A stretch of DNA of 64,000 nt from positions 108,502 to 172,501 of IMG/VR virus record IMGVR_UViG_3300005288_000001. The stretch is one strand, 5' to 3'. Of the stretch, positions 1-64,000 are shown in pieces. The position numbers were made by a program, and so were the translations under genes. How positions within the stretch are numbered: the first letter of the stretch is position 1; each line of letters begins with the position of its first letter. The notes beneath the pieces were generated by a model that was not told where the DNA came from, did no database searches, and worked only from the letters and a program-made list of their open reading frames with translations. The DNA comes from a virus.

Positions 1-723
1 ATAGAGCCATTGCTCTGTAATTGGTTCGGTCGGAATCGTACCATCAGCCTTATAAGTGCCGAAGCCATCATGAACATTGACCGTAACATGTTTGATGATC
101 TTTCCGTTGGTAACTGGCCCGTAGAAGTTCGTCTTCATCGTGAAATTCAGAGTATGAATGACGACGCGTTGGTTCTTTTCATAGGACCCGTCGTAATTGT
201 CTTCTGCCGGAACGGCACTGTTGAGAACAACTGGAACGGATTGAACGATATTCAGCTCGGGTACAATAGATAGGCTGAGGGAATAGGCAGGACCGAAGTA
301 TGGTAGAATCTGCTCCAAAATCTGAAGCGCGTCCTCTTGGCCCTTGGTAACGATGTAAAGACTGATACCGATGTTCCATGGCACAGGTGCGAAGACTTGC
401 TTGCGGCCAGGATCAGTTGGTGTTGGACTGTTACAGATGATTGTATTGGTTGAATTCATCTTACGACTTTCGTCATAAGTGTATCCTGTAATCTCGAAGG
501 CCATACGCGGCAACGAAACCTTAACGTGTTTGTCCAGACTTGGGTCCGAATCAACACGACGCAGCAACTTATCCTTGTTTGAATATGCGATAGGAACTGC
601 GATGGTTTGTTCGACCGAGCCATCAAGGGCTTGTCGTTGCACAACTACATCACTGAATAGTCGCGCGAAGGCGATAATAGTGTTCTTGGTTGTGCTGTGG
701 TAGAAAGGGTTTCCAGCAAACAT
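1..723 (-). CDS. 15: gp15-like tail sheath terminator (partial)
   Basis: Read from an ATG at 723, the frame stays open for 241 codons to the window edge, so the C-terminus is missing. The N-terminus (FARLFSDVVVQR, then VPIAYSNKDKLLRRV) has the pattern of T4 gp15, which caps the last sheath and tube rings and joins the tail to the neck. T4 gp15 has 272 residues, so most of the protein is present. The ATG overlaps the TAA of the gp14 gene (TAATG), which suggests coupled translation. The gp13-gp14-gp15 order matches T4. Confidence 0.85.
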   Translation of the reverse strand, partial: MFAGNPFYHSTTKNTIIAFARLFSDVVVQRQALDGSVEQTIAVPIAYSNKDKLLRRVDSDPSLDKHVKVSLPRMAFEITGYTYDESRKMNSTNTIICNSPTPTDPGRKQVFAPVPWNIGISLYIVTKGQEDALQILEQILPYFGPAYSLSLSIVPELNIVQSVPVVLNSAVPAEDNYDGSYEKNQRVVIHTLNFTMKTNFYGPVTNGKIIKHVTVNVHDGFGTYKADGTIPTEPITEQWLY

Positions 724-1376
724 TAAGGAAGATCTCCGAATGGATTGTCAGTCGGGAAGCCAACGTTGGGCCACTCGTCACGAGCTTTTTCATTATCGCC
801 GTATGAATCAGGGACGTCGATATTAGGTTGTTTCGTAGTGTCAAAGGTTCGCATAGATTCGAACACGTCGATTTCAGGCTTACCTGTTTCGATACGTTCC
901 GACGAGTACGTGTATGTTTCGACCGTAAGAGTGTACGTGTATAGCTTTGCCAATTGGTAAAACTGTTCTTGGTGCTTGACGAATGTGACAACGAATAGGC
1001 CACCAGTCAGTGGGAAGTAAATCAGATCACCTTCGGCCGGACGGTTGGGAAGTTGATTGCCGGGAAAACGACCAATCAGTTGGTCCCAACGGCGACGGGC
1101 AACGGTCAGGTATGCGCTCTGGTCCATCGTGTGGCCGAACGTCTTGACGAATGCACCCTGGCCATCGAAGCCCATTGGAGTCTCAAGATACATTTCAATT
1201 GAATATGCATCCTTGAACTTTGAGAGACGGTCTTCTCCTAGAAACTCATCCTTGGCAACTAGCACGCGAGGGATGTAATAGAAGTTTTGTCCCTTTGCCT
1301 GGATGGCTTCAATGATAAGGTCTTCCAGAAGACCCTGCTCATTCGTAGAACCAACATTGAAATAAGGATTGATCAT
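723..1376 (-). CDS. 14: gp14-like neck protein
   Basis: This 217-residue protein begins MINPYFNVGSTNEQGLLEDL and contains GQNFYYIPR and VAKDEFLGED, the signature of T4-type gp14. Gp14 forms, with gp13, the neck ring that seals the filled head and accepts the tail. It is somewhat shorter than T4 gp14 (256 residues). It lies between gp13 (1 bp upstream) and gp15 (1 bp overlap), the conserved neck cassette. Assignment rests on family pattern plus synteny. Confidence 0.88.
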   Translation of the reverse strand: MINPYFNVGSTNEQGLLEDLIIEAIQAKGQNFYYIPRVLVAKDEFLGEDRLSKFKDAYSIEMYLETPMGFDGQGAFVKTFGHTMDQSAYLTVARRRWDQLIGRFPGNQLPNRPAEGDLIYFPLTGGLFVVTFVKHQEQFYQLAKLYTYTLTVETYTYSSERIETGKPEIDVFESMRTFDTTKQPNIDVPDSYGDNEKARDEWPNVGFPTDNPFGDLP

Positions 1377-1377
1377 G

Positions 1378-2328
1378 TTATCCCATGAAGAACGATAGTG
1401 GCGCCGACTTGGTTAGCAGGTCAGTTTCGAGAGCCTTGATATCCAACATAGCTTCTTGGAAGATGGTGTTGCCGTCAACCTTGATACCACCTGGAAGAGT
1501 CATACCACTATACTTCTTCAGGTTAATTCCCCACTGGCGCTTGATTAGGGCAGTTGTATATTGGCGAACCCAAGGTTCAGTCCAAACCTTGCTGAAGGCT
1601 TGAGGATCGATAGCACGGTATCCTTCAACGACAATAACCTGTCCGGTTGAGAGCTTCCCGCGCCAGTTCACATCAAGACGCAGCTGTCCCATCATACGGT
1701 TGAACTCGAAATCTGGAGCTGCATTCAACGTGAAGTTGAGCAAGTCCAGATGGCTCATGGCCATTGTGTAGTATGTAAGGTCCGTAGACGTCAGATTGCG
1801 GATATCATTCAGCATCAATTGGTATTGGACGTCAAAGATATATGCACTAGAACTTGTAGGTTGGGTGAAAGGAATAACACGAGTCACACCGAAAACCGCG
1901 TCTGGAATACGAATCCAGTGGTTTTCTGTATCGCCGGCAGTATAGAAAATTCCAGAGCTGAGAGTTGCTACGTTGCCAGCAGCATCAGTAATGTTTTCGC
2001 CTGCCAGGAATTCACCTACAACGTTACGGATATTGAGAACTGTTGGATCAATAGATGGTTGTGTCTTAGCCTTGGCGCCCGATGTGGTTCCAACAATATC
2101 AATCTCGTTAGGGAAGGCAGTTGCATTATTCGTCGTAATGTTCAGCTGCGAGCAGGTAATCTTGTGCTGCAGATAAATCTTCTCGGCACCTTCATAGTGG
2201 TAGAGGTTGAAATACGACAGGGCTTCGTCGATACGATCCTGCAGTTGTTCTTCGGCAACGTTGATTTCAACCACGGGTGCGCCAAGAGCGCGAAGGCAAT
2301 ACTGCTTTAGATGTTCTCTTGTCGACAT
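1378..2328 (-). CDS. 13: gp13-like neck protein
   Basis: This 316-residue protein is close in length to T4 gp13 (309). It opens with STREHLKQYCLRALGAPVVE and an acidic 'QDRIDEALSYFNLYHYEG' segment, and ends in the WVRQYTTALIKRQWGINLKKYSG region typical of gp13 homologues. Gp13 is a head-completion protein that binds the portal vertex after DNA packaging. Its start overlaps the stop of the upstream repeat protein (TAATG), and gp14 follows immediately. Confidence 0.9.
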   Translation of the reverse strand: MSTREHLKQYCLRALGAPVVEINVAEEQLQDRIDEALSYFNLYHYEGAEKIYLQHKITCSQLNITTNNATAFPNEIDIVGTTSGAKAKTQPSIDPTVLNIRNVVGEFLAGENITDAAGNVATLSSGIFYTAGDTENHWIRIPDAVFGVTRVIPFTQPTSSSAYIFDVQYQLMLNDIRNLTSTDLTYYTMAMSHLDLLNFTLNAAPDFEFNRMMGQLRLDVNWRGKLSTGQVIVVEGYRAIDPQAFSKVWTEPWVRQYTTALIKRQWGINLKKYSGMTLPGGIKVDGNTIFQEAMLDIKALETDLLTKSAPLSFFMG

Positions 2329-3899
2329 TACTTCACCACAATTCTTTTAATTTTATCCTTCAAGGTCACAAACGATTTCGAGACCTTGTCCATAACAACG
2401 TTCTTAGATTCAGGGATAGCACCCGGAATATTAGCAACAGATTTGTTCATTTGTTCCGATACAGTATTGGTATTCTTACGCAAGACGACACGAACATTGT
2501 AACGCTTAGTGATCCGTTGAACGAACGAGAGGACGTTGGTTATCACGTTCGCATCTAGCGCCACATAGAAGAGGCGGCTGAGTCTACTATTTAGGGTCTT
2601 CGTCGCCTTAAAGACTTTTGATACGAGTCTACTCTTGGTTGCAGTAGCATGGATCGAAGTCATGAATACTTTCGCGCGCAACGAATTACGCACGGCGGTA
2701 ATCAGTGTAGACTTAGAAATCAGCACCCCAACCATACGAATCATCTTCGGTGACAGACCAAGGTTTGCCTTGAGTGACTTGAAGAATCCCTTTGTAACTA
2801 AAGTATTAGCTAGGAGGCTTTTTGAAATGGTTTTGCCAACACGACGAATCAAGATAACGTTGGTGGCCACGGCCTTAGTAATCTTCTTACCAATCAGACG
2901 TGACATCAGATTAGAAACCTGAAGGGTCTTGCTGATTCGTTTGAAGACTAGACGTTGACGAAGCGCAAAGGCGTTCACAGTTGTAGTGTGGAACGATAGC
3001 AGCTTACGCGAAAGAGCGGACGTTTCGTTGACAACGAGGCTTCCGGACAAGACAAGAAGCATACGACGAAGTGGCGTTGCAGTTCCCGTAGCGACCAGGC
3101 TCTTGTTGATGATATGGAATACTCTACGGATACGCGTCGTCACAGCCGTGAGACTAACAGATCGAATCTTGTAGATTCGACGAAGCATACTCGATGACGA
3201 TGAGACATTCGCCATAAGCATCATCGCCTTCAGGCTTGCGTACGAGTATGAGGCAAAGGTTGTAAGACCAGCACTTAGAGACTTGGTCAGTGTACGAAAC
3301 GCGGTGCCCACCAACGAATTAGATGTGGTATGATTGCTTCCGACACGACGGATACGAGTGGCCGAAACCAATTTGACCACGTTGATGATCTGAGTCGTTG
3401 AGCGAATACGGGTTGCGTTGATTAGCTTGGCTACGCTTAGATTCTTAGTGAGATTGCGAATTTGAGTTGCGCTAATAACTTTCGCGACGCTACGAATCTT
3501 ATACACTGCGCGAGCGCGTGTAGCAGTTGCCAGCTTGGATGTGCTGAAATTCTTACCAATCACCGGAGTACGAGTGGCCGATATTACCTTGCTCAGACTG
3601 ATAATCTGTGTCGTAGAACGAATTCGTGAAGGTGTTATCACCTTCGATAGATTGAAAATCTGGGTGACCGAACGATTACGTGTTGCGGTGATTGCCTTCG
3701 TTGCTGTTTCAATCTTCGATACACTATTGAGACGAGACTTGAGTGTTGTAAGAGATGCCAGGAAACTCTTCAAGATGGAACGTGAACGGCTAGCAGCCAC
3801 AGAACTGCTAGCGGTCAGAGTCATCGTGGTTGAGTTTGATCCTGCCGCGCGCAACTCCGCGGATATAGGCTGCGCACCGAGAATCAATCTTCCGTACAT
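2328..3899 (-). CDS. basic protein of 18-residue repeats at the fibritin position
   Basis: I do not recognise a family for this 523-residue protein. After a 22-residue head it is built of 18-residue repeats. Clear units run from about residue 23 to 256 (for example SVTQIFNLSKVITPSRIR, STTQIISLSKVISATRTP, STTQIINVVKLVSATRIR), then looser 18-20 residue units to about 440. Ser, Thr, Arg, Lys and Ile/Val dominate and acidic residues are almost absent, so the protein is strongly basic. The strand-turn periodicity suggests an elongated beta structure (inference). In T4 the gene just before 13 is wac (fibritin, collar whiskers), so by position this may be a collar or neck fibre. The last 80 residues depart from the repeat. 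Confidence 0.85.
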   Translation of the reverse strand: MYGRLILGAQPISAELRAAGSNSTTMTLTASSSVAASRSRSILKSFLASLTTLKSRLNSVSKIETATKAITATRNRSVTQIFNLSKVITPSRIRSTTQIISLSKVISATRTPVIGKNFSTSKLATATRARAVYKIRSVAKVISATQIRNLTKNLSVAKLINATRIRSTTQIINVVKLVSATRIRRVGSNHTTSNSLVGTAFRTLTKSLSAGLTTFASYSYASLKAMMLMANVSSSSSMLRRIYKIRSVSLTAVTTRIRRVFHIINKSLVATGTATPLRRMLLVLSGSLVVNETSALSRKLLSFHTTTVNAFALRQRLVFKRISKTLQVSNLMSRLIGKKITKAVATNVILIRRVGKTISKSLLANTLVTKGFFKSLKANLGLSPKMIRMVGVLISKSTLITAVRNSLRAKVFMTSIHATATKSRLVSKVFKATKTLNSRLSRLFYVALDANVITNVLSFVQRITKRYNVRVVLRKNTNTVSEQMNKSVANIPGAIPESKNVVMDKVSKSFVTLKDKIKRIVVK

Positions 3900-3900
3900 A

Positions 3901-6900
3901 TTACGTCAGTCGTTCGACTGTGAAGAATATTTGGTAGCGAGCGGTTCCAATAGTTCCCGTTACAGTTGTTGTGTACTGAGCAGTACCAATTGCCATACGA
4001 GCAATAATAGAACCTTGCGTGTAGTTCGCTGCCGCCATAGAGATAGAAGGAATGACCACGCTTCGTAGTTGACCAGCGGCATCATTGAAGAAGATAGTCG
4101 ACGCCACCGTTGCCGTGCCGCTGGATACTTCCGTTGCCAGATAGTAGGTGATACGATAATCGCCTTCAGCCCATGCCGTGAACAAGTTCGTAGCACCGAT
4201 AGAAGTAGATTGGGTCTTCAGAGCCTTCTTAGCCTTGATTGCTGGAATGCACGAAATCAGGTTATCAATAGTCGTTGGCCATACAGCGTTGTTCGTTTCA
4301 ACCACACCATGGACCAGATTAGGACGCGCGCCTGAACCCGGAGTCGAGATATTTGCCCAGCTGGTGAACAAAGCTCCAGTATCAACACCGTAGAATGCAT
4401 TACTTGCTGGCCATACGTTGTTGATCGTATAGTCAAGAGCCACACATGTCGCGCTGCCGTTACCGCCAAAGAAGTGAACGTTATGGAACTGGTTACTATC
4501 ACAAGATGCTAGATAGATACCATAGACCACGTTTGAGCCAGTCGCAAAGGTAACAACCACGTTCGTGAAGTGGCAGTAGTCCGTGTTGCTGTTGAGCAAT
4601 CCTGTGCAGTGGATACCGATAGCACCAGTAACGTTTGGCACTTCGATGCTGATATTGTCGAAACGATTATGCAGACTGTCTACGTTATCCACACCAGACA
4701 CAGTGTTAGCAACTGTGGTTGACAGGATAGAATACTTGCATCCCTTGAAGGACAGGTCTTGGCAAGAACCGAAAGCAGCTGACACCACATGCAAACCAGC
4801 AGAGGCAACACCACTTCCTTCAAATTCGATACGGTCAACACCCCATCCAACGAGTGGACCGGCAAGCTTGATCATAACCAAGACAGAAGCGCTCGCCCAT
4901 ACCAGCTTCGTAGTGGCAGTTGTAGCCATACCAGCCAGTGCGTATTGCGGACGTGGAACACCTTCACCAACCAAACGAACGCCACGAATGGTAGACGCGG
5001 CCGAGCTGGTTCCATCACCGATCGTAATGCTGGTCGATAGACGATACGTTCCCTTAGGAAGATAAACTTCACCACCAGATGTACCAAGATAGTTGATGGC
5101 AGCCTGGATAGCGCAACCGTCAATTTCTTCAGTCAGGGCAGCAGCGAATGGATATACCACTTGAGCCGCAGCCAGGGTAGCATATTGCGCTGATAGTGGG
5201 TGAGTCGTCCCATCACCGTAGGCACCAAAGTCCTTAACGTTGATACGATTATTCAGGTCGTTAATGTAACGTGAACTGTTAGACTTCTGTACCTTGACCC
5301 CAGTGTGACCTGACGAATCAATCTGATAGAACGTGTTCGATGATGGGCGACCACCTGAATCTTGCTCGTTTACAGCGTGACGCATCTTTCCGTTACCGGC
5401 CCAAGACTGTAGATTCGACACCTTGTTGTTAACGGTTCCCGAACCATAGAACAGAACCGCAGCGCCTTCTGTTTCGTCTAGCGAGTTTGGATTGGTGATC
5501 GAAAGACCATCTACAGTGTTGAACTGGCAGTTGTCGGCAATAGCAAATCCAGACTTAGCGGGCGAATTGATCTGCCCACCAATTATCTTGTTGAAGTTAG
5601 AAAATGTACCAAGGCTCAGACCTGATACATTATTGTCGCCCCAGATAGACATACCAAAGTCTGTAGATGCCCAAGTGGCATTACCTGTCCAGAAGATAGA
5701 TGGATTGACAATATCGCAGTTGTTGCAATTCAGCAGATTGATACCTTCCAGCTTGGTGTCCCAAGTGCGGTGGTTAATAATCTTACCACGACCCACATTG
5801 TACATCTGTGCACCCATCTGTGTACAGTTAAATGTCGTACAATCGATGATAGCATGGTCGCTTCCGCTAACGTTTTGGATACCGTGCGAAGTGTATACAT
5901 TAGACACGACACAGTTACGTGTGTGGATATTGCTGCCACCCGAATGATAGATGCCGATCTGTTGAGCTTCGTTTACTGTGATTCGTTCGAAATCGCATTG
6001 GCTAGAAGCTGATGTGTTGATACCGAAGGCTGCAGATGCTGAGATCAGAATATCCGATGCCTTAATCTGAGCACTTGAATCTACGAAGATACAACTCGCA
6101 GCTGTGAAAGTAGCACGTTCAGCGTACAGCTGGAAGTTGCTCAAATTCACATTGGTCTTGCTGCTAATCAAGAACCACTTGTTGCCTGTAATCGTTGATC
6201 CAAACGGAATGAAAACGGTATTCATTCCCGACCCACGGAAGTTCATATTCGAACCAAATGTAATCTGGTCCGTATAGTAAAGTCCGCCTGGTACAAAGAT
6301 GCCACCACGCCCATAAGTCGCCATCGCATTGATAGCGTCTTGAATGTTGGTCTGTAGATTCGATGTTTCAGTCTGAGCTGAAATTGTAGAATGCTTAGCA
6401 GGTGGAATAAAACGGAACAAGGAAACTTCATCACCGTTCGCCATATCAGACAGCGTCTTAACATACGCTGGTGCGACTGGGTCCGCGTGGGGAACCATTG
6501 TCGACGTGATACCAGCAACCGTTCCGGTGAATGTTGGTGAAGCTAGAGTAGCATAACCTTGCGCCTTGACGTAAGCGGTCGTGGCAATTTGAGTCGTGTT
6601 GGTACCAGTGGATGCTGTTGGAGCTGTTGGAGTACCAGTCAGGGCAGGGGATGCTAGAGTAGCATAAGCCTGTGCCTTGACATATGCAGTGGTCGCAATC
6701 TGAGTCGTGTTGGTACCAGTGGATGCTGTTGGAGCTAGTGGCGTACCAGTTAGAGATGGAGATGCAAGTGGCGCATAAGCCTGTCCAATAACAAACGCAG
6801 TTGTGGCGATTTGTGTGGTGTTGGTGTTGGCAGCTGCGGTTGTTGAAGTTGGTGTGCCAGTAAGAGCGGGCGATGCAAGAGTTGCATACGCTTGAGCCTT

Positions 6901-7323
6901 AACATAGGCAGTTGTAGCGATCTGGGTTGTGTTGGTAGCAGTAGCAGCTGTAGGAGCGGCAGGCGTACCAGTGAAGGTTGGTGAAGCTAGGTTGGCCTTA
7001 CCGACGATCGTAGATGCATCCAACGTGATTGCGATGCGTCGTGTTCCAGCGGCCCACGAAACAGCGGCGTTTGCATTTGAACTACGGATGATTGCGGTAC
7101 GAGCCAGGATACCACCTGTGCCCCAGGTACCAGTTCCAATTTCCCAGCTACCACTAGGGATTCCGGAAACGTTGACATCTTCTGCATAGTAGATGCAGGT
7201 GTCGCCGTTCGCGCACTGAGACGCGAACGTGGTGAATCCAGAAATAGTGCCAGCTAGAGTATATGAACCAGTTCCCGTAGTAGTGCTGGTTTCCAGCACT
7301 CGATCTGCGGTAATAAAGGCCAT
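3901..7323 (-). CDS. tail fibre or tailspike with beta-helix domains
   Basis: This 1140-residue protein is modular. Residues 1-110 form a head with Gly/Thr-rich strands. Residues 111-258 are four 37-residue repeats (LASPxLTGTPxAPT...NTTQIATTAYV). Around 300-680 lies a parallel beta-helix-like segment (NIQDAINAM...GGIFVPGGLYY). A second one follows (INVKDFGAYGDGTTH, then YLPKGTYRLSTS), the hallmark of the pectate-lyase-like superfamily used by phage depolymerases and spikes. It probably binds or cleaves surface polysaccharide. No catalytic residues can be assigned by eye. It belongs to a run of fibre genes between the baseplate and neck genes. Confidence 0.85.
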   Translation of the reverse strand: MAFITADRVLETSTTTGTGSYTLAGTISGFTTFASQCANGDTCIYYAEDVNVSGIPSGSWEIGTGTWGTGGILARTAIIRSSNANAAVSWAAGTRRIAITLDASTIVGKANLASPTFTGTPAAPTAATATNTTQIATTAYVKAQAYATLASPALTGTPTSTTAAANTNTTQIATTAFVIGQAYAPLASPSLTGTPLAPTASTGTNTTQIATTAYVKAQAYATLASPALTGTPTAPTASTGTNTTQIATTAYVKAQGYATLASPTFTGTVAGITSTMVPHADPVAPAYVKTLSDMANGDEVSLFRFIPPAKHSTISAQTETSNLQTNIQDAINAMATYGRGGIFVPGGLYYTDQITFGSNMNFRGSGMNTVFIPFGSTITGNKWFLISSKTNVNLSNFQLYAERATFTAASCIFVDSSAQIKASDILISASAAFGINTSASSQCDFERITVNEAQQIGIYHSGGSNIHTRNCVVSNVYTSHGIQNVSGSDHAIIDCTTFNCTQMGAQMYNVGRGKIINHRTWDTKLEGINLLNCNNCDIVNPSIFWTGNATWASTDFGMSIWGDNNVSGLSLGTFSNFNKIIGGQINSPAKSGFAIADNCQFNTVDGLSITNPNSLDETEGAAVLFYGSGTVNNKVSNLQSWAGNGKMRHAVNEQDSGGRPSSNTFYQIDSSGHTGVKVQKSNSSRYINDLNNRINVKDFGAYGDGTTHPLSAQYATLAAAQVVYPFAAALTEEIDGCAIQAAINYLGTSGGEVYLPKGTYRLSTSITIGDGTSSAASTIRGVRLVGEGVPRPQYALAGMATTATTKLVWASASVLVMIKLAGPLVGWGVDRIEFEGSGVASAGLHVVSAAFGSCQDLSFKGCKYSILSTTVANTVSGVDNVDSLHNRFDNISIEVPNVTGAIGIHCTGLLNSNTDYCHFTNVVVTFATGSNVVYGIYLASCDSNQFHNVHFFGGNGSATCVALDYTINNVWPASNAFYGVDTGALFTSWANISTPGSGARPNLVHGVVETNNAVWPTTIDNLISCIPAIKAKKALKTQSTSIGATNLFTAWAEGDYRITYYLATEVSSGTATVASTIFFNDAAGQLRSVVIPSISMAAANYTQGSIIARMAIGTAQYTTTVTGTIGTARYQIFFTVERLT
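6550..6993. repeat. four tandem 111-bp repeats in the fibre gene
   Basis: Four consecutive 37-codon units lie here, followed by a partial fifth ending near 6511. They share LASP-LTGTP, a Thr/Ala-rich turn, NTTQIATTA(Y/F)V and QAYA. The DNA is also visibly repetitive (recurring 'gttggtaccagtggatgctg'). A diverged copy of the unit is in the S74 fibre gene at about 11030-11120 (LTGTPNAPT...QIATTAFVLANA). Such repeats form fibre shafts and can recombine between fibre genes. Confidence 0.9.
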
Positions 7324-7327
7324 ATTC

Positions 7328-7705
7328 TTATGTCAGTTGGGTCTTCAACGTGAATTGAATTGATTCACCGATGTCAAGAGCGATACCAGTAAAGTCAGCC
7401 CACAGGAACAGATTACCAGAAGTAGAAGCATCAAACAGACCAACTTCGGAGATGGTCTTACCAGCTCCAGCGACGGTCAGAGTTCCTACGACTTGATATG
7501 TGTCGTTAGTGGTCGTGGTTGTTACGAGCGAGCTCGTACCTGCAACACGTGCTTCTGCAGCAGCGGTTGATAGTGCAGTTCCGGTAATAACAGCGCCAGT
7601 ACCAGTTCCCCAAGCAACGTAATTTGGCTCAGTAGCACCAGTTGCACCATTCTTTAGACGATTGTTGTAAACACCCTTGCCGATGTTCGTGATGACGGTT
7701 GCCAT
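7328..7705 (-). CDS. small tail-fibre-associated protein
   Basis: This 125-residue protein begins MATVITNIGKGVYNNRLKNG and ends with an ISEVGLFDAS...GNLFLWADF...GESIQFTLK pattern common at the ends of phage fibre and collar proteins. The protein at 20548-21003 ends in a comparable way (ILEAGIFSAS, GDNIVF), so both probably share a fold. It sits 4 bp upstream of the large spike gene and may be an attachment or adaptor subunit. Its ATG overlaps the TAA of the 54-residue gene (TAATG). Confidence 0.75.
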   Translation of the reverse strand: MATVITNIGKGVYNNRLKNGATGATEPNYVAWGTGTGAVITGTALSTAAAEARVAGTSSLVTTTTTNDTYQVVGTLTVAGAGKTISEVGLFDASTSGNLFLWADFTGIALDIGESIQFTLKTQLT

Positions 7706-7869
7706 TATTTTCTCCAGTTTTTAAGTTTTTGTTTAAGAAAATGTAATCCGCGCATAAGAGGATTCTTATGGTAGTAGGCCACAACACCGAGAGGAACTTT
7801 TGTACCATCGGCGCGAATAATTGTCGCCTCGATGGTCACTTCCTTAAATTTCTGTTCGCCGAGAAACAT
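7705..7869 (-). CDS. 54-residue basic protein in the fibre operon
   Basis: An ATG at 7869 opens 54 codons ending in a TAA that overlaps the next ATG (TAATG), the junction style used throughout this operon. The product starts MFLGEQKFKEVTIEATIIRA and ends in a Lys/Arg-rich amphipathic tail (LKQKLKNWRK). It fills an otherwise empty 180-bp gap. I do not recognise the family. A second ATG at 7873 is out of frame. Confidence 0.7.
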   Translation of the reverse strand: MFLGEQKFKEVTIEATIIRADGTKVPLGVVAYYHKNPLMRGLHFLKQKLKNWRK

Positions 7870-7883
7870 ACATTCACTTTCTA

Positions 7884-8558
7884 TTATTTAGTAATGTTAG
7901 GACTTAGAAGAACAGTCCCACTGAGAATTCGCGTAACAGTTGTGTCCGGCGCTGTAATTTCCAGATCATAGACAGCCGAGTCAAAAGATAGCACTGATGT
8001 TTCCAGAGCCGTCAGTTGGATAGTGACAGTCCCGAAAGCACCACCCATGGCCAGACGACCATTGGTATTTGTTAGTTCGAGGATCAAAACTGGAGAACTG
8101 GCCACTGGACGAATCTGCATCTTGGCAGTGTACCCAGTCAGGTCCTTAAGGGAACCGTCCACATCGCGCAGTTCAACCACGTGGTTATATGTGGCTCCCT
8201 GGATAATTTCAAGGAGTTCACTATCAACATCGCTCGTTGAGTTTGTTGGATTAACACCTGTAAGACCAGGGGATACAATTGCTTGTCCTTGTTCAAGTCG
8301 AATTCGGTCATTCGCCGACGTCGCCAAGACGTCATAGACGCAACGGCCAACTGTTAGGAACGCAGTATTCTCAGCCTTCATCGAAATAGCAATCTGACCT
8401 GTAACCAAATTCAGGACAGTAACGTCGAAGAATTCGTACTCAGCAGCGTCATACCATTTACGGATTTGTGCTGCCAAAGTATAGTTGGTCAGATTGACTC
8501 CCGTATCAATGACGTGATAGAAAGTCGCTCCCTGATCAATATAGATGTAGTTATCCAT
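7884..8558 (-). CDS. two-domain virion protein with duplicated BppU-like fold
   Basis: This 224-residue protein contains two copies of a domain of about 100 residues. Copy 1 starts near IYIDQGATFYHVIDT and copy 2 near IIQGATYNHVVELRD. Each has the sequence '(Q)GAT...V...LTNYT/LTGYTA...QIR' and ends in a 'VYD(V/L)' strand. The pattern resembles N-terminal domains of phage receptor-binding or upper-baseplate proteins (inference from pattern). It is probably a fibre-anchoring or accessory virion protein. Its ATG overlaps the stop of the upstream gene. Confidence 0.65.
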   Translation of the reverse strand: MDNYIYIDQGATFYHVIDTGVNLTNYTLAAQIRKWYDAAEYEFFDVTVLNLVTGQIAISMKAENTAFLTVGRCVYDVLATSANDRIRLEQGQAIVSPGLTGVNPTNSTSDVDSELLEIIQGATYNHVVELRDVDGSLKDLTGYTAKMQIRPVASSPVLILELTNTNGRLAMGGAFGTVTIQLTALETSVLSFDSAVYDLEITAPDTTVTRILSGTVLLSPNITK

Positions 8559-8959
8559 TAGGTGCTCTTCTTAGTGCGCTTTGGTCGAGCTTCAAGTGCT
8601 TCAAGTCGCTTCAGGATATCAGCAAGTGGATCAGGTGGGAGTGAATCACCAATCAGAGATTCAAGCTCTTGGGTCTTGTGCTTATTCTGCGCGCGGAAGA
8701 AGCTGAAGCGTTCAGCTTCACGTTCTGCTCCAACGGCGTTATTCAGCCATTCAAGTTCTTCCTTACCAGCGCCAGCGTGTGCTTCGATGATTTCTTTGGG
8801 AATTGAATAGGCGCGAACAATCTTGTCGACGTCTTGTAGATTCTTGGGATACGGTTGCATCATCGTGATAGCAGTCCAACCGCCATCGGCAAATTCGACT
8901 GTTAGAACCTGACGGGAAGCATCCCATTGTGTAATTTTGTATTTGAAAGTATCGCTCAT
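8558..8959 (-). CDS. possible fibre assembly or chaperone protein
   Basis: This 133-residue protein has an N-terminal beta-rich half (FKYKITQWDASRQVLTVEFA) and a helical, charged C-terminal half with a Lys/Arg-rich tail. Small proteins of this layout often sit next to fibre genes and act as fibre assembly factors. That role is inferred from position only. It lies 1 bp after the Gly-rich adhesin gene and overlaps the next gene. Confidence 0.6.
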   Translation of the reverse strand: MSDTFKYKITQWDASRQVLTVEFADGGWTAITMMQPYPKNLQDVDKIVRAYSIPKEIIEAHAGAGKEELEWLNNAVGAEREAERFSFFRAQNKHKTQELESLIGDSLPPDPLADILKRLEALEARPKRTKKST

Positions 8960-8960
8960 G

Positions 8961-10160
8961 TTATGCTCTTAATCCTTGGACATTGCCTTCATTAACCAGT
9001 GCTCCATATGGGCCAGAATATAGATAGTAGCCTGGCGCACCACCGTAATATCCACTACCGCCTGGCGAACCGCCTGAGCCACCACCATTGTTTCCGTTAC
9101 CGCCTGTTGCACCTGTGTCGCCTGTTGCACCTTGTTGTCCATAGGCACCCCAACCACCACCTGATCCACCGACACCACCAGTACCACCTGTGCCTCCGGT
9201 CCCAGCATTAATACCACCGCCGGCTCCACCGCCACCGCCGGTTCGACCAGCATTTGTTGCACCAGTTTGTGCATGGTCCCAACCTTGGCCAAAACCACCA
9301 TCGCCGCCAGTACCACCACCACCACCTCCACCACCACTGGTGTAGACGTTGCTATCCCATTGACGATAGATTTCGTATAGGTTATAGAATCCGAATAGTG
9401 GGTCCGACCCAACGTAGCCAGTCAATCCACCACGGTAGTAGCGGAAGATACCATCGTTTACTTGGTTAACACCGTCGCCTGCAGTTGAGAACGCATTTTG
9501 ATATGGCCATCCAGCTTGGTGCCATTTCCACCAGGTCGCACCAGTTCCCGAATAGCGATAAACACCGTGTGTTGATGCTTCCGAAGACGGACCTTCTTGG
9601 TTGGTGACAACGTAGTATCCTGGACCACCTTGTCCACCGCTGCCTCCGAAACCACCCTTACCACCTCCGCCGCCACCAGAGAAAATCTGCCCGCTAGACT
9701 TATTGTAAACTACAGTCCAGCAGCTTGAGTTCCAGCAATGGATACACCAACCACCTTGAACACCGTTTCCACCCGTTGAACCTTGACCGATTGGTCCGTA
9801 TGATCCTAGGATGTTTCCGTAGTTGATAATGATCATGGTGGAACCTTGAGGGAAAGTTCCTACAGTAATAGCTGAGTTTCCCAGAGTTCCACCAATTTGT
9901 CCTTCGTTGATAACCTTGTAGGTCGTGACAGTCGTAGGATTGAATGTTGGTTGGAGATATAGATTCTGCAGGTTGCCGACGTTATACAATACTCCGCGCG
10001 CAGCACTCATTCGAGCAGGCTGCGACAGATAGTTCGTACCGTTATAGTCCACAGCCATAGCACGACGAACGCGTGAATTGCTGAAGCTGACTGGACCAGA
10101 AAGACCCAGTTCAGCGGCAATCTGACTTAAGGAGATAGGGCCAGTGTGAGGTGTAGGCAT
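8961..10160 (-). CDS. glycine-rich tip adhesin
   Basis: This 399-residue protein starts PTPHTGPISLSQIAAELGL, a motif seen at the start of many phage receptor-binding fibre proteins. The rest alternates poly-Gly and Gly-rich stretches (SGGGGGGKGGFGGSGG, TSGGGGGGGGTGG, GGTGGTGGVGGSGG) with aromatic loops. This matches the design of T-even/S16-type gp38 adhesins, where poly-Gly II strands pack into a sandwich and the loops contact the receptor. It lies directly downstream of an S74-chaperone fibre, which fits a fibre-plus-tip pair. Confidence is high for a Gly-rich receptor-binding protein and moderate for a gp38-like fold. Confidence 0.75.
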   Translation of the reverse strand: MPTPHTGPISLSQIAAELGLSGPVSFSNSRVRRAMAVDYNGTNYLSQPARMSAARGVLYNVGNLQNLYLQPTFNPTTVTTYKVINEGQIGGTLGNSAITVGTFPQGSTMIIINYGNILGSYGPIGQGSTGGNGVQGGWCIHCWNSSCWTVVYNKSSGQIFSGGGGGGKGGFGGSGGQGGPGYYVVTNQEGPSSEASTHGVYRYSGTGATWWKWHQAGWPYQNAFSTAGDGVNQVNDGIFRYYRGGLTGYVGSDPLFGFYNLYEIYRQWDSNVYTSGGGGGGGGTGGDGGFGQGWDHAQTGATNAGRTGGGGGAGGGINAGTGGTGGTGGVGGSGGGWGAYGQQGATGDTGATGGNGNNGGGSGGSPGGSGYYGGAPGYYLYSGPYGALVNEGNVQGLRA

Positions 10161-11215
10161 TAAGCACCCTTTTCTAGCTTCTCAATACGAGCGTTCAGTG
10201 TACGAATTGACTCGATGAGGTCAGCTGTCATTCCGATGTAATTGACCGAGTACAAACCAGTATCGTTCAGTTGGACCAGATCAGGGGCAGTTTTCAGGAC
10301 TTGCTGAGCCAGAACACCGCGCGACTTACGGCCTGTAGAAATCATCGTGTATGAATAACCATTCCATGAAAGAACACGTTCCAAGGAACCAACCAGTGGT
10401 TCAATATCGGTCTTCGCGCGTTCATCTGACAAGCCAGTGATGTCACCGCTCGTTGTAATGTTCATACTGTTGAAGTTCGCGGTAATACCAACGAAGCTCA
10501 GATTTCCTTGACCGACCGAAGAATTACCACCGTAACCAATGATACGAGCGTCGAAGTCTGAAGTGGTTCCGCTTGAATGGAAATCGATGTAATTGGCGCC
10601 AGCGGAAGTGGTAGAACCAAGTTCCACAGCTCCAGAAGGAATAACTACTGAACCATTTACCACGACGCCTGAGAATGTCGATGTACCGCTGAACGATGGC
10701 GAAGCGAGGTTTGCCTTCAGATTCAACGCATTTTGTGTGGCGGTGGAAATCACCTTATCAATGTCAGCTGTATTGTCTACGTTTGGTAGACCAATCATAA
10801 CCTTGTTGATACCAGTTACTGTTCCAGTAAAGGCTGGCGAATTGATAGGAGCATAGCCAGAGATGAACGCACCAGTTGGAATCGTTACAGTACCAGTGAA
10901 AGTTGGTGAGTTGAGCGGTGCACGCGAAGTATCAATTGGGTGAACGTGGTCCGCACGAGCATGTCGAGTAGATACACCAATTGCAACCGCACCATTCATT
11001 ACTGGATTGGTAGTTGAGGCGTTTGCAAGTACGAAAGCAGTAGTGGCAATCTGAACTGTATTGGTACCAACTGCAGCTGTAGGAGCGTTAGGTGTGCCAG
11101 TCAGAGTTGGCGAGTTAATCTCAGCCTTATCTGTATTCAAATTGTTAAAGTTTGCATCCACTTCGGCAGTGGTTAGTGGTGAGCCCTTGCCAAGACGGGT
11201 TACAATCGTCGTCAT
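10160..11215 (-). CDS. tail fibre with C-terminal S74 autoprocessing chaperone
   Basis: This 351-residue protein has fibre repeats (NSPTLTGTPNAPT, NSPTFTGTVTIP, NSPAFTGTV) up to about residue 180 and an endosialidase-type intramolecular chaperone at the C-terminus. The signature is LSDERAKTDI at 262-271, then GYSYT, TGRKSRGVLAQQV and a final Leu/Arg coiled coil. In this family the Ser of the Ser-Asp pair (here S263-D264) carries out self-cleavage after the trimer folds. The gene starts TTGTCGTCATT-side at 11215 and its ATG overlaps the stop of the upstream small gene. Confidence 0.88.
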   Translation of the reverse strand: MTTIVTRLGKGSPLTTAEVDANFNNLNTDKAEINSPTLTGTPNAPTAAVGTNTVQIATTAFVLANASTTNPVMNGAVAIGVSTRHARADHVHPIDTSRAPLNSPTFTGTVTIPTGAFISGYAPINSPAFTGTVTGINKVMIGLPNVDNTADIDKVISTATQNALNLKANLASPSFSGTSTFSGVVVNGSVVIPSGAVELGSTTSAGANYIDFHSSGTTSDFDARIIGYGGNSSVGQGNLSFVGITANFNSMNITTSGDITGLSDERAKTDIEPLVGSLERVLSWNGYSYTMISTGRKSRGVLAQQVLKTAPDLVQLNDTGLYSVNYIGMTADLIESIRTLNARIEKLEKGA

Positions 11216-11457
11216 TATTTATCCTTGTTAATCAGTTGTAGCAGGAGCGATTTGATCTCCGTCATTTCATTCTTCAACGTATTTATTTCATCTGCGTGAG
11301 ATTGAATCTGCTGTTCTTTCTCGCGAGCTAGACGAACAGATTCCATATATGCCTGGAACCCGTTCGGGTCGCGATTAACAATGGCTCCGGTAGAGGCGTC
11401 ACGATAGAGACCATCATGACCCTCAACTTTTAGAAACTTAGGCGCAGGCGATGACAC
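11215..11457 (-). CDS. 80-residue coiled-coil virion-operon protein
   Basis: It starts with GTG at 11457, preceded by AAGGA at good spacing, and overlaps the end of the DUF4815 gene by 20 bp. The N-terminus (KFLKVEGHDGLYRDASTGAI) resembles small proteins found next to structural genes in marine T4-like phages. The C-terminal 40 residues form a predicted coiled coil (heptad Leu/Ile). Function is unknown. It could be a fibre-trimer clamp. Confidence 0.7.
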   Translation of the reverse strand: MSSPAPKFLKVEGHDGLYRDASTGAIVNRDPNGFQAYMESVRLAREKEQQIQSHADEINTLKNEMTEIKSLLLQLINKDK

Positions 11458-14400
11458 GTAGATCCTTGATACGAGGTACCATAGACGAGTTAGTGCTCTT
11501 CATAACAATCTTCAGAGAAATACCGTCGAATGGAACCAGGTTTGTCAGCGTGAAGTTCACGTCCGTAAACGCGGTGAACGAATAAGGAATAACCGCATCT
11601 GGATTGACCAGAGTGTAAGGAACCTTAGACAGATCAGTCGTAGAACCCGAAGAGCTCAGACGATAGTAAACTTCAACGGCTGCTTCAGTTGGAAGCATAA
11701 CGGCCATACGGATACGCAGATACGTAGACGAGTTCTCAAGATTGATACGTTGGGTAACGTATTTGCTCAGCGAAGAACTTCCGATAGCGGCAATTTCGCT
11801 AACCATCGTGATACGTTGTGTAACAGTGATAACTGAAACACCGGAACCTTGGGCAACCGTAGTTGTAGAGTTCGTTGACGCATTACGAAGATACACACCG
11901 TTGGTTGGCGAAGTACCAATTACCAGGTATGTAGCATTGTTTCCTGCGCTAGATGCACCAGCGATAGTCAGGTAACGACCAATCGGAATGCTGGCAAGCA
12001 GAAGACCGGTTGCAGAATCAGCACTGAACAGACGTCCCGCAGTATCCAATTGGATCAGGTTGTTAGACGCAACCAATTGGTTATCCAGACCAGCAACGTT
12101 CATGTTGGTTTCAGTTGGGTTATTGATTCGGTTAGAAACCATAACGAAACTGATACGTTGAGTGTCGATAATTGGAGACAACGCGTCGTTGCTACTCTTC
12201 ATGCTAACGTCGAACCACAGCGAATAGTCACCGGAGAAGTATGCAATTTCCGTTTCACGGTTCAGAATCAACTTTGGAGAACCCAGAACGTTGTTGTCGT
12301 TTACGGCAACAGGAGTACTATATGGTTCACCAATGATAGGAACCTGTGTAGTCGAATTGATCGACTTACCAGACGTTCCCCAGATGTTGTACGCAGTAGC
12401 GGTCTCTGGGAAGTTCAAAGCCTGGATACATGGTTGGAACACGTCGTATTGGATACAACGTGAAGCGCGATTACCCGCACCACCAAAGTAACCTGTCACA
12501 GTTGGAGTTCCGCTAGTCGTGATAATGAACGAATCTGCTTGCAGACCAGCTGGCACGATAAGATGCTGACGGTAGATATCCGAAGCAACGATACCAGCAA
12601 TTGGCGAATTCACGAACGCGAACGGTTGGTTGATCAGAGTGAGCGCCGCACCAGCGTACAGCGTGATACTTGTTCCTGCAACTGCAGAAACGACGCCAAT
12701 GAATTGGCGAGTAGACGTGTACAGCGTAGAGTTAACCAGAACACCTTGCGTAGCAAACGAAGTTGTAGAAGTAACTGCAGTAGATCCTGAAGTCGTAGTG
12801 ATACCAGTTCCGATTGCGTACGATGCTGGAGTGATAGTCACCAGAGCATTGTCCACCAGACCGTGATCTGGAAGATGGATACGGATACTTTGTGAACCTG
12901 CACGAACTTCAAACGGATTGTTATCCAGAGTTACCAATGGAATTTGATCGTTGACGAAACGGATCAGACCTTGCGTAGGAGCTTCAGCAGTACCAACATC
13001 AAACTTCGCGCGCCATACCTTGAACATCAAGTCTTGCGACTGGTCAGGCGTCCAGGTAGAAGCGTTTTGCGACTTGAACAGCGAACCGAGGTTAGGTTGT
13101 TCAGACACAGTACGTTCAGTTCCAGGAACGGTTTCACCCATTTGGCTAATCCAAACGATGTAGTTCTGGGTTTCGGCCATCAGAACGATAGCATATTGCG
13201 CACCGTCTTGGACGTAAACTGGCGATGGGAACTCAAAGGTCGTTGGAGTATCGGCCGCAGGAGTCAGAACACCATTCAACATAACGTTCGTGCTAGAAAC
13301 ATTAACTTGTTCTGGCTTCAGAGTTACACGCGAGAATGGCAGAACCTTGATACCTGGGTATCCGTTAACAACTTCACGCAGTTCCATAGTCACTGGAATG
13401 TTTGCATCCTTCTTAGCGAAGAAGATATCAATCTTGCTAAGGAACGCACCACCCGTGTTTTGGATGTAGAAGGTTTGAGCCAGCGGGTCTTGCGCACCAG
13501 TAGAGGTTACGCTCGTAGTGATGTTTCCGTCAGCGTCACGAACAGCCAAGGCCAGAGCACCGTTGCCAGCAAGGCCAGCTGCGGTAATTACTCGGTCGGA
13601 TGTTTCGATAATCGTACGGGAATCACCAACAGTAGACGTAGAAACTTCACCGTTACGAACCGACAGGATCGTAGCTTGCTTAGTTTCCATGATACCTTCA
13701 GCGAAGTACGAACCACGGGCGCGTGAAGTTACGTTCACGTCGTTTTGTGGCTGGTCAAGAAGCAGAAGTTCACGAGTACCAGTACGGAAAGCAACCGAAT
13801 CAGTGTTAGGGATGTTGAACAGGAAGTTCAGATCACCGTTGTTGTTCGAGATCATACCGAACGATGTGACCGACAGGATAGTTCCAGTAGCAACGTTCAG
13901 GGAAGCGTCTTGGATCGAACCAGAGAAGGTGTTACCGACAGTCAGAGTTCCGATAACGTTCAGGACGCTCAAAGAACGAACACCGTTATCAATCGAAGAA
14001 CCAACAACAACCGCAGTTGCGCCGTTAGACGTGGTGATCACGTCACCCTTGTTCAGACAAACTTGGCTATCGCCGTTGATCATACGAGCTGCTTGCAGTT
14101 GGTTGGAACCAACGTTAGAGTCAACATCGAAAGTCTTTGACGAAGTCAGAGTGTAAGTGATAGTTGTCGCTGCAGCAACATAGTTGTCAATCTTCACACC
14201 GTCGAAGAACGGATAGAATTGAGTGTATGGCTTCAGACGCTTAACTTGCACCAGAATATTGCGCGAACGAATGTACGGAATAACTTGTGACGAAACAACG
14301 CGGTCACCGATAGTGGTGTTCGTGTAAGTCGGAATAACCGAAGTGGTTGTGCCGCTACGAGTTTGACCAACGGTCGTTGCGTAGGTGTCAGTACGAGTTG

Positions 14401-17400
14401 CAATAGCTGCGGTCCAACGACCAACAACAGCAAGTGCTACCGAAGTTAGTTGGCTGTTCGTCAGAACTGGCTGACCAGTCCATTGAGTTTGCCAGCCGTT
14501 CCAAACGGTTCCTAGTACACCTTGCGTCGCAAGAGTAGAAGTCAGTTGGCTGTAGTTACCTTCAACGCTCTGTACGATGTCTGGAAGACGATTAACTTCA
14601 AACCAGTCGTCGGACGCTGGATTGATGGATACGTCACCGAGGAACGTAAAGACCGCGAATGGGTTAACGTTTTCGGTACGAGTTCCGTAAGGTTGATCAA
14701 CCAATACGACGTGAGGTGTAGCTGGGTCCAGTGGAAGCGTGATAACGTCGCCGTAGAGCTTGTAGTTCGATGCCAGACGTTCTGGTTCAGAAACGGCTTG
14801 TTCCAGCATGTTCACGTTATGCATCACGAAGTATGGACGAAGCTCACCTGCCAGTGGGTCGGTCGAAGCAACGTAATCTGGTGAGTTAGAATCACCGATG
14901 CCGTTACCCTTGAACGAGTCAACAATGAAACCGTTCTTGTAGCGTTCCAGACCAGCAGAGTCGCGGATCGACAGGCTAGCTGTTTCTTGTTCCAACAGGC
15001 TCAGGCTGGTGTAGTATTCCAGGTTGCTGATACGTTGTTCCAGCTTTCCGATATCGCGCATTGTGTAACGCTTGTTATCGGTCTTAGAAATCAGAACGTT
15101 TTCGCTACCTGAACCAAAGGTGTATGGCTGGTAAGTCAAACCATACAGAAGCATGCTGTTAGCATCCAGCGGAGGCTGCTTAGGCGAGATCGAAGATTCA
15201 CCTTCAGTAATGTAGAAACGACCAGCCGAATCCATCGCCAGCAAGTCCTTGCGCGACAGATAGTATTGGACGTCAGCAGTAATGTTAACACCACGCTTAA
15301 CTGGCAGAGTACCAGCGATGGTCACACCGTCATCCGAACGTGGACGGAAGTCCAGAGCGTCGCGCAGTTCGATGTCGTTGAACTTAGGAATCAACTTGTA
15401 GTCGATAGCCGCGTACGAATTCTTTGAGAAGAAGTGGCCGGTGCCATGCGTGAAGTATTGGAACGTTACGCGGATTGGGTTGGTTGGCGGAGCGTAAGAA
15501 CCCTTCAGCTTCAGGTATGCTGGACCATAGTATGATTCAGTTTGGCCTGTGAAGAACTCATAACGATCTGTAATGTCAGTGGTAGATGCCCATGTTGGAG
15601 CGCCACCGAAGGCGACAGACGTATCCATTTCAACGCGCGAGAGCTTGTATCCGTCAGCCTTGTCCAGAGTCAAGATCGAAGCAGCGGCAGCAGCAGTTGA
15701 GAAGATCGTGCTTTGACCAGTCAGGGTCTTAACCTTTTCGGTAACACCCAGAGTTCCCGTGTATTGGACGTCAGCCAAACATTGGATCGTGGTGCTTGCT
15801 GGAGCGCCAGTAATAATGACTTGATTCCCAACGATATTCGTCGAAGTTGGAATGAAGGTAGTGTTGTTCGCGGTGAACGTGTAGTTCGTTAGACCAGCGC
15901 CTGAACCCAGAGTTCCACCACCGGTGTACGTGAACGTAGCACCACCGCCACCTGTTGAGACGACGTTGGTAAGCGGTTCGTAGACCGAGTAGTTAACGTC
16001 AGCAAGTGACGAAACTGCGTAGTATGGCAGAGGATAAATGGCGTCAACGGCCAGAGGTTCGACGATACGAGTTGTGATCAGACCGTATGCTTGACCAGTT
16101 TGAGTTGCTGGAGCAGCTGTCAGAGTAGCAGAAGTCTGCGATGCAATGGACGCAATTTGCAGATTGACAGTTGTGCCAGGCAGATAAACGATGTCGCCAG
16201 GAATCAGATCGGTCAGGAAGCTGGTACCAACACCAGTCATAGCTGTACCAGAAGTGCTGATCGAACCAACCAATGCCTTAACGTTTCCAGAAATATTTGC
16301 GGTGAAGTTGTTGGTTGAAGTTCCGATAGACTTAACTTGACGATCGAAGTTATAACCAGTGTTCATCTTCACGTCGAAGAGGAACAGTTTTTGGAAACCA
16401 GTCGAATTATATTCGATACCACGAACGCGAGCAGTACCAACAATGTTTGCCGTTGGTTGCGTGCCTGGAGTTACGACGAAAGCATCGTACAGATTTACCA
16501 GACCAAAGGTGGTTGGAATGCTCGAAGCATAGGTAATGTAAACGAAGTTACCAACGTTGGTTGTAACTACAGCATTGTTAACTGCTGGATCGTTGATGTC
16601 GCGCGACTTAGGAGTCGATACGTATTCGGTAGCAATCTTCTCGATTTCATAACCTTGGACGTATGCCTTACCAGGTTCCAGACCGATAGCCAGCTTGGCT
16701 TCGTTGGCTTGGTGGGCTGCCAGAGTGGTTTCACTAACCTTTGGTGTGAAGATACCACGGTTGTAAACTGGGTTCGGAGTGTATTCCCAAACCATCAAGC
16801 TGTCAGTTACCAGTGTACCAACCAGGGTTGCGTCAGGAGCAACGTTGGAAACACCTTGTGTAATACAAGTGAACAGCTTTCCATTGGAAGTAACAATGTC
16901 ACCTGCCAGGTATGGAGTAGCAGTGGCCCATGCGCCACGGTCGTTGTTGCGGTATTCGCGAACGTCGATCTCAAAGTCACGTACAGTGTAGCTTCCCGAT
17001 TCGTCGAAAGTGCGACGAGCCAGAGTCTTTTCTAGATCAGAGTATTCAGTTGTACGTGTGTCACGAAGAACAATACCAGTGTCAACAACCGACAGAGTAA
17101 CAAAGTTGCTGTCCTCTACGCTGTCCAGGGCACGCTTTTCCAGAACCAATTCGATGAAGTGGCGGTGCGCACCAGGTGCTGCGTAGTTGTACGAGCCTTG
17201 CGCGTTGTCCAGGAGTTTTTCGTCTTGTTCAGGAGTGACGATAGATTCGTTAACCGAAAGACCAATACGATACGAAGGTGTTACACCGAACTTATCAAGA
17301 ATGATGGTTTGCTTTTCGACCAGAACGAATTGACCATTGATGAAGTAGACACCTTGTTCAACTCCAGCAAACGAACCAGCACCAGTTGCATCAACAGCAG

Positions 17401-17863
17401 CCAGAGTTGCTTGGTAGCCGTTTCCAGCTGTGATAACTTCCGATTCTACAAATGCCTTGGTTGTAGCAGTGTTACCTGAGTTCGTGTACTTAACATACAG
17501 AATATGTGGGTCGGTAGCTGTAGCTGGTGATACGAAGAAGACCGTGGCATCAACACCGGAAGTACCAGTGATAGTTTGACCAAGAAATTCGTTGATGTAT
17601 GAGTCAACGTTACTTCCAGCATAGGTATTCTGCAGCTTGATCAAGCTGACATTGTTATAGATACCTGTTTGGCCAGGGATGACCATGGCACCTTGCTTGA
17701 AGATTGCCGATCCATGGCGAGCGATTTGAGTCTGCAGAATGGTCTGCAGTTGGGTCAATTCACGAGCCTGAACTGGATAGCTTGGACGGAACAGAATCTT
17801 GTAGAATTTATCAGATTCTGCGTAGTCGTCGTTGTACGGATCGGTGTTGAAGTCTAGTGTCAT
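11438..17863 (-). CDS. giant DUF4815 virion structural protein
   Basis: At 2141 residues this is the largest protein in the window. Its N-terminus (DKFYKILFRPSYPVQARELT, QLQTILQTQIARHG, IFKQGAMVIPG) matches the DUF4815 domain seen in large structural proteins of T4-like phages. The middle holds repeated Gly/Thr-rich strands, and the C-terminal third is beta-rich. It lies between the gp8-like wedge and the fibre genes, so it probably links the baseplate periphery to the fibres, where T4 uses gp10/gp11/gp12 (inference from position). A CTAAATAG late-type box is 7 bp upstream of the ATG. Confidence 0.85.
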   Translation of the reverse strand: MTLDFNTDPYNDDYAESDKFYKILFRPSYPVQARELTQLQTILQTQIARHGSAIFKQGAMVIPGQTGIYNNVSLIKLQNTYAGSNVDSYINEFLGQTITGTSGVDATVFFVSPATATDPHILYVKYTNSGNTATTKAFVESEVITAGNGYQATLAAVDATGAGSFAGVEQGVYFINGQFVLVEKQTIILDKFGVTPSYRIGLSVNESIVTPEQDEKLLDNAQGSYNYAAPGAHRHFIELVLEKRALDSVEDSNFVTLSVVDTGIVLRDTRTTEYSDLEKTLARRTFDESGSYTVRDFEIDVREYRNNDRGAWATATPYLAGDIVTSNGKLFTCITQGVSNVAPDATLVGTLVTDSLMVWEYTPNPVYNRGIFTPKVSETTLAAHQANEAKLAIGLEPGKAYVQGYEIEKIATEYVSTPKSRDINDPAVNNAVVTTNVGNFVYITYASSIPTTFGLVNLYDAFVVTPGTQPTANIVGTARVRGIEYNSTGFQKLFLFDVKMNTGYNFDRQVKSIGTSTNNFTANISGNVKALVGSISTSGTAMTGVGTSFLTDLIPGDIVYLPGTTVNLQIASIASQTSATLTAAPATQTGQAYGLITTRIVEPLAVDAIYPLPYYAVSSLADVNYSVYEPLTNVVSTGGGGATFTYTGGGTLGSGAGLTNYTFTANNTTFIPTSTNIVGNQVIITGAPASTTIQCLADVQYTGTLGVTEKVKTLTGQSTIFSTAAAAASILTLDKADGYKLSRVEMDTSVAFGGAPTWASTTDITDRYEFFTGQTESYYGPAYLKLKGSYAPPTNPIRVTFQYFTHGTGHFFSKNSYAAIDYKLIPKFNDIELRDALDFRPRSDDGVTIAGTLPVKRGVNITADVQYYLSRKDLLAMDSAGRFYITEGESSISPKQPPLDANSMLLYGLTYQPYTFGSGSENVLISKTDNKRYTMRDIGKLEQRISNLEYYTSLSLLEQETASLSIRDSAGLERYKNGFIVDSFKGNGIGDSNSPDYVASTDPLAGELRPYFVMHNVNMLEQAVSEPERLASNYKLYGDVITLPLDPATPHVVLVDQPYGTRTENVNPFAVFTFLGDVSINPASDDWFEVNRLPDIVQSVEGNYSQLTSTLATQGVLGTVWNGWQTQWTGQPVLTNSQLTSVALAVVGRWTAAIATRTDTYATTVGQTRSGTTTSVIPTYTNTTIGDRVVSSQVIPYIRSRNILVQVKRLKPYTQFYPFFDGVKIDNYVAAATTITYTLTSSKTFDVDSNVGSNQLQAARMINGDSQVCLNKGDVITTSNGATAVVVGSSIDNGVRSLSVLNVIGTLTVGNTFSGSIQDASLNVATGTILSVTSFGMISNNNGDLNFLFNIPNTDSVAFRTGTRELLLLDQPQNDVNVTSRARGSYFAEGIMETKQATILSVRNGEVSTSTVGDSRTIIETSDRVITAAGLAGNGALALAVRDADGNITTSVTSTGAQDPLAQTFYIQNTGGAFLSKIDIFFAKKDANIPVTMELREVVNGYPGIKVLPFSRVTLKPEQVNVSSTNVMLNGVLTPAADTPTTFEFPSPVYVQDGAQYAIVLMAETQNYIVWISQMGETVPGTERTVSEQPNLGSLFKSQNASTWTPDQSQDLMFKVWRAKFDVGTAEAPTQGLIRFVNDQIPLVTLDNNPFEVRAGSQSIRIHLPDHGLVDNALVTITPASYAIGTGITTTSGSTAVTSTTSFATQGVLVNSTLYTSTRQFIGVVSAVAGTSITLYAGAALTLINQPFAFVNSPIAGIVASDIYRQHLIVPAGLQADSFIITTSGTPTVTGYFGGAGNRASRCIQYDVFQPCIQALNFPETATAYNIWGTSGKSINSTTQVPIIGEPYSTPVAVNDNNVLGSPKLILNRETEIAYFSGDYSLWFDVSMKSSNDALSPIIDTQRISFVMVSNRINNPTETNMNVAGLDNQLVASNNLIQLDTAGRLFSADSATGLLLASIPIGRYLTIAGASSAGNNATYLVIGTSPTNGVYLRNASTNSTTTVAQGSGVSVITVTQRITMVSEIAAIGSSSLSKYVTQRINLENSSTYLRIRMAVMLPTEAAVEVYYRLSSSGSTTDLSKVPYTLVNPDAVIPYSFTAFTDVNFTLTNLVPFDGISLKIVMKSTNSSMVPRIKDLRVIACA

Positions 17864-17869
17864 AGAAAA

Positions 17870-17877
17870 CTATTTAG
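17870..17877 (-). promoter_or_regulatory. late-type promoter box CTAAATAG
   Basis: On the minus strand the gap before the DUF4815 gene reads CCTAAATAG, one of several T4 late-like boxes (TATAAATA in T4). It would start transcription almost at the ATG at 17863, so it may give a very short leader. The call rests on motif similarity alone. Confidence 0.4.
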
Positions 17878-17885
17878 GTTACAAA

Positions 17886-20546
17886 TTAGAACTTAAAGAC
17901 AGTGCTAATTGTAATTTTCTCGGATGTGTCGTCCATTGGAGTGAACGGAATTTGATTGTCTTGATAGAGCAAATCACCAGAGTATTTATCAAGAGTAGGA
18001 GCAGTAATAGTGGCAGCTGAGAATGAATCTCCGCCATAATTGAAAACATCTCCTACAACTGGAATCGCATTGTCCATAGATTGCAATACGATAGAATTCG
18101 TAGCACTATGAATAACACGATAACGAACCGAGAAGTTAAAGCGCAGAGTAGCACCGTTCACAACACCAGCAATTGGCGATGATACAGTGATCGTCTGAAC
18201 AGTAATATCAGTAATCACAGTTCCCAGGACAGCTCCAGGAGCAGCCACAGGCATACCAACAGACAAACCAGCTACCGAAGACAAAGTAAATTGTGTACCG
18301 GAGATAGCATTGGTAACCGTTGGGTTAATAGAGTTAGTTAGCGGAATGACAGTGACAACTGTATCAGCAACAAAGCTCGCAGGAACCGTAGTGGTCGGTG
18401 AAGCCGTCCAGCAAGCACTTAGCGTTGAAGCTGTGGCGAAGACTGGGGCACCAAATCCATATGGATTCTTGATCAGACCGAATTGACGGTAATCAGCTTC
18501 AAGCGAAATACCATTGACCAAGTCCTTAGATACACCCGAATGGAACATCAATGTGCGCGTGAACAGGCTTCGAACAGCGTTCTTACTGTGGCCACCATAA
18601 GGTCCGATGATCGCACGAGCCGAAGCACCTGTACCACCGCCACCTGTAATTACAATTTCAACCTTCTTGTATCCTGAACCTGGAATGGTCACATTGATTC
18701 CACTAACACGACCAGCGGAGATTGTTGCCACAGCCGAAGCTCCGGTGCCATCACCACGAATCGATACAGTTGGAATAGTCGTGTAACCATAACCACCGGA
18801 AACTACTGGGATGGTATAGATAGCTCCGTCTACCGAAGTCAATTCTGTATTGGATTGAAGAGTAGAAACGTCGCCAAAAAGCAAGTCTACTTCCAGAACC
18901 GCACCAGTACCTGTTCCAGTAACTGTGATATCTGCTTCGTTGTATCCGACGCCTGATTCAACGATAATCGTTCCGGTAATTCCACCGCTTTGGATGATAG
19001 GAAAGATACGAGCTTCAGACTTAGATGCAATGGAGTTCACAACTGCTGGAGTCGTGATAGTTCCTGTGCCAGTTACAGCGATAGTTGGAGCTGATTGGTA
19101 ACCTGCACCTGATTGTCCAAGAACAACACCAACCGCACCAGTACCACCTCCACCAAAGCTGGTGACGGTTGGAAGAGCGGTCAATTGGTTATAAGCGCGA
19201 TTGGTAATATCGACTCGGTAAATCTTACCGTTCTTGGCGTATGAAACACCAGTAACTGCAGGATTGCTGAAGGTCATCGTGTTAGGACCGTTGGAGTAAC
19301 CAGTACCACCAGCAGTAACTTCCACACCACGAACACCTTGGAGCAGCGTTGTGCTATTGATCGCACCGGCGGAAACCGTTGCAGTCGCTTCGGCAGTCAT
19401 ACCAACAAACTTATAGAAGACCGAACCCTGCGCAACCGAACCTGATTGGTGAGTTGGTGGAGTAGCAGTTGAGATACCACCAACGGTGATTTCGTAGAAG
19501 TTCTTCAGGTATGAAACGAACTGTCCAACAACGTAGCTTCGACCAGAAGCCCAAGCACTTGAGTTCTTTACTGGAGGACTGAACGTCAGAGTTGCTGCAG
19601 TGTAGCCTGCGCCAGCAGTGGCCACAGTTAGACCTGTAACGTAAAATGGGTTCTCCGGTAGATAACCGTCGCCAGATACAACCAGCTTTGTAGATTCGTC
19701 GTAGCCCGAACCCATCGAATCGATACGAATATTGCGGATTTCACCTGACGAATAGAACTGACTCTTCAGGGAAGTTGCAACCGGAATGTACTTCGATGTT
19801 AGGAACTTGGTACGCAGAGCGATAGGAATAGTCAGCAAGAATTTCCAGACATAGCCGTCGCTGGTCTTCAGCGGGCTGGCGGAAGTACCGTATGGTTGTT
19901 CCGTAGAGATTGCACCAGCGTTGTTATCGATACAGACGTAGACATTGAAGTCATCGGTCATCACGTAAAACTGTGAGTCTTCAAGACGAACAACGTTATT
20001 CTGAGCAACAGCTAGAACACCTGTTGCAGTTGCACCAATACCACCTCCGCCAGTGAACGAAATCGTCAATGGATTGGTAGTTGAGTTGGTGTAGCCGCTT
20101 CCGCCAGAGGTTACTGTAACGCTCGTAATACGACCGGTAGATGCAGAGATAGTTGCAGTAGCACGGGCGTCAGAACCAGTTCCGGTAATGTTTACGGCTG
20201 GCGCAGTAGTGTATCCCGAACCACCTGACAAGAGGTTGATGCCAACCAGGGCTGTAGAATATTGGTCGTCATAACGATCATAGATGTTATTGACCTTCCA
20301 GTCGATACGACGAATAACCAGGCTTGCGTCGTTACTCTGAATCTGCTTCGCGTAGATGATATCCGCACGAGTATCAAGTTCATTCTTGTAGCTATCCAGG
20401 ACAGCGAATGGCATGAAATCAATATCCCATGGCTGGGTGCGGCCAAGGAAGTAAAAGAAGCGACTTGTCTTGTTGTTGATTTCGTTCAGGATCGCATCCG
20501 CAACAGCACCCTTTAGATTTGTTTTGATCAGGACAGAGTTAGCCAT
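17886..20546 (-). CDS. 8: gp8-like baseplate wedge with expanded GSGYT insert
   Basis: The ends match T4 gp8: FFYFLGRTQPW, VIRRIDW and IYDRYDDQYS near the N-terminus, TSDGYVWKFLLTIP in the middle, and SGDLLYQDNQIPF...ITISTVFKF at the C-terminus. T4 gp8 has 334 residues; this one has 886. The extra length consists of repeated 'GGSGYT-x-P-x-V-GxGxGA' beta units inserted between the conserved blocks. The ATG at 20546 is preferred because it lies 2 bp from the upstream stop; an in-frame TTG at 20579 would overlap that gene. Gp8 is part of the wedge that binds gp7 and gp10. Confidence 0.8.
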   Translation of the reverse strand: MANSVLIKTNLKGAVADAILNEINNKTSRFFYFLGRTQPWDIDFMPFAVLDSYKNELDTRADIIYAKQIQSNDASLVIRRIDWKVNNIYDRYDDQYSTALVGINLLSGGSGYTTAPAVNITGTGSDARATATISASTGRITSVTVTSGGSGYTNSTTNPLTISFTGGGGIGATATGVLAVAQNNVVRLEDSQFYVMTDDFNVYVCIDNNAGAISTEQPYGTSASPLKTSDGYVWKFLLTIPIALRTKFLTSKYIPVATSLKSQFYSSGEIRNIRIDSMGSGYDESTKLVVSGDGYLPENPFYVTGLTVATAGAGYTAATLTFSPPVKNSSAWASGRSYVVGQFVSYLKNFYEITVGGISTATPPTHQSGSVAQGSVFYKFVGMTAEATATVSAGAINSTTLLQGVRGVEVTAGGTGYSNGPNTMTFSNPAVTGVSYAKNGKIYRVDITNRAYNQLTALPTVTSFGGGGTGAVGVVLGQSGAGYQSAPTIAVTGTGTITTPAVVNSIASKSEARIFPIIQSGGITGTIIVESGVGYNEADITVTGTGTGAVLEVDLLFGDVSTLQSNTELTSVDGAIYTIPVVSGGYGYTTIPTVSIRGDGTGASAVATISAGRVSGINVTIPGSGYKKVEIVITGGGGTGASARAIIGPYGGHSKNAVRSLFTRTLMFHSGVSKDLVNGISLEADYRQFGLIKNPYGFGAPVFATASTLSACWTASPTTTVPASFVADTVVTVIPLTNSINPTVTNAISGTQFTLSSVAGLSVGMPVAAPGAVLGTVITDITVQTITVSSPIAGVVNGATLRFNFSVRYRVIHSATNSIVLQSMDNAIPVVGDVFNYGGDSFSAATITAPTLDKYSGDLLYQDNQIPFTPMDDTSEKITISTVFKF

Positions 20547-20547
20547 A

Positions 20548-21003
20548 TTATACGATAGAGATAGTCCAGATGAAGACAATATTGTCGCCAGCTGCTTTGT
20601 TGATTGCGGAGAAGGTGGTGCGGCTCAGCATAGTTCCACCAGAAGAGGCGCTAAAGATTCCAGCTTCAAGAATGTTGGGGTTCGTACCAGTACCAGCTGG
20701 GAACGTTGCAACGAATTGAACGTTGTTTGCAGATGGTGTACCACCGGCAACTCCAACAGCAACACGTGCAATTTCGGTCGTCAGGGCAATATCAGTTGCC
20801 AGAGGCGCAGAAAGAGCCGAAGGGGCACCGATCGCCATATGGGTCATAGGCGCCACCACGTTTCCGGCCATACGGCTGGCAATGAATGCCTTACCAGTAT
20901 CCACCACCAGATTCTTAATGACACGATCCTCGATCAAATCTCCATCAGCATTGTAATGAAGAATTTGGAGATAGCCAATAGCGGAGACTTTATCTTTAAA
21001 CAT
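20548..21003 (-). CDS. small fibre/collar-like tail protein
   Basis: This 151-residue protein begins MFKDKVSAIGYLQILHYNAD, has 'IKNLVVDTGKAFIASRMAG', and ends ILEAGIFSAS...GDNIVFIWTISIV. The start resembles small structural proteins of T4-like and other myoviruses in which a long-lived loop precedes a jelly-roll-like end. The C-terminal pattern recurs in the protein at 7328-7705. It probably decorates the baseplate or connects the tailspike encoded just upstream. Confidence 0.7.
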   Translation of the reverse strand: MFKDKVSAIGYLQILHYNADGDLIEDRVIKNLVVDTGKAFIASRMAGNVVAPMTHMAIGAPSALSAPLATDIALTTEIARVAVGVAGGTPSANNVQFVATFPAGTGTNPNILEAGIFSASSGGTMLSRTTFSAINKAAGDNIVFIWTISIV

Positions 21004-21010
21004 GAGTTAT

Positions 21011-23512
21011 TTAGGCCATCAGTGAGAAATCGCCGACCGCTGTACTGCGGGCAACATAAACTGTAGTGTTATCCGTACGACGAACAATTTCGCCAGCGTA
21101 CATTGGAGTTGCTGCAGCGAGGGTTGTTGCGTTGGCAAAACGACGACGCATATCCGTAATCAGAGTCGATGGTGACGAACTACCGTAGTCGTGGACAACA
21201 CGATCAAAGAAGAACTTACCAATTTCAGCGAAGTACGTATCGTCAGTCAGAGTTACAGTCGAAGCTGTTGACCAGGTACGAACAGTGGTACGTGCCTTCA
21301 GCAACGCACCGGAAGCCTTGAAGACCTTAATCTTACGAGTAGTCGCTCCGATCAGGGAGAACAATTCAACCAAGATATCATAGGTGCGAAGACCTGTCAT
21401 GTCGAATTCTTCAGTATCGGATCCAGAAGACGCCAAGTCAATCAGCCATGCGCGGTAGCAGGTTTCAACAGTTCCGTCAAGAACCATATTACGGAAGCCT
21501 TGCGTACGAAGCGCCGAGATCATGTTGGTGCACTGGATGAAGTTGATACGAACGTTCTTGGTAGCAGCGTTACAACGAAGACGAACACCGTTGAAGTTTC
21601 CTGCCGTATTAGTTCCATCAAGAACCAGGTTCACGGCGCGGAAGTTATCCATAACATAGTTCGCCATGGTGCTCGAAACGTCAAGCAACGCGTGGTCGTC
21701 AGTACCAGTTAGAGCAGAACGAATGTCATTTGCCGTCAGTTCAATGCTGATGTTGCTCGCTGCACCAGTGATGGAACCACCAGATGGAAGATAACGAGTA
21801 ACCAAAACCGCACGGTCGGCCACGCAATTGTAAACCTTAGCCTTCAAGTTTACGTCGTGTGGTGGTAGCGAGTTGAAGTTTGCATCATTGATAATTGTAA
21901 TTGGGTCGGACGTGCAACCTTCAATTTCCAGATCAGCGTTAACGCAAGACGTTAGCAGAGCGCCCTTACCAAAGTTGTTCTGCTTAGCACCAGCCGAAGT
22001 CAGATTACACATCGCCTTTCCACGAACGGTGGAAGTGAAGTCGCCAGCCATAGCCATTGGGTTGGTCGCAGAAGTGTATCCATTACCACTGAACGAGAAG
22101 CAAACAACAGCCATTGGGGCCATCCATGCAGGGTCAGTTGGCTTGTCTTGGTAGGCTACAAAGTCGAGTTCGTATTGTCCCATTTCAGCCCAAACGTGCG
22201 ATGGAGCAAAGAACGGATCACCGTTTGTATCAACACCAATCAGACGCTTGTAGCCAACGTTGCGCGAAGAGCAACGTTGAATACGACCTGGGAAGCAAGC
22301 GCGAATGAACCATGATTCAACGCCACAATCCTCAGCCTTGCAATCTATGATGTTGATGCTACGATTGATTTGTGCGTAGGTTGTTACAGGAATCGATGGC
22401 ATTAGCAGCAGGGCTGCGGTGAAAGTCGTCAGAATTTCACGGAATTGAATACCGGCGCGGTCACCAAATCCGGTAGGAAGCATGGTGGTTGGGTAGGCGT
22501 CCGAGGCACCGTCGCGGAGGTGCGAACAATTGATAGCAGTGAAATTCGTGCATCCGCCACCAGTCATACCGTTCGTGGCACTGTCTTGTGTACGAACACC
22601 GTTAACCAGAACATTTTCGCACTGCCAGAAGACCAGGCCATTCAGATATGCGTTCTTGACCAGGCCGTTTTCAATGTAGATATTACGAGCTGGAGTTGTG
22701 TTATCAGTTGCTGGCGTGAACTCAAAGATACCGTTCGTACGACGACCAGCAGCACCAATGGATGTTGCGCCACGGCCGAAATCACTGTTCGTTGTAGGAT
22801 ACGTTTGGTTGTCACGGTTGCCGTCAGCGGTCCAAGTTCCTAGGAGCGAGAATCCTTGAACACCCTGAACACGCATGAATGCTGTAAAGTTGCCGCGCGA
22901 ACCGTTCGTGTTAGTGATAGCTCCGTTGGCAATCTTGAACGTTGTATTCCAGCAGCGCCATACATGGCAACTGTTGTTGAGAATAGTTTCGCCGGTCGTG
23001 ATTGTATACGTGCGTTCTGGGAAGTCCAGAGCCTTGGCGCTGTTTACAGCTGCCTGGATAGTTTGAGCGTCGGTGAAACCAGCCTTACGGAACTCTTCAA
23101 CGTTGACGAAGTCAAGTTGACGATCTTTTTGTGTACGTGTGACGTAATCAGTTCCTAGCTTGTAGGCAAGGATAGCGAAACCGTCGGTTTGTGGCGAAGC
23201 ATTCAGACCAGCAATGAACGTGTCCGTATTAGGAACCGTACCTGCCTTGAATGTGGTGATACCTGAATTGGTAGTTCCAAGATTCGTCGTGAGCGTCGAT
23301 AAGGCATCACTAACGTTTCCAGCACCATGTCCAACATAGGTCGAACCAACTGTCGAAGCAATGTTATTGTCGAATGCCTGCAGTTGCGCAGTACGATTAG
23401 CCAATGCCTGCGCTTGGGCATTCATTGGACCCGATGGACCAGCTAAAGCCTGTGTTGTAGTCTCCAAGCGAATAACATCATCCCATGAAGGAACGGGTAC
23501 TAGATTTGTCAT
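21011..23512 (-). CDS. tailspike with right-handed beta-helix
   Basis: This 833-residue protein has an N-terminal particle-binding segment (VPVPSWDDVIRLETTTQALA, then a helical MNAQAQALANRTAQL). A central beta-helix begins near DFVNVEEFRKAGFTDAQTIQ, with repeated Asn/Cys/Ile turns (NIYIENGLVKN, INIIDCKAEDC). The end (YAGEIVRRTDNTTVYVARS) is a capping domain. This is the plan of phage tailspikes that bind or degrade capsular or O-antigen polysaccharide. The target is unknown. It has its own late promoter, unlike most genes of this operon. Confidence 0.85.
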   Translation of the reverse strand: MTNLVPVPSWDDVIRLETTTQALAGPSGPMNAQAQALANRTAQLQAFDNNIASTVGSTYVGHGAGNVSDALSTLTTNLGTTNSGITTFKAGTVPNTDTFIAGLNASPQTDGFAILAYKLGTDYVTRTQKDRQLDFVNVEEFRKAGFTDAQTIQAAVNSAKALDFPERTYTITTGETILNNSCHVWRCWNTTFKIANGAITNTNGSRGNFTAFMRVQGVQGFSLLGTWTADGNRDNQTYPTTNSDFGRGATSIGAAGRRTNGIFEFTPATDNTTPARNIYIENGLVKNAYLNGLVFWQCENVLVNGVRTQDSATNGMTGGGCTNFTAINCSHLRDGASDAYPTTMLPTGFGDRAGIQFREILTTFTAALLLMPSIPVTTYAQINRSINIIDCKAEDCGVESWFIRACFPGRIQRCSSRNVGYKRLIGVDTNGDPFFAPSHVWAEMGQYELDFVAYQDKPTDPAWMAPMAVVCFSFSGNGYTSATNPMAMAGDFTSTVRGKAMCNLTSAGAKQNNFGKGALLTSCVNADLEIEGCTSDPITIINDANFNSLPPHDVNLKAKVYNCVADRAVLVTRYLPSGGSITGAASNISIELTANDIRSALTGTDDHALLDVSSTMANYVMDNFRAVNLVLDGTNTAGNFNGVRLRCNAATKNVRINFIQCTNMISALRTQGFRNMVLDGTVETCYRAWLIDLASSGSDTEEFDMTGLRTYDILVELFSLIGATTRKIKVFKASGALLKARTTVRTWSTASTVTLTDDTYFAEIGKFFFDRVVHDYGSSSPSTLITDMRRRFANATTLAAATPMYAGEIVRRTDNTTVYVARSTAVGDFSLMA

Positions 23513-23529
23513 TTATTTCCTTATTCTAT

Positions 23530-23537
23530 TATTTATA
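23530..23537 (-). promoter_or_regulatory. T4-type late promoter TATAAATA for the tailspike
   Basis: The minus strand has a perfect T4 late box, TATAAATA, overlapping the stop codon of the upstream gene. It is followed by AATAAGGAAATAA and the ATG at 23512. Initiation a few bases downstream would give a short leader carrying the AAGGA ribosome site. Perfect motif plus ideal spacing makes this one of the best promoter calls here. A T4-like clamp/gp33/gp55 system would recognise it; gp33 is encoded at 41.6 kb. Confidence 0.75.
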
Positions 23538-24966
23538 CAGAATCGATTCCGTTTAGCAATTCAGAACCATCTAGAATCCAACTACCATCCAGGTACAGAT
23601 ATCCCTTAGTTCCAGTGATAATTTCCGCCTCAACCTCAAAGCTCATATCCAATTCAACGTCAAGATTGAATTCGCCGAAGAGTGCGGTTCCGGCAGGGTG
23701 CAACAGGGACTTCAGAACGCCACTGTAATCATCAAGAGTTCGGTCAAGCTTCACAACATATGAGAAGACCTGGTAGTATTTGCTATCCTGGATGAACATC
23801 GCATCGGATAGGAAACCTGAATTGGTTGAGAAGTATCCAGGAAACTTAACGACCGGTCCAGTCAAAACCTCAATGCTAGCTGCAGAATCGTCATCGACGA
23901 TAATTGCGGTACCAACGTCAAAGAACGAACCAAGAGGCTGACCAACGTAGCTGTTATCCCACACGTCCAAGTTAGACGTGTAATCATACTTCGTGATAAT
24001 ACCATAGTCCGACAGAGGATCAGTTGTTTCTACCAACTGTAGATTATACGTTCCGGCGCTGTACGACGTGCTAAAACCAGGAGCAGTTGATGATTGCTCA
24101 ATACTCTTGGCGAATAGCGATGTCGTGTACGAGGTAACGTAGTTGATACCAGCGCTGATCAATTCTGATTGTAGAATAGAACCTTCAGAGTCAACCTTCG
24201 TAATCTTAAGAACCGCACCAGTACCAGTGGAAGTATTGATCGAATACAACTCACCGATCTTAAAACCCTTCCCGCCGTAAGTCACAGTAATTTTGACTGT
24301 ACTTGGAACGATTTCACCAACGAAGGTCATGGAATCGCCAACGTATTTGAATGCATCGCCTACGTTGATCTTACCAAAATAATTCTTGTTGATGTTGATC
24401 TGGAACGTGTTAGGGTCGATGATCAGATTCTTATTATCATCATAGATCAGGACAGGATCAATCTTCTCAACGAAGACCTGAATAACAGTTCCGCCGCTGT
24501 TGATATTGATTAGCTTTCCGACCAGGGCTGCAGGATCGCCAATTTGTTCCGAGAAACGAACGAAGATAGAGAACGGTTGTACCCAGCGACCATCTGACGG
24601 GATGAGCATCTGCTGACCCGGATATGTGATGTCGGTTTCGCGACCATACAGCATACGGAACAGCAACTTGAACGATGACGAAGAACCCTTCGCATCATAC
24701 AAGTCTCGAATGTGAGAAGCCTTAAAACGATTGTTGGCGATATCAAATGGAATCTTTGGGGCGATTTCAGATTTGATGTGCTCAACAAATTCAGCGACCG
24801 ATTCATCCAAGTCACGAATGGTATCCATGTCTACTATGACACCTGTCTCATCCAGATAGTCGTAGTATGCCTGAATGAACGCAACGAACGTTTGATATTC
24901 GGTTCGTACAAATTCCGGCAATTGGGCCGGAATCAGATCAGAGATTTTTACTCGGTCTAGTGCCAT
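23533..24966 (-). CDS. baseplate wedge-type structural protein (gp7 position)
   Basis: This 477-residue protein has an N-terminal helical module (IPAQLPEFVRTEYQTFVAFI, HIRDLYDAKGSSSSFKLLFR, MLYGRETDITYPGQQML) common to structural proteins of T4-like cyanophages. Beta-rich segments follow. It lies just after gp6 and before gp8, where T4 has gp7 (1032 residues), but the length and sequence do not prove gp7 identity. It probably joins wedge components. The ATG overlaps the gp6 stop. Confidence 0.65.
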   Translation of the reverse strand: MALDRVKISDLIPAQLPEFVRTEYQTFVAFIQAYYDYLDETGVIVDMDTIRDLDESVAEFVEHIKSEIAPKIPFDIANNRFKASHIRDLYDAKGSSSSFKLLFRMLYGRETDITYPGQQMLIPSDGRWVQPFSIFVRFSEQIGDPAALVGKLININSGGTVIQVFVEKIDPVLIYDDNKNLIIDPNTFQININKNYFGKINVGDAFKYVGDSMTFVGEIVPSTVKITVTYGGKGFKIGELYSINTSTGTGAVLKITKVDSEGSILQSELISAGINYVTSYTTSLFAKSIEQSSTAPGFSTSYSAGTYNLQLVETTDPLSDYGIITKYDYTSNLDVWDNSYVGQPLGSFFDVGTAIIVDDDSAASIEVLTGPVVKFPGYFSTNSGFLSDAMFIQDSKYYQVFSYVVKLDRTLDDYSGVLKSLLHPAGTALFGEFNLDVELDMSFEVEAEIITGTKGYLYLDGSWILDGSELLNGIDSV

Positions 24967-26798
24967 TATTTACTCGAAGTGAAGGTGTAACCATATCCAC
25001 CACGCAGGTCACCCAGAGAAGTCTTGTCGCTGATTACAGTAACATTCAGATGGTCCGGATCAATACGTGCGATCTGCGTAAGAGCTGATACAACGTCGTT
25101 AGAATCTGGATTGATCGAGAACGTCAAAGTGTTGTTCGGTGTAGATTCGATACGCAGGTTCTTGATGTCAAGAATACCCTTCGCGTAATCCACAGTACCA
25201 ATCTTCGAATTAACAATGATACCTTTTGCTTCGTTGTTGTCGTAACAGACTTGGATGTTACCTTGGCCGTCGTCACGCATATAATACACTTGAGCGTCGT
25301 TTGGCAGATAGAACTCCGAACTAACAACCGCACCAGGGATGCTAATTTGCTCGATTGGGTTGATCAGGTTGATCAGGTACTGCGCCGAAACACCATACTT
25401 TGGTTCAACTGAACGACGAATAGTTACTCGTGTAATGTTGTTTGTCACTGATGGATCCGCGCCGTCGATAACCGACGTCAGCTTCGAGTAACGAAGAACG
25501 CCGTTGAACTTCTGCAGATACGACGAATCATAGGCAGTAATGGCATCCTTGACAAGACCAGCAATGTCGTTTGTGTTCTTGGTAGTTGCAGACTCGTTGT
25601 AGTACACGGTAACGTCCAGACCAATGTCAATGTATTCCGGGTCAACCATAATTGGGCTGATCGAAACCATGTTTTTGGAACTTAGGATAGTGTTAACGAC
25701 GTAAGACTTCTGCGCGTCGTTCAGACGGTCAACGTTCTTTGGCTTAACACAAACAAAGACCTTGCCGTAGATTGGTGGCACGTTGTCTTCCCCACCCCAA
25801 ACAGATACGAATTCAGTTTCAGGTAGTTGTGAAAGGATAAGCGATTGGTAATCTTCTGTCGTCACCGCACGGTTACGAGCTGAATAGAACTTAGGAGCGT
25901 TGAACTTGATGTTCGAAACGCTTTCTTGGTCCGAACCACCCGAAGCCGAAGTCAGAACAGTAACAACAGCCGTTCCGCCAGCAAGCGAAGAACCGCCATA
26001 GGTGAAGCTTGTAGCTCCGTTAACTGCACCCTTGCTTGTTACGAAGTATTCAATGTGAACGATGTTTCCGTTGCTCAGCGCCTTACCAATCGAACCATCG
26101 CCAAAGACGATTTCATACATACCATCATCGATTTCCTTGAGGAAGTATGCGGTGGTATCTGGTTCAACGTCTGCAATAGACGAAGTCAGGTTGAAAGTCG
26201 TGTAGATGTTTGAGTTGGAACTTTCCTGGACCTTAACCGTGATAGTCGACGTGTCGCAATTCTGGTTAGGAATTAAGAAGCGAACACCATCGGCCACGGT
26301 ATAATCATAGGATAGTGGTGCACCTTCGATCAGTTCTACACCAGAGAACAGATAATTGGTATTATCGTTGGTCGTACGAACAGCCGTGTATTCACGGTTC
26401 GTGAAGAACGTGTAGCTGGTTCCATCTACCGAAGTTGTGAATGGACTGTACTTTGAAAGCAAAATCGAGTCAGGCGACGAGGTAGGTGCCACGACTTGGA
26501 TGTTAACCGTTGCCTTTGCTGACGAAGCTGAACGTGGTGTGTATCCCAAAGTCTTGGCAAGCGATACAACACTGTTACGCTTGACAGCTGAATCCAGGAA
26601 CGATTCGTTGACGGCCAAGTTCGTGTAAAGAGCGTTGTAGTGCGTGTTGTATGCGAGAACGTCCAGCAGAACGGAAAGGCCAGAGCCTTCAAAGTCATAG
26701 TCCGAGAACAGCGACTGACCCTTCATGAAGGTCTTCAGCGACTCCTTAATCTTATCGAAGTCTAGCTCAGACGTTGTGATTTTATTATTGTTTGCCAT
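24966..26798 (-). CDS. 6: gp6-like baseplate wedge (J-type)
   Basis: This 610-residue protein (T4 gp6 has 660) starts with ITTSELDFDKIKESLKTFM and has FEGSGLSVLLDVLAYNTHYN and NLAVNESFLDSAVKRNSVV, diagnostic of T4-type gp6. Later blocks such as NRAVTTEDYQSLILSQLPE belong to the baseplate J-like core. Gp6 dimers form the inner ring of the baseplate and drive its change on contraction. Synteny gp25-gp6 is conserved and the genes overlap by one base. Confidence 0.93.
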   Translation of the reverse strand: MANNNKITTSELDFDKIKESLKTFMKGQSLFSDYDFEGSGLSVLLDVLAYNTHYNALYTNLAVNESFLDSAVKRNSVVSLAKTLGYTPRSASSAKATVNIQVVAPTSSPDSILLSKYSPFTTSVDGTSYTFFTNREYTAVRTTNDNTNYLFSGVELIEGAPLSYDYTVADGVRFLIPNQNCDTSTITVKVQESSNSNIYTTFNLTSSIADVEPDTTAYFLKEIDDGMYEIVFGDGSIGKALSNGNIVHIEYFVTSKGAVNGATSFTYGGSSLAGGTAVVTVLTSASGGSDQESVSNIKFNAPKFYSARNRAVTTEDYQSLILSQLPETEFVSVWGGEDNVPPIYGKVFVCVKPKNVDRLNDAQKSYVVNTILSSKNMVSISPIMVDPEYIDIGLDVTVYYNESATTKNTNDIAGLVKDAITAYDSSYLQKFNGVLRYSKLTSVIDGADPSVTNNITRVTIRRSVEPKYGVSAQYLINLINPIEQISIPGAVVSSEFYLPNDAQVYYMRDDGQGNIQVCYDNNEAKGIIVNSKIGTVDYAKGILDIKNLRIESTPNNTLTFSINPDSNDVVSALTQIARIDPDHLNVTVISDKTSLGDLRGGYGYTFTSSK

Positions 26799-27184
26799 TA
26801 GCGTGTTCGTTCAAGAATCAGGTCAACTGAAAGTGGAAGTTCCGTATTCACGATACGGAAGAAGATAGTCACTGTAATTTCGTGGCTGTCATTTTGATAC
26901 AGCACATCTACCGAAATAAGAACTACTCGTGGTTCATAGTTATTTATCACATCCGTAATAGATTTCTTTAGACGAATGGATAAAGATGGACCTGTCAATT
27001 CAAATAGCAGGTCAGGAACGTTCGTGCCAATTTCAGAATGGAATAGACGTTCGTAATAGCGAGTCATGACAAGGTGCTTGACCGCAGCCTTAATTGCCGA
27101 TGCGTCATACTTCAACGCGATATCCCCTGTTACAGGGTGGCGCGTGAAGTTCATATCGATGTCCGTATATGTACGAGTTGCCAT
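26798..27184 (-). CDS. 25: gp25-like baseplate wedge
   Basis: This 128-residue protein (T4 gp25 has 132) contains FTRHPVTGDIALKYDASAIK, GTNVPDLLFE and the conserved EPR motif (NNYEPRVVLI). Gp25 has a lysozyme-like fold without enzyme activity. It is the nucleus of the wedge that touches the sheath. It lies between gp5 and gp6 with single-base overlaps on both sides. Confidence 0.95.
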   Translation of the reverse strand: MATRTYTDIDMNFTRHPVTGDIALKYDASAIKAAVKHLVMTRYYERLFHSEIGTNVPDLLFELTGPSLSIRLKKSITDVINNYEPRVVLISVDVLYQNDSHEITVTIFFRIVNTELPLSVDLILERTR

Positions 27185-30100
27185 TATGTGTCAAGCAGGA
27201 TGATACCCTGTCCGTAAGTTTTGTCGTTAAGCATCGTGAATGCTTGTTTCGCGGCACCGACGTAGCGGTGAGAGATGTGAATCCAAACAATACGCTTCGC
27301 ACGTGAGTTACCTGGACGGCCTGGGTCACGATATTCCAGGATCAGTTGATGGAACGGCAGGGCTGCAGCCATAGCCTTCGCCAGATCGTAGTGAGCTTGA
27401 TAGTCAAAATTCTTACCAGACAAAACGATATCACAAGCATTTCCCTTAGGGTGATCCGATACCTTCGATTCGTTGGCGGTTAGACCAGCAAAGCGATATC
27501 CGGACGTAATCACGAAGCCAGAGCGACCACCTGGAACTAACGAGATCAGTGGTTCCATAATGTTCTCTGCCAGACCCTTCAGGTTACACACAATTTCTTG
27601 CTTCGTGTACTTGCGTGGAGTTGCGCTACGGTTATCTTGCAGTAGTTGGTCCGCAAGAACATGCTTAGGATCGCAGATCAAGTTGCCCAGAGTGAACGAA
27701 GTGGATAGCTTCAGGCTCAATGGATAGTCGTTCATTGCCATGATCAGATCACAACTCTTTGGAGCAGCAACAGCAGTATTGACTGGTGCTGGAGATTGTT
27801 CCTCAGCAGGCGTATTTTCTGGAGTAGCCTTCTTACCAATGATTTCGCTGTCGCGCTTCTTGTGGTAAGCCGTTCCCTTGTCGGTTGCGATTTCTTCTGG
27901 CGTTTCAAACGACGAATCAATTTCAAAGTTACGTGGTGGCGTGGTCAGGTTCTGGAAGCGATTATTCGCTGGGTTACCAAAGCTAGGTGGCGATGCCGTT
28001 GGAAGCGAGTCAGCTGACTTGGCCTTCTCAACACTTGCCGCTCCTGCGATAGGTTGAATCGTTGGAATCGTTGGAACTTGCGCCGTAACCGTCGTGGCGA
28101 TACCTGAGTTCAGGTCGATACGAGCAGCATCAATTGCGTAGTTGCCTGTCGTCTTCAGGTAGAAATAGCCAGTAGACGAGATGTTAGTGTTGCCACTTGA
28201 CGAGATAATCGTGTCACCACTGGTAGCTCCCATGCTCATCGAGCCAGAAGACATAACCATGCTGCTCGAAATCATCGAGTCAACTCCGGCAATAACCTTT
28301 ACGCTCGATGCAGCCGTGGTAGTCTTCGCTCCGGTAACAACCAAAGTTTGCGAACCACCAACTGAGATATTGTTTCCGCCACCGATCTTCAGATCATTCT
28401 TGCCGGTAACGTCGAACTTTTGAGCTCCACCAACCTTCACGGTGCTGTCGCTACCAATGTCCGCATCAGACTTACCACCAACCTTCAGCTTTGTATCGCC
28501 GTCAATATTGGTTTGGTTGTCCTTGGCAATCTTGTCAGTACGACCACCGCCAATGTTAATTGTTTGATCGTTCTTGACGATAAGCGTATCGAAGTCACCG
28601 ACGTTGACCGTGCGATCCTTGCCGATAACCTTATGTTCCCAACCACCTACGTCGATCTTCCAGTTGCCACCGATGTTGAGGTTGAAGTCGCGAGCAACGT
28701 TCATATCCAGGTCTTGTTCCAGATCGATCTGAGTATGACCGGCCACACGAATGTGCGCGTCAGCGTTCACGTAGATGGAAGTGAAACCTTCGGAAGTAAT
28801 ACTGTATGCGCCCTTGATGTAGACGTATCCGTTACGGTCGACGATCTCATAGCCGTCTCCAGTGATACGATTCACTTGAGTTCCATTAACATCCATTTCA
28901 ATGAACGTTCCGGAACGATGCATAAGATTGACACGTTCATTATCCGGCGTATCATCCATTTCAAAGATGTGTCCCGACTCTGACGACTTCATACGATTGT
29001 ATGGGTAGCGAGCGTTATATGGGATCGGTGGCTGGCTCCAGGTGCTTCCATCAGCAGTTGGAATTTCAGTCATACGCGTGTTGTCACGAGTCTGAACTGA
29101 CGTACCATCTGTGCGTCCACGAGCGAGACGATTGGTGTCTGGTTCGTTAAGGAATTCGCGAAGTGGATACTTCATGTTTGGGTCGCGGAAACCAAGCAGA
29201 AGACTAGCCTGACGGTCAGCTGGGAAGCCTGTGCTGGCAACAGCGACGTTTGGCGGCTGATCACCAACAACAGCTGTTTGCTCTTGCTTCTGCGGAATTT
29301 GCATCGCATCTGCGTCGGCAATCAGGAAGTACTGGTAATATGCCTTCTTCTTTTGCTTGATGTTAGGAACGTTGTAACCAACGGCCTGGCATGCTGCATC
29401 GAAGTATCCTGGATCGTTCTGTGCGACCTTAACGCGATCCTTGAAATATGCTACAGCGACGTATGCGCCATGTTCAATATCATTCAGGAGTTCTGGACTA
29501 CCAACGATGTCAATGCCGGATAGCTTGGCATAACGATTGTAGTTGTATGCGCCGGTCAGCTGTACATAGCCGCGTCCGAAGTAATTCGCACCATCGTCAG
29601 CTCCCTTGTTACCAAGGTTCTTACCTGAACGAGTAGTTGGTCCATAGATGAAACGGAAGAAGTCTTCACGACTTCCCTTCCAGTTCGCATATTCATCTGC
29701 CTGTGCATCCGTGAGCCAGCTGAATACTTCCTTGATACGCGAGCGGGAATACTTGTATCCTTCGTTCTGCGGAACCCATTCAGATTCGCCACCGATAATA
29801 CCAAGGATCGCTGCGCGCGCGTAGGACGCTGTAATGCCCATCTTGTCCATGGCACGGCCAATTGCTTGGATACCGTTGGCACAAGTTCCCTTGATAACCA
29901 CGTTCGATCCGGTACGCTTTCCGTAAGGCGCTGCACCAGGAATACCGCCGATAGGTGCGCTTGACGGAGTAGGTGGTGGCGATGCAACTGGAGTAACGGC
30001 CAGGGCTTCTTGGCTTGGCGGAATTGGTGTACCAATCATCGTAACGATTGGAATTTGAGCAGGTTTTGATGTGGTTGTGCTTTGTTCGTCGAACATCAAG

Positions 30101-30411
30101 TCCGGCATGTCAGCGTCGACAGTCATTTCCCCTTGAGGAATACCACCGATACTTCCGAACATGAATGGTTGTTGCTTATCATTGTCGCGGAAGAGAATAG
30201 CCAGCACAGTGCCTTCTACAGGACCTACTGGTGCGTCACCGATACCACTCATAGCTGCCGATTCAAGACCCTGAATAGGATAGGCCCATGGCAAATCCGA
30301 GGTTGGCAGAAGCGACTTATCATGTGTGTGAAGACCGTGGATGCGCACTTGGCAACGACCCAACTTAAGTGGGTCCATTCGGCTTTCAACTACACCTGTA
30401 TAAAATTCCAT
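27184..30411 (-). CDS. 5: gp5-like hub spike with GH19 and M15-type domains
   Basis: This is the central puncturing spike of the baseplate, 1075 residues against 575 in T4. Residues 1-95 form the OB-fold (YTGVVESRMDPLKLGRCQVR, IHGLH). Residues 175-365 look like a GH19 chitinase/lysozyme (GGESEW with candidate E209; NYFGRGYVQLTGAYNYNRYA) instead of T4's GH24 lysozyme. Residues 580-770 are a triple-stranded beta-helix with repeated VGG/IGG turns. The C-terminus (885-1075) resembles peptidase M15: SGYR at 970-973, SDHPKGNACD at 985-994, WIHISH at 1043-1048. The ATG at 30411 overlaps the gp27 stop and is preferred over an in-frame upstream codon at 30456. Confidence 0.9.
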   Translation of the reverse strand: MEFYTGVVESRMDPLKLGRCQVRIHGLHTHDKSLLPTSDLPWAYPIQGLESAAMSGIGDAPVGPVEGTVLAILFRDNDKQQPFMFGSIGGIPQGEMTVDADMPDLMFDEQSTTTSKPAQIPIVTMIGTPIPPSQEALAVTPVASPPPTPSSAPIGGIPGAAPYGKRTGSNVVIKGTCANGIQAIGRAMDKMGITASYARAAILGIIGGESEWVPQNEGYKYSRSRIKEVFSWLTDAQADEYANWKGSREDFFRFIYGPTTRSGKNLGNKGADDGANYFGRGYVQLTGAYNYNRYAKLSGIDIVGSPELLNDIEHGAYVAVAYFKDRVKVAQNDPGYFDAACQAVGYNVPNIKQKKKAYYQYFLIADADAMQIPQKQEQTAVVGDQPPNVAVASTGFPADRQASLLLGFRDPNMKYPLREFLNEPDTNRLARGRTDGTSVQTRDNTRMTEIPTADGSTWSQPPIPYNARYPYNRMKSSESGHIFEMDDTPDNERVNLMHRSGTFIEMDVNGTQVNRITGDGYEIVDRNGYVYIKGAYSITSEGFTSIYVNADAHIRVAGHTQIDLEQDLDMNVARDFNLNIGGNWKIDVGGWEHKVIGKDRTVNVGDFDTLIVKNDQTINIGGGRTDKIAKDNQTNIDGDTKLKVGGKSDADIGSDSTVKVGGAQKFDVTGKNDLKIGGGNNISVGGSQTLVVTGAKTTTAASSVKVIAGVDSMISSSMVMSSGSMSMGATSGDTIISSSGNTNISSTGYFYLKTTGNYAIDAARIDLNSGIATTVTAQVPTIPTIQPIAGAASVEKAKSADSLPTASPPSFGNPANNRFQNLTTPPRNFEIDSSFETPEEIATDKGTAYHKKRDSEIIGKKATPENTPAEEQSPAPVNTAVAAPKSCDLIMAMNDYPLSLKLSTSFTLGNLICDPKHVLADQLLQDNRSATPRKYTKQEIVCNLKGLAENIMEPLISLVPGGRSGFVITSGYRFAGLTANESKVSDHPKGNACDIVLSGKNFDYQAHYDLAKAMAAALPFHQLILEYRDPGRPGNSRAKRIVWIHISHRYVGAAKQAFTMLNDKTYGQGIILLDT

Positions 30412-31661
30412 TACGTTCCTTTGAGAATCGAGTCTTTGATCAATTCCATATTGCAAATATGTTCCTTGTTGGTGATCTGATGGGATAGAGCCGAGATCAG
30501 ATACATTCCAGACAGGATTGGGTCGACAACATCCTTGTGCGTGTCTTCAGCACGAACTGGTTTGTTGCGATAAATTTCTAGCTTGACGGTTCGACCGACA
30601 GTGTAGTCCAAACGACCTGGCACTGTAATTTGAAGCTTCAGGGATTCAGCTTGCTTCAGGAGTGAGACGCGGCTTTGAATCGAATCAGAATTGGTAACGT
30701 CGGTATATCCGTTGAAGTTACCATAATACTTTGGCACAAACAGACGAAGAGCATCCGCACGATAATTTGAGCCACGCTGTATCAAAGCTGAATCGTTTAG
30801 GGTTTGGGTCGTCTTTGTTTTAGCGTCGAACACTCTGTATGTATATTTCTTAGTCGTGACGTCAAACGAGGTAAGAGTTGAGGCGTAGTAACCACCTTGC
30901 GCTCGGTCAAGATAGTTGAACAGCTCAGGAACATACATGTTCTGAATACGCTTGTAGTCCTGGTTGATATCGCGAACGGTGTTGCCGTCAGCCATAGTTG
31001 TACGAGTGTAATTGTCGTACACGAAACCAGCCACTGGAGGTACACCGTAAAGTGATTCAAGCGATGCAAAGACGTAACCTTCGCGATTTTCAAAGAAGAC
31101 ATAGCTTGGTGTTCCGCGCTTGCTTTCTGCGTCTTCCATGATGTATGTTAGGTTTTGAACTGGCGACCAGAAGTTCGAGATGTACTTCTGTGTATTGCCT
31201 GTCTCTTCAATGTTCTTAGCCTTCTTCGAATTCAGTCCTTCCGAACCAAGAAGCTGTGCCGCGATGTCAGAGTTCTTACCGCTGAACACCTTGCTAATCT
31301 TCTTGTTGGCGTCGATGATTGCTTCTAGCGACATGAAGTGTAGAATATACGCTGAGCTTCCTTCGTTGAACTGGTCCTTGTTTGCCATCTTGTACAGGTA
31401 AAACTGTTCTTTGATCTTGGCGATTTTAGGAGTTTCGATTTCAATATTGACGCGTTCCTCACCAATCAATGGTAGGACGGAAGCAATATCTACGTTATCT
31501 AAGAGAGTGAAGTTACCAGTAATGAACGCCGAAAAGATGTCTTCGTAGATTTCAACGGAGACAACCTTGCTGGTGACATCCAGCACAACTCCCCTGGAGT
31601 TGATAATTTCAATCTTCTTAATGCTGACGTCGCCAGCCTTGGAAATAGTGTCTACGGTCAT
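30411..31661 (-). CDS. 27: gp27-like baseplate hub
   Basis: This 416-residue protein (T4 gp27 has 391) begins with a beta module (IKKIEIINSRGVVLDVTSKV, SVEIYEDIFSAFITG). It continues with LHFMSLEAIIDANKKISKVF and a C-terminal 'LKLQITVPGRLDYTVGRTVK' strand pair, typical of gp27/gpD hub proteins. The hub trimer connects the tail tube to the gp5 spike. It is directly upstream of gp5 (TAATG) and downstream of gp53 (ATGA). Confidence 0.85.
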   Translation of the reverse strand: MTVDTISKAGDVSIKKIEIINSRGVVLDVTSKVVSVEIYEDIFSAFITGNFTLLDNVDIASVLPLIGEERVNIEIETPKIAKIKEQFYLYKMANKDQFNEGSSAYILHFMSLEAIIDANKKISKVFSGKNSDIAAQLLGSEGLNSKKAKNIEETGNTQKYISNFWSPVQNLTYIMEDAESKRGTPSYVFFENREGYVFASLESLYGVPPVAGFVYDNYTRTTMADGNTVRDINQDYKRIQNMYVPELFNYLDRAQGGYYASTLTSFDVTTKKYTYRVFDAKTKTTQTLNDSALIQRGSNYRADALRLFVPKYYGNFNGYTDVTNSDSIQSRVSLLKQAESLKLQITVPGRLDYTVGRTVKLEIYRNKPVRAEDTHKDVVDPILSGMYLISALSHQITNKEHICNMELIKDSILKGT

Positions 31662-32161
31662 ACAGCCATTAGTGCGTCAAAATTGCTCAGGAGTACTGGA
31701 ATTAGTGACGGAGAGATTAGTTTGATTCGACGCTTTGCTTCGTTAATAGATTCTTCGTAGTCAAAATTCGAAACAGAAACAGCCGAAGGGTTGGTGCTAT
31801 TGACCACATATCCATTATCATCCACGTAGTGGTGGGTGTGATATTCGTTCCCTTCACCATATTTACGTGTAATATGTTGCATCAGGATTGGAGTTGATAG
31901 CGGGAAATCTGATACGTAATCGTACTTCTCGTTCAGGAGCATAACGACCCAATGCAGTTGAGCCGACCCATAAACCTTCTCAGCAATTAGTTGTGCGGTC
32001 TCACCATCGCGAATAATGTACTCTTCGTAGAGGGTGATATTGGCCAGAACGTCGCGGCGAACACGAACGTTGCGTGTAATGTCGCGCAGACGAACAAGAA
32101 TTTCCTGCCCGTCTGATCCATTGTATCCATGTAGGATAGTTGGGAAGTTGTCGAAATACAT
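31658..32161 (-). CDS. 53: gp53-like baseplate wedge
   Basis: This 167-residue protein (T4 gp53 has 196) has LYEEYIIRDGETAQLIAEKV and YGSAQLHWVVMLLNEKYD, the LysM-like block that identifies gp53. Gp53 clamps adjacent wedges to each other at the inner ring. It overlaps gp27 by 4 bp (ATGA) and gp48 by 1 bp. Confidence 0.92.
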   Translation of the reverse strand: MYFDNFPTILHGYNGSDGQEILVRLRDITRNVRVRRDVLANITLYEEYIIRDGETAQLIAEKVYGSAQLHWVVMLLNEKYDYVSDFPLSTPILMQHITRKYGEGNEYHTHHYVDDNGYVVNSTNPSAVSVSNFDYEESINEAKRRIKLISPSLIPVLLSNFDALMAV

Positions 32162-33351
32162 TAGTATCCTTTGCGAATAGCTTCTTTGGTGAGCGTAGCC
32201 AGTTCCTTGAATTGGAGAATCAAGTTCACTTGGATTGGTGCGCCATCATTAGTTGATGCCCAAACACCTTGTGGTGTATAGTCCGTCAGCATGCTGACAA
32301 GAACTGAGGACGTCAGCTTAGGCAAGTGTGGGTTTTCGCTGTCCTTGTGATAGAAGCTAATGTCGAATTCCGATGGATTCACGTAGATGAACTTATTGCT
32401 TCCCAGATATTCTGGGTGCATGTGGTACTTGAATTCGTCAATGATGTTCTCGATCAAGATCATTTCTTCTTGATTACGTGGGAAGAACTGATAGGCCATA
32501 ACGAACGAACGGAAGTCAACACCGTTGAACAGCAGTTCCGTACGTGGGTTTGGAGCCACACCTGCCAGAGCCTGAAGGCCAGCAGCGTTTGGTGTTGATA
32601 GAGCCAGGGCCGCACCAGCGGTGCCCAATCCTTCTCCGGCCGTTCCACCAGCACGGAAAGCGTTCTTCAAACGATCAACCGTTGGCGTGCCAGCGGCAGA
32701 GTCTTCAGCAATAGACTGTCCCATCGCCTTAACCGCATCGATGATCTTTCCACCACCTTCAGCACCGATAGCAAAGTTCTTGAGATCAGCTACTCCATAG
32801 ATCATAGAATATTGGGTCTTAACATCGTTCGGCATATGGAGCATGATAGCCTTCTTGAGACGCTTGCGTCCCTTTTGGATACCAATACCAGATGCCGCCA
32901 GAAGGGCAACCGGAACCGTGGCCAGCGCGCCGGAGGCAGCACCACCAATGGCGGAACCAACGAAGTTACCACGAAGGAACGAACCGATAGCACCAAGACC
33001 CGCGCCCGCGAACAAGTTTTGACCAAGCACACCAGCAACAGCTTGTGCTTCGCTTAGGTTCGATTCTTGAATGGAGCTGGTTACGCGCTTGTCATAATCC
33101 TTGACATAGTCGCCCGAACCAAGAGTATTGCCGCCAACATCCATTGGACGCGCAGCATCTGAGACGTTGATATAGAAAACAACGAAGTTTGATCCATATC
33201 GCTCGTCGTTAGATAAAAGGTCTTGCGGATAGACCATTTCACTAACGTCATATTTGTTTGCGTCAAACGTGCCGTCGATGGTCCGATCGTTTGTCGAACT
33301 GTCTACGTCAATTTTGTTATCGATTTTTCTTACGTCTGCTTGGAATGCCAT
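32161..33351 (-). CDS. 48: gp48-like baseplate tail-tube cap
   Basis: This 396-residue protein (T4 gp48 has 364) has a hydrophobic Ala/Gly-rich middle and a C-terminal block, NPRTELLFNGVDFRSFVMAY, then QFFPRNQEEMILIENIIDEF. That is the tube-cap signature shared by gp48 and gp54. It starts the tail tube on the hub. Its start is preceded by a hairpin that contains a late-promoter-like box. Confidence 0.88.
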   Translation of the reverse strand: MAFQADVRKIDNKIDVDSSTNDRTIDGTFDANKYDVSEMVYPQDLLSNDERYGSNFVVFYINVSDAARPMDVGGNTLGSGDYVKDYDKRVTSSIQESNLSEAQAVAGVLGQNLFAGAGLGAIGSFLRGNFVGSAIGGAASGALATVPVALLAASGIGIQKGRKRLKKAIMLHMPNDVKTQYSMIYGVADLKNFAIGAEGGGKIIDAVKAMGQSIAEDSAAGTPTVDRLKNAFRAGGTAGEGLGTAGAALALSTPNAAGLQALAGVAPNPRTELLFNGVDFRSFVMAYQFFPRNQEEMILIENIIDEFKYHMHPEYLGSNKFIYVNPSEFDISFYHKDSENPHLPKLTSSVLVSMLTDYTPQGVWASTNDGAPIQVNLILQFKELATLTKEAIRKGY

Positions 33352-33353
33352 TT

Positions 33354-33388
33354 GAAGCCCATAGTGTTTCTACACTATTTAGGGCTTC
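33354..33388 (-). promoter_or_regulatory. hairpin enclosing a late-type box before gp48
   Basis: Two nested stems pair: GAAGCCC with GGGCTTC (33354-33360 and 33382-33388) and TAGTGT with ACACTA (33362-33367 and 33372-33377), with a four-base loop. The minus-strand box CTAAATAG (33375-33382) lies in the 5' arm. Initiation about five bases after it falls in the loop. A late transcript would therefore lack the 5' arm, while a longer transcript would fold the hairpin 2 bases from the gp48 ATG. Confidence 0.6.
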
Positions 33389-33389
33389 T

Positions 33390-33566
33390 TTAGGAATTCA
33401 AACCGAAGAGATAGAAGAGAAATGCGCAAACGAAAACGATGGTGATCAGGAAGACGAAGGGCTTGTGATAGGCGAACTTCACCACCAGATACATGGCGCC
33501 GAGGACACCAATGATAGAAAGTCCCAGAAGCAACCAGACGAGGGCTTCCCCTTGAAGTGCAGTCAT
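33390..33566 (-). CDS. small two-TM membrane protein
   Basis: An ATG at 33566 opens 58 codons. The product (starting MTALQGEALVWLLLGLSIIG) has two transmembrane helices, about residues 9-31 and 36-56. The ATG overlaps the TGA of the upstream small gene (ATGA), supporting translation of both. Function is unknown. It could be an accessory lysis or superinfection membrane protein. The frame also extends upstream without a better start. Confidence 0.65.
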   Translation of the reverse strand: MTALQGEALVWLLLGLSIIGVLGAMYLVVKFAYHKPFVFLITIVFVCAFLFYLFGLNS

Positions 33567-33724
33567 GCTCGTTTTCCGAAGTAGAATATCGCCGCAAAGT
33601 AGGCGTAGAAGAGGATGATCAACGATGATCCTGGGTTCTTCACGACCCACATAAACAGCAAATAGATTATGTAGATTCCAGCCAGGCTGCCGAAGACTGT
33701 AAAGAGAAACTCGTTAATATCCAT
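33563..33724 (-). CDS. 53-residue two-TM membrane protein
   Basis: The ATG at 33724 follows GGAGGGCTT, a good ribosome site. The product (MDINEFLFTVFGSLAGIYII...) has two hydrophobic segments (about 5-25 and 32-48) and ends GKRA. It overlaps the next membrane-protein gene by ATGA. It is the first gene of the minus virion-side operon at this divergent junction. Family not recognised. Confidence 0.65.
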   Translation of the reverse strand: MDINEFLFTVFGSLAGIYIIYLLFMWVVKNPGSSLIILFYAYFAAIFYFGKRA

Positions 33725-33788
33725 AAGCCCTCCACGGCTGGTTATAAACCTAGTTTGCGCCAGTTTTGAATAAAAGTAAAGCTAGAAC

Positions 33789-33796
33789 TATAAATA
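33789..33796 (+). promoter_or_regulatory. T4-type late promoter TATAAATA before gp4
   Basis: A perfect TATAAATA ends only 4 bases before the gp4 ATG at 33801. A T4 late start lies roughly 5-6 bases past the box, so transcription would begin at or just inside the start codon. The mRNA would then be leaderless, or this box serves an internal start. On the minus strand of the same gap, a CTTTACTTTTATT element (33768-33780) resembles the early promoter family, but its -10 is weak. Confidence 0.6.
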
Positions 33797-33800
33797 AAAG

Positions 33801-34280
33801 ATGGCTAAGACTAGAACCAAAACTAAATACCACCAAGGATTATTCACTCCGACCAACCCAAAGAAATACTATGGCGAGTTGAAGGAAATTGTCTACCGTT
33901 CGTCTTGGGAATTACGAGCTATGAAATGGTTCGATGCAACTCCTGGAATTGTGAAATGGAACTCCGAAGGGTGCGTCATTCCCTATATGTGTCCAACCGA
34001 TGGCAAGATGCATCGTTACTTTATCGACTTCGCCGTGCAAAGCCAAAAACGCGATGGAACTATGCAGATTCTCCTGGTAGAAATAAAGCCCGCTTCCCAA
34101 CGAGTCCCGCCTAAATACTCAGGTAGACAGACTAAATCCTACAAGGCAGCATGCCTTACATACATGAAGAATGAAGCGAAATGGACTGCAGCGAAAGCAT
34201 ATTGTGCTGAGCGTGGTTGGCATTTTGTTATCTTAGACGAATACGATCTAGGACTTAAACCGAGACCAATGAATGGCTGA
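33801..34280 (+). CDS. 4: gp4-like head completion protein
   Basis: This 159-residue protein (T4 gp4 has 150) contains KTKYHQGLFTPTNPKKYYGE, IVYRSSWELRAMKWFD and FAVQSQKRDGTMQILLVEIK. These show the TnsA-like nuclease fold of T4 gp4, needed to finish filled heads. The E of SSWELR and the VEIK strand are in the positions of the PD-(D/E)XK-like core. It is the first gene of the plus-strand cluster and overlaps the next by 8 bp. Confidence 0.9.
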   Translation: MAKTRTKTKYHQGLFTPTNPKKYYGELKEIVYRSSWELRAMKWFDATPGIVKWNSEGCVIPYMCPTDGKMHRYFIDFAVQSQKRDGTMQILLVEIKPASQRVPPKYSGRQTKSYKAACLTYMKNEAKWTAAKAYCAERGWHFVILDEYDLGLKPRPMNG

Positions 34281-34863
34281 TAACATCGCCCAACTGTTAA
34301 AGAAGAATCACTATGAGCTGGCATCTATTCAAAGGAATAGTTCTATCTGGTTCGAAACTCAAGCATTCAAATTGCTGGATGTCAACGGAGTAGAAGCTAA
34401 ATCAGCGCTCCAGGGTGACGCCCGAAAGCTAAAGACTACGTTTGATTTGGGTTCAATGTACTTCTTCCTGTATGACGCGAAGCACAAAGACAAGCTCCCA
34501 TACTACGACATGTTTCCATTGGTGTTGCCATTCAGCGTGACGAAGAACGGTTTTGTTGGATTGAACCTCCACTACCTTCCTTACGACATGCGAATTCGCC
34601 TGCTATCAAAGCTACAAGAATTCCGTACCAGTAACTCGCTCACACCTCAAAGCAAACTGCGTTTTCAATGGGAAACGCTCCAGTCGGTCGCGCGCGGGAA
34701 GGGAACTAAAGCCTGCGTCAAGCAATACCTTGGTGACCACGTTGGTTCACCTTTCCGTCTTGTGCCACCGGATGATTGGGCTACCGCGTGTATGCTTCCG
34801 CTTGAACGTTTCTCGGGCAGCGACAAATTCCAAGTCTGGTCTGATTCTCTAAGAAAACTATAA
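34273..34863 (+). CDS. conserved T4-type protein next to gp4 (role unclear)
   Basis: This 196-residue protein has LPYYDMFPLVLPFSVTKNGF, VGLNLHYLPYDMRIRLLSKL and a C-terminal 'KACVKQYLGDHV...LPLERF' block. I recognise the pattern from T4-like phages, where similar proteins sit beside gp4 and have been linked to DNA ends or the baseplate, but I cannot fix its identity. In T4, gene 2 (DNA end protector) neighbours gene 4, so that is one candidate. Start overlaps gp4, and its TAA overlaps the gp54 ATG. Confidence 0.55.
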   Translation: MADNIAQLLKKNHYELASIQRNSSIWFETQAFKLLDVNGVEAKSALQGDARKLKTTFDLGSMYFFLYDAKHKDKLPYYDMFPLVLPFSVTKNGFVGLNLHYLPYDMRIRLLSKLQEFRTSNSLTPQSKLRFQWETLQSVARGKGTKACVKQYLGDHVGSPFRLVPPDDWATACMLPLERFSGSDKFQVWSDSLRKL

Positions 34864-36014
34864 TGTCACTAAAAGACTTCATCGCTGCGTCTCGCCTAAT
34901 GGGAATCGCGAAGCCTAACCGCTTCACGGTTTACTTCCAAGCACCTAACACCCTGGCGAATGCAGGACCGTTCGCACCAAACGCGATGCAAAACATCGCT
35001 CTCTATTGCAATCGTGCTGAACTGCCAGGCATCTCAGTATCCACCACTGCAATTCGAACCACCGGTGAAGTGATGAACATCGCCTACGATCGAAACTTCG
35101 AACCGTTCTCGCTAACGTTCTACGCAGACATTGGCATGAACGCAAAGTATTTCTTCGAAGAATGGATCAATTCGATTCAGGATCGAAACGATCGCACGTT
35201 TGCCTACTATGACGACTATACTATCCCTAAGATGGTCATCGACGTAGAAACCGTAAAGAACGAGCCAACGTATCGCGTGGAAATGTACAAGGTCTTCCCT
35301 AAGTCGGTCAGCGGAGTTCAGCTTGACTACGCGAACAATGGTCTAATGGAGATTACCGTCACCTTTGAATACCGCAACTGGAAGTCCAAACAAGTTGTCG
35401 GTGGAGCTGAAACATCGTGGAGTAGTGATAGCACAGGTTTCAAGGATCGTTTCACCAATATCCAAGGCGGTCTAAGTCTGGGATTGGGCAAGTTCAACTT
35501 CCAAGGAAGTACACTAAGTCAAGTCGCTGTTCTTGGTAAGTCAGTTCTTGGTGGTGTTATTGGTCAAACCCAAGTCGCCTTCAACTCACTATCGAGCAGT
35601 ATCTCAGGTCTGTCTAATCTTATCCCTGGTGGAATGAGCACCCCTGGAATCGTTAGTTCCATTACCGGAATGGCGTCGCAGGCTCGTGGTTACGCGAACC
35701 AAACAGGCAACATGGGAATTCAACTATCTACTCCTGCGGGTATCAATATGAGTTCGTCTACTTTGACGAGCATTGGTGGTATGCTAGGGAACTTGAATAC
35801 GTCCCTTGGACCGGCTGGAGCTATTAGTAGTTCTATCGCTAACTTCAACCCTTCGTCTACGGGAGCTATCGTGTCACAACTAGGAACTATGCAGGGTCAA
35901 TTGAATAGTATTGGCTCCGCACTTGGTTCCACAAACTCGGCGATCAACGCAGGTATCCTGGTTGCTTCGCTAGGATCTAATACTGGAGTAGCCCTTAATG
36001 GCCCAAGAGGATGA
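34863..36014 (+). CDS. 54: gp54-like baseplate tube initiator
   Basis: This 383-residue protein (T4 gp54 has 320) has a tube-fold core: FTVYFQAPNT near the start, then RNFEPFSLTFYADIGMNAKY, FFEEWINSIQDRNDRTF and ITVTFEYRNWK. Gp54 polymerises on gp48 and starts the tail tube. The C-terminal 180 residues are Ser/Gly-rich and flexible, longer than in T4. It overlaps the holin gene by 17 bp. Confidence 0.82.
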   Translation: MSLKDFIAASRLMGIAKPNRFTVYFQAPNTLANAGPFAPNAMQNIALYCNRAELPGISVSTTAIRTTGEVMNIAYDRNFEPFSLTFYADIGMNAKYFFEEWINSIQDRNDRTFAYYDDYTIPKMVIDVETVKNEPTYRVEMYKVFPKSVSGVQLDYANNGLMEITVTFEYRNWKSKQVVGGAETSWSSDSTGFKDRFTNIQGGLSLGLGKFNFQGSTLSQVAVLGKSVLGGVIGQTQVAFNSLSSSISGLSNLIPGGMSTPGIVSSITGMASQARGYANQTGNMGIQLSTPAGINMSSSTLTSIGGMLGNLNTSLGPAGAISSSIANFNPSSTGAIVSQLGTMQGQLNSIGSALGSTNSAINAGILVASLGSNTGVALNGPRG

Positions 36015-36405
36015 TAAGCTAGACAACCCAAAGTCTCAGCACTGGATGCGATCATACTGGCGTCCGCTTATGGCGATGCAGTATCTGATCGTTTGTATTT
36101 TTGACTTCGTGGTTGCACCGATTGTATGGACAGCGTTCCAGGCATATCACCACCAAGCACTTCTAACACAATGGAATCCAACAACCTTGGGTTCCGGGGG
36201 AACTTATCACCTAGCAATGGGTGCGGTTCTTGGCGTTGCTGCCTGGACCCGTTCACTGGATAAGCAAGATGATATGATGCGTGGAGCTTATATGCGTGGC
36301 CAAAGTGGTGCCGGCATGTATGGAGGTGGCGCTGGTTATATGCCGCCTCGTCAACAACCAATGGGAGACCCACCTCCACGTAAACCACTGCAAGGTATGG
36401 AATAA
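35998..36405 (+). CDS. three-TM-type holin
   Basis: This 135-residue protein has WMRSYWRPLMAMQYLIVCIF followed by DFVVAPI, and later GTYHLAMGAVLGVAAWTRSL. These are the conserved features of the GTA_holin_3TM family (holins first described for gene-transfer-agent release). Hydrophobic segments lie near residues 23-47 and 70-88, and the tail is rich in Gly, Met and Pro. Holins time lysis by opening the inner membrane. Here the gene lies inside the virion operon, far from the endolysin genes, and overlaps gp54. Confidence 0.8.
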   Translation: MAQEDDKLDNPKSQHWMRSYWRPLMAMQYLIVCIFDFVVAPIVWTAFQAYHHQALLTQWNPTTLGSGGTYHLAMGAVLGVAAWTRSLDKQDDMMRGAYMRGQSGAGMYGGGAGYMPPRQQPMGDPPPRKPLQGME

Positions 36406-36860
36406 TGACAGCACTAGATAAAAACTTGACTCAAATCTTTGACGTCGAACCTACAAAGATCGATGGTGAGTTGGTGGAAACACCTATTACGCCTATGGCA
36501 AATACGACGCCACCTGCGCCAGTCAATACTGACGATGCAGATATGGAAGCCGACTTCGAGAAGATGCGCCACAACCAAGAAGAGCTTATTCTCAAAGGTA
36601 AAATCGCCCTTGACTGCGCGCTGGACATCGTCCAACAATCTGATCAACCGCGCGCCATCGAAGTATTCTCTACTCTTCTTGGACAGCTATCTAAGATAAA
36701 CCAGGACGCGATGGACTTGCACGCAAAACGCCGTGACATTAAGAACGCTCGCCCTGAGTCTGAAGATGCTCCGAAGACCGTCAACAACAATGCTATCTTT
36801 GTTGGGACTACCTCGGAACTGAATAAGATGATTGAAAAGATGACAGGAACTAAACCCTAA
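36405..36860 (+). CDS. 16: gp16-like small terminase
   Basis: This 151-residue protein (T4 gp16 has 164) has a Pro-rich head, a central helical hairpin (EELILKGKIALDCALDIVQQ, then PRAIEVFSTLLGQLSKINQD) and a C-terminal NNNAIFVGTTSELNKMIEKM. These are characteristic of T4-type gp16, which forms rings and stimulates the large terminase. The large subunit gene is not next to it, unlike in T4. Confidence 0.88.
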   Translation: MTALDKNLTQIFDVEPTKIDGELVETPITPMANTTPPAPVNTDDADMEADFEKMRHNQEELILKGKIALDCALDIVQQSDQPRAIEVFSTLLGQLSKINQDAMDLHAKRRDIKNARPESEDAPKTVNNNAIFVGTTSELNKMIEKMTGTKP

Positions 36861-37564
36861 TGCTACCAAAGAAGTCTCCGACGATGTATGAACTGAAGGT
36901 GCCGTCAACCGGCGCCAAGATCAAATTTCGTCCCTATACGATCCGCGAAGAAAAACTGCTTATGTTGGCAGAGCAATCTGGCGAAATCGCAGTTATGGTT
37001 AACGCTCTCAAGGCAATCATCTCTGCATGTACCAACGAAAAAGTGAAGGTTGACGACCTAGCGGTCTTCGACCTAGAGTACATTATGGCCAAGCTGCGCT
37101 CAAAGTCGGTTGGGGAAACCGTGCGTCTGCAATTTGATTGCGAAGCCGACCCGAAGCATGATAAGGCAGTAGTTGATATGGACATGTCCAAGATCGAAGT
37201 TACTTTCACCGAAGGACACGATAAAGTCATCAAGTTGTATGACGACGTCGGTGTCATTATGCGTTATCCGAACATCGAGATGATGGAAGCCCTTGCAAAG
37301 ATCGAAGAAAACCCTGACGTTATCTTCGGTATCATTTATGATTGCATCGAAACCATCTTCGATAAGGAAGAGATGCACAAGGCCAATGAACAGAAGCCAG
37401 AAGAGATCGCCGAGTTTATCGACAATCTCGAGAAGGTTGAGTTCAAGAAGCTTGAAAACTTCTTCCTAACGATGCCAAAGTTTCATCACACGATTGAATA
37501 CAAGTGTCCAACGTGCGGCAAGGAACATAAGAAGTACGTAGCAGGGTTCGAGAATTTTTTCTAA
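36860..37564 (+). CDS. 26: gp26-like baseplate hub assembly protein
   Basis: This 234-residue protein (T4 gp26 has 208) starts with LKVPSTGAKIKFRPYTIREE, then KLLMLAEQSGE, the pattern of the T4 baseplate (gp26) family. It ends with a CPTCGKEH zinc-ribbon-like element and NFF before TAA. T4 gp26 is a hub assembly factor. The last codons form a slippery heptamer. In the -1 frame the reading continues for 61 codons, so a longer second product is likely. Confidence 0.85.
   Translation: MLPKKSPTMYELKVPSTGAKIKFRPYTIREEKLLMLAEQSGEIAVMVNALKAIISACTNEKVKVDDLAVFDLEYIMAKLRSKSVGETVRLQFDCEADPKHDKAVVDMDMSKIEVTFTEGHDKVIKLYDDVGVIMRYPNIEMMEALAKIEENPDVIFGIIYDCIETIFDKEEMHKANEQKPEEIAEFIDNLEKVEFKKLENFFLTMPKFHHTIEYKCPTCGKEHKKYVAGFENFF
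37555..37561 (+). promoter_or_regulatory. candidate -1 frameshift site T TTT TTC
   Basis: In the gp26 frame the codons read AAT TTT TTC TAA, so the heptamer T TTT TTC fits the X XXY YYZ rule and is immediately followed by the stop. A one-base slip back gives TTT TTT CTA ATA GCG and joins the downstream open frame. A short G/C-rich stretch (GCGCTCGCGC, 37567-37576) follows and could pair weakly. No long stem is obvious. Confidence 0.7.
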
Positions 37565-37746
37565 TAGCGCTCGCGCATGAAAATCTGTTCAACTTCTACA
37601 AGACCAACTTTTCGATGATTCACCATCACGAATGGAGTCTCACTGAACTAGAGGACATGCTGCCTTTCGAGCGCGAACTTTATGTAGACATGCTTTTGAA
37701 CCATCTCGAAGAAGAACGTCAAAAACTGCAGGCTAACAAACAATAA
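37561..37746 (+). CDS. frameshift extension of gp26 (61 codons)
   Basis: The -1 frame relative to gp26 is open from a TAA at 37528 to the TAA at 37744. The first ATG is at 37615, after a clearly protein-like stretch (ALAHENLFNFYKTNFSMIHH). The rest reads WSLTELEDMLPFERELYVDM, then LLNHLEEERQK, typical of C-terminal helices of tail-assembly proteins. The absence of a start before the conserved part argues for expression as a gp26 fusion, similar in logic to the gpG-gpGT chaperones of siphophages. Reinitiation at 37615 (43 codons) is the alternative. Confidence 0.72.
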   Translation, partial: LIALAHENLFNFYKTNFSMIHHHEWSLTELEDMLPFERELYVDMLLNHLEEERQKLQANKQ

Positions 37747-37751
37747 GAACT

Positions 37752-39563
37752 ATGGATAAGATTCTCAGCCGCCGCTCAAAGATCAAGGATTACACCGACC
37801 TCAACGCGGTTAATCCTGGACGCACTATGGGGATGTACGACAATACCTGGGGTGCAGGTATGTATGGTGCATTCTACAGCCCACGTAACACCCGTCGTTT
37901 CGGCCATGGTGAAACCGCATCTAACGACGAACGTGTCGAAAAGATGCAGGCAAAGAAGGTTCAAGAAACCCTGTCTAACTCCCGTGACTACCTGCAGGAA
38001 ATCAAGACTTCGCTTACAGAGAATCTGAAGAGTATCACCCGCAGTATCCTGGGTATTCAGAATAAGGAAGATAAGCATCGCGGCAAGGGTACGATCGGCG
38101 TTGAAGACCGCGATCAAATCCTCAAGACTATTCTGGGTCAAAAGGCATATGCCACGAGTTCGCAATACAAGCGTGCGGAAAGTATCAACGCTCGTGAAGA
38201 ACTGCTACACAAGTTCAGCAAGCGAGGTATCGCTGATACGCTGTTCGGAGCACCACAACCAGGCACCGCGCGTGGAGTTCAACGTGAATACGATGATGCT
38301 CTGAAGCAATACCAACGCGATCGTATGATGCTTCAAGGAAAGCAACTGATCGAAACGTATGGTTCCAAAAGCAAGGCTGAGAAGCAGATCGCAAAGGACT
38401 TCAAGCTTCAGCAAGATATCGGTCGTCAGATCAACGATACAAATAAGGAAGTAGAACGTCGCCGCAAGGCTGGGTGGACAGATGCCGACATCAACACTCC
38501 TGAAGCCGGGAAGATGATCGACAAGCTGAACAAACTGGTCGATCAATTCGCCAAGTACGACCCAACTAACACTGGACGTTTCCTGGAACGTGACGTAGAC
38601 GCAACGAAGAAGCCGAAGGATATGGTCTTGCCGACCGAACGCTTCCGCGCCAACCAAGCAGTCTACAAGGGTGACGTTCGTGAGGATAAGGTAGGTCCAG
38701 CACCGAAGGCTCTCCTACAATCGAAGGAAGAAGCAGACCACGAGGCTGAGGAAACGCACAAGAAGGATCAGGAAGAACAAGTCAAGCAAACTAACCTCCT
38801 AGATGATATCAAGGAAGCGTTGCTGAAGAACAAGCCAGTGGAAGGTTATAGCGACGGCAAGGCCGATCCTACAAGTCTGTTTGGTGGAATCATCAAGAGC
38901 CTATCAGCCTTGGCATCTGGTCTTATGACGATCGGAAGCACGCTACTATCTTCACTAGGTGGCCTTGGCCCAATTCTTGCCAGCTTGGGCGCTGTATTGG
39001 TACCGTTGGCCGCTGCCGCTGCGCTATTGGGCCTTGGTAAAGCAGAGAAAGAAAAGATCGAAGCCAATCCGAATGCTCCGGAATATGTGGATAATGCATA
39101 CGCGATGAAGCTACGTGGTGAGGCAACGTCCGTCACACAAGGCACCAAAATCAACCAACAAAAAGCGCTCCGTAATTTGGCGCCTGGAGTTGCCAAGGAA
39201 TTGCTTGAAAACGGACAGCAAGATGAGAATGGTTTGATCGACGGCTATACGATGGACCAACTAATGGATATGCGCGACGGTAAAAAGCCATCGCATATGT
39301 CTGAGGTGCCGTTGGCTAAGAAGGCGAAATTGGAAGCAGCCCAAATCAAGTCGGTTCCGGCACAGTCCGGCGCAAAGTTGACAGAGGCTTCTACTGCCAA
39401 CGCCGACGCAAAACGAGAATCGTCAAAGGCAGCTATCAATGTAGTTGCCCCAACTACGAATAACACATCGGTATCTACCTCTGCACCGCCAGCGCCAATG
39501 GGACCTGTACGAAGTACCGAGACTTCCATGGGCGACTATGTGAAACGTCGCTACGCGAACTAA
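37752..39563 (+). CDS. 29: tape-measure-like protein (gp29 position)
   Basis: This 603-residue protein (T4 gp29 has 590) is mostly helical and highly charged to about residue 370. It then has a hydrophobic Leu/Gly/Ala segment (SLSALASGLMTIGSTLLSSL, then GPILASLGAVLVPLAAAAAL) and a disordered C-terminus with NNTSVSTSAPPAP. Long helices plus a membrane-like block near the end are typical of tape measures. Synteny after gp26 also fits. Direct similarity to T4 gp29 is not evident by eye, so the number is positional. Confidence 0.65.
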   Translation: MDKILSRRSKIKDYTDLNAVNPGRTMGMYDNTWGAGMYGAFYSPRNTRRFGHGETASNDERVEKMQAKKVQETLSNSRDYLQEIKTSLTENLKSITRSILGIQNKEDKHRGKGTIGVEDRDQILKTILGQKAYATSSQYKRAESINAREELLHKFSKRGIADTLFGAPQPGTARGVQREYDDALKQYQRDRMMLQGKQLIETYGSKSKAEKQIAKDFKLQQDIGRQINDTNKEVERRRKAGWTDADINTPEAGKMIDKLNKLVDQFAKYDPTNTGRFLERDVDATKKPKDMVLPTERFRANQAVYKGDVREDKVGPAPKALLQSKEEADHEAEETHKKDQEEQVKQTNLLDDIKEALLKNKPVEGYSDGKADPTSLFGGIIKSLSALASGLMTIGSTLLSSLGGLGPILASLGAVLVPLAAAAALLGLGKAEKEKIEANPNAPEYVDNAYAMKLRGEATSVTQGTKINQQKALRNLAPGVAKELLENGQQDENGLIDGYTMDQLMDMRDGKKPSHMSEVPLAKKAKLEAAQIKSVPAQSGAKLTEASTANADAKRESSKAAINVVAPTTNNTSVSTSAPPAPMGPVRSTETSMGDYVKRRYAN

Positions 39564-39566
39564 CGA

Positions 39567-39592
39567 AAAAGGGTCCCGAAGGACCCTTTTGT
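39567..39592 (+). terminator. bidirectional intrinsic terminator
   Basis: AAAAGGGTCC, CGAA loop, GGACCCTTTT form a 10-bp stem with T tracts on both sides. It lies between the convergent tape-measure gene and the 47-residue minus-strand gene, so it can stop transcription from either side. Confidence 0.92.
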
Positions 39593-39594
39593 TT

Positions 39595-39738
39595 TTATGG
39601 ATTGAAAGCGTATCGGAATCCATAGTGCCAGAGATCAAGACGGATAAACCACCGTCCTTCATTCTGGCCGAAACCAAAACGAACCATTCGATTGCCTTCC
39701 GACATAGGAAGGATCTCAAAGTTCTTTACTGGTTCCAT
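39595..39738 (-). CDS. 47-residue protein after gp32
   Basis: The ATG at 39738 overlaps the gp32 stop (TAATG) and opens 47 codons to a TAA at the foot of the terminator. The product (MEPVKNFEILPMSEGNRMVR...) is rich in aromatic residues near the end (RWFIRLDLWHYGFRYAFNP). Family unknown. Coupled translation with gp32 supports expression. Confidence 0.65.
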   Translation of the reverse strand: MEPVKNFEILPMSEGNRMVRFGFGQNEGRWFIRLDLWHYGFRYAFNP

Positions 39739-40643
39739 TAGTCTTCCTCAGCCAGGCCACGGAAAAAGGCCAGGCTATCGTCATCATCATCCGAGACTTC
39801 TGCAGGCGCTGCCTTGGAAGGCTTTGCTGGAGCAGGTGCCGCACGAGCTGGTGCCGGAGCAGCCGCTGATGGCAGGTCTTCCTTATCAGCCGCACGATCA
39901 GCCGGAGCCGATTCGTTCATGACCGACAGGTACTTTGCCTTCAGTTCGTCATACGACTTGAACTTCGATGGATCAACGAACTCTTCGAGCTTGATGATGT
40001 TCTGAGCGATCTTCAGAATTTCCTCGTCATCACCGAGTGGTGCTGGCTCTGCGAACAGCGAACTGTCGTAGTTAGGGAACCCTTCAACCTTCTTCATACG
40101 CAGCTTGAAGTCCGCGCCATCCCAATAGTCGAACACGTTAACTGGCGTTTCGTCAGCGAACGTTGGTTGTGCCTTGTCCATAATCTTGTCGAAGATCTTC
40201 TTGCCGAACTTGAACAGCTTCACTTGCCCTTCGTTCTCAGGGTGCTTCGGATCGCTGATGATCAAGACATTGGCAATGTACTGGAGCTTTCGCTTCTGCT
40301 TTTGCGCAATCTTCTTGTTTTCTTCGACGCCGGAGTTCCAGAGCTTCGAGTTTTGTTCTCCAACATAGTCAGTCAGACCGATGGTCGACAGCGAGTTTTC
40401 GATATACCACTTTCCACCAGGACCTTGGAAAGCATGGCTGAAAACCTTGACCCATGGAAGGCCATCGCCAGTTACGTTGAGGAAGCGAATCGTTGCAGAA
40501 GCGTTACCTGCCTTGTCAGCCTCAAGCTTCCAAAAGCGGTCGTCCTTGTACGATCCTTGGCCGGGGTTGGCGATCTTGTCGAAAGCCGTTGCGATCTTAG
40601 CAAAAGATTGGCCGCGCATTTTACGGAGTGTATTAATATCCAT
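39738..40643 (-). CDS. 32: gp32-like single-stranded DNA-binding protein
   Basis: This 301-residue protein has the same length as T4 gp32. It has a basic N-terminal cooperativity arm (DINTLRKMRGQSFAKIATAF), an OB-type core with KVFSHAFQGPGGKWYIENS, and an acidic tail (EVSDDDDDSLAFFRGLAEED) that recruits partners. T4 gp32 binds zinc through a His and three Cys. Here the aligned segment reads NSLSTIGLTDYVGEQNSKLW and the whole protein has no cysteine, so the zinc site is lost. It is followed in T4 order by gp59 and gp33 upstream. Confidence 0.93.
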   Translation of the reverse strand: MDINTLRKMRGQSFAKIATAFDKIANPGQGSYKDDRFWKLEADKAGNASATIRFLNVTGDGLPWVKVFSHAFQGPGGKWYIENSLSTIGLTDYVGEQNSKLWNSGVEENKKIAQKQKRKLQYIANVLIISDPKHPENEGQVKLFKFGKKIFDKIMDKAQPTFADETPVNVFDYWDGADFKLRMKKVEGFPNYDSSLFAEPAPLGDDEEILKIAQNIIKLEEFVDPSKFKSYDELKAKYLSVMNESAPADRAADKEDLPSAAAPAPARAAPAPAKPSKAAPAEVSDDDDDSLAFFRGLAEED

Positions 40644-40715
40644 ATTGTCCTAAAGTGTAAAAGTATAAGATTAGTGTAAGTCATAATATAGAGCGCCGTC
40701 AGGAACTCCACCATG

Positions 40716-40723
40716 TATTTATA
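40716..40723 (-). promoter_or_regulatory. T4-type late box TATAAATA upstream of gp32
   Basis: A perfect TATAAATA on the minus strand lies 73 bp before the gp32 ATG. Together with the sigma70-type promoter further upstream it would give gp32 both early and late transcripts, as is known for T4 gp32. Confidence 0.6.
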
Positions 40724-40783
40724 CGGTAGAGTGGCAAATTTATCTAGCGTTACGGAGAGTTACTTCACAATAACGCGGGGCAA

Positions 40784-40818
40784 GCGACTATTATACTATA
40801 CAGTCGCTCTTTTGACAA
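40784..40818 (-). promoter_or_regulatory. sigma70-type promoter with dyad upstream of gp32
   Basis: On the minus strand TTGTCA (40813-40818) is followed after 17 bp by TATAAT (40790-40795). An inverted repeat, GCGACT (40784-40789) and AGTCGC (40802-40807), brackets the -10 box. The promoter match is the strongest of its type here. The dyad may be an operator, or may form a hairpin on plus-strand transcripts. Confidence 0.7.
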
Positions 40819-40820
40819 GG

Positions 40821-41021
40821 CTATGTTCCATCAACTCGTTGCCATTGGTTATTCTCGTCAAGGAAGACTTCTGGTCCCTCGTCGACTTCTTTCCAATCGT
40901 CAGCGTTGAAATATTCATCGTACGAGTCAGCGTCGTGCTCGTTCAAAGTACGCATACCGACACCTTTTTGGTTGGGTCGATGCTTGAGCTTCTTCAGCTT
41001 TTTGTCTTCTCTTTCAGTCAT
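40821..41021 (-). CDS. 66-residue charged protein between gp59 and gp32
   Basis: The ATG overlaps the gp59 stop (ATGA). The product starts MTEREDKKLKKLKHRPNQKG and ends with an acidic, Trp-containing tail. No family recognised. The neighbouring genes suggest a role in replication or recombination, but nothing in the sequence shows it. Confidence 0.6.
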   Translation of the reverse strand: MTEREDKKLKKLKHRPNQKGVGMRTLNEHDADSYDEYFNADDWKEVDEGPEVFLDENNQWQRVDGT

Positions 41022-41626
41022 ACCTCTATTTGCAAGTCATCCTTGAACGACTCAATAACCTTCTGCACTCTTTCCTTGTTGAATTTGATAAATCTTTGCG
41101 ACTTGTCTAGGCGACGAATCTGATCTTCGAAGAGGAAAGACATTGAGCCTTTCCAGTCCTTCAGATAATTTAGCTCCGAATTCAAAATCACCATTGAGTG
41201 GATGCAGATGTGACCACCAAGATACATGTTAAGAAGTAGTGGCGGACTTGCACCTTGGAATTGCATCAAGGCATTGCTTGGAATATTACGCTTTCGTGCA
41301 AACTCAAGCACATTCTCCAACTCCATTTCAAGAAGATGGGTTGCGCTTTGCGAACGCTTGGACCAAGTAGTGAAGTTGCTATCAGCCTGCTCTTGATTGA
41401 AGATGAAGTTGTCGTTCCCGGCCGCAAAATTAGCAATCATGTATGTCATTAGCTCAGGGGTGCTGGTGAAGCGTCCCGCAAACTTTTCCCACAGGTAGTG
41501 CTCGTTTCGCTTTAAAAACTTATCCTCGGGTACAAGTACGCGAGGATTATCAAAGACCGAGAACCGGTCTTCAGTATAGTGTTTCTTGAGAGCGAGGTAA
41601 TGCTGAAAGGCGCGATGCCCGTTCAT
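41018..41626 (-). CDS. 59: gp59-like helicase loader
   Basis: This 202-residue protein (T4 gp59 has 217) has 'RAFQHYLALKKHYT', 'YLWEKFAGRFTSTPELMTYM', 'IANFAAGNDNFIFN' and helical C-terminal segments in the order of gp59. Gp59 places the gp41 helicase on gp32-coated forked DNA. It lies between gp32 and gp33, as in T4. Sequence similarity is modest, and synteny raises the confidence. Confidence 0.8.
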   Translation of the reverse strand: MNGHRAFQHYLALKKHYTEDRFSVFDNPRVLVPEDKFLKRNEHYLWEKFAGRFTSTPELMTYMIANFAAGNDNFIFNQEQADSNFTTWSKRSQSATHLLEMELENVLEFARKRNIPSNALMQFQGASPPLLLNMYLGGHICIHSMVILNSELNYLKDWKGSMSFLFEDQIRRLDKSQRFIKFNKERVQKVIESFKDDLQIEV

Positions 41627-41844
41627 TACATCCCTTCAAGAGAAGCAACTTGAGGAAGAAGCCCGACGGAGCGCAATTCAACGGCCAACTTATCCTTGAG
41701 GGATTGGCTAACCATCGCCTTGATGTCATCGGGTTCGAGTGAATGCTCGTCACAGTACGCAAGAATTGCATCCATGAGAGTTAGATTATCGTCATACGCA
41801 CGCTGTTCAATGTGCGTAGAGAATTCGTTTGCTGAGTTAAACAT
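41626..41844 (-). CDS. 33: gp33-like late transcription coactivator
   Basis: The preferred ATG at 41844 gives 72 residues (T4 gp33 has 112). The frame is open further upstream but that part is not protein-like and overlaps the next gene. Key blocks are EFSTHIEQRAYDDNLTLMDA and ILAYCDEHSLEPDDIKAMVS, with SLKDKLAVE, matching the short gp33 proteins of T4-like phages. Gp33 bridges host RNA polymerase and the sliding clamp at late promoters, consistent with the TATAAATA boxes in this window. Confidence 0.75.
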   Translation of the reverse strand: MFNSANEFSTHIEQRAYDDNLTLMDAILAYCDEHSLEPDDIKAMVSQSLKDKLAVELRSVGLLPQVASLEGM

Positions 41845-42040
41845 TTGCCTGAAGGTTATGTTTCGGCACGGTGAAGAAGGGATAGTCGCCGTCTTCCTTG
41901 AGGGTGACGGAAATATGTTCGACGCCGGTGTAGCGGGTATCGTCAGAAGCCAGGCCGTAGTCGTATCTGGTGGACTTGTAAACGACAGTCCCCGCAGGGA
42001 CGTCATTCCGGGCGACACGTAATTTGTAAGATTGGCTCAT
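41837..42040 (-). CDS. 67-residue hypothetical protein
   Basis: The product (MSQSYKLRVARNDVPAGTVV...) looks like a small beta-rich domain and ends HNLQANV. Its stop overlaps the gp33 ATG by 8 bp and its start overlaps the upstream gene by 4 bp, so it is part of the ligase-to-gp32 operon. Family unknown. Confidence 0.65.
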   Translation of the reverse strand: MSQSYKLRVARNDVPAGTVVYKSTRYDYGLASDDTRYTGVEHISVTLKEDGDYPFFTVPKHNLQANV

Positions 42041-42306
42041 ACTTTCGCGATGAAATAGTTGACGCTCTTGAGCAGCCGTTCGACTTCACCATACTCTTCA
42101 TGCTTCTTGCGGAAAAGCACCCAGGTAGGATCATTGGACGACGTTAAGGGGTGCGACATTTTGTTGTCACACTTATCCAGGAACATGTCAATGAACTCGC
42201 TCAGCTTCTGTCTGCTATTTAGTAGCTCTTCTTGAATTGCTTCGAGCTCTTTACAGGTTCCATAGTTGTACGCATCAGCGATGCGACGATCCATTTTCGT
42301 GTACAT
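42037..42306 (-). CDS. 89-residue helical hypothetical protein
   Basis: The product is mostly helical (CKELEAIQEELLNSRQKLSE) with a few His/Cys residues. The ATG overlaps the ligase stop (TAATG). An internal Met at position 5 is an alternative start. No family recognised. Confidence 0.65.
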   Translation of the reverse strand: MYTKMDRRIADAYNYGTCKELEAIQEELLNSRQKLSEFIDMFLDKCDNKMSHPLTSSNDPTWVLFRKKHEEYGEVERLLKSVNYFIAKV

Positions 42307-43658
42307 TAGATCACTTCTCCAGGGATAAGGCCACGGAAAGTCTTCTTACGCGGGAAGCGAAGGGAATACTCACCGTCTTGGTTTTGGGTAATTGCGTCGG
42401 CTTCTACTTCCATGATGACCCCGATCATCTGATCCCGGATTTTCCAGAATCGTTCACGTTCTTCATCGCTGTAACCGCCGCCGCAGCTTACCTTGATTAT
42501 ACGCCCATTGTCAACGCATTCACAGAGGAACGCGCCAAGAACGTCCCTATATTTTGAGTCGGGTTTACCTTGTTCATATCCCGTAATGGTCATGGACAAT
42601 TCGATTGTCGGCTTCTTCTTCAGCCAGGCATGCGTACGTTTGCACTCGTAAAAGGCTTCAGGGTCCTTGATCATGACGCCTTCATACTTACCTTCGATGG
42701 CCTTCTCGTTGATCTCACGGAAGCGTTGCTTGCCTTCAGGCGTACTCAGATTCACTTCTTCGTATGCCACAGCTTCTACGCTGGAAAGTTCATCCTTGAA
42801 TGCATCGATAAAAGCCGCAAGCTTGATTGCGCGGACCTCTTGGTCCGTTGTAGATTTACCCGCACGGAATTCAGCCAGAGGTAGATGATCAAAGACGTAA
42901 TAGATCGCGTCCTTGGTATCAACGTCAGTCTTCCGCTTGAATTGGCGCATCAAGTCCTGGAAGGAGGTGGACATCATTTCACCGTCGAACACCCAAGGTT
43001 CGGACAGCTTGTAAGCAATCTTCTGGAACTGCTCAACGATGTGCGGGAAGTTTTCGAGTTCCTTACCGTTACGCGAGGTCTGATAGACCCGACCGTCTGG
43101 ATGAACAAAGGTCAGGCAGCGAGCGCCATCGAACTTGATGTCGATAAACTTCCGACCAACCATCTTCGACTCATGATCCTTCGAGTCGTGGGCCAGCTGG
43201 CATCCGAAGATCGGAATGATGTACTGTGGCTTCATGGACTTCACCGCTTTGTTCACGGTAGTTTCGCTAAAGCCAGCGTCCAGCTTCTTCATCAGGATGG
43301 GACGATACCATCCATTCCATTGGGCGTTGGTCGACTGACGCATCGTCATTTCGATCTGAAGCTGGGCGTCGCCTCCGGTCAGATCGCGGTCAACGAGCTG
43401 CTCACACAGGCTCTTGAACGCATTCATGGATACACCCTTGCCGTCGGGCCACTGCATACGAGTTGGTATCTTCTTCACACCGAACGTGTCGAAGTTATCC
43501 AGGGCCAAACGAAGGCCGTCGAAGAAGTCTTCGTGGTCGAGCATTGCCACATCAGCAATGGCCTTTTCCTTGAAGAGCTTCGAGTTATCGCTGGCGATGT
43601 ACGCCAGGATTTCTTCGGGTGGAGTGTCCTTGGTCGGTTTGAGATGATATGTTGCCAT
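42306..43658 (-). CDS. 30: ATP-dependent DNA ligase, gp30-like
   Basis: This 450-residue enzyme (T4 ligase has 487) carries the adenylation motif KFDGAR at 175-180, with K175 as the residue that takes AMP. It also has motif III-like 'WVFDGEMM', motif IV 'EGVMIKDP' and motif V 'WLKKKP'. It seals nicks during replication and recombination. The ATG overlaps the stop of the AAA+ ATPase gene. The long open frame on the opposite strand is a coding shadow. Confidence 0.93.
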   Translation of the reverse strand: MATYHLKPTKDTPPEEILAYIASDNSKLFKEKAIADVAMLDHEDFFDGLRLALDNFDTFGVKKIPTRMQWPDGKGVSMNAFKSLCEQLVDRDLTGGDAQLQIEMTMRQSTNAQWNGWYRPILMKKLDAGFSETTVNKAVKSMKPQYIIPIFGCQLAHDSKDHESKMVGRKFIDIKFDGARCLTFVHPDGRVYQTSRNGKELENFPHIVEQFQKIAYKLSEPWVFDGEMMSTSFQDLMRQFKRKTDVDTKDAIYYVFDHLPLAEFRAGKSTTDQEVRAIKLAAFIDAFKDELSSVEAVAYEEVNLSTPEGKQRFREINEKAIEGKYEGVMIKDPEAFYECKRTHAWLKKKPTIELSMTITGYEQGKPDSKYRDVLGAFLCECVDNGRIIKVSCGGGYSDEERERFWKIRDQMIGVIMEVEADAITQNQDGEYSLRFPRKKTFRGLIPGEVI

Positions 43659-44839
43659 CAGAAGAATCCTACCTTGGAAGCGGTTTGCTTATTGGCCACG
43701 GGAGCCAGGGTTTGGGTGTGGAACAGCTCGGCGAGCGTATAGCTCTTCTTGGCAACCTCGGGCATATCGATGCCGAGTTTGGTAGCCAGAACCTTTGCCC
43801 GATCAGCTGCCAGTTCTTCGAAGTTCACGACGTCGAAGCAGCGACCCGGACGAATCAGGGCAGGGTCCACGTCGCGCACCGATGGGAGGTTGGTCGAGAA
43901 GATCATCTTCTTACCAGCAGTCGTAACCAGACCGTCACCGACGTTCAGGAACTTGTGCATCATGTCGTTACCGTCGCTACGAGCGCGCAGGAGCGTATCG
44001 GCGTCTTCGATAATGAACACGCTGGAGTCGCCTTCGATGAACTGTGCGAACACGAAGTCCTTGGCGAGAACGGCCGGATCGTAGGTAACGGTCGCGTTGC
44101 TCTTGGTATGCTGCAGGAAGCCACGAATGAACGAGGTCTTACCGGTGCCGGGCTTTCCGATCAGGAGGAGAATCGACGCATTGCTTTGCATGAAGCGGTC
44201 GTAATACTCTTCCAATGTTTCATCTTCCAGAAACGAGTACATTTCGCTGATGGGATTGCGGTCCTTACGGAGCGCAACGCTAACCGACGAACCATCACCG
44301 CTGTAGATCCATTCGAGGTTCGAATCGGATTCTTCGAAGTTCGAGAGGATCAGCTTGGCGATACGGTCAGTGAATTCTTCGCTACCGAAGGCATTGACGA
44401 CGCAACCGGAGTTGCCGGCGCGATAGGTGAAATACTGTTCGACACCTTCTTCCTCAGCTTCATTGTCGTCCTCGACGTAGAGGCCACCGTTGTTGCCGAA
44501 CTGGGTCTGACGGAAGTCGTCGAGCTGACCACTCTCCAGGAACTTGCGCCATTCGAGGCGGGTGCAGAGAACCGATACTTCACGGCTCTCGGTGTTGACG
44601 CCAACTTCAATTCGGCGAGCAACGATGCGGCCAGTGACGAAGTCGGTGAGGTCGCTTGCGGCCAGGAACTGACCTTCGGGATTGGCTTTCATTGGGGTGT
44701 ATTGTCCGTCGTCTGTGTAAAGTTTGAAGAATCGTTGGGCACGAACTAAGCGTCGGTATCTGCGGCGTCTCATAGTTAATCCTAGAGCTTGGTCTATGGC
44801 ATGCTCCACTTCAGGAGACACCCGATAGGGTTGGCTCAT
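43658..44839 (-). CDS. AAA+ ATPase
   Basis: This 393-residue protein has Walker A GKPGTGKT at 228-235, Walker B VFIIEDAD at 274-281, sensor-type FSTNLPS and an arginine-finger-like RPGRC near 330. The N-terminal 200 residues are not a recognised domain. AAA+ proteins of this type (BCS1/FtsH-like core) occur in large phages with unknown roles, possibly remodelling of replication or virion complexes. The gene overlaps the 60-residue gene upstream and the ligase downstream. Confidence 0.85.
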   Translation of the reverse strand: MSQPYRVSPEVEHAIDQALGLTMRRRRYRRLVRAQRFFKLYTDDGQYTPMKANPEGQFLAASDLTDFVTGRIVARRIEVGVNTESREVSVLCTRLEWRKFLESGQLDDFRQTQFGNNGGLYVEDDNEAEEEGVEQYFTYRAGNSGCVVNAFGSEEFTDRIAKLILSNFEESDSNLEWIYSGDGSSVSVALRKDRNPISEMYSFLEDETLEEYYDRFMQSNASILLLIGKPGTGKTSFIRGFLQHTKSNATVTYDPAVLAKDFVFAQFIEGDSSVFIIEDADTLLRARSDGNDMMHKFLNVGDGLVTTAGKKMIFSTNLPSVRDVDPALIRPGRCFDVVNFEELAADRAKVLATKLGIDMPEVAKKSYTLAELFHTQTLAPVANKQTASKVGFF

Positions 44840-45018
44840 TCGGGGAGGATGACCTGGGTCAATTGATAATCGACTTTGCCTTGGGTGGTGGCAATGAACT
44901 TTGCCGACTCCTCACCCTTGGTGGGTCCGAAGAAGTCTTGTGTGATCACCTCCGTCGTACCGGCAAGGCGGTAGCTGGAACGGAGACCATAAGCAGCGGA
45001 TGTAATTTCGGGGTTCAT
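44836..45018 (-). CDS. 60-residue hypothetical protein
   Basis: The product starts MNPEITSAAYGLRSSYRLAG and looks beta-rich. Its TGA overlaps the ATPase ATG (ATGA). It is the first gene after a terminator, so it probably starts the ATPase-ligase-gp33-gp59 operon. Family unknown. Confidence 0.6.
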   Translation of the reverse strand: MNPEITSAAYGLRSSYRLAGTTEVITQDFFGPTKGEESAKFIATTQGKVDYQLTQVILPE

Positions 45019-45058
45019 GACAAAGACCGTTTAAGTTAATCAGCCTTTATTTTAACGC

Positions 45059-45082
45059 AAAAAGCGCCCGAAGGCGCTTTTT
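45059..45082 (-). terminator. intrinsic terminator after clpP
   Basis: AAAAAGCGCC, CGAA, GGCGCTTTTT form a 10-bp stem with T tracts. On the minus strand it follows the ClpP-like gene and separates it from the ATPase operon. Confidence 0.9.
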
Positions 45083-45100
45083 CTTTACAACTGCTCTATG

Positions 45101-45679
45101 CTACTTCAAGTCCCTAACCTCATCCGCAATGCCATATTCAACCGCTTCTTCAGCAGTCAAGAATACATCTTCGGACGGAAGAAGCTTTTTACGGATCACC
45201 TTCTCAGATAGTCCCGTGCACTTCTTGTAATGGTTAATGACTCGCTCGGATGTCAGGTTGAACTCCTTAACAATGGCGAATAGCTCATGTTCTTTACCAC
45301 CGGAACCGGCAGCGAATTGATGAGACATTACACTAGTGTTTGGTGTAATAAAGCGGGAACCCTTTGCTCCGGACATGAGCAAGAATGTACCAGCCGAGGC
45401 CACACCACCAATCCCAATCGTTGCAATCGGAATTGAAGAACCTCGCATAACATCAATGAGCGCAAAGCAGGATAGGAGATCACCACCTTGTGAACAAATG
45501 AGCAGAGTTAACTGCTTCGGACGCTCTTCCTGGAAATTACAGGACAGTATCCACTCAATACATGCACGACAGGAATCCTGCGTGACATCATCCATGAACA
45601 GATAGTAGTTACTATCCTCACGGTCTACCCCCAACATTTTCGCCACGTTCTTGAACATCATTCTTCCTATAGAAGACAT
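45101..45679 (-). CDS. ClpP-like serine protease
   Basis: This 192-residue protein has the ClpP layout with a complete candidate triad: S95 in GGVASAGTF, H120 in SVMSHQ, D171 in SEDVFLTAEEA. ClpP forms barrel proteases that work with AAA+ unfoldases. The nearby AAA+ gene is a possible partner (inference). In phages such proteins may act as prohead proteases or modify host proteolysis. ATG 45679 follows AGGA; ATGs at 45661/45658 follow AGGAAG and would remove the overlap with the SleB gene. Confidence 0.87.
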   Translation of the reverse strand: MSSIGRMMFKNVAKMLGVDREDSNYYLFMDDVTQDSCRACIEWILSCNFQEERPKQLTLLICSQGGDLLSCFALIDVMRGSSIPIATIGIGGVASAGTFLLMSGAKGSRFITPNTSVMSHQFAAGSGGKEHELFAIVKEFNLTSERVINHYKKCTGLSEKVIRKKLLPSEDVFLTAEEAVEYGIADEVRDLK

Positions 45680-46130
45680 GGCGTCCTAGCTGAATAGTTC
45701 GCTTGAGGTTCCAGCCCGGATTGACGTGAACCGCATGAAAATACAAACTTCGCTTAGTGATATCCACCATAGTCCTGTAGTTTATATAGGTCGATTCGGC
45801 AATGGAGTAGATTTGCTTGTACCGAGTTGATTCTCGATTTACACGGGATTTGGTGTTAACCCATGAAAACTGGCCACGCTCGTAGACTACTCCACAAACA
45901 GTGTCAGGGAATCCCTTGGAAGCAACGCGATTCATAGTCACCAGCGCGACTGCCAGCTTACCGTCGTCCGGTTCACCGTTAGCTTCGTGGTAGATATTAT
46001 CCGCAAGGCATTGAACTTGTTTAACGTCTAAATTCGCGACGAGCTCAGATTCAGTGGAGGCGTAAGCTATTGGAGCAAGGATAGCAAGGCCGAGGATAGA
46101 ATGTATAATCGATAATTTTAGAAATCGCAA
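45618..46130 (-). CDS. exported SleB-type cell wall hydrolase
   Basis: This 170-residue protein has a signal peptide (hydrophobic 8-22, AYA cleavage near 24). Its Hydrolase_2 core reads QCLADNIYHEANGEPDDGKL, VALVTMNRVASKGFPDTVCG and GQFSWVN, with E49 as the likely catalytic Glu. It would cut peptidoglycan from the periplasm, so it is a candidate second endolysin or a muralytic helper. The start is TTG, 4 bp after the upstream stop, with no strong ribosome site, so the exact start is uncertain. Confidence 0.8.
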   Translation of the reverse strand: MRFLKLSIIHSILGLAILAPIAYASTESELVANLDVKQVQCLADNIYHEANGEPDDGKLAVALVTMNRVASKGFPDTVCGVVYERGQFSWVNTKSRVNRESTRYKQIYSIAESTYINYRTMVDITKRSLYFHAVHVNPGWNLKRTIQLGRHVFYRKNDVQERGENVGGRP

Positions 46131-46133
46131 AAC

Positions 46134-46790
46134 TTAGAAACCCATACCGAGTCGAAAGATCTTACGCTGCTTAATGAATTCAGGTATCCAATCTTTAGCC
46201 TTTTCGATAAAGATCAGAGGCTCAGGTTCATCATCCACACCCATGACGATAACGATGTTCGGTATTTTAACACCGGTTCTTTCCTCATAGGCAAGAGCGT
46301 AAGCGCCGCATTGCGCAAAGTAATTACCAATTTCGTCTCGTCGTTTAAGGCGGCGTGACGTCTTCCAGTCAATTATACTAGGAATTTGATCGAAGTCAGC
46401 TATTAAATCAACCGTACCCGCAACTCTAAGAATGTCGGAGTATAAACGCTGTTCCACACAACGGATATTGTCAATGCGATCGAGGGACTTTCGCATGGCC
46501 ACAAACATATCTTTATCAAAGACACTTGGTTGGGCAGTTCGATTGAACAGCACATCTTCCAGAAGACCATGCATACGTGTACCTCGCGCGGCAGCACGGG
46601 CACTAATGATCTTTGCTTCCTCAGGGCCGACCTTACGGACCCAATCGTCTAGCCAGGGATTGTCACCGAAGCCTAGAACTGTAGTAACACTTGGATAAAC
46701 ATAACCCTCCGGCGTTATATAGACGCGACCGTTAGGTCTATTATCTTGAACGAGGTCCGGCATTTGGACCGGAGGTAAATGTGTGTACAT
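46134..46790 (-). CDS. PD-(D/E)XK exonuclease (Cas4/RecB-like)
   Basis: This 218-residue protein has GTRMHGLLEDVLF, then 'RVAGTVDLIADFDQIPSIID' and 'WKTSRRLKRRDE'. These make up the E...GxxD...DWKT core of the RecB/Cas4 nuclease family. It is similar to small exonucleases of T4-like cyanophages and may act in recombination or host DNA breakdown. The N-terminus (YITPEGYVYPSVTTVLG) is also typical. Confidence 0.85.
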   Translation of the reverse strand: MYTHLPPVQMPDLVQDNRPNGRVYITPEGYVYPSVTTVLGFGDNPWLDDWVRKVGPEEAKIISARAAARGTRMHGLLEDVLFNRTAQPSVFDKDMFVAMRKSLDRIDNIRCVEQRLYSDILRVAGTVDLIADFDQIPSIIDWKTSRRLKRRDEIGNYFAQCGAYALAYEERTGVKIPNIVIVMGVDDEPEPLIFIEKAKDWIPEFIKQRKIFRLGMGF

Positions 46791-46792
46791 GG

Positions 46793-47407
46793 TTACTCGG
46801 TGAGGTAGCTGATAGCTGTATTATAACGCTCAATACGATCGTCCAGGCCGTTTGTTCCACCGTTGATACGACGCGTTAATGCTTCTACGTCGCCAGTGTC
46901 AGCAACCGCATTGAGATTGTTTACTGTCCAATACCAACAAGCACTGCGCAAGGCATACTCGGGCATTTCAAGTAGCTCAGGATTGTCAAGCAAACGATCA
47001 TCCTCAAAGAGGAATTGAGAGCACTGGTAATAGTTGTTTCGGCCGGTCACTTGAAGGATACCACGACCGCGGAACTTCCAACCCTCGCCGGATGCTTCAT
47101 CACCATTACCCATTCGGTTCGCGTACACACGCGAGGCAATTGCCTGAGGCTTACGAGCATATTGCTGTGCCGTAGATTGGTTGAAATACTTGCGGAAGGT
47201 ATTCAGGAGTCCGGTAGCACCGTAGTTCAGGTTCTCGGACATGGCACGATAATCCATTGACTCGTGTGCCGTTTGGCTTAGGAACGCTGCGATGCGTTCT
47301 GGTGTGGCAATTCCGTATTCAGGAAGAACCGTTGCCAACAACATGGCCCAGTTTTCTGGATCAGTGTTGTTTGGCATTACATGCGAGATAAGATCAGTCG
47401 TAATCAT
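46793..47407 (-). CDS. GH19 endolysin
   Basis: From the ATG at 47407 the protein has 204 residues. SQTAHESMDYRAMSENLNYG carries the two catalytic Glu of GH19 (E49, E58), followed by KFRGRGILQVTGRNNYYQ and INGGTNGLDDR. GH19 endolysins cleave the glycan of peptidoglycan. There is no signal peptide, so it would need the holin. The ATG directly follows the T tract of a hairpin that probably controls its translation. An upstream in-frame codon (47476) would overlap phoH and is rejected. Confidence 0.9.
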   Translation of the reverse strand: MITTDLISHVMPNNTDPENWAMLLATVLPEYGIATPERIAAFLSQTAHESMDYRAMSENLNYGATGLLNTFRKYFNQSTAQQYARKPQAIASRVYANRMGNGDEASGEGWKFRGRGILQVTGRNNYYQCSQFLFEDDRLLDNPELLEMPEYALRSACWYWTVNNLNAVADTGDVEALTRRINGGTNGLDDRIERYNTAISYLTE

Positions 47408-47433
47408 AAAAAAGCCCCGTAGAGTTACGAGGC
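47408..47433 (-). terminator. hairpin ending phoH and masking the endolysin start
   Basis: On the minus strand GCCTCGTA (47426-47433) pairs with TACGGGGC (47414-47421) with one mismatch, followed by six T and then the endolysin ATG. It looks like the phoH terminator. In any read-through transcript the only candidate ribosome site (GGGG, 7 bases before ATG) would be in the stem. Confidence 0.75.
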
Positions 47434-47441
47434 TATTTATG
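47434..47441 (-). promoter_or_regulatory. late-type box CATAAATA for the endolysin
   Basis: The box is one mismatch from TATAAATA. A T4-like start about five bases later (near 47429) lies inside the 5' arm of the hairpin at 47408-47433. Late transcripts would lack most of that arm, freeing the endolysin start. Confidence 0.6.
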
Positions 47442-47444
47442 TCA

Positions 47445-48218
47445 TTACGGAACGTCAGGGTGTGATTCGCACGCAATAATCCAGGACTTTACCAAGCTTG
47501 ATCGCACGATATCGTCAGGTGTGAAAGTGATACGCGAAAACTCACTCATCTTATTGGCCACGTCAAGGAACAAACGTAGACCGGATACGTCGTTACGACT
47601 CTTCACCAAGTCATTCTGCTTCAAGTCACCAACGAAGATAATCTTCGAGCGGTCACCGGTACGCGAAATAACCGTTGAGAGTTCGTGGAATGTCATAGAC
47701 TGACACTCGTCAACGACCACAATGGCCGAGTCAAAAGTTACACCACGCAATGCTGTCGTCGAAATGAATCGAACGAAGTGCTGTTCCTTAAGACGTTCAT
47801 AAGCGTCTTTTCGTTGGAATAGCGTAGCGAAGATATCGTGGTATGGGGCTTCGTAAATCTCCATCTTCTCGTTAATGTCACCAGGCATAAAGCCTTGGTC
47901 TCGGACTTGAACAGCAGAACGTACAATGACGATTTCCTTGTAAGGCGTGTCGCGGGACATGACGTCTTCGATAGCACGATACAGGCTCAGGAAGGTTTTA
48001 CCAACCCCCGGAGAGCCCAGTAGCGCCATGAAGTAATCGCCTCGCTTATACGCCTCAAAGAACTTGCCTTGATTTGCTGTCAGCGGCTCAAAAGTCTGTA
48101 GATGATCGAGCTTCATTTTCAACGCATTACTGGTAACCTGGGAGTTAACAGGACGGTTGAAATCAGCGGAACGGTTTTCACCGTCTTCGTAGACTTTTTG
48201 GTTGCGCTTTGTGGCCAT
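47445..48218 (-). CDS. phoH: PhoH-like ATPase
   Basis: The ATG at 48218 follows AAGGA at good spacing and gives 257 residues. Walker A is GSPGVGKT at 68-75, and the Walker B region is AIVVVDECQSM. 'IVIVRSAVQVRDQGFMPGDI' and 'IIFVGDLKQND' are PhoH hallmarks. PhoH is widespread in T4-like phages. Its role is not settled; it may act in RNA or phosphate-stress metabolism. The terminator hairpin follows. Confidence 0.92.
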   Translation of the reverse strand: MATKRNQKVYEDGENRSADFNRPVNSQVTSNALKMKLDHLQTFEPLTANQGKFFEAYKRGDYFMALLGSPGVGKTFLSLYRAIEDVMSRDTPYKEIVIVRSAVQVRDQGFMPGDINEKMEIYEAPYHDIFATLFQRKDAYERLKEQHFVRFISTTALRGVTFDSAIVVVDECQSMTFHELSTVISRTGDRSKIIFVGDLKQNDLVKSRNDVSGLRLFLDVANKMSEFSRITFTPDDIVRSSLVKSWIIACESHPDVP

Positions 48219-48254
48219 TAGATTCCTTGCAGTTGAGTTAAGAACTACCAACAA

Positions 48255-48497
48255 TTATCGCATATTCTTATTGAGTACAGACCCGTGTGTTCCCTTATGG
48301 ATATGCTGCATGATTTCTCGGAAGTCACCGTTTTGACGACGAACACCCAGTTGAACAGGATCTCCAATTGCAACCGCCGTGATGTGGCATTGTTCCAGCT
48401 GGGGATTATCCGCTTTGTATTTGTCGAGTTCAGAAATCCTGAGCATTACCTCAGTGACTTCTTGGGTTTCTTTATTAAGAAAATTGTAAGTAGGCAT
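48255..48497 (-). CDS. 80-residue conserved small protein beside phoH
   Basis: The product begins MPTYNFLNKETQEVTEVMLR and contains ISELDKYKADNPQLEQC and GDFREIMQHIHKGT. Small proteins of this pattern (FmdB-like N-terminus without the zinc Cys pairs) lie near phoH in T4-like marine phages. Function unknown. Confidence 0.7.
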   Translation of the reverse strand: MPTYNFLNKETQEVTEVMLRISELDKYKADNPQLEQCHITAVAIGDPVQLGVRRQNGDFREIMQHIHKGTHGSVLNKNMR

Positions 48498-48508
48498 ACG
48501 TTTACTTA

Positions 48509-48988
48509 TTACAGCTCTAGTTCAAGCAACCTAACGAGCTCTTTACAGGATGGCATATCACCCTTCCACTGGAGGGCTTCACCTTCGTTCCAACGAAAGT
48601 TAATACAATTGACAGCGTTATCGTCAATCAGCAAGACGTTCGGCTCGGCGAACTTACCCTTGGATTCACCGCAATGGGTAAAGTTTCTCTTCCACTTGAT
48701 TCCGTAGTGGTCTAGCCACACTGCCTTCTGGCGAGTAGCCTCGTCGTAGATCTCTTGCTTGTAGCTTCCGCCAGAAGAAAGAATCTCCACCTTCACATCA
48801 GGCCACTCAAACTGATATTCCGTCAGAATCTTGATGAGGTTCTGTGCCAGTGATAGCATCGGAAGCTCTTCAAAGACCTTGTGGGTCAAAACCATCTGGC
48901 GAAATGTAGTGTTAGGAAGGTGCTTGATGTGACTGTAGTAGTCAGCCAAGACACCATCCATGTCAACGTAGATGGTGTGATATCTCAT
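48509..48988 (-). CDS. HAD-family 5'(3')-deoxyribonucleotidase-like
   Basis: This 159-residue protein has the HAD motif I DMDGVLAD at 9-16 (D9 nucleophile, D11 acid), motif II in 'EILSSGG', and motif IV 'LLIDDNAVN'. The layout fits the NT5C-type nucleotidases, which remove phosphate from deoxynucleotides or nucleic acid ends. It could adjust nucleotide pools. Its ATG overlaps the VWA gene stop. Confidence 0.82.
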   Translation of the reverse strand: MRYHTIYVDMDGVLADYYSHIKHLPNTTFRQMVLTHKVFEELPMLSLAQNLIKILTEYQFEWPDVKVEILSSGGSYKQEIYDEATRQKAVWLDHYGIKWKRNFTHCGESKGKFAEPNVLLIDDNAVNCINFRWNEGEALQWKGDMPSCKELVRLLELEL

Positions 48989-49578
48989 TAGATCTTGCTA
49001 TCGAAGTCGCCCTTACGGAGCGAACGGGTGTAGGTGGAGTTGGACGCGAAGGCTTCCATCGATCCCGAGGCCGAAGCTACGAAGTTCTTCACACCCTTTG
49101 CGGCGAACGAGTACTGCTGAGCAGTGGCGAAAGCATCCTGGTTAGCAGCCTGAAACACGAATTCCCAACCAAGGTTCTGAGCCATCGAGGTCATTCCCTT
49201 GACACGGTCAGCCGAGTAGTTCTTCGAAGAGTTCTCGCCACCGTCGGTGATGATGGTAACGATGACCAGCTGAGCCCACTTCTCCTTGGCGATACGCTTG
49301 GACTGAGCTTCCAGAGTCTGACCGATACCGTCGTTCAGCGCCGTGTTACCACGAGGGACGAACGTATTGTGTTCCAGAAAAGGAACTTCCTTAACAGCCA
49401 CGGCTTCATAGACCGTTTCGACGATGTCATCGAATTGGACGTAGGTCACGCGAGCTTCTCCTTCTTCTGCTTGGTGGTCACGAAGCGACTTGTTATATCC
49501 TTCGATAACCGAAGAACGAATGGAGCCCATCGAACCCGAGCGGTCGACGATGTAAATGAGTTCGGTACGGAGTGTCAT
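48988..49578 (-). CDS. VWA-domain protein
   Basis: This 196-residue single-domain protein has the MIDAS motif DRSGSMGS near residues 12-19, PRGNTALNDGIG and ITDGGENSSKN, in the order of von Willebrand A domains of the TerY type. Such domains bind partners through a metal ion. The partner here is unknown. It overlaps the phosphoesterase gene by 4 bp, which suggests a functional pair. Confidence 0.85.
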   Translation of the reverse strand: MTLRTELIYIVDRSGSMGSIRSSVIEGYNKSLRDHQAEEGEARVTYVQFDDIVETVYEAVAVKEVPFLEHNTFVPRGNTALNDGIGQTLEAQSKRIAKEKWAQLVIVTIITDGGENSSKNYSADRVKGMTSMAQNLGWEFVFQAANQDAFATAQQYSFAAKGVKNFVASASGSMEAFASNSTYTRSLRKGDFDSKI

Positions 49579-50420
49579 AGTTCTATTACTTTCAGTTTGA
49601 AGTTCTTTGCGGATTCCTCATGACCCTCATATCCGCGAGGGTTGCACACAACTCGTGTGTCGTGGACTTGGTAATCAAACTCGAAGTGAGTATGACCATG
49701 AGTCCATAGCTTAATGTTCCGATGTCGGTCCATGAGCAGTTCAAGGTCGCTGTGGTAAGCTCCGTTGGAATGCTTTTCGTGGGCAAACGAAGAATGCACG
49801 CTACGGAAGCTTGGCGAGTGGTGACCAATAACGATTGTTGGCTCGCCTAGATCAGCAGCCTTCCCAATGCTGATACGGGTCTGGATGTGTTCCTTGAGCG
49901 TATCAGCCGGCGTCAGCAGGTTCTTGGCACCATAGGTTCGATCATACGGATGAATGACTGGCGGGTAACGAGTATCCTCGATCACTCGATAGTCGTTCGT
50001 GTACGTCTTACAGATGGCCATCGTGACCGGGTCCTGGTAGTTGAAATCGGACCACAGCGTAGACCCGAAAACAACATACTCCCTAAAGTGGACATACTCT
50101 TTATCGAGCAGGATCACATTGTGGAAGTTATTCCGGGTGAGGAACTCACGAATCTGCTTCGCCGATTCAGGGAAGTCTCCATGATAATGCTCGTGGTTTC
50201 CCATGACGTACATTACCTGAGTAAACTCCGCCGACACATTAGCGAAGAATTCGGTGAACCTCTTACGAAGTTTACGTGACTCGGCATCGGTCTTGCGTTC
50301 AGGAAGAACCGTTGCCAACATGATGTCACCTGAAAGAATCAGGAGGTCAACGTCACCAGGATTCTTCAGTACAATTTGTGCAAACTCCAGATGGAGGTCC
50401 GATGCGAGTGCGATTTTCAT
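49575..50420 (-). CDS. calcineurin-like metallophosphoesterase
   Basis: This 281-residue protein has the five metallophosphoesterase blocks: SDLHLE, LILSGDI, VMGNHEHY, IGHHSPS and THGHTHFEF. Substrate is unknown; nucleic acid ends, cyclic nucleotides or phosphoproteins are possible. It follows two small membrane-protein genes and precedes the VWA gene with a 4-bp overlap. Confidence 0.88.
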   Translation of the reverse strand: MKIALASDLHLEFAQIVLKNPGDVDLLILSGDIMLATVLPERKTDAESRKLRKRFTEFFANVSAEFTQVMYVMGNHEHYHGDFPESAKQIREFLTRNNFHNVILLDKEYVHFREYVVFGSTLWSDFNYQDPVTMAICKTYTNDYRVIEDTRYPPVIHPYDRTYGAKNLLTPADTLKEHIQTRISIGKAADLGEPTIVIGHHSPSFRSVHSSFAHEKHSNGAYHSDLELLMDRHRNIKLWTHGHTHFEFDYQVHDTRVVCNPRGYEGHEESAKNFKLKVIEL

Positions 50421-50578
50421 TCAGGTTTCCGGTCGAGCGTTAGGATAATTGCAATGATCCATCCCAGCACATCCAATCGCGTAGGCGAAAAGAGACAGGT
50501 GACAGCATTGAAAATCAACGTTCCCATAACGATGTAATGGAACGTTGCGCCGTTGAAGAAGTCTTTGAGCTTGTTCAC
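50417..50578 (-). CDS. 53-residue membrane protein (GTG start)
   Basis: A GTG at 50578 overlaps the TGA of the upstream gene. The product (MNKLKDFFNGATFHYIVMGT...) has one or two hydrophobic segments and ends TLDRKPE. Its TGA overlaps the ATG of the phosphoesterase (ATGA). The chain of overlaps supports translation. Function unknown. Confidence 0.6.
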   Translation of the reverse strand: MNKLKDFFNGATFHYIVMGTLIFNAVTCLFSPTRLDVLGWIIAIILTLDRKPE

Positions 50579-50727
50579 AGCAAGTACTTCGTGACGAGGA
50601 ATTCAGCCGTCAGGTACCAAGACCAGAGAGGGATGAAGATTGCGAAGAAGGTTGACCAAAATCCCTTAGCCAGGAAAATACCAATAATCCAAGCCGGGAA
50701 AGTAATCAACGCGACAATACCTTTCAT
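50575..50727 (-). CDS. 50-residue membrane protein
   Basis: The ATG at 50727 follows AAGGATAAAC, a good ribosome site. The product (MKGIVALITFPAWIIGIFLA...) is hydrophobic with two helices separated by KGFWS. A TATAAT box lies 32 bp upstream. It is the first gene of the phosphoesterase-VWA-HAD run. Confidence 0.62.
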   Translation of the reverse strand: MKGIVALITFPAWIIGIFLAKGFWSTFFAIFIPLWSWYLTAEFLVTKYLL

Positions 50728-50758
50728 GTTTATCCTTTGTTAGTTTACTCCAAGCTCA

Positions 50759-50764
50759 ATTATA
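50759..50764 (-). promoter_or_regulatory. TATAAT box before the phosphoesterase operon
   Basis: TATAATTG on the minus strand matches the -10 of the early promoter family of this region, but no TTTAYT or TTGACA element is found 16-17 bp upstream. It probably drives the two membrane proteins and the phosphoesterase. Confidence 0.45.
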
Positions 50765-51009
50765 CGGCACGGTACTCCCTCGCGCTTAGAATGATTTGAA
50801 CTGCTCTTGGACTTTGATTGCGGGCGTTTGAAGGCCGGTTGGCCGCCGCTAAGGGGTTGGCCCGCCTAGCGGTTTTCAGGGGCTTGGCGGGGCTTGTAGG
50901 GGCCTTCATGCGGCTTCGCCGGGCCGGTTTTAGCGCCGCCCGGTGAAAACCTGATCAGGATGCTGAATGCGAGAAAGCCCCCGAAGGGGCGTTCCCGGAG
51001 CCGACCGAA
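50765..51009. other. GC-rich spacer, no convincing gene
   Basis: This 245-bp stretch is rich in GGCC, CCGG and GGGG runs and differs sharply from the surrounding DNA. A 49-codon frame from 50909 lacks a ribosome site and ends in the TATAAT box, so I do not call it. It contains the terminator at 50974-50992. Confidence 0.6.
50974..50992 (-). terminator. probable terminator of the exported-protein gene
   Basis: On the minus strand GCCCC TTCG GGGGC is followed by TTTCTC. The stem is short but GC-only with a stable UUCG-type loop. It lies 18 bp after the gene at 51010. Confidence 0.6.
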
Positions 51010-51678
51010 TTACTTGGGCATGCGGCGGGCGATGTTGGGGTCGTTCAGATCAGCACCGATCCAACGGAGCTTCTCTTCGTCGCGCATACCAGCCAGCTTG
51101 TTTCGCTGATCGGCGGTGCCCGAGATTGCCTGGAGGTTCTGCAGGTCCTTGGCTTCCTGGACGGCCGTACGAACCGAAGGTGGCGCCGAACTGATCTGGG
51201 TCCGCGTTCCATCCGGGCAAGGACGCTTCAGCTTGTCCATTGCTTCCTTGCCCGCAGCCATTCCGCACAGCAGGGCAACGTACAACTCTTCGTCCTTCGA
51301 GAGGGCCGCGAAGTTCATCAGGTTCAGGGAAACGCAGTCCGAGAGGGACTTCGCACCGCCGATGGAAACGGCACCACCCATCGCTCCGACAGCGACGCCA
51401 CCGGTGGCACCGCAATTGAAGCTGCCGCTGGCGACGGCCATGCCCGGCAGGAATGCCTGGCCGACGGTCTTGACGCCACCGCTCTGGTGGACTTCGGTCT
51501 GTGTGACCGTTGGGTTCGCGGCTGTGCCACCCGTTCCGCCTGTGTAGACGTTGATGGGGGCGGTCTGGGCAATTGCCGATGCCTGACCGGTGCCTGTGGA
51601 ATTGGACTCGACTTGGGCGAACGCGCCGAAGGAAGCCGAAAGGGCGATGGCCAGCAGGCCAAGCTTGATTTTGTTCAC
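51010..51678 (-). CDS. exported Gly/Ala-rich protein A
   Basis: The GTG at 51678 follows GGAGAG. The 222-residue product has a clear signal peptide (NKIKLGLLAIALSASFGAFA, cleavage near AFA-QV). A Gly/Thr-rich middle has three Cys that could form disulfides, and the C-terminus is charged and helical (DEEKLRWIGADLNDPNIARR). No family recognised. Codon use is much more GC-rich than the virion genes, suggesting recent acquisition from a host. It pairs with a second exported gene just upstream. Confidence 0.7.
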   Translation of the reverse strand: MNKIKLGLLAIALSASFGAFAQVESNSTGTGQASAIAQTAPINVYTGGTGGTAANPTVTQTEVHQSGGVKTVGQAFLPGMAVASGSFNCGATGGVAVGAMGGAVSIGGAKSLSDCVSLNLMNFAALSKDEELYVALLCGMAAGKEAMDKLKRPCPDGTRTQISSAPPSVRTAVQEAKDLQNLQAISGTADQRNKLAGMRDEEKLRWIGADLNDPNIARRMPK

Positions 51679-51703
51679 GTATCTCTCCGGGAAGGATTGG
51701 AAG

Positions 51704-51723
51704 GCTCGGGCCGAAGCCCGAGC
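51704..51723 (-). terminator. hairpin between the two exported genes
   Basis: GCTCGGGC, TTCG-type loop (on the minus strand), GCCCGAGC form an 8-bp stem without a T tract (CTTCC follows). It may act as an attenuator or RNA-stability element rather than a full terminator. Confidence 0.45.
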
Positions 51724-51746
51724 GGTGTACTGAAGGCCGAGTTGGA

Positions 51747-52421
51747 TTACGGCGTGTTGGAGATGACCGCGCCCGACTTGGAAGTCGCCGAGGCATTCGC
51801 AGCCGCCTCGTTCACGACGTCAACCACACCCGAGCCCCAGGTGAACTGGGTCGTGGGAGTCGTGCCTGCCAGGGCAGCAGCCGAGGTCGTCGCGCTGGCC
51901 GTGTCGTTGAACACTCCGCCCTGGGCAGCGCTCGCCGTGGCCACGTAGCCACCCACAGCACCGACCTTCACGTACGCACCACCGTTGGTTCCGGTGCCAG
52001 CCGCCGTCGAGGAGATCGACTCGGCATTGCCCGTTGCGCTGCCCGAGATTCCGGTCGGACCGGCCATCGAGAAGCTCTTCGAGCCGTCGACCGAAGCGGT
52101 GGAGGTGCCGTTGGCACCCGCAGCGCCGGTTCCGGTGCCCGTGGAGTAGTTCAGGGCGAGCGACGTGGAGGTCGTCTGCACGCCACCGGCCACGTAGGCG
52201 GAGCCGGTGTGCGAACCGTACTGGCCACCTTGTTGGCTCGAATCGCTGATGCCGACGGCGGAAGCGGACTGGTTGTTGTAGGCGATGGAAGCCGAGAGGC
52301 CACCACCGGTGCCCGAATACGCCGTGGCGCCCGATGTGCTGTTGGTAGCGACCTGTGCCGAAGCGAGGCCGACGAATGCCAGAGCGGCGAGCAGCGATGC
52401 GAGCTTGAAAGTCTTCTTCAT
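51747..52421 (-). CDS. exported Ser/Gly/Ala-rich protein B
   Basis: This 224-residue protein has a signal peptide (KKTFKLASLLAALAFVGLAS, cleavage near ASA-QV). The mature region consists of low-complexity Ser, Gly, Ala, Thr and Asn with a few Tyr, in a pattern that suggests beta strands, and has no Cys. It may be a periplasmic or surface protein of the infected cell. No family recognised. GC-rich codons match its neighbour at 51010. Confidence 0.7.
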   Translation of the reverse strand: MKKTFKLASLLAALAFVGLASAQVATNSTSGATAYSGTGGGLSASIAYNNQSASAVGISDSSQQGGQYGSHTGSAYVAGGVQTTSTSLALNYSTGTGTGAAGANGTSTASVDGSKSFSMAGPTGISGSATGNAESISSTAAGTGTNGGAYVKVGAVGGYVATASAAQGGVFNDTASATTSAAALAGTTPTTQFTWGSGVVDVVNEAAANASATSKSGAVISNTP

Positions 52422-52441
52422 TACGAAACTCCTAGAATTAC

Positions 52442-52601
52442 CACCCTAGAATTACGCTAGGTCGTTTTTCCACCACCCGATGGAATTACTTTAGTTGGTT
52501 AGGCTTTTAGTTACCCAAACCGCCTTTAGTAACGTAATTTTAGCTACCTATCAAATAAATTAAAAGCCCAATTTGAATTTTTTTCAAACGAGCTCTTATG
52601 G
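52442..52601. other. AT-rich leader region
   Basis: This stretch is AT-rich, unlike the GC-rich gene it precedes. It holds the promoter at 52537-52564, a direct repeat CCTAGAATTAC near the start codon (about 52430-52455), and TTGAATTTTTTTCAA, a short inverted repeat near 52573-52587. No gene is seen. Confidence 0.55.
52537..52564 (-). promoter_or_regulatory. early-family promoter for the exported genes
   Basis: Minus-strand TTTAAT (52559-52564), 16 bp, TAAAAT (52537-52542). It belongs to the TTTAYT-TATAAT family of this region with one -10 mismatch. The leader to the ATG at 52421 would be about 110 bases. Confidence 0.55.
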
Positions 52602-52629
52602 TGAAAAGGGCGCTTGAGGCGCCCTTATA
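52602..52629 (-). terminator. intrinsic terminator
   Basis: AAGGGCGC (52606-52613) pairs with GCGCCCTT (52619-52626), followed on the minus strand by TTTTC. It ends transcription after the 64-residue gene. Confidence 0.88.
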
Positions 52630-52646
52630 TAAGTGAGGTTGAAAGC

Positions 52647-52841
52647 CTATACTTCGTCAGGAAAGTCCTGACGGTATTCACAAACAACGATTCGGCAAAG
52701 TTCGTCCGTACACTCGGTTAGAGTTTTGAACGGGCCTTGAAGTTTGCCTTCGTAGAAAAACGGTACACCAAAGAAAGTGGTGACCCGCGTAGGAGTCCAC
52801 TCGCCGTCAGCGTCTTGAACCAACCACCACTTTTTGAACAT
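52647..52841 (-). CDS. 64-residue hypothetical protein
   Basis: The ATG at 52841 is preferred over an in-frame TTG at 52865. The product (MFKKWWLVQDADGEWTPTRV...) is rich in aromatic residues and has two Cys near the C-terminus. Family unknown. A hairpin (AAGGGCT/AGCCCTT, about 52866-52889) lies between it and the SPFH gene. Confidence 0.6.
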   Translation of the reverse strand: MFKKWWLVQDADGEWTPTRVTTFFGVPFFYEGKLQGPFKTLTECTDELCRIVVCEYRQDFPDEV

Positions 52842-52901
52842 ATAATCTTTCTTAGTCTTTTCCAAAGGGCTCTCGGATGAAAGCCCTTCAGGAAATACTA
52901 T

Positions 52902-54131
52902 TTATTTCTTCGCAGTCGCGGCCGCACCTTGGATACCCAGGTCGACACCGAGTTGCTTCGCAGAACGAGCGGTCATCATGTCGATCAGAGCCGAGGCAGA
53001 GTTGCCACCAGCGTCACCCGACTTACCCATGACAACAGCCGGAGACCAGGCGCCAGGTTGAGCCTTCTGGATGGCTTCAGCGTACATCGCATTCACACGA
53101 ATCACAGCGTCCAACTTCTTGTCGAGCTGACCGTCGGCGTCCATCACGAGCTGCTTACGCTTCGCTTCACCTTCACCGCGCAGGATTTCGGCCTTCTTGA
53201 ACGCTTCAGCTTCCTTCACAGAAGCATCAGCAATCGTCACACGAGCCTGAGCATCAGCGATAGTCTTGGCGTTGAGCGTTTCCTGTTCCCACTTCGCCTT
53301 GGCAGCATTCGCCTGTCCCTGTGCCGTAGCGGTAAGAGCGTCCTGTTCTGCCTTCTTCACGTTGGCAGCACCGACGGCAACCTGATTCGTAGCTTGCTGT
53401 TGCTCACGAATCTGGGATTCAACGCGGTCTTCGTAGCGGAAGCCTGAGATCGTCAGCGGCAGCATTTGGACTGCATACTTCTGAACGTACGACTCCTGGG
53501 CGCGAACCGGAATGCCCTTTTCGTCCTTGACGATTTCGGTAAGAGTCAGGTCCTTCTCGACACCGTCGATTCCCTTGGTTTTGACCGTCTTGGCAAGCGT
53601 CTTGTACACGCCATGGAGGGTTTGGTCATTGACGATCTGAAGCAGCTCGTTACGACGGCCGGCAGCAGATTCGAACGAGGTCATCGTCGGACCCGAGAAC
53701 GTTGCGGCCAGTTCCATGGAACGACGGATTGCCTGCATTTCGAACGCTTCAGGGCTACGGAAGTCGCGGTGGATTTCGATGACCGATTTCGGGTCGGTTG
53801 GCATCATCCAGGAAATCGAACCGTTCAGAATAGCGTTGCCGCCGTCGTAGAAGCGGATGCCAAGACCCGGCGACTTTGCAGTTTCGTGGTCGTCCTTACC
53901 ACCAGTGACGAAGCGGAACTCGCTACGACGTGGATACTTCGTAACAGTGCCGAAGCCTTGCCACGACCAGCCAGGTTCGGTGACGACTCGCATCGAACCG
54001 CTGACGCTTTGGATCACCATCAACTCGCTCGAGTCGAGGTTTTCGAAGAGCATCGGCAGCGAGATCAGGGTGGCCACCGTGAGGACACCAGCAATGGCAA
54101 CACCTGCAATTTTACCGGGAGTGAGAATCAT
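52902..54131 (-). CDS. SPFH/band-7 membrane protein
   Basis: This 409-residue protein has one N-terminal membrane helix (about residues 7-27). A band-7 domain follows (LMVIQSVSGSMRVVTEPGWS, 'DPKSVIEIHRDFRSPEAFEM'), then a long Ala/Gln/Lys coiled coil (about 235-330) and a flexible end. SPFH proteins form large membrane-bound rings that organise lipids or regulate proteases. In phages they are uncommon, and a membrane-protection or exclusion role is possible (inference). It overlaps the next membrane-protein gene by 4 bp. Confidence 0.85.
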   Translation of the reverse strand: MILTPGKIAGVAIAGVLTVATLISLPMLFENLDSSELMVIQSVSGSMRVVTEPGWSWQGFGTVTKYPRRSEFRFVTGGKDDHETAKSPGLGIRFYDGGNAILNGSISWMMPTDPKSVIEIHRDFRSPEAFEMQAIRRSMELAATFSGPTMTSFESAAGRRNELLQIVNDQTLHGVYKTLAKTVKTKGIDGVEKDLTLTEIVKDEKGIPVRAQESYVQKYAVQMLPLTISGFRYEDRVESQIREQQQATNQVAVGAANVKKAEQDALTATAQGQANAAKAKWEQETLNAKTIADAQARVTIADASVKEAEAFKKAEILRGEGEAKRKQLVMDADGQLDKKLDAVIRVNAMYAEAIQKAQPGAWSPAVVMGKSGDAGGNSASALIDMMTARSAKQLGVDLGIQGAAATAKK

Positions 54132-54376
54132 TTGAATTTTCCGTTCATTTTCGATTGAACCTTCTCCGCTACGGAGTTTAGGCGATTTTGGATATCAGCG
54201 ATTTCGGCCGCTTCTTCCAGCTTGTCTTCCAAGTCACTCAGGGCCTTCTTGGTAGAAGAGTTCCTGAACAATGGAAACCAGGGTGTCCCGTTAATAGTCG
54301 GGAGCAGAATTTGGGTAACGAAAGTCGTCACAACGACGACCGCTACCAGAATGAGGATAATTGAGAGAAGCATCAT
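54128..54376 (-). CDS. 82-residue TM plus coiled-coil protein
   Basis: The N-terminal helix (MLLSIILILVAVVVVTTFVT) is followed by a short loop and a charged coiled coil. The overlapping ATGs (ATGATG) overlap the stop of the 74-residue gene. It sits directly upstream of the SPFH gene and could be its small membrane partner. Function unknown. Confidence 0.7.
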   Translation of the reverse strand: MMLLSIILILVAVVVVTTFVTQILLPTINGTPWFPLFRNSSTKKALSDLEDKLEEAAEIADIQNRLNSVAEKVQSKMNGKFK

Positions 54377-54597
54377 TTCTTAGTTACAGCTTTTTGGCTC
54401 ACGTTAGCCGTAATATAACCCGTAAATACCATCGTTACTAATGCTATGTAACTATTTTCACTAAGAATATCAACCTTCAGCGCGCGGCCAATTAGATATG
54501 CCAGAGTGTTGGTTACAAGGATGAAAGCGACGAGTAGAAACTTACGGGACTTGAAGGGATTGTATTTCTCAACAACCTCAGTTTCTACTTCGTCCAT
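54373..54597 (-). CDS. 74-residue two-TM protein
   Basis: The ATG at 54597 overlaps the upstream stop (TAATG); a longer frame upstream would run into the preceding gene and is not used. Two membrane helices (about 17-36 and 46-66) separate short charged ends. It belongs to a membrane-protein operon with the SPFH gene. Confidence 0.68.
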   Translation of the reverse strand: MDEVETEVVEKYNPFKSRKFLLVAFILVTNTLAYLIGRALKVDILSENSYIALVTMVFTGYITANVSQKAVTKK

Positions 54598-54971
54598 TAG
54601 GCGCGCAGAGAGTCGGCAGCGGCAGCAAACACTTCCAGAACTGGCTGCTTGTTGTTCCGGCTGTCGTTGAACGTAACGATGCAACCGTAAGTCGATTCAC
54701 TCAGCTTGTGATCCGCAGACTTAATGTCCAGAGCGCGATGTGCGGCGTAACGAGCTTGATCTGTATAGCCGAGAGCAGTTTGTGCAGCCTGAACTGCGCC
54801 GACCGAACAGAACGTACATGCCTTTGGGTGTTCTACGTCGACCGATTGTCCGCTCGAGAGACGGGCTTCAGCACCCTTTCCCCATACGGTAGGAATCATG
54901 AGGGCGACCATTGCCGCTTCCAGAATATCAGCAGCTTGGTTACGGATAGTTGCTTGGGAGAGTTTTGCCAT
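54597..54971 (-). CDS. DUF6197-like protein
   Basis: This 124-residue protein has ACTFCSVGAVQAA in the middle and 'GCIVTFNDSRNNKQPVLEVF', then AAADSLR at the end. The CxxGA...WND-like...AA layout recalls the DUF6197 family of phage and bacterial proteins. A loosely similar 'FCCLGVLCELYRR' occurs in the three paralogues near 58 kb. Function unknown. Confidence 0.6.
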   Translation of the reverse strand: MAKLSQATIRNQAADILEAAMVALMIPTVWGKGAEARLSSGQSVDVEHPKACTFCSVGAVQAAQTALGYTDQARYAAHRALDIKSADHKLSESTYGCIVTFNDSRNNKQPVLEVFAAAADSLRA

Positions 54972-55146
54972 AATTTACTTTCAGAAGTTTATTGAGGGGA
55001 AGTCACAAGTATACGCTACAGCTTAGGAACAACTGGCTAGATGCTCCGCCGGGTAATACTTGGTAAAATAGTGGAACAGCCCTTTACTTCTACTTTACAG
55101 GGGCGCATAATAGCGGTGTGGTGTTTGAAGGATGGACTGAATACCA
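54972..55146. other. intergenic with plus-strand promoter-like element
   Basis: No gene is visible. On the plus strand TTTACT (55083-55088), 17 bp, CATAAT (55106-55111) fits the early promoter family, but only antisense DNA follows. On the minus strand a TATACT box near 55010 may serve the gene at 54971. Confidence 0.45.
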
Positions 55147-55407
55147 TTACTCAGTAGCTTGGTTAGCTAACTTCAAAGCCTTCTTCTCTTCCTTACTGAG
55201 TCTAGGTTTAGGGAAGAAACCCTCACAAAGCTCGTCAGTAAGACTGTTCATAGCGTGAGTGAGATTCTCCACATCACCCGTAGCAAGTGACCAGCTCTTG
55301 AATCGAGGTGGCGTTGCGTACAACTCCCACAGGTGTACCTCGATAGAACCGTCGGTGAGCTTAAACACACCGAAGTCCCACATGATGGAAAGTTTCGGGA
55401 TCACCAT
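55147..55407 (-). CDS. 86-residue hypothetical protein
   Basis: The product starts MVIPKLSIMWDFGVFKLTDG and ends in a charged Lys/Ala-rich helix (RLSKEEKKALKLANQATE). An internal Met at position 9 is an alternative start. It overlaps the 101-residue gene by 7 bp. Family unknown. Confidence 0.6.
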   Translation of the reverse strand: MVIPKLSIMWDFGVFKLTDGSIEVHLWELYATPPRFKSWSLATGDVENLTHAMNSLTDELCEGFFPKPRLSKEEKKALKLANQATE

Positions 55408-55706
55408 TTCACCTGTAGGTTGAAGGACTTGAGAGTTTGATCACTTCCTCGGGTTTGGTATTGGTGCTCACCGATATAGACAGTAAACCCGTGGGCTCGA
55501 AGTCTATCCGCAGCTCGGCATACGAAAAGCGGAGCTGGATCCTTTGGCTCTACATGAGGAACAATGGCCATATCAAATTCAACTGTTATAGTAGATCTCC
55601 CTTCCGTGGCCGCAGTACGGATTTGAGGATCAATCTTTTGGAGGAACCGGTCCATCACTGCGGCACTGGCGACCACAAGTGCGCGAGCTTCGTTGTTGGT
55701 GATCAT
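55401..55706 (-). CDS. 101-residue hypothetical protein
   Basis: An alpha/beta product (MITNNEARALVVASAAVMDR...) with a Cys in LFVCRAADRLRAHGF. It overlaps both neighbours by 4-7 bp, so it is part of the small-gene operon leading from the HD hydrolase. No family recognised. Confidence 0.6.
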   Translation of the reverse strand: MITNNEARALVVASAAVMDRFLQKIDPQIRTAATEGRSTITVEFDMAIVPHVEPKDPAPLFVCRAADRLRAHGFTVYIGEHQYQTRGSDQTLKSFNLQVKW

Positions 55707-55936
55707 TCGTAGATGTCCTGTTCGTCAGAGTGGTCTTGGAAGTCGCTGAAATTCAGCTCTTGGACACCTTCGGACAGCGAACCACGACCGTACTCTTCTT
55801 CCTGGCGTTGCTCGTCACGTTCGGCATCACCACGGTTCTTATAGAACCGAACGTAGGCAGAGCCATCGCCACCGTCCTCAATGAAATAGTATCCGAGGAC
55901 GTCGAGGTTAGAGGATTTCAACAGATTGGAGCTCAT
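55703..55936 (-). CDS. 77-residue acidic hypothetical protein
   Basis: A very acidic product (MSSNLLKSSNLDVLGYYFIE..., ending DFQDHSDEQDIYE). The charge would suit a DNA-mimic or protein-binding role, but that is speculation. It overlaps the end of the HD hydrolase gene by 29 bp and the next gene by 4 bp. Confidence 0.6.
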   Translation of the reverse strand: MSSNLLKSSNLDVLGYYFIEDGGDGSAYVRFYKNRGDAERDEQRQEEEYGRGSLSEGVQELNFSDFQDHSDEQDIYE

Positions 55937-56381
55937 GAAGTTCTTTCAGGTGGTTGGAGATTTCGGTGTGCATTTGCATGTATTTCGTTACACGCTTGAA
56001 GTCTTTCTCGGTCAGACCCTTGAGGCGACGAATGTCCGAGTTATGGCGCAGGTCAGCGAGCTTAACGTGACAGGCGTCAACGTTGGACTTCAGCTGGTGC
56101 ATATAACCTTCCGGCGATTGGCCAGGAAGTTTCGTCATGGCAGTAACGCCATTGATTATTCGATCGCTGAGACCTGCTGTGTACAAGTCATGATACAGGC
56201 AATCCGTATCTTCAATGATGTCATGGAGGACTGCGATTGCCATAAGTTCGTAATCGTCAGTCTTCAGATAATGCATAACCTTCATCGTATGGAGGATGTA
56301 AGGCTTACCTGACTTGTCCGTCTGAAACTCGTGGTACCTGGCGGCAAGAGCGATCGCCGTGGCGAGTTGTTGCGCGCTCAT
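55908..56381 (-). CDS. SpoT/MESH1-like HD hydrolase
   Basis: The ATG at 56381 follows AAGGGAAAGC and gives 157 residues. It has H31, HDIIEDTD at 53-60 and KLADLRHNSD at 107-116, the metal-binding order of the (p)ppGpp hydrolase domain of SpoT and MESH1. There is no synthetase domain. It may degrade (p)ppGpp or a related alarmone, countering the stringent response or toxic small alarmones (inference). It overlaps the upstream membrane-protein gene (ATGA). Confidence 0.82.
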   Translation of the reverse strand: MSAQQLATAIALAARYHEFQTDKSGKPYILHTMKVMHYLKTDDYELMAIAVLHDIIEDTDCLYHDLYTAGLSDRIINGVTAMTKLPGQSPEGYMHQLKSNVDACHVKLADLRHNSDIRRLKGLTEKDFKRVTKYMQMHTEISNHLKELHELQSVEIL

Positions 56382-56614
56382 TGCTTTCCCTTGATGACAG
56401 TGAGTTTCATCCAACGGGTCGACCATTTGAAAAAGCCGATATGGGATAATGCGTAGAATGCGCCCAGAGTGTTGAAGAATGGAATGAGAGTAAGGATAAT
56501 CGTAAATACGATATCCGAAATCTCCAGATCAATGCCGTCGTTGACATCTTTGTAATGTGCTGCGCAGAAAGCCGCGAAACAAACGATTGCAGAGATAGAG
56601 TAAAATAAAAACAT
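56378..56614 (-). CDS. 78-residue two-TM protein
   Basis: Two hydrophobic segments (about 1-20 and 34-60) with a Trp/Lys-rich C-terminus (FFKWSTRWMKLTVIKGKQ). The gene starts at a divergent junction and is followed, with ATGA overlap, by the HD hydrolase. Function unknown. Confidence 0.65.
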   Translation of the reverse strand: MFLFYSISAIVCFAAFCAAHYKDVNDGIDLEISDIVFTIILTLIPFFNTLGAFYALSHIGFFKWSTRWMKLTVIKGKQ

Positions 56615-56697
56615 ACTGTTCCTTCTAAAAGTAGCGAGTGGCCGTAAAGTGGTATAGACTATATTGGTATACTGATTTTACCCCTGAAACGGAACAT

Positions 56698-56838
56698 ATG
56701 ACCAACCGATCCCAACGTGTTCCAGAAGACGAACTTCTGGAGACAACCGAATTCAATGAACTTTCCGCGTGCGAACGGATGCTGATCCAGGACGCATATA
56801 ACGAAGCCTTAGACCAAGAAAAGGATTACAATGATTGA
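56698..56838 (+). CDS. 46-residue acidic protein upstream of the macro-domain gene
   Basis: The ATG at 56698 follows ACGGAACAT and is preferred over a GTG at 56638. The latter would lie upstream of the probable promoter (extended -10 TGGTATACT at 56666-56673). The product (MTNRSQRVPEDELLETTEFN...) is acidic. It overlaps the macro-domain gene by 8 bp. Confidence 0.55.
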   Translation: MTNRSQRVPEDELLETTEFNELSACERMLIQDAYNEALDQEKDYND

Positions 56839-57325
56839 GTACCGAAAAGGAAACGTGCTTGACGCTCCAGCCGGTTCCATCATCGTCCATGGCTGTAACG
56901 CCGCTGGAGTTATGGGGTCGGGAGTTGCACTCGCAGTGAAGAAGCGATACCCCGAGGCATTCGAGGTGTATCTACGCGAGTTCTATGTGAATAAGCTGAC
57001 GCTTGGCGGAATCACGTTCTATAAGACGCCTGACGAGACAACTATCATCAACGGGATTACGCAGAAAACCTATGGAACGTATCCTCAACGTTATGTTGAC
57101 TATGAGGCGGTTTCAAAGGTCTTTGAGAAAATCGTGGATGACGTTAAGTACCTCCATCCACAGAGCGTGATTAACGAGTCGTTCGACTTCGACGCTCCTC
57201 AGCCATACGTTCTTGCCTTCCCCAAAATTGGTGCTGGCCTCGGCGGTGGCAGCTGGGACGTAATCTCAGCCATCATCGACGAAGCCGTTCCAGATACCTG
57301 GAAGAAGGTCTGCTACACTTTTTGA
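56831..57325 (+). CDS. macro-domain protein (ADP-ribose binding)
   Basis: This 164-residue protein has GNVLDAPAGSIIVHGCNAAG, VMGSGVALAVKKRYPEAF and FPKIGAGLGGGSWD, the ligand loops of macro domains of the Poa1p/ADP-ribose-1''-phosphate phosphatase type (N23 near the distal ribose). It would bind or hydrolyse ADP-ribose derivatives. Possible roles are tRNA-repair by-product removal, ADP-ribosylation reversal or counter-defence. It converges with the deoxyribosyltransferase-like gene, overlapping its end by 13 bp. Confidence 0.87.
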   Translation: MIEYRKGNVLDAPAGSIIVHGCNAAGVMGSGVALAVKKRYPEAFEVYLREFYVNKLTLGGITFYKTPDETTIINGITQKTYGTYPQRYVDYEAVSKVFEKIVDDVKYLHPQSVINESFDFDAPQPYVLAFPKIGAGLGGGSWDVISAIIDEAVPDTWKKVCYTF

Positions 57326-57810
57326 TGCAGATAGCGGAAGAGGTTCTGCAATTCCGCGATACCTGCATCAAGGGTTTCGTGGATTGTGATCCCTTCCGCC
57401 TCGGCCATCACTTCCAGGTTACCACGGCGCCAGAAGCCCTTGGGACAAACCAACGTCAGGTTGTCCACTGCGTATCCTGTTCCGAAGATTTGGCCAATTT
57501 CAAGCAATGTGATTGGCGACATCGTGGCGGGATCGATGTAGAAGAAGGTATGGGCAGCACCCAAGAGGGCTTCTTGTTCCCACAGGACCTGCTCCTTGAA
57601 TTGTGGATTGGTCACGCTCTGCACCCACGATGCATCCCATTCGGTTCGCCGGGGATTGAGCAGGAACACTTCGTAATTGTCCAGGGCGATGATCACTTCT
57701 TCCTGCCAGGGTTCGGCCTTGCCCATTTCGATGGACCCACCCAGGAAGATGGAAGGATACATACTATCCCAGACGGAATCAAGGTTTTGGGGTGCGGTGA
57801 AGAGTTTCAC
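57313..57810 (-). CDS. nucleoside 2-deoxyribosyltransferase-like protein
   Basis: The GTG at 57810 follows AAGGA. The 165-residue product has 'SIFLGGSIEMGKAEPWQEEV', NPRRTEWDASW, 'NPQFKEQVLWEQEALLGAAH' and MSPITLLEIGQ, the pattern of the Nuc_deoxyri_tr2 family. Such enzymes cleave or exchange N-glycosidic bonds of nucleosides or nucleotides, which may include NAD-related substrates. The start overlaps the upstream paralogue by GTGA. Confidence 0.8.
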   Translation of the reverse strand: MKLFTAPQNLDSVWDSMYPSIFLGGSIEMGKAEPWQEEVIIALDNYEVFLLNPRRTEWDASWVQSVTNPQFKEQVLWEQEALLGAAHTFFYIDPATMSPITLLEIGQIFGTGYAVDNLTLVCPKGFWRRGNLEVMAEAEGITIHETLDAGIAELQNLFRYLHQKV

Positions 57811-58211
57811 AGTTGTTCCTTGATTGCCGCGGAGATTTCCTTGAAGGCCTTGCGGCGAATGGCGTCTTCGTAGTCCATTCCTTGTTCGCCGTCGTTGTGA
57901 ATGATTGCCGAACGCTTAACGCCGTCGATCGTGAGAACTGGGATTTCATCCAGTTCTGCCCAGGCCATCACTTGGGGAGATGGTGCTACCCGGCCCTTGT
58001 GGCCTCCATTCGGAGCGTCCACGTTGAAGATTTGCGAACCAGCGTCTGCGGCCAGCCAACGCGAGGTATCAGGGTGCTCGCGACGGTAGAGCTCACAGAG
58101 AACACCGAGGCAACAGAAATCGCCCTTGAGGGTCTGCAGGCGGCCAGTGCCTTGGGTAAATTCGCCACTGTCGAGTGCGGCGGTCCACTTTTCTTTGACT
58201 TCGGGGTTCAC
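57807..58211 (-). CDS. tandem paralogue 3 (FCCLGVLCELYRR family)
   Basis: Third and last of three related genes in transcription order. The 134-residue product shares W-x-ALxSGEFxQGxxRL at the start, FCCLGVLCELYRREHPDTSR, a 'VMAWAELDE' block and the C-terminal AAIKEQL with the two others. The family occurs across unrelated phages without a known function. Conserved Cys pairs could bind metal. GTG start, GTGA overlaps on both sides. Confidence 0.75.
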   Translation of the reverse strand: MNPEVKEKWTAALDSGEFTQGTGRLQTLKGDFCCLGVLCELYRREHPDTSRWLAADAGSQIFNVDAPNGGHKGRVAPSPQVMAWAELDEIPVLTIDGVKRSAIIHNDGEQGMDYEDAIRRKAFKEISAAIKEQL

Positions 58212-58612
58212 AGTTGTTCCTTGATAGCTGCAGCGATTTGTTTGAAGGTCTTCTTTTGGATGTCGGTTCCGGCACCGTCGTTGTGGAGAACAAAGCCGCC
58301 AGTTTGACCGGCGATGGTCAGCTTTTGTTTGAAGTCGAGTTCGGCCCAGTCTTTGACTGCGTCAGGCGGCAGACCCGAATCGCCTTGATGTGCGTATCCA
58401 TCCACTCCCGGAAAGTTCAGAACCTCGAAGCGCATGTCGTTGCCCACGGTCGGAACCCAACGGGAGGTTTCAGGATGGTGTCGGCGATAGATTTCGCAGA
58501 GGACACCAAGACAGCAGAATTCCTTGCTCTGGGATTGGAGGCGATAGGAGCCTTGAGCAAATTCTTCGCTTTCGAGCGCGGTGACCCAGGCTTCTTTAAC
58601 TTGCGGTTTCAT
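58208..58612 (-). CDS. tandem paralogue 2 (FCCLGVLCEIYRR family)
   Basis: This 134-residue copy is closest to paralogue 3: ALESEEFAQGSYRLQSQ, FCCLGVLCEIYRRHHPETSR, 'LPPDAVKDWAELD', AAIKEQL. The TAATG junction with paralogue 1 and GTGA junction with paralogue 3 indicate a coupled tricistronic unit. Function unknown. Confidence 0.75.
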   Translation of the reverse strand: MKPQVKEAWVTALESEEFAQGSYRLQSQSKEFCCLGVLCEIYRRHHPETSRWVPTVGNDMRFEVLNFPGVDGYAHQGDSGLPPDAVKDWAELDFKQKLTIAGQTGGFVLHNDGAGTDIQKKTFKQIAAAIKEQL

Positions 58613-59040
58613 TACAGTTGTTCCTTGATGGCGGCGGACAGTTCGGCGAAGCTCTTCTTGTTGTTCGCGTCGTTGTGGTTGTGGAGGCGTGCCACGATAC
58701 CATCAATTTCGACAACAGCATTGTGGACCACCATCGATATGTTGGGGGCATCGAACGCCCAACCAATCACGACTTCCGGCGGCAATCCGATCATCCCGTA
58801 TTCGGCTTCCGGATTGGACCTGAACGTTACGACTTTGCTATGGTCCACCTTCCACTCACCATCCCCGGTCGCGCGACGGTAGAGTTCGCAGAGAACGCCG
58901 TAGCAGCAGAAGCTCCGGACGCCTTCAACTTCATTGCAGAGGCGACCCTGCCCTTGTTCGAATTCGCCCGAAACAAGGGCGTCGGTCCAGAGTTTCTTGA
59001 CTTCCGGCTTCAACTTGGGAGTAACTTTCGGTTCTGTCAT
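58612..59040 (-). CDS. tandem paralogue 1 (FCCYGVLCELYRR family)
   Basis: This 142-residue copy is the most diverged, with an N-terminal extension (MTEPKVTPKL) and 'SFCCYGVLCELYRRATGDGE', LPPEVVIGWAF, HNHNDANNKKSF, AAIKEQL. It is first in the operon, transcribed from a promoter embedded in a terminator hairpin 46 bp upstream. Function unknown. Confidence 0.75.
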   Translation of the reverse strand: MTEPKVTPKLKPEVKKLWTDALVSGEFEQGQGRLCNEVEGVRSFCCYGVLCELYRRATGDGEWKVDHSKVVTFRSNPEAEYGMIGLPPEVVIGWAFDAPNISMVVHNAVVEIDGIVARLHNHNDANNKKSFAELSAAIKEQL

Positions 59041-59072
59041 ATCGGTATCTTTCCTGGCGGTTGGTTGATAAA

Positions 59073-59115
59073 AGGGCCTGTATCAATTATAGGCCCTGGC
59101 TTTTATTCCGGTGAA
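59073..59115 (-). promoter_or_regulatory. terminator hairpin containing a -10 box
   Basis: On the minus strand AGGGCCT (59091-59097) pairs with AGGCCCT (59073-59079), followed by TTTTA, ending the cREC-like gene. The loop contains TATAAT (59086-59091), and TTCACC lies 18 bp upstream (59110-59115). The same segment can thus end one transcript and start the next, for the three paralogues. Confidence 0.6.
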
Positions 59116-59462
59116 CTATTTTTAGCCCGAAAATATGCTTCCAGAAGGGCCTTGATGTTTGGTCCTCCAACCGGATTCATCGAGTGAACGTCAAACTTAA
59201 AGTTCGCCGGAATGAAGGTGCCGTCTTCATCCAGGTCTTGTTCGATCATCCACTTGACCACGTCCAAACCTGTTAGTGGCATTCCATGCAGAGTGTACTT
59301 ATGCCCCAGATCATGGTCGAACGAAATGAACTCGGGACATCCGAACACCCGCATGAATTCGAGTGCCATCCAGTAGTTCCGAGCCACCTTGTAGTTCTCC
59401 CCTGACAAGCTGAAAAAGTCCCCGGGCTCCCGTTCGTCATCGAGAAACATCCACCATTTCAC
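59103..59462 (-). CDS. cyclic-phosphate-processing receiver-like protein
   Basis: The GTG at 59462 follows GAGGGA and overlaps the previous TGA (GTGA). The 119-residue product has FLDDEREP near the start, FDHDLG at 48-53, and DVHSMNPVGGPNIKALLEAY at 91-110, the hallmarks of the cREC_REC family. It was predicted from comparative genomics to process cyclic or terminal phosphates in nucleotide-signalling or RNA-repair systems. In this phage it could oppose signalling nucleotides (inference). Confidence 0.75.
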   Translation of the reverse strand: MKWWMFLDDEREPGDFFSLSGENYKVARNYWMALEFMRVFGCPEFISFDHDLGHKYTLHGMPLTGLDVVKWMIEQDLDEDGTFIPANFKFDVHSMNPVGGPNIKALLEAYFRAKNSSPE

Positions 59463-59719
59463 TTGAAGTCCCTCTTGCTGCTGATCCACTTGACCAGTGG
59501 CGAATCATCGTTAATGAGATATTCCCCACAACCCAGAAGCACCGCGAGGTTGGTCACTGGCAGGACCGACATGATCCTAAGGAACAGCCACTGCCCGTTG
59601 GTGATATGGTGCCAGGTATCCCGCTTGTTTTCTGCCTCCATCATCTTCGTTGCTGACATCCATGCAAGTGGCGAAGCAACGCCCCAGACAAAAAGTCCAA
59701 GTAAGAGAAAATTGTTCAT
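59459..59719 (-). CDS. 86-residue membrane protein
   Basis: The ATG at 59719 overlaps the Nudix stop (ATGA). Hydrophobic segments lie near residues 3-22 and 44-63 (WLFLRIMSVLPVTNLAVLLG). It sits between the Nudix and cREC-like genes in one operon. Function unknown. Confidence 0.65.
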   Translation of the reverse strand: MNNFLLLGLFVWGVASPLAWMSATKMMEAENKRDTWHHITNGQWLFLRIMSVLPVTNLAVLLGCGEYLINDDSPLVKWISSKRDFK

Positions 59720-60159
59720 GCCTTCCACTCCTCAGCATGGTCGTTCTTGTACTCGTCCAGAAGGCAGAGTGCCTTCGTATTGAACTCGGTGAACTTCGAG
59801 TAGTCTGGATTCATGAGGACGCTTGCCCCGACCAACCCCACGTTCAACCCCACTTCCGCCGTAAGCTCTTCCAGCGAAGGAGAGAACCCAGTGTACATGT
59901 AGGCGGTAACGATATAAGGCTGTTCGCCTGGTACGAGTGATTCGTAGATACTGACAACGTGGTTAGGGTCGATCGTCAGCCCGATCTCTTCCTTAACCTC
60001 TCTCACGATTGCTTCCAGAGTTGTTTCCCCGGGGTCTACCTTTCCACCCGGAAGTGCCCAGAGAGCAGAGTTCGGCCGAGTAACTCCCACGAATAGACCC
60101 TCGCTCTCGATGATAATACAAACTGCCTTGGGGATATGCATAAAACCTTGAAATGTCAT
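59716..60159 (-). CDS. Nudix hydrolase
   Basis: This 147-residue protein has a full Nudix box (G39-x5-E45-x7-R53E54-x2-E57E58-x-G60) in ALPGGKVDPGETTLEA and IVREVKEEIGL. Nudix enzymes hydrolyse nucleoside diphosphates linked to another group, such as ADP-ribose, NADH or oxidised dNTPs. With the nearby macro-domain and deoxyribosyltransferase-like genes, an ADP-ribose-related substrate is plausible but not shown. Confidence 0.92.
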   Translation of the reverse strand: MTFQGFMHIPKAVCIIIESEGLFVGVTRPNSALWALPGGKVDPGETTLEAIVREVKEEIGLTIDPNHVVSIYESLVPGEQPYIVTAYMYTGFSPSLEELTAEVGLNVGLVGASVLMNPDYSKFTEFNTKALCLLDEYKNDHAEEWKA

Positions 60160-60394
60160 ATTTGTAAAAGCCCACGAGGGGCGAATTCTCCAGAAAAATT
60201 TTTAGAGGCTTCCCTCTATTAGAAGACCAACGAAATGACCCTTGGCGGGATACCAGGGGTCGCGAGAAATTTTTGAAACGAAAGACCTGAATACGTCCCG
60301 CCTAAAGGCCGGGCTCAAATCCGGAGCCTCGCCATACGAGTGTCATTTTGCGGAAAGTAAAGAACTTTCTCCCTATCGCCAAAAGTTGACGAAA
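60160..60394. other. intergenic region with inverted repeats
   Basis: No gene is called. It contains GGCGGGA (60244-60250) and TCCCGCC (60296-60302), which could form a 7-bp stem around 45 bases. AGAGG-GAAG-CCTCT (minus, about 60200-60213) is followed by A5T5. A CTTTACTTT element (minus, about 60351-60360) recalls the early promoter -35 but has no good -10. The leader of the Nudix gene must start here. Confidence 0.45.
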
Positions 60395-60529
60395 TCAGGC
60401 AAAGAGCGGAGGCACCAAGAGGAGCAGCCCACCAGCCACCACCAACAGTCCTCCCAGACGCAGCGACGTGAGTCCTGAGCAGGCCGCCAAGGCTCCGCCG
60501 AGGAAGACGAGCCATAGCCCTAGACCCAT
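60395..60529 (-). CDS. 44-residue hydrophobic peptide
   Basis: The ATG at 60529 comes 3 bp after the stop of the gene at 60533. The product (MGLGLWLVFLGGALAACSGL...) is almost entirely hydrophobic, with LAAC resembling a lipobox and a second Leu/Val segment. It would be a membrane or lipoprotein-like peptide. No strong ribosome site, so the call is tentative. Confidence 0.45.
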   Translation of the reverse strand: MGLGLWLVFLGGALAACSGLTSLRLGGLLVVAGGLLLLVPPLFA

Positions 60530-60532
60530 GAC

Positions 60533-60775
60533 TCAGCGCCCTTGGCGAGCCATTGCGGCAAGCTCTAGGTTAGTGTCTGCCTCCCAATGGTCGCCCCGTG
60601 CAGCATGCAGGCGAGCCATCTCTTCCCAGTGTGCGGCACGAGCCTCAGCACTCAGAGCGATTGCTTTGGTGAGGTGTTGGTTGACTCGCTTCGCGCGAGC
60701 CCTGTTTTGTTGATAGGTGATACCTATCGCGAGGGCCAAGCCCAGCAGTACAGCGATCATGTCAATTGCGTCCAT
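60533..60775 (-). CDS. 80-residue TM protein with helical tail
   Basis: An N-terminal membrane helix (IDMIAVLLGLALAIGITYQQ) is followed by an Arg/Ala/Glu-rich helix with His residues (AHWEEMARLHAARGDHWEAD). Its promoter at 60788-60816 overlaps the terminator of the upstream gene. Function unknown. Confidence 0.65.
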   Translation of the reverse strand: MDAIDMIAVLLGLALAIGITYQQNRARAKRVNQHLTKAIALSAEARAAHWEEMARLHAARGDHWEADTNLELAAMARQGR

Positions 60776-60787
60776 AGTTGCCTTTCA

Positions 60788-60816
60788 ATTATACGCGGAA
60801 CAGGGTGAAAAGTAAA
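60788..60816 (-). promoter_or_regulatory. early-family promoter
   Basis: TTTACT (60811-60816), 17 bp, TATAAT (60788-60793) on the minus strand, 13 bp before the ATG at 60775. The -35 hexamer is part of the T tract of the terminator at 60814-60841. Confidence 0.75.
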
Positions 60817-60841
60817 GCCCCCTCACACCGAAGGGGCTTTT
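60814..60841 (-). terminator. terminator fused to the next promoter
   Basis: AAAGCCCC (60814-60821) pairs with GGGGCTTT (60833-60840). On the minus strand the stem is followed by ACTTTTC. It ends the gene at 60847, and its tail supplies the next -35. Confidence 0.85.
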
Positions 60842-60846
60842 GGCTT

Positions 60847-61158
60847 TTACTCCTGGTCGGGAGCGGCAGCAGCCGGGGCAACGATCAGCTCAGCGCCGCC
60901 GTCAGCCATCGGCTTCAGGATGAACACCGAGGGCTCGTCGCCCGGCAGGACCTTCAGCATGCCCGTCAGATCGGACTTGATGCAGGCGATCCCGAACTCG
61001 AAGCCAGGCGTCTGCACGCGGATGTTGCCACGGGTCGACCAGACGGCCTTGAGCAGCGTTGCGTTGGAATGGCCGGCCACTTGGGCGCGGGCGATGGCGA
61101 CGTCACCAGCGGTGAGCTTGACGGCGGCGACGGGGGTGGAAGCGATAGCGGTGGTCAT
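60847..61158 (-). CDS. 103-residue Ala/Val-rich hypothetical protein
   Basis: The ATG at 61158 follows AAGGAG. The product (MTTAIASTPVAAVKLTAGDV...) looks like a soluble alpha/beta domain with GFEFGIACIKSDLTG in the middle and an Ala/Pro tail. It has its own promoter and terminator. Codon use is GC-rich. Family unknown. Confidence 0.65.
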   Translation of the reverse strand: MTTAIASTPVAAVKLTAGDVAIARAQVAGHSNATLLKAVWSTRGNIRVQTPGFEFGIACIKSDLTGMLKVLPGDEPSVFILKPMADGGAELIVAPAAAAPDQE

Positions 61159-61200
61159 AGAAACTCCTTCATTTAACCAAACCCTTAGCCAGGGGAGCGG

Positions 61201-61255
61201 GCCGGTAAACGCTACCGGCTTAGGTCAATTATAAAGCTAAGTCAAATTAAATAAA
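61201..61255 (-). promoter_or_regulatory. early-family promoter with 5' leader hairpin
   Basis: Minus strand: TTTATT (61250-61255), 16 bp, TATAAT (61228-61233). The transcript leader then contains GCCGGTA and TACCGGC (61201-61219), a 7-bp stem with a five-base loop, before the AAGGAG site of the gene at 60847. The hairpin may protect the 5' end. Confidence 0.7.
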
Positions 61256-61317
61256 AGCCATTTATTCAAAAGCCCCTACGAGTTCAACGGGTATCGCCTC
61301 TATATACTACGTCCATG

Positions 61318-61368
61318 AATAAAAGTAAAGACCTATGTTGGGAGGGGTCTTTAGGACGCTGGGCACCC
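61318..61368 (-). ncRNA. candidate small RNA
   Basis: A TATAATTG box (61375-61380) would start a transcript near 61368. It contains only GTGCCCAGCGTCC and a terminator stem, AAAGACC with GGTCTTT (61346-61352 and 61327-61333), followed by ACTTTTATTC. The product would be about 50 bases with no reading frame. A -35 is not clear, so this is a candidate only. Confidence 0.4.
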
Positions 61369-61426
61369 CACTCAATTATACGCCAGTTCTGTCGCTTGTG
61401 TCCAAGACCCTACGCAAAATAGGTCT

Positions 61427-61454
61427 TTTATTTAAATCACGATGGCGCTATAAT
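61427..61454 (+). promoter_or_regulatory. plus-strand early-family promoter
   Basis: TTTATT (61427-61432), 16 bp, TATAAT (61449-61454), 33 bp before the ATG at 61487. The -35 overlaps the end of a hairpin (AAGACC 61404-61409, GGTCTT 61422-61427), the same terminator-promoter design seen on the minus strand. Confidence 0.75.
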
Positions 61455-61486
61455 TGGTGTACCGACTAACCCGCTAGGAGAAACTT

Positions 61487-61699
61487 ATGAACCGCGCTAT
61501 CTGGACCGTGACCTATGTTCCCCGTAACGACACCAAGACCCTCACTGCTGAGGTCCAGGTGGATATGTCGGGCGCTCAGTTCTACGCCACCAACCTGAGC
61601 CTCTGGGGTTGCGGTAAGATGGCCTACTCGCCTGCTGGTGCCATTCGTATGCTGGTGCAGGATATGGCTACCATCGTATCTATGACCCCAAAGGTCTAA
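61487..61699 (+). CDS. 70-residue hypothetical protein
   Basis: The ATG follows TAGGAGAAACTT, a strong ribosome site. The product (MNRAIWTVTYVPRNDTKTLT...) is beta-rich in the first half, then a helical SPAGAIRMLVQDMATIV. It is the only plus-strand gene among many minus-strand ones and has its own promoter and terminator. Family unknown. Confidence 0.75.
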   Translation: MNRAIWTVTYVPRNDTKTLTAEVQVDMSGAQFYATNLSLWGCGKMAYSPAGAIRMLVQDMATIVSMTPKV

Positions 61700-61708
61700 T
61701 GTCCACAG

Positions 61709-61730
61709 AGCCCCGTCAGGGGCTTTTTCG
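61709..61730 (+). terminator. intrinsic terminator
   Basis: AGCCCC (61709-61714), GTCA, GGGGCT (61719-61724) then TTTTC. It closes the plus-strand gene at 61487. Confidence 0.9.
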
Positions 61731-61792
61731 CAGGCGGAATCTACAGCTCCGCAGTGAGCTGTTTCGTTGGAACGATCGTTCGTTGGTGCGTG
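61731..61792. other. short spacer with perfect palindrome
   Basis: Between two converging terminators lie ACAGCT/AGCTGT (61743-61748 and 61756-61761) and the 12-bp palindrome GAACGATCGTTC (61770-61781), flanked by CGTTGG repeats. It may be a protein-binding site. No gene. Confidence 0.4.
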
Positions 61793-61840
61793 AAAAAGAG
61801 GGGACCAGTTTGACCCAGTCCCCTCAAAGGCCCGAAGGCC
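61793..61840 (-). terminator. double terminator
   Basis: On the minus strand a GGCC-TTCG-GGCC hairpin (61829-61840) is followed by AGGGGAC/GTCCCCT (61799-61805 and 61818-61824) and a CTTTTTC tract. Together they end the operon whose last gene is at 61875. Confidence 0.85.
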
Positions 61841-61874
61841 AGTCTACCGCTAGACTATTCTGTTGGAGGCAGCA

Positions 61875-62249
61875 TTAGGCGCCTCCGTAATATGGGTCAC
61901 GACCACCGAACGGGTCGTCACGATCACGCATACGCTGTTCATGTTCCCATTGGTCGTATGCGTCGGGAATGCTGATGCCAATGTGCCGACGAAACAGGAT
62001 GGCTGCCAGTGCCCCTTTGTTCCTGTGCTCATTGCTGCTGCGCCCGTTGTTCCATTCAATGCGGCGAACGAGCACTTCTTCGAGCTTCTCTTCGTCCCAT
62101 TGGTACAGCTCGACATACTCGAGCCCCAGGCCGTCTTCATACCATACAGCAGCCTTCTCGAGCTGGCTCACGGTCATCTGGCAGGTCGCGTATGGGTCAT
62201 GGTCGGGGCCGATAGACCCCGTCTTGACCTTGATCTTGACGGAGTTCAT
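61875..62249 (-). CDS. 124-residue acidic hypothetical protein
   Basis: The ATG at 62249 follows AAGGGCTGATT. The product (MNSVKIKVKTGSIGPDHDPY...) has a beta-rich N-terminus, a coiled acidic middle (QWDEEKLEEVLVRRIEWNNG) and an Arg/Asp/Gly/Tyr-rich end (DDPFGGRDPYYGGA). It sits 2 bp after the gene at 62252. Family unknown. Confidence 0.65.
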   Translation of the reverse strand: MNSVKIKVKTGSIGPDHDPYATCQMTVSQLEKAAVWYEDGLGLEYVELYQWDEEKLEEVLVRRIEWNNGRSSNEHRNKGALAAILFRRHIGISIPDAYDQWEHEQRMRDRDDPFGGRDPYYGGA

Positions 62250-62251
62250 AA

Positions 62252-62506
62252 TCAGCCCTTCTTCTTCAGGTTCAACATCCAACGCAGCACGGCGCGAGCG
62301 GGCCAGTAGCCACGCACACCAGCGATGTCCAGGGCCAGCCGCAACTGGCGATACATCATCTTGAGCGAGGCATGCTCAGCAAGAGCCCACTCACGCAGGG
62401 CGTTAACCTGCTTCTGGCTCAACCATTCGAACGTCGCCTTCAGGGCTTCGGCTTCGCGCTCGACCTTTGTCAGTTCACGCTTCGAGAATTGCTTTGTATA
62501 CGACAC
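62252..62506 (-). CDS. 84-residue basic helical protein
   Basis: The GTG at 62506 follows AAAGG and is preferred over a TTG at 62533 close to the predicted transcription start. The product is helical and basic (KQFSKRELTKVEREAEALKA, ending RWMLNLKKKG). It might bind nucleic acid or membranes, but nothing specific is seen. Confidence 0.62.
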   Translation of the reverse strand: MSYTKQFSKRELTKVEREAEALKATFEWLSQKQVNALREWALAEHASLKMMYRQLRLALDIAGVRGYWPARAVLRWMLNLKKKG

Positions 62507-62548
62507 GGTAGACCTTTCAGAACCCGACCTCAACCGGGCCGGTAAGCA

Positions 62549-62577
62549 ATTATAACCCGGAACTGAATTAAAATAAA
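62549..62577 (-). promoter_or_regulatory. early-family promoter
   Basis: TTTATT (62572-62577), 17 bp, TATAAT (62549-62554) on the minus strand. Here the -35 stands alone, without a terminator hairpin, showing that the TTTAYT element is a promoter feature in its own right. The leader contains an ACCGGCCCGGT palindrome. Confidence 0.75.
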
Positions 62578-62581
62578 GCCC

Positions 62582-62875
62582 TTACCAAAAGATATGTATC
62601 GCTATCGTGGCGAGGCCACCGACACCAGCAGCATACACTGCGCGCACGAACCACTTCACCACTGGGCTCGGCTCAGCAAAGGCAGCTGAGGGGTTCAATT
62701 CCATGAACCGAGCCACGTTAGCATGGTGCTCGGATTCACGTTCGTCAGCAGCACGACGCTTGTCTTCTTTGGACTGTCTCATAGAGTCTGCAGCACCCTG
62801 CGCCGCAGCAGCGCCCACCAGGGCACCAATCAGATGGTCCTTGTTGAGAGTGATGTTGGTGCAGGGGATATGCAT
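62582..62875 (-). CDS. 97-residue protein with C-terminal membrane helix
   Basis: The ATG at 62875 follows AAGGAG. The product (MHIPCTNITLNKDHLIGALV...) has an Ala/Gly-rich start, a charged middle (RQSKEDKRRAADERESEHHA) and a C-terminal hydrophobic helix (AVYAAGVGGLATIAIHIFW). It follows the gene at 62886 in an operon. Function unknown. Confidence 0.65.
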   Translation of the reverse strand: MHIPCTNITLNKDHLIGALVGAAAAQGAADSMRQSKEDKRRAADERESEHHANVARFMELNPSAAFAEPSPVVKWFVRAVYAAGVGGLATIAIHIFW

Positions 62876-62885
62876 GGTGAGCTCC

Positions 62886-63293
62886 TTATGCGAAACGCGA
62901 AACAATGTGGTGGGGATGACCGTCTTCGAATGCCTCGAGGGCCAGGTCACGTGAGGAATACTCGGTATCGTCGGACCAACGGGCCACAGTCAGGCGAAAC
63001 GGGCCATCGGCCGAATCGGACAGATCATCGCGCAGCGCATGGAACGCAGAAGGCGTCGCATCAATCACGTGACGAACGCCCGAGTATTCCACGCAGTCAC
63101 AGTCACGGCCGGACTCAAGCACCAGGACCTTGCCTTCGTGGGCATGCTTGGTCAGTATCTCGACCAGGCGACCACGAGCCGAGATACGCTCGTCAAGGTC
63201 TTCGAACAACCGAGCGGCAAGCTTGCCGCGTTGGCCATGATCACCATTCCTGAGGATCAGCTCACGGGCAACTTTGGAGGGGAAGAGGTTCAT
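62886..63293 (-). CDS. 135-residue hypothetical protein
   Basis: The ATG at 63293 follows AAAAGGAACTACCGCT. The product starts MNLFPSKVARELILRNGDHG and holds GRLVEILTKHAHEGKVLVLE and SGRDCDCVEYSGVRHVIDAT. It is soluble, mixed alpha/beta. Family unknown. It is the first gene after the promoter at 63324-63352. Confidence 0.65.
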   Translation of the reverse strand: MNLFPSKVARELILRNGDHGQRGKLAARLFEDLDERISARGRLVEILTKHAHEGKVLVLESGRDCDCVEYSGVRHVIDATPSAFHALRDDLSDSADGPFRLTVARWSDDTEYSSRDLALEAFEDGHPHHIVSRFA

Positions 63294-63323
63294 AGCGGTA
63301 GTTCCTTTTAAGTCAGTAAGGCA

Positions 63324-63352
63324 ATTATAGCGCCAACTCAAATAAAAGTAAA
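63324..63352 (-). promoter_or_regulatory. early-family promoter
   Basis: TTTACT (63347-63352), 17 bp, TATAAT (63324-63329), minus strand. The -35 directly continues from the terminator stem at 63351-63375. Confidence 0.78.
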
Positions 63353-63375
63353 GCCCCTATAGAAACAAGGGGCTT
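63351..63375 (-). terminator. terminator fused to the next promoter
   Basis: AAGCCCCT (63351-63358) pairs with AGGGGCTT (63368-63375). On the minus strand ACTTTTATTT follows. It ends the gene at 63380, 5 bp downstream of its stop. Confidence 0.85.
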
Positions 63376-63379
63376 CGGC

Positions 63380-63625
63380 TCAGATGGGGAACGGCTTGCC
63401 GTTGAAGACTTGGGCCCAGGTCAACCGGGTACGACGACGCACAGGCTGAGTCATGTAGGACACGCAGCGCTTGGTCTCTTCAGACACGATGGCGAAGTCG
63501 TAGCCAACAGGCGGCAGGTAGTAGGACACAAACCGCACGCATTGCTCGAGCTCACCCTTGGCGAGCGGCTGGTTAACAGCGCCCCGAGGGGCGCCATCGA
63601 ATTCAACAATGACGAGATAGCCCAT
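63380..63625 (-). CDS. 81-residue hypothetical protein
   Basis: The ATG at 63625 follows CGGAGGTTTCTG, a very strong ribosome site, and overlaps the stop of the 29-codon gene. The product (MGYLVIVEFDGAPRGAVNQP...) is probably an alpha/beta domain with a basic tail (TQPVRRRTRLTWAQVFNGKP). Family unknown. Confidence 0.7.
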   Translation of the reverse strand: MGYLVIVEFDGAPRGAVNQPLAKGELEQCVRFVSYYLPPVGYDFAIVSEETKRCVSYMTQPVRRRTRLTWAQVFNGKPFPI

Positions 63626-63714
63626 CAGAAACCTCCGGCGAGCAAGAAGCCAATAGCGAGGAACGTCAGGATCGAGGCAACGGCCCAGATCAGACCACGT
63701 TGGAAGTTTGTCAT
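63625..63714 (-). CDS. 29-residue single-TM peptide
   Basis: The ATG at 63714 follows AAGGATTACCGCT and is 32 bp downstream of a TATAAT box. The product MTNFQRGLIWAVASILTFLA plus IGFLLAGGF is a single membrane helix. The TGA overlaps the next ATG region (TGATG). Short, but the start signals are good. Confidence 0.55.
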   Translation of the reverse strand: MTNFQRGLIWAVASILTFLAIGFLLAGGF

Positions 63715-63745
63715 AGCGGTAATCCTTATTAGTTTCGGTACCCCA

Positions 63746-63774
63746 ATTATAACGCGGTTTCAATTAAAATTAAA
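63746..63774 (-). promoter_or_regulatory. early-family promoter
   Basis: TTTAAT (63769-63774), 17 bp, TATAAT (63746-63751), minus strand, 32 bp before the ATG at 63714. Confidence 0.75.
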
Positions 63775-63876
63775 GACCTTTATTTTGTAGGGTATAGAGT
63801 GGCGGCACGGAATCCGTAGTATAATAAAGTAGCGCACTCAAAACAGCAAGCATCGCGACGACGGGTCCGCTACCCA
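63775..63876. other. leader or small-transcript region
   Basis: Transcribed from the promoter at 63877 toward the next promoter. A 27-codon frame (ATG at about 63857) has no ribosome site, so I do not call it. The stretch may be an untranslated transcript. Confidence 0.4.
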
Positions 63877-63904
63877 ATTATACCCTAGATTTGAATAAAA
63901 TAAA
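63877..63904 (-). promoter_or_regulatory. early-family promoter
   Basis: TTTATT (63899-63904), 16 bp, TATAAT (63877-63882), minus strand. It abuts the terminator at 63902-63920. Confidence 0.72.
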
Positions 63905-63920
63905 AGCCCCCGGAGGGGCC
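63902..63920 (-). terminator. terminator fused to promoter
   Basis: GCCCC (63906-63910) pairs with GGGGC (63915-63919). On the minus strand TTTTATTTTATT follows and supplies the -35 of the next promoter. Confidence 0.8.
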
Positions 63921-63927
63921 AGGGGTA

Positions 63928-64000
63928 TTAGCGCCAGGCGTAGACGTCAATACCCGATTGGACGCTACAGCCGCCCAGTTCAATTTGGAAAAAGCCAGGG
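63928..64000 (-). CDS. C-terminal end of a truncated gene
   Basis: A minus-strand frame enters from the window edge and ends at the TAA at 63928-63930. The last 23 residues read PGFFQIELGGCSVQSGIDVY plus AWR. A terminator follows 8 bp later, which supports a real gene end. Too little is present to name it. Confidence 0.55.
   Translation of the reverse strand, partial: PGFFQIELGGCSVQSGIDVYAWR

Follow-up and report, generated by a model that had tools for sequence, protein, structure and literature searches.

A conserved slippery heptamer and a probable −1 ribosomal frameshift from gp26 into gp51 in T4-type phages

The window, i.e., the whole 64-kb stretch of DNA that was analysed, is part of a 172.5-kb virus record carrying T4-type genes, and the gp26-gp51 features and the gene that follows them lie on its + strand. 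The gp26 gene (36860..37564; PF12322, E 1.5e-56; phrog_150, E 3.5e-61) encodes a zero-frame product of 234 aa, the proposed TAC-N. Its 3′ end reads GAG AAT TTT TTC TAA and contains a slippery heptamer of the X XXY YYZ type, T TTT TTC (37555..37561), in phase with the zero frame; the zero-frame stop codon, TAA (37562..37564), lies immediately 3′ of the heptamer. The −1 frame is open from 37561 to 37746 (61 codons and a stop codon), and after a slip it would read CTA ATA GCG ... TAA, giving a fused product of 295 aa, the proposed TAC-NC. The earliest ATG, GTG or TTG in the frame of this extension is the ATG at 37615, codon 19, which is 3′ of conserved residues, and no Shine-Dalgarno sequence was found upstream of the 43-aa ORF that begins there. 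The sequence-only reading had described a heptamer touching the stop codon, a protein-like −1 extension of 61 codons, and a conserved part that precedes any start codon; all three descriptions hold, and the extension belongs to a real protein family (see below).

The downstream gene (37752..39563; 603 aa) lies where, in relatives, gp26-gp51 is followed by the tape-measure/tail gene. It has no Pfam or PHROG assignment, and the gene in the matching position in HTVC008M is a “putative tail tape measure”. Upstream, the small terminase (gp16) gene (36405-36860) adjoins gp26, with a 1-base overlap with the gp26 start. The tail tube protein is encoded at 34863-36014 (383 aa); its tube homology stops near residue 214, and the remainder is a Ser/Gly/Thr-rich tail. 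The whole record has one copy of gp26, one copy of the extension, and no second long gene, i.e., a T4-style full-length gene 51 is absent. A single-protein scan of viral contigs found no close relatives, and a nucleotide search of phage records returned no match.

The family assigned to the extension is PHROG 634 (listed as phrog_634; E 5.8e-24), whose annotation is “baseplate hub assembly catalyst”, the gp51 family. With the extension as the query, tblastn found matches in 646 phage records, mostly from cyanophages. Several of these records, including cyanophages, label the extension gp51, with a start codon that varies from phage to phage; in others it is unannotated, and none of the records opened annotates the join between gp26 and the extension. 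Two phages with a separate gene 51, Aeromonas phage 25 and a T4-like coliphage, encode the protein in one frame of 249 aa. In Aeromonas phage 25, the N-terminal part of gp51 aligns with gp26 (hhalign E 2e-6), and the C-terminus aligns with the extension (hhalign E 1e-9), so that gp26 plus the extension corresponds to T4 gp51. In other words, where gene 51 is separate, T4-type gp51 consists of a gp26-like domain and the extension in one gene. Judged by these alignments, the extension is a homologue of the C-terminal part of gp51; the earlier suggestion that it may be a functional analogue of a missing gp51 is replaced by this relationship.

Conservation of the junction was assessed in a sample drawn from 160 loci on viral contigs, most of which were distinct, plus 24 phage loci that were annotated or listed. 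The sample kept comprised 150 non-redundant junctions, window included, with the extension in the −1 frame. A T TTT TTN heptamer is in phase at the end of gp26 in 149 of these 150 relatives, compared with 2/575 ends of other ORFs, 13/27,810 codons in the body of gp26, and 34/413 Phe-Phe pairs elsewhere. The distance from heptamer to stop codon ranges from 0 to 9 codons across the 149 relatives and is 0–1 codons in 139 of them, and the −1 frame is open for 55–69 codons in all 149. The sampled groups and hosts include Kyanoviridae as well as phages of Sinorhizobium, Rhizobium, Vibrio (KVP40-like), Aeromonas, Stenotrophomonas, Acidovorax, and Desulfovibrio. The conservation of both heptamer and frame order in related phages, which had been proposed as a check on the frameshift, was thus found across nearly the entire sample.

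There are a few exceptions. Salmonella phage Vi01 retains the −1 frame in the absence of the heptamer, and two further Ackermannviridae-like loci have incomplete T runs. In this group (L016, L018, and L022), the extension is still in the −1 frame, but the gp26 end carries CCTTTTTC, AATTTTC, or ACTTTTC; to judge from these sequences, the slip site there is different or weaker. Synechococcus phage S-SCSM1 (L021, 1485-1530) has the heptamer, but its −1 frame stops after a few codons and its extension sits in the other frame; either the sequence contains an error or the frameshift has truly been lost. Lastly, the T4-like coliphage and Aeromonas phage 25 have two separate genes and no heptamer.

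Whether the extension is translated from a start codon of its own can be judged from its earliest codons. A selection test was applied to codons 3–14 of the extension at 75 loci that have no ATG, GTG or TTG in extension codons 1–14. The synonymous share of single-base codon differences was 58% in the −1 frame, against 17% and 19% in the zero and third frames, respectively. Stop codons in the tested segment were absent from the −1 frame and occurred in the other two frames in 58 and 71 of the 75 loci. By this measure, the early segment of the extension is under purifying selection as a −1 frame protein before any start codon. On this evidence the start-less segment is translated, and the ribosomes that read it would have to come from gp26.

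Two sequence elements, neither of them mentioned in the sequence-only reading, flank the heptamer in relatives. The upstream element, GAGG or GGAGG, occupies −15 to −10 relative to the heptamer and resembles a Shine-Dalgarno (SD) sequence. A 4-mer SD-like core is found in 128/149 relatives vs 413/5441 other gp26 windows. Almost every start in the extension is separated from the element by ~19 nt or more, too great a distance for initiation. By contrast, its spacing of ~10 nt upstream of the heptamer fits that of a stimulator of dnaX-type −1 frameshifting. The window has a weak counterpart, AGGG (37543..37546), with a pairing energy of −3.8 kcal/mol vs a mean of −6.3.

The downstream element is a predicted long-range RNA helix. 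Structure propensity beyond that of codon shuffles is highest at +12, and, across the family, +13 to +24 is complementary to +109 to +120. The family helix would begin 5–6 nt past the heptamer and close a loop of ~85 nt inside the extension. Strong duplexes were found in 44/96 loci (synonymous shuffles: mean 14.6, maximum 21), and at least 11 of the 12 pairs can form in 23/82 loci, compared with at most 13 in 500 partner shuffles. Pair counts were taken from all 82 in-register loci, not from a 48-row DNA alignment hand-picked from among them. In the window, the predicted 5′ arm (37567..37579) lies 5 nt 3′ of the heptamer and pairs with a predicted 3′ arm at 37656..37674. The arms form 13 bp interrupted by interior bulges, and their register differs from that of the family by two; GCGCTC (37567-37572) pairs with GAGCGC (37669-37674) in the predicted fold. 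The duplex energy is −18.8 kcal/mol. The minimum free energy fold of 37562-37690 has an energy of −31.7 kcal/mol (z −2.24), and the helix is its outermost stem. A 100-nt fold of the window gave no structure signal (z −0.5), and RNAalifold found no common structure in 60 loci over 80 nt, in both cases because the 3′ arm fell outside the folded region. There was no Rfam match at the frameshift site or the helix. In about half of the relatives, no strong long-range duplex passes the thresholds applied, and no local hairpin does so either. Three loci (L002, L047, and L150) have a strong local hairpin just 3′ of the heptamer (e.g., AGTATGGCTCATGA...TTGAGTCATACT) instead of the long-range helix.

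We consider it very likely that ribosomes undergo a programmed −1 frameshift at T TTT TTC, so that one gene yields both gp26 and a gp26-gp51 fusion. The sequence-only reading had proposed such a frameshift, and the comparison of relatives, with its near-universal heptamer and selection on the −1 frame, strongly supports it. One competing explanation makes the extension (gp51) a small gene in its own right, translated either from a ribosome site that belongs to it or by ribosomes that terminate at the gp26 stop codon and reinitiate there. Several records do annotate gp51 separately, an ATG overlaps the gp26 stop codon in 14/149 relatives (e.g., KVP40-type phages), and the window has the internal ATG at 37615. 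However, the annotated starts fall at different codons in different phages, the heptamer is present even in phages with an early ATG, and the 75 relatives with no start in codons 1–14 nonetheless show −1 frame protein evolution there. The first start in the window is past the conserved residues with no Shine-Dalgarno sequence, and the SD-like element found in relatives is too distant for initiation at nearly all starts. A separate gene is, therefore, highly improbable. A little less probable still is transcriptional slippage, in which RNA polymerase would add or drop a U at the T run, generating some mRNAs in which gp26 and the extension form one continuous frame. Slippage of this kind would be favored by the 48/149 relatives whose runs are 7 or 8 T long, but the run is only 6 T long in the other 101, the window among them. 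Moreover, the T run starts at the third codon position in 149/149 relatives, a phase that matters for ribosomal and not for transcriptional slippage, whereas other runs of at least 6 T in ORFs occur in all phases. The SD-like element and the RNA helix are also positioned as in ribosomal frameshifting.

A further question is whether the two flanking elements are by-products of conserved protein motifs rather than frameshift stimulators. Both do lie under conserved residues (Leu-Glu-Gly before the heptamer; Leu-Ser-His and Trp-Glu-Arg-Glu in the extension), and the protein sequence alone predicts some pairing, with partner-shuffled loci averaging 7 near-complete helices. Synonymous codon choice argues against this explanation at both sites. 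At the conserved Glu-Gly of the upstream element, GAG rather than GAA precedes Gly in 56/88 cases vs 129/659 elsewhere (p 1e-16), and anti-SD pairing is stronger in relatives than in synonymous shuffles (z about −14). In the helix, a Leu codon (CTC/CTT) covaries with a Glu codon (GAG/GAA; counts of 21, 5 / 2, 18; p 3e-6), and the two position pairs with the greatest excess of Watson-Crick pairing among 820 third-position pairs, 14-119 and 17-116, are both within the helix. Relatedness alone does not single out the helix pairs, because all 820 pairs share one tree. We regard a by-product origin as unlikely, and we infer a stimulatory role for both RNA elements.

With a programmed frameshift as the preferred reading, the ribosome would slip by −1 on T TTT TTC at the end of gp26, with the tRNA-Phe pair moving from UUU UUC to re-pair on UUU UUU. 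In the family, the SD-like element ~10 nt upstream probably aids the slip by pairing with 16S rRNA, and an RNA helix starting 5–6 nt downstream probably does so too. There would be two products: abundant gp26 (TAC-N) and a minority of gp26-gp51 fusion (TAC-NC). The comparative data show the sequence anatomy, its conservation, selection on the −1 frame, and helix covariation; from them we infer the slippage itself, its rate, and the chaperone function. The predicted short and long products have a common N-terminal domain, as in the TAC-N / TAC-NC architecture, and the 603-aa gene on the 3′ side, though it has no family match, is in a fitting position. By analogy, gp26 and gp26-gp51 would fit a tail assembly chaperone (TAC) pair like lambda G and GT. 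In bacteriophage lambda, −1 frameshifting gives rise to gpGT alongside gpG, with G as the partner of the tape measure and T as that of the tail tube protein (PMC5009743). The likeness extends to a slip near the gene end, upstream of the tape-measure region, and, in lambda, a long form made in small amounts connects the tape measure with the tail tube protein (PMC5009743). Correspondingly, the N part of the proposed pair would cover the tape measure, while tail tube protein would be brought in by the gp51 part. Unlike the lambda system, the slip site here is T TTT TTC, the tail is of the contractile T4 type, and there are SD-like and long-range RNA elements. In addition, gp26 has no detectable similarity, in sequence or solved structure, to known TAC structures: its AlphaFold2 model (pLDDT 91.7) gave Foldseek matches to gp26-type proteins only, and no solved structure in the PDB, TAC folds included, was matched by sequence profile or Foldseek.

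The tail assembly chaperones of T4-like phages were reportedly described in 2022 by Vladimirov, Gautam and Davidson. Later papers cite that study for poly-T −1 frameshift signals in T4-like TAC-N genes (PMC12846349) and for T4-like phages with two separate genes, one short and one long (PMC10885494). The statement in the sequence-only reading that such a frameshift is not established for T4-type gp26 was, therefore, only partly right. The protein families of the T4-type gp26/gp51 chaperones are identical to those described here; the T4-like coliphage and Aeromonas phage 25 differ in using two genes rather than one gene and a frameshift. Another poly-T system is that of the Pakpunavirus (Vandenendeviridae) phage Adele, in which TAC-N ends in a conserved poly-T motif that serves for −1 frameshifting, with the −1 frame open in all genomes (PMC12846349). 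Adele shares the −1 slip on poly-T with the phages described here, but its motif is GTTTTT and it belongs to a different phage family, and the passages on it note no SD element or long-range helix.

The signal layout resembles that of E. coli dnaX, in which a −1 cassette consists of an upstream SD-like element, an X XXY YYZ heptamer, and an RNA stem a few bases downstream (PMC3711429). The three-part layout is common to both systems. However, dnaX has A AAA AAG and a local hairpin, whereas here the heptamer is U UUU UUY and, in many loci, the helix closes a loop of ~85 nt; furthermore, frameshifting here gives the longer product, unlike in dnaX. A literature search that covered few subscription journals found no description of an SD-like element or long-range helix in T4-type phages. 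The kind of frameshift is known, and the combination of an SD-like element with a long-range helix appears to be a new variant.

If the frameshift occurs as proposed, what is called gp51 in cyanophages and many of their relatives is the end that frameshifting adds to gp26; it is usually annotated as a small gene of its own with an arbitrary start, or omitted. The RNA signal, which is testable and for which compensatory changes are predicted, may determine the proportion of one chaperone to the other. We lean toward a scenario in which most T4-type phages other than T4 express their tail assembly chaperones from a dnaX-like three-part frameshift cassette with a long-range helix, and T4 and its closest kin later switched to two genes, which would give a clear direction to T4’s route to two genes.
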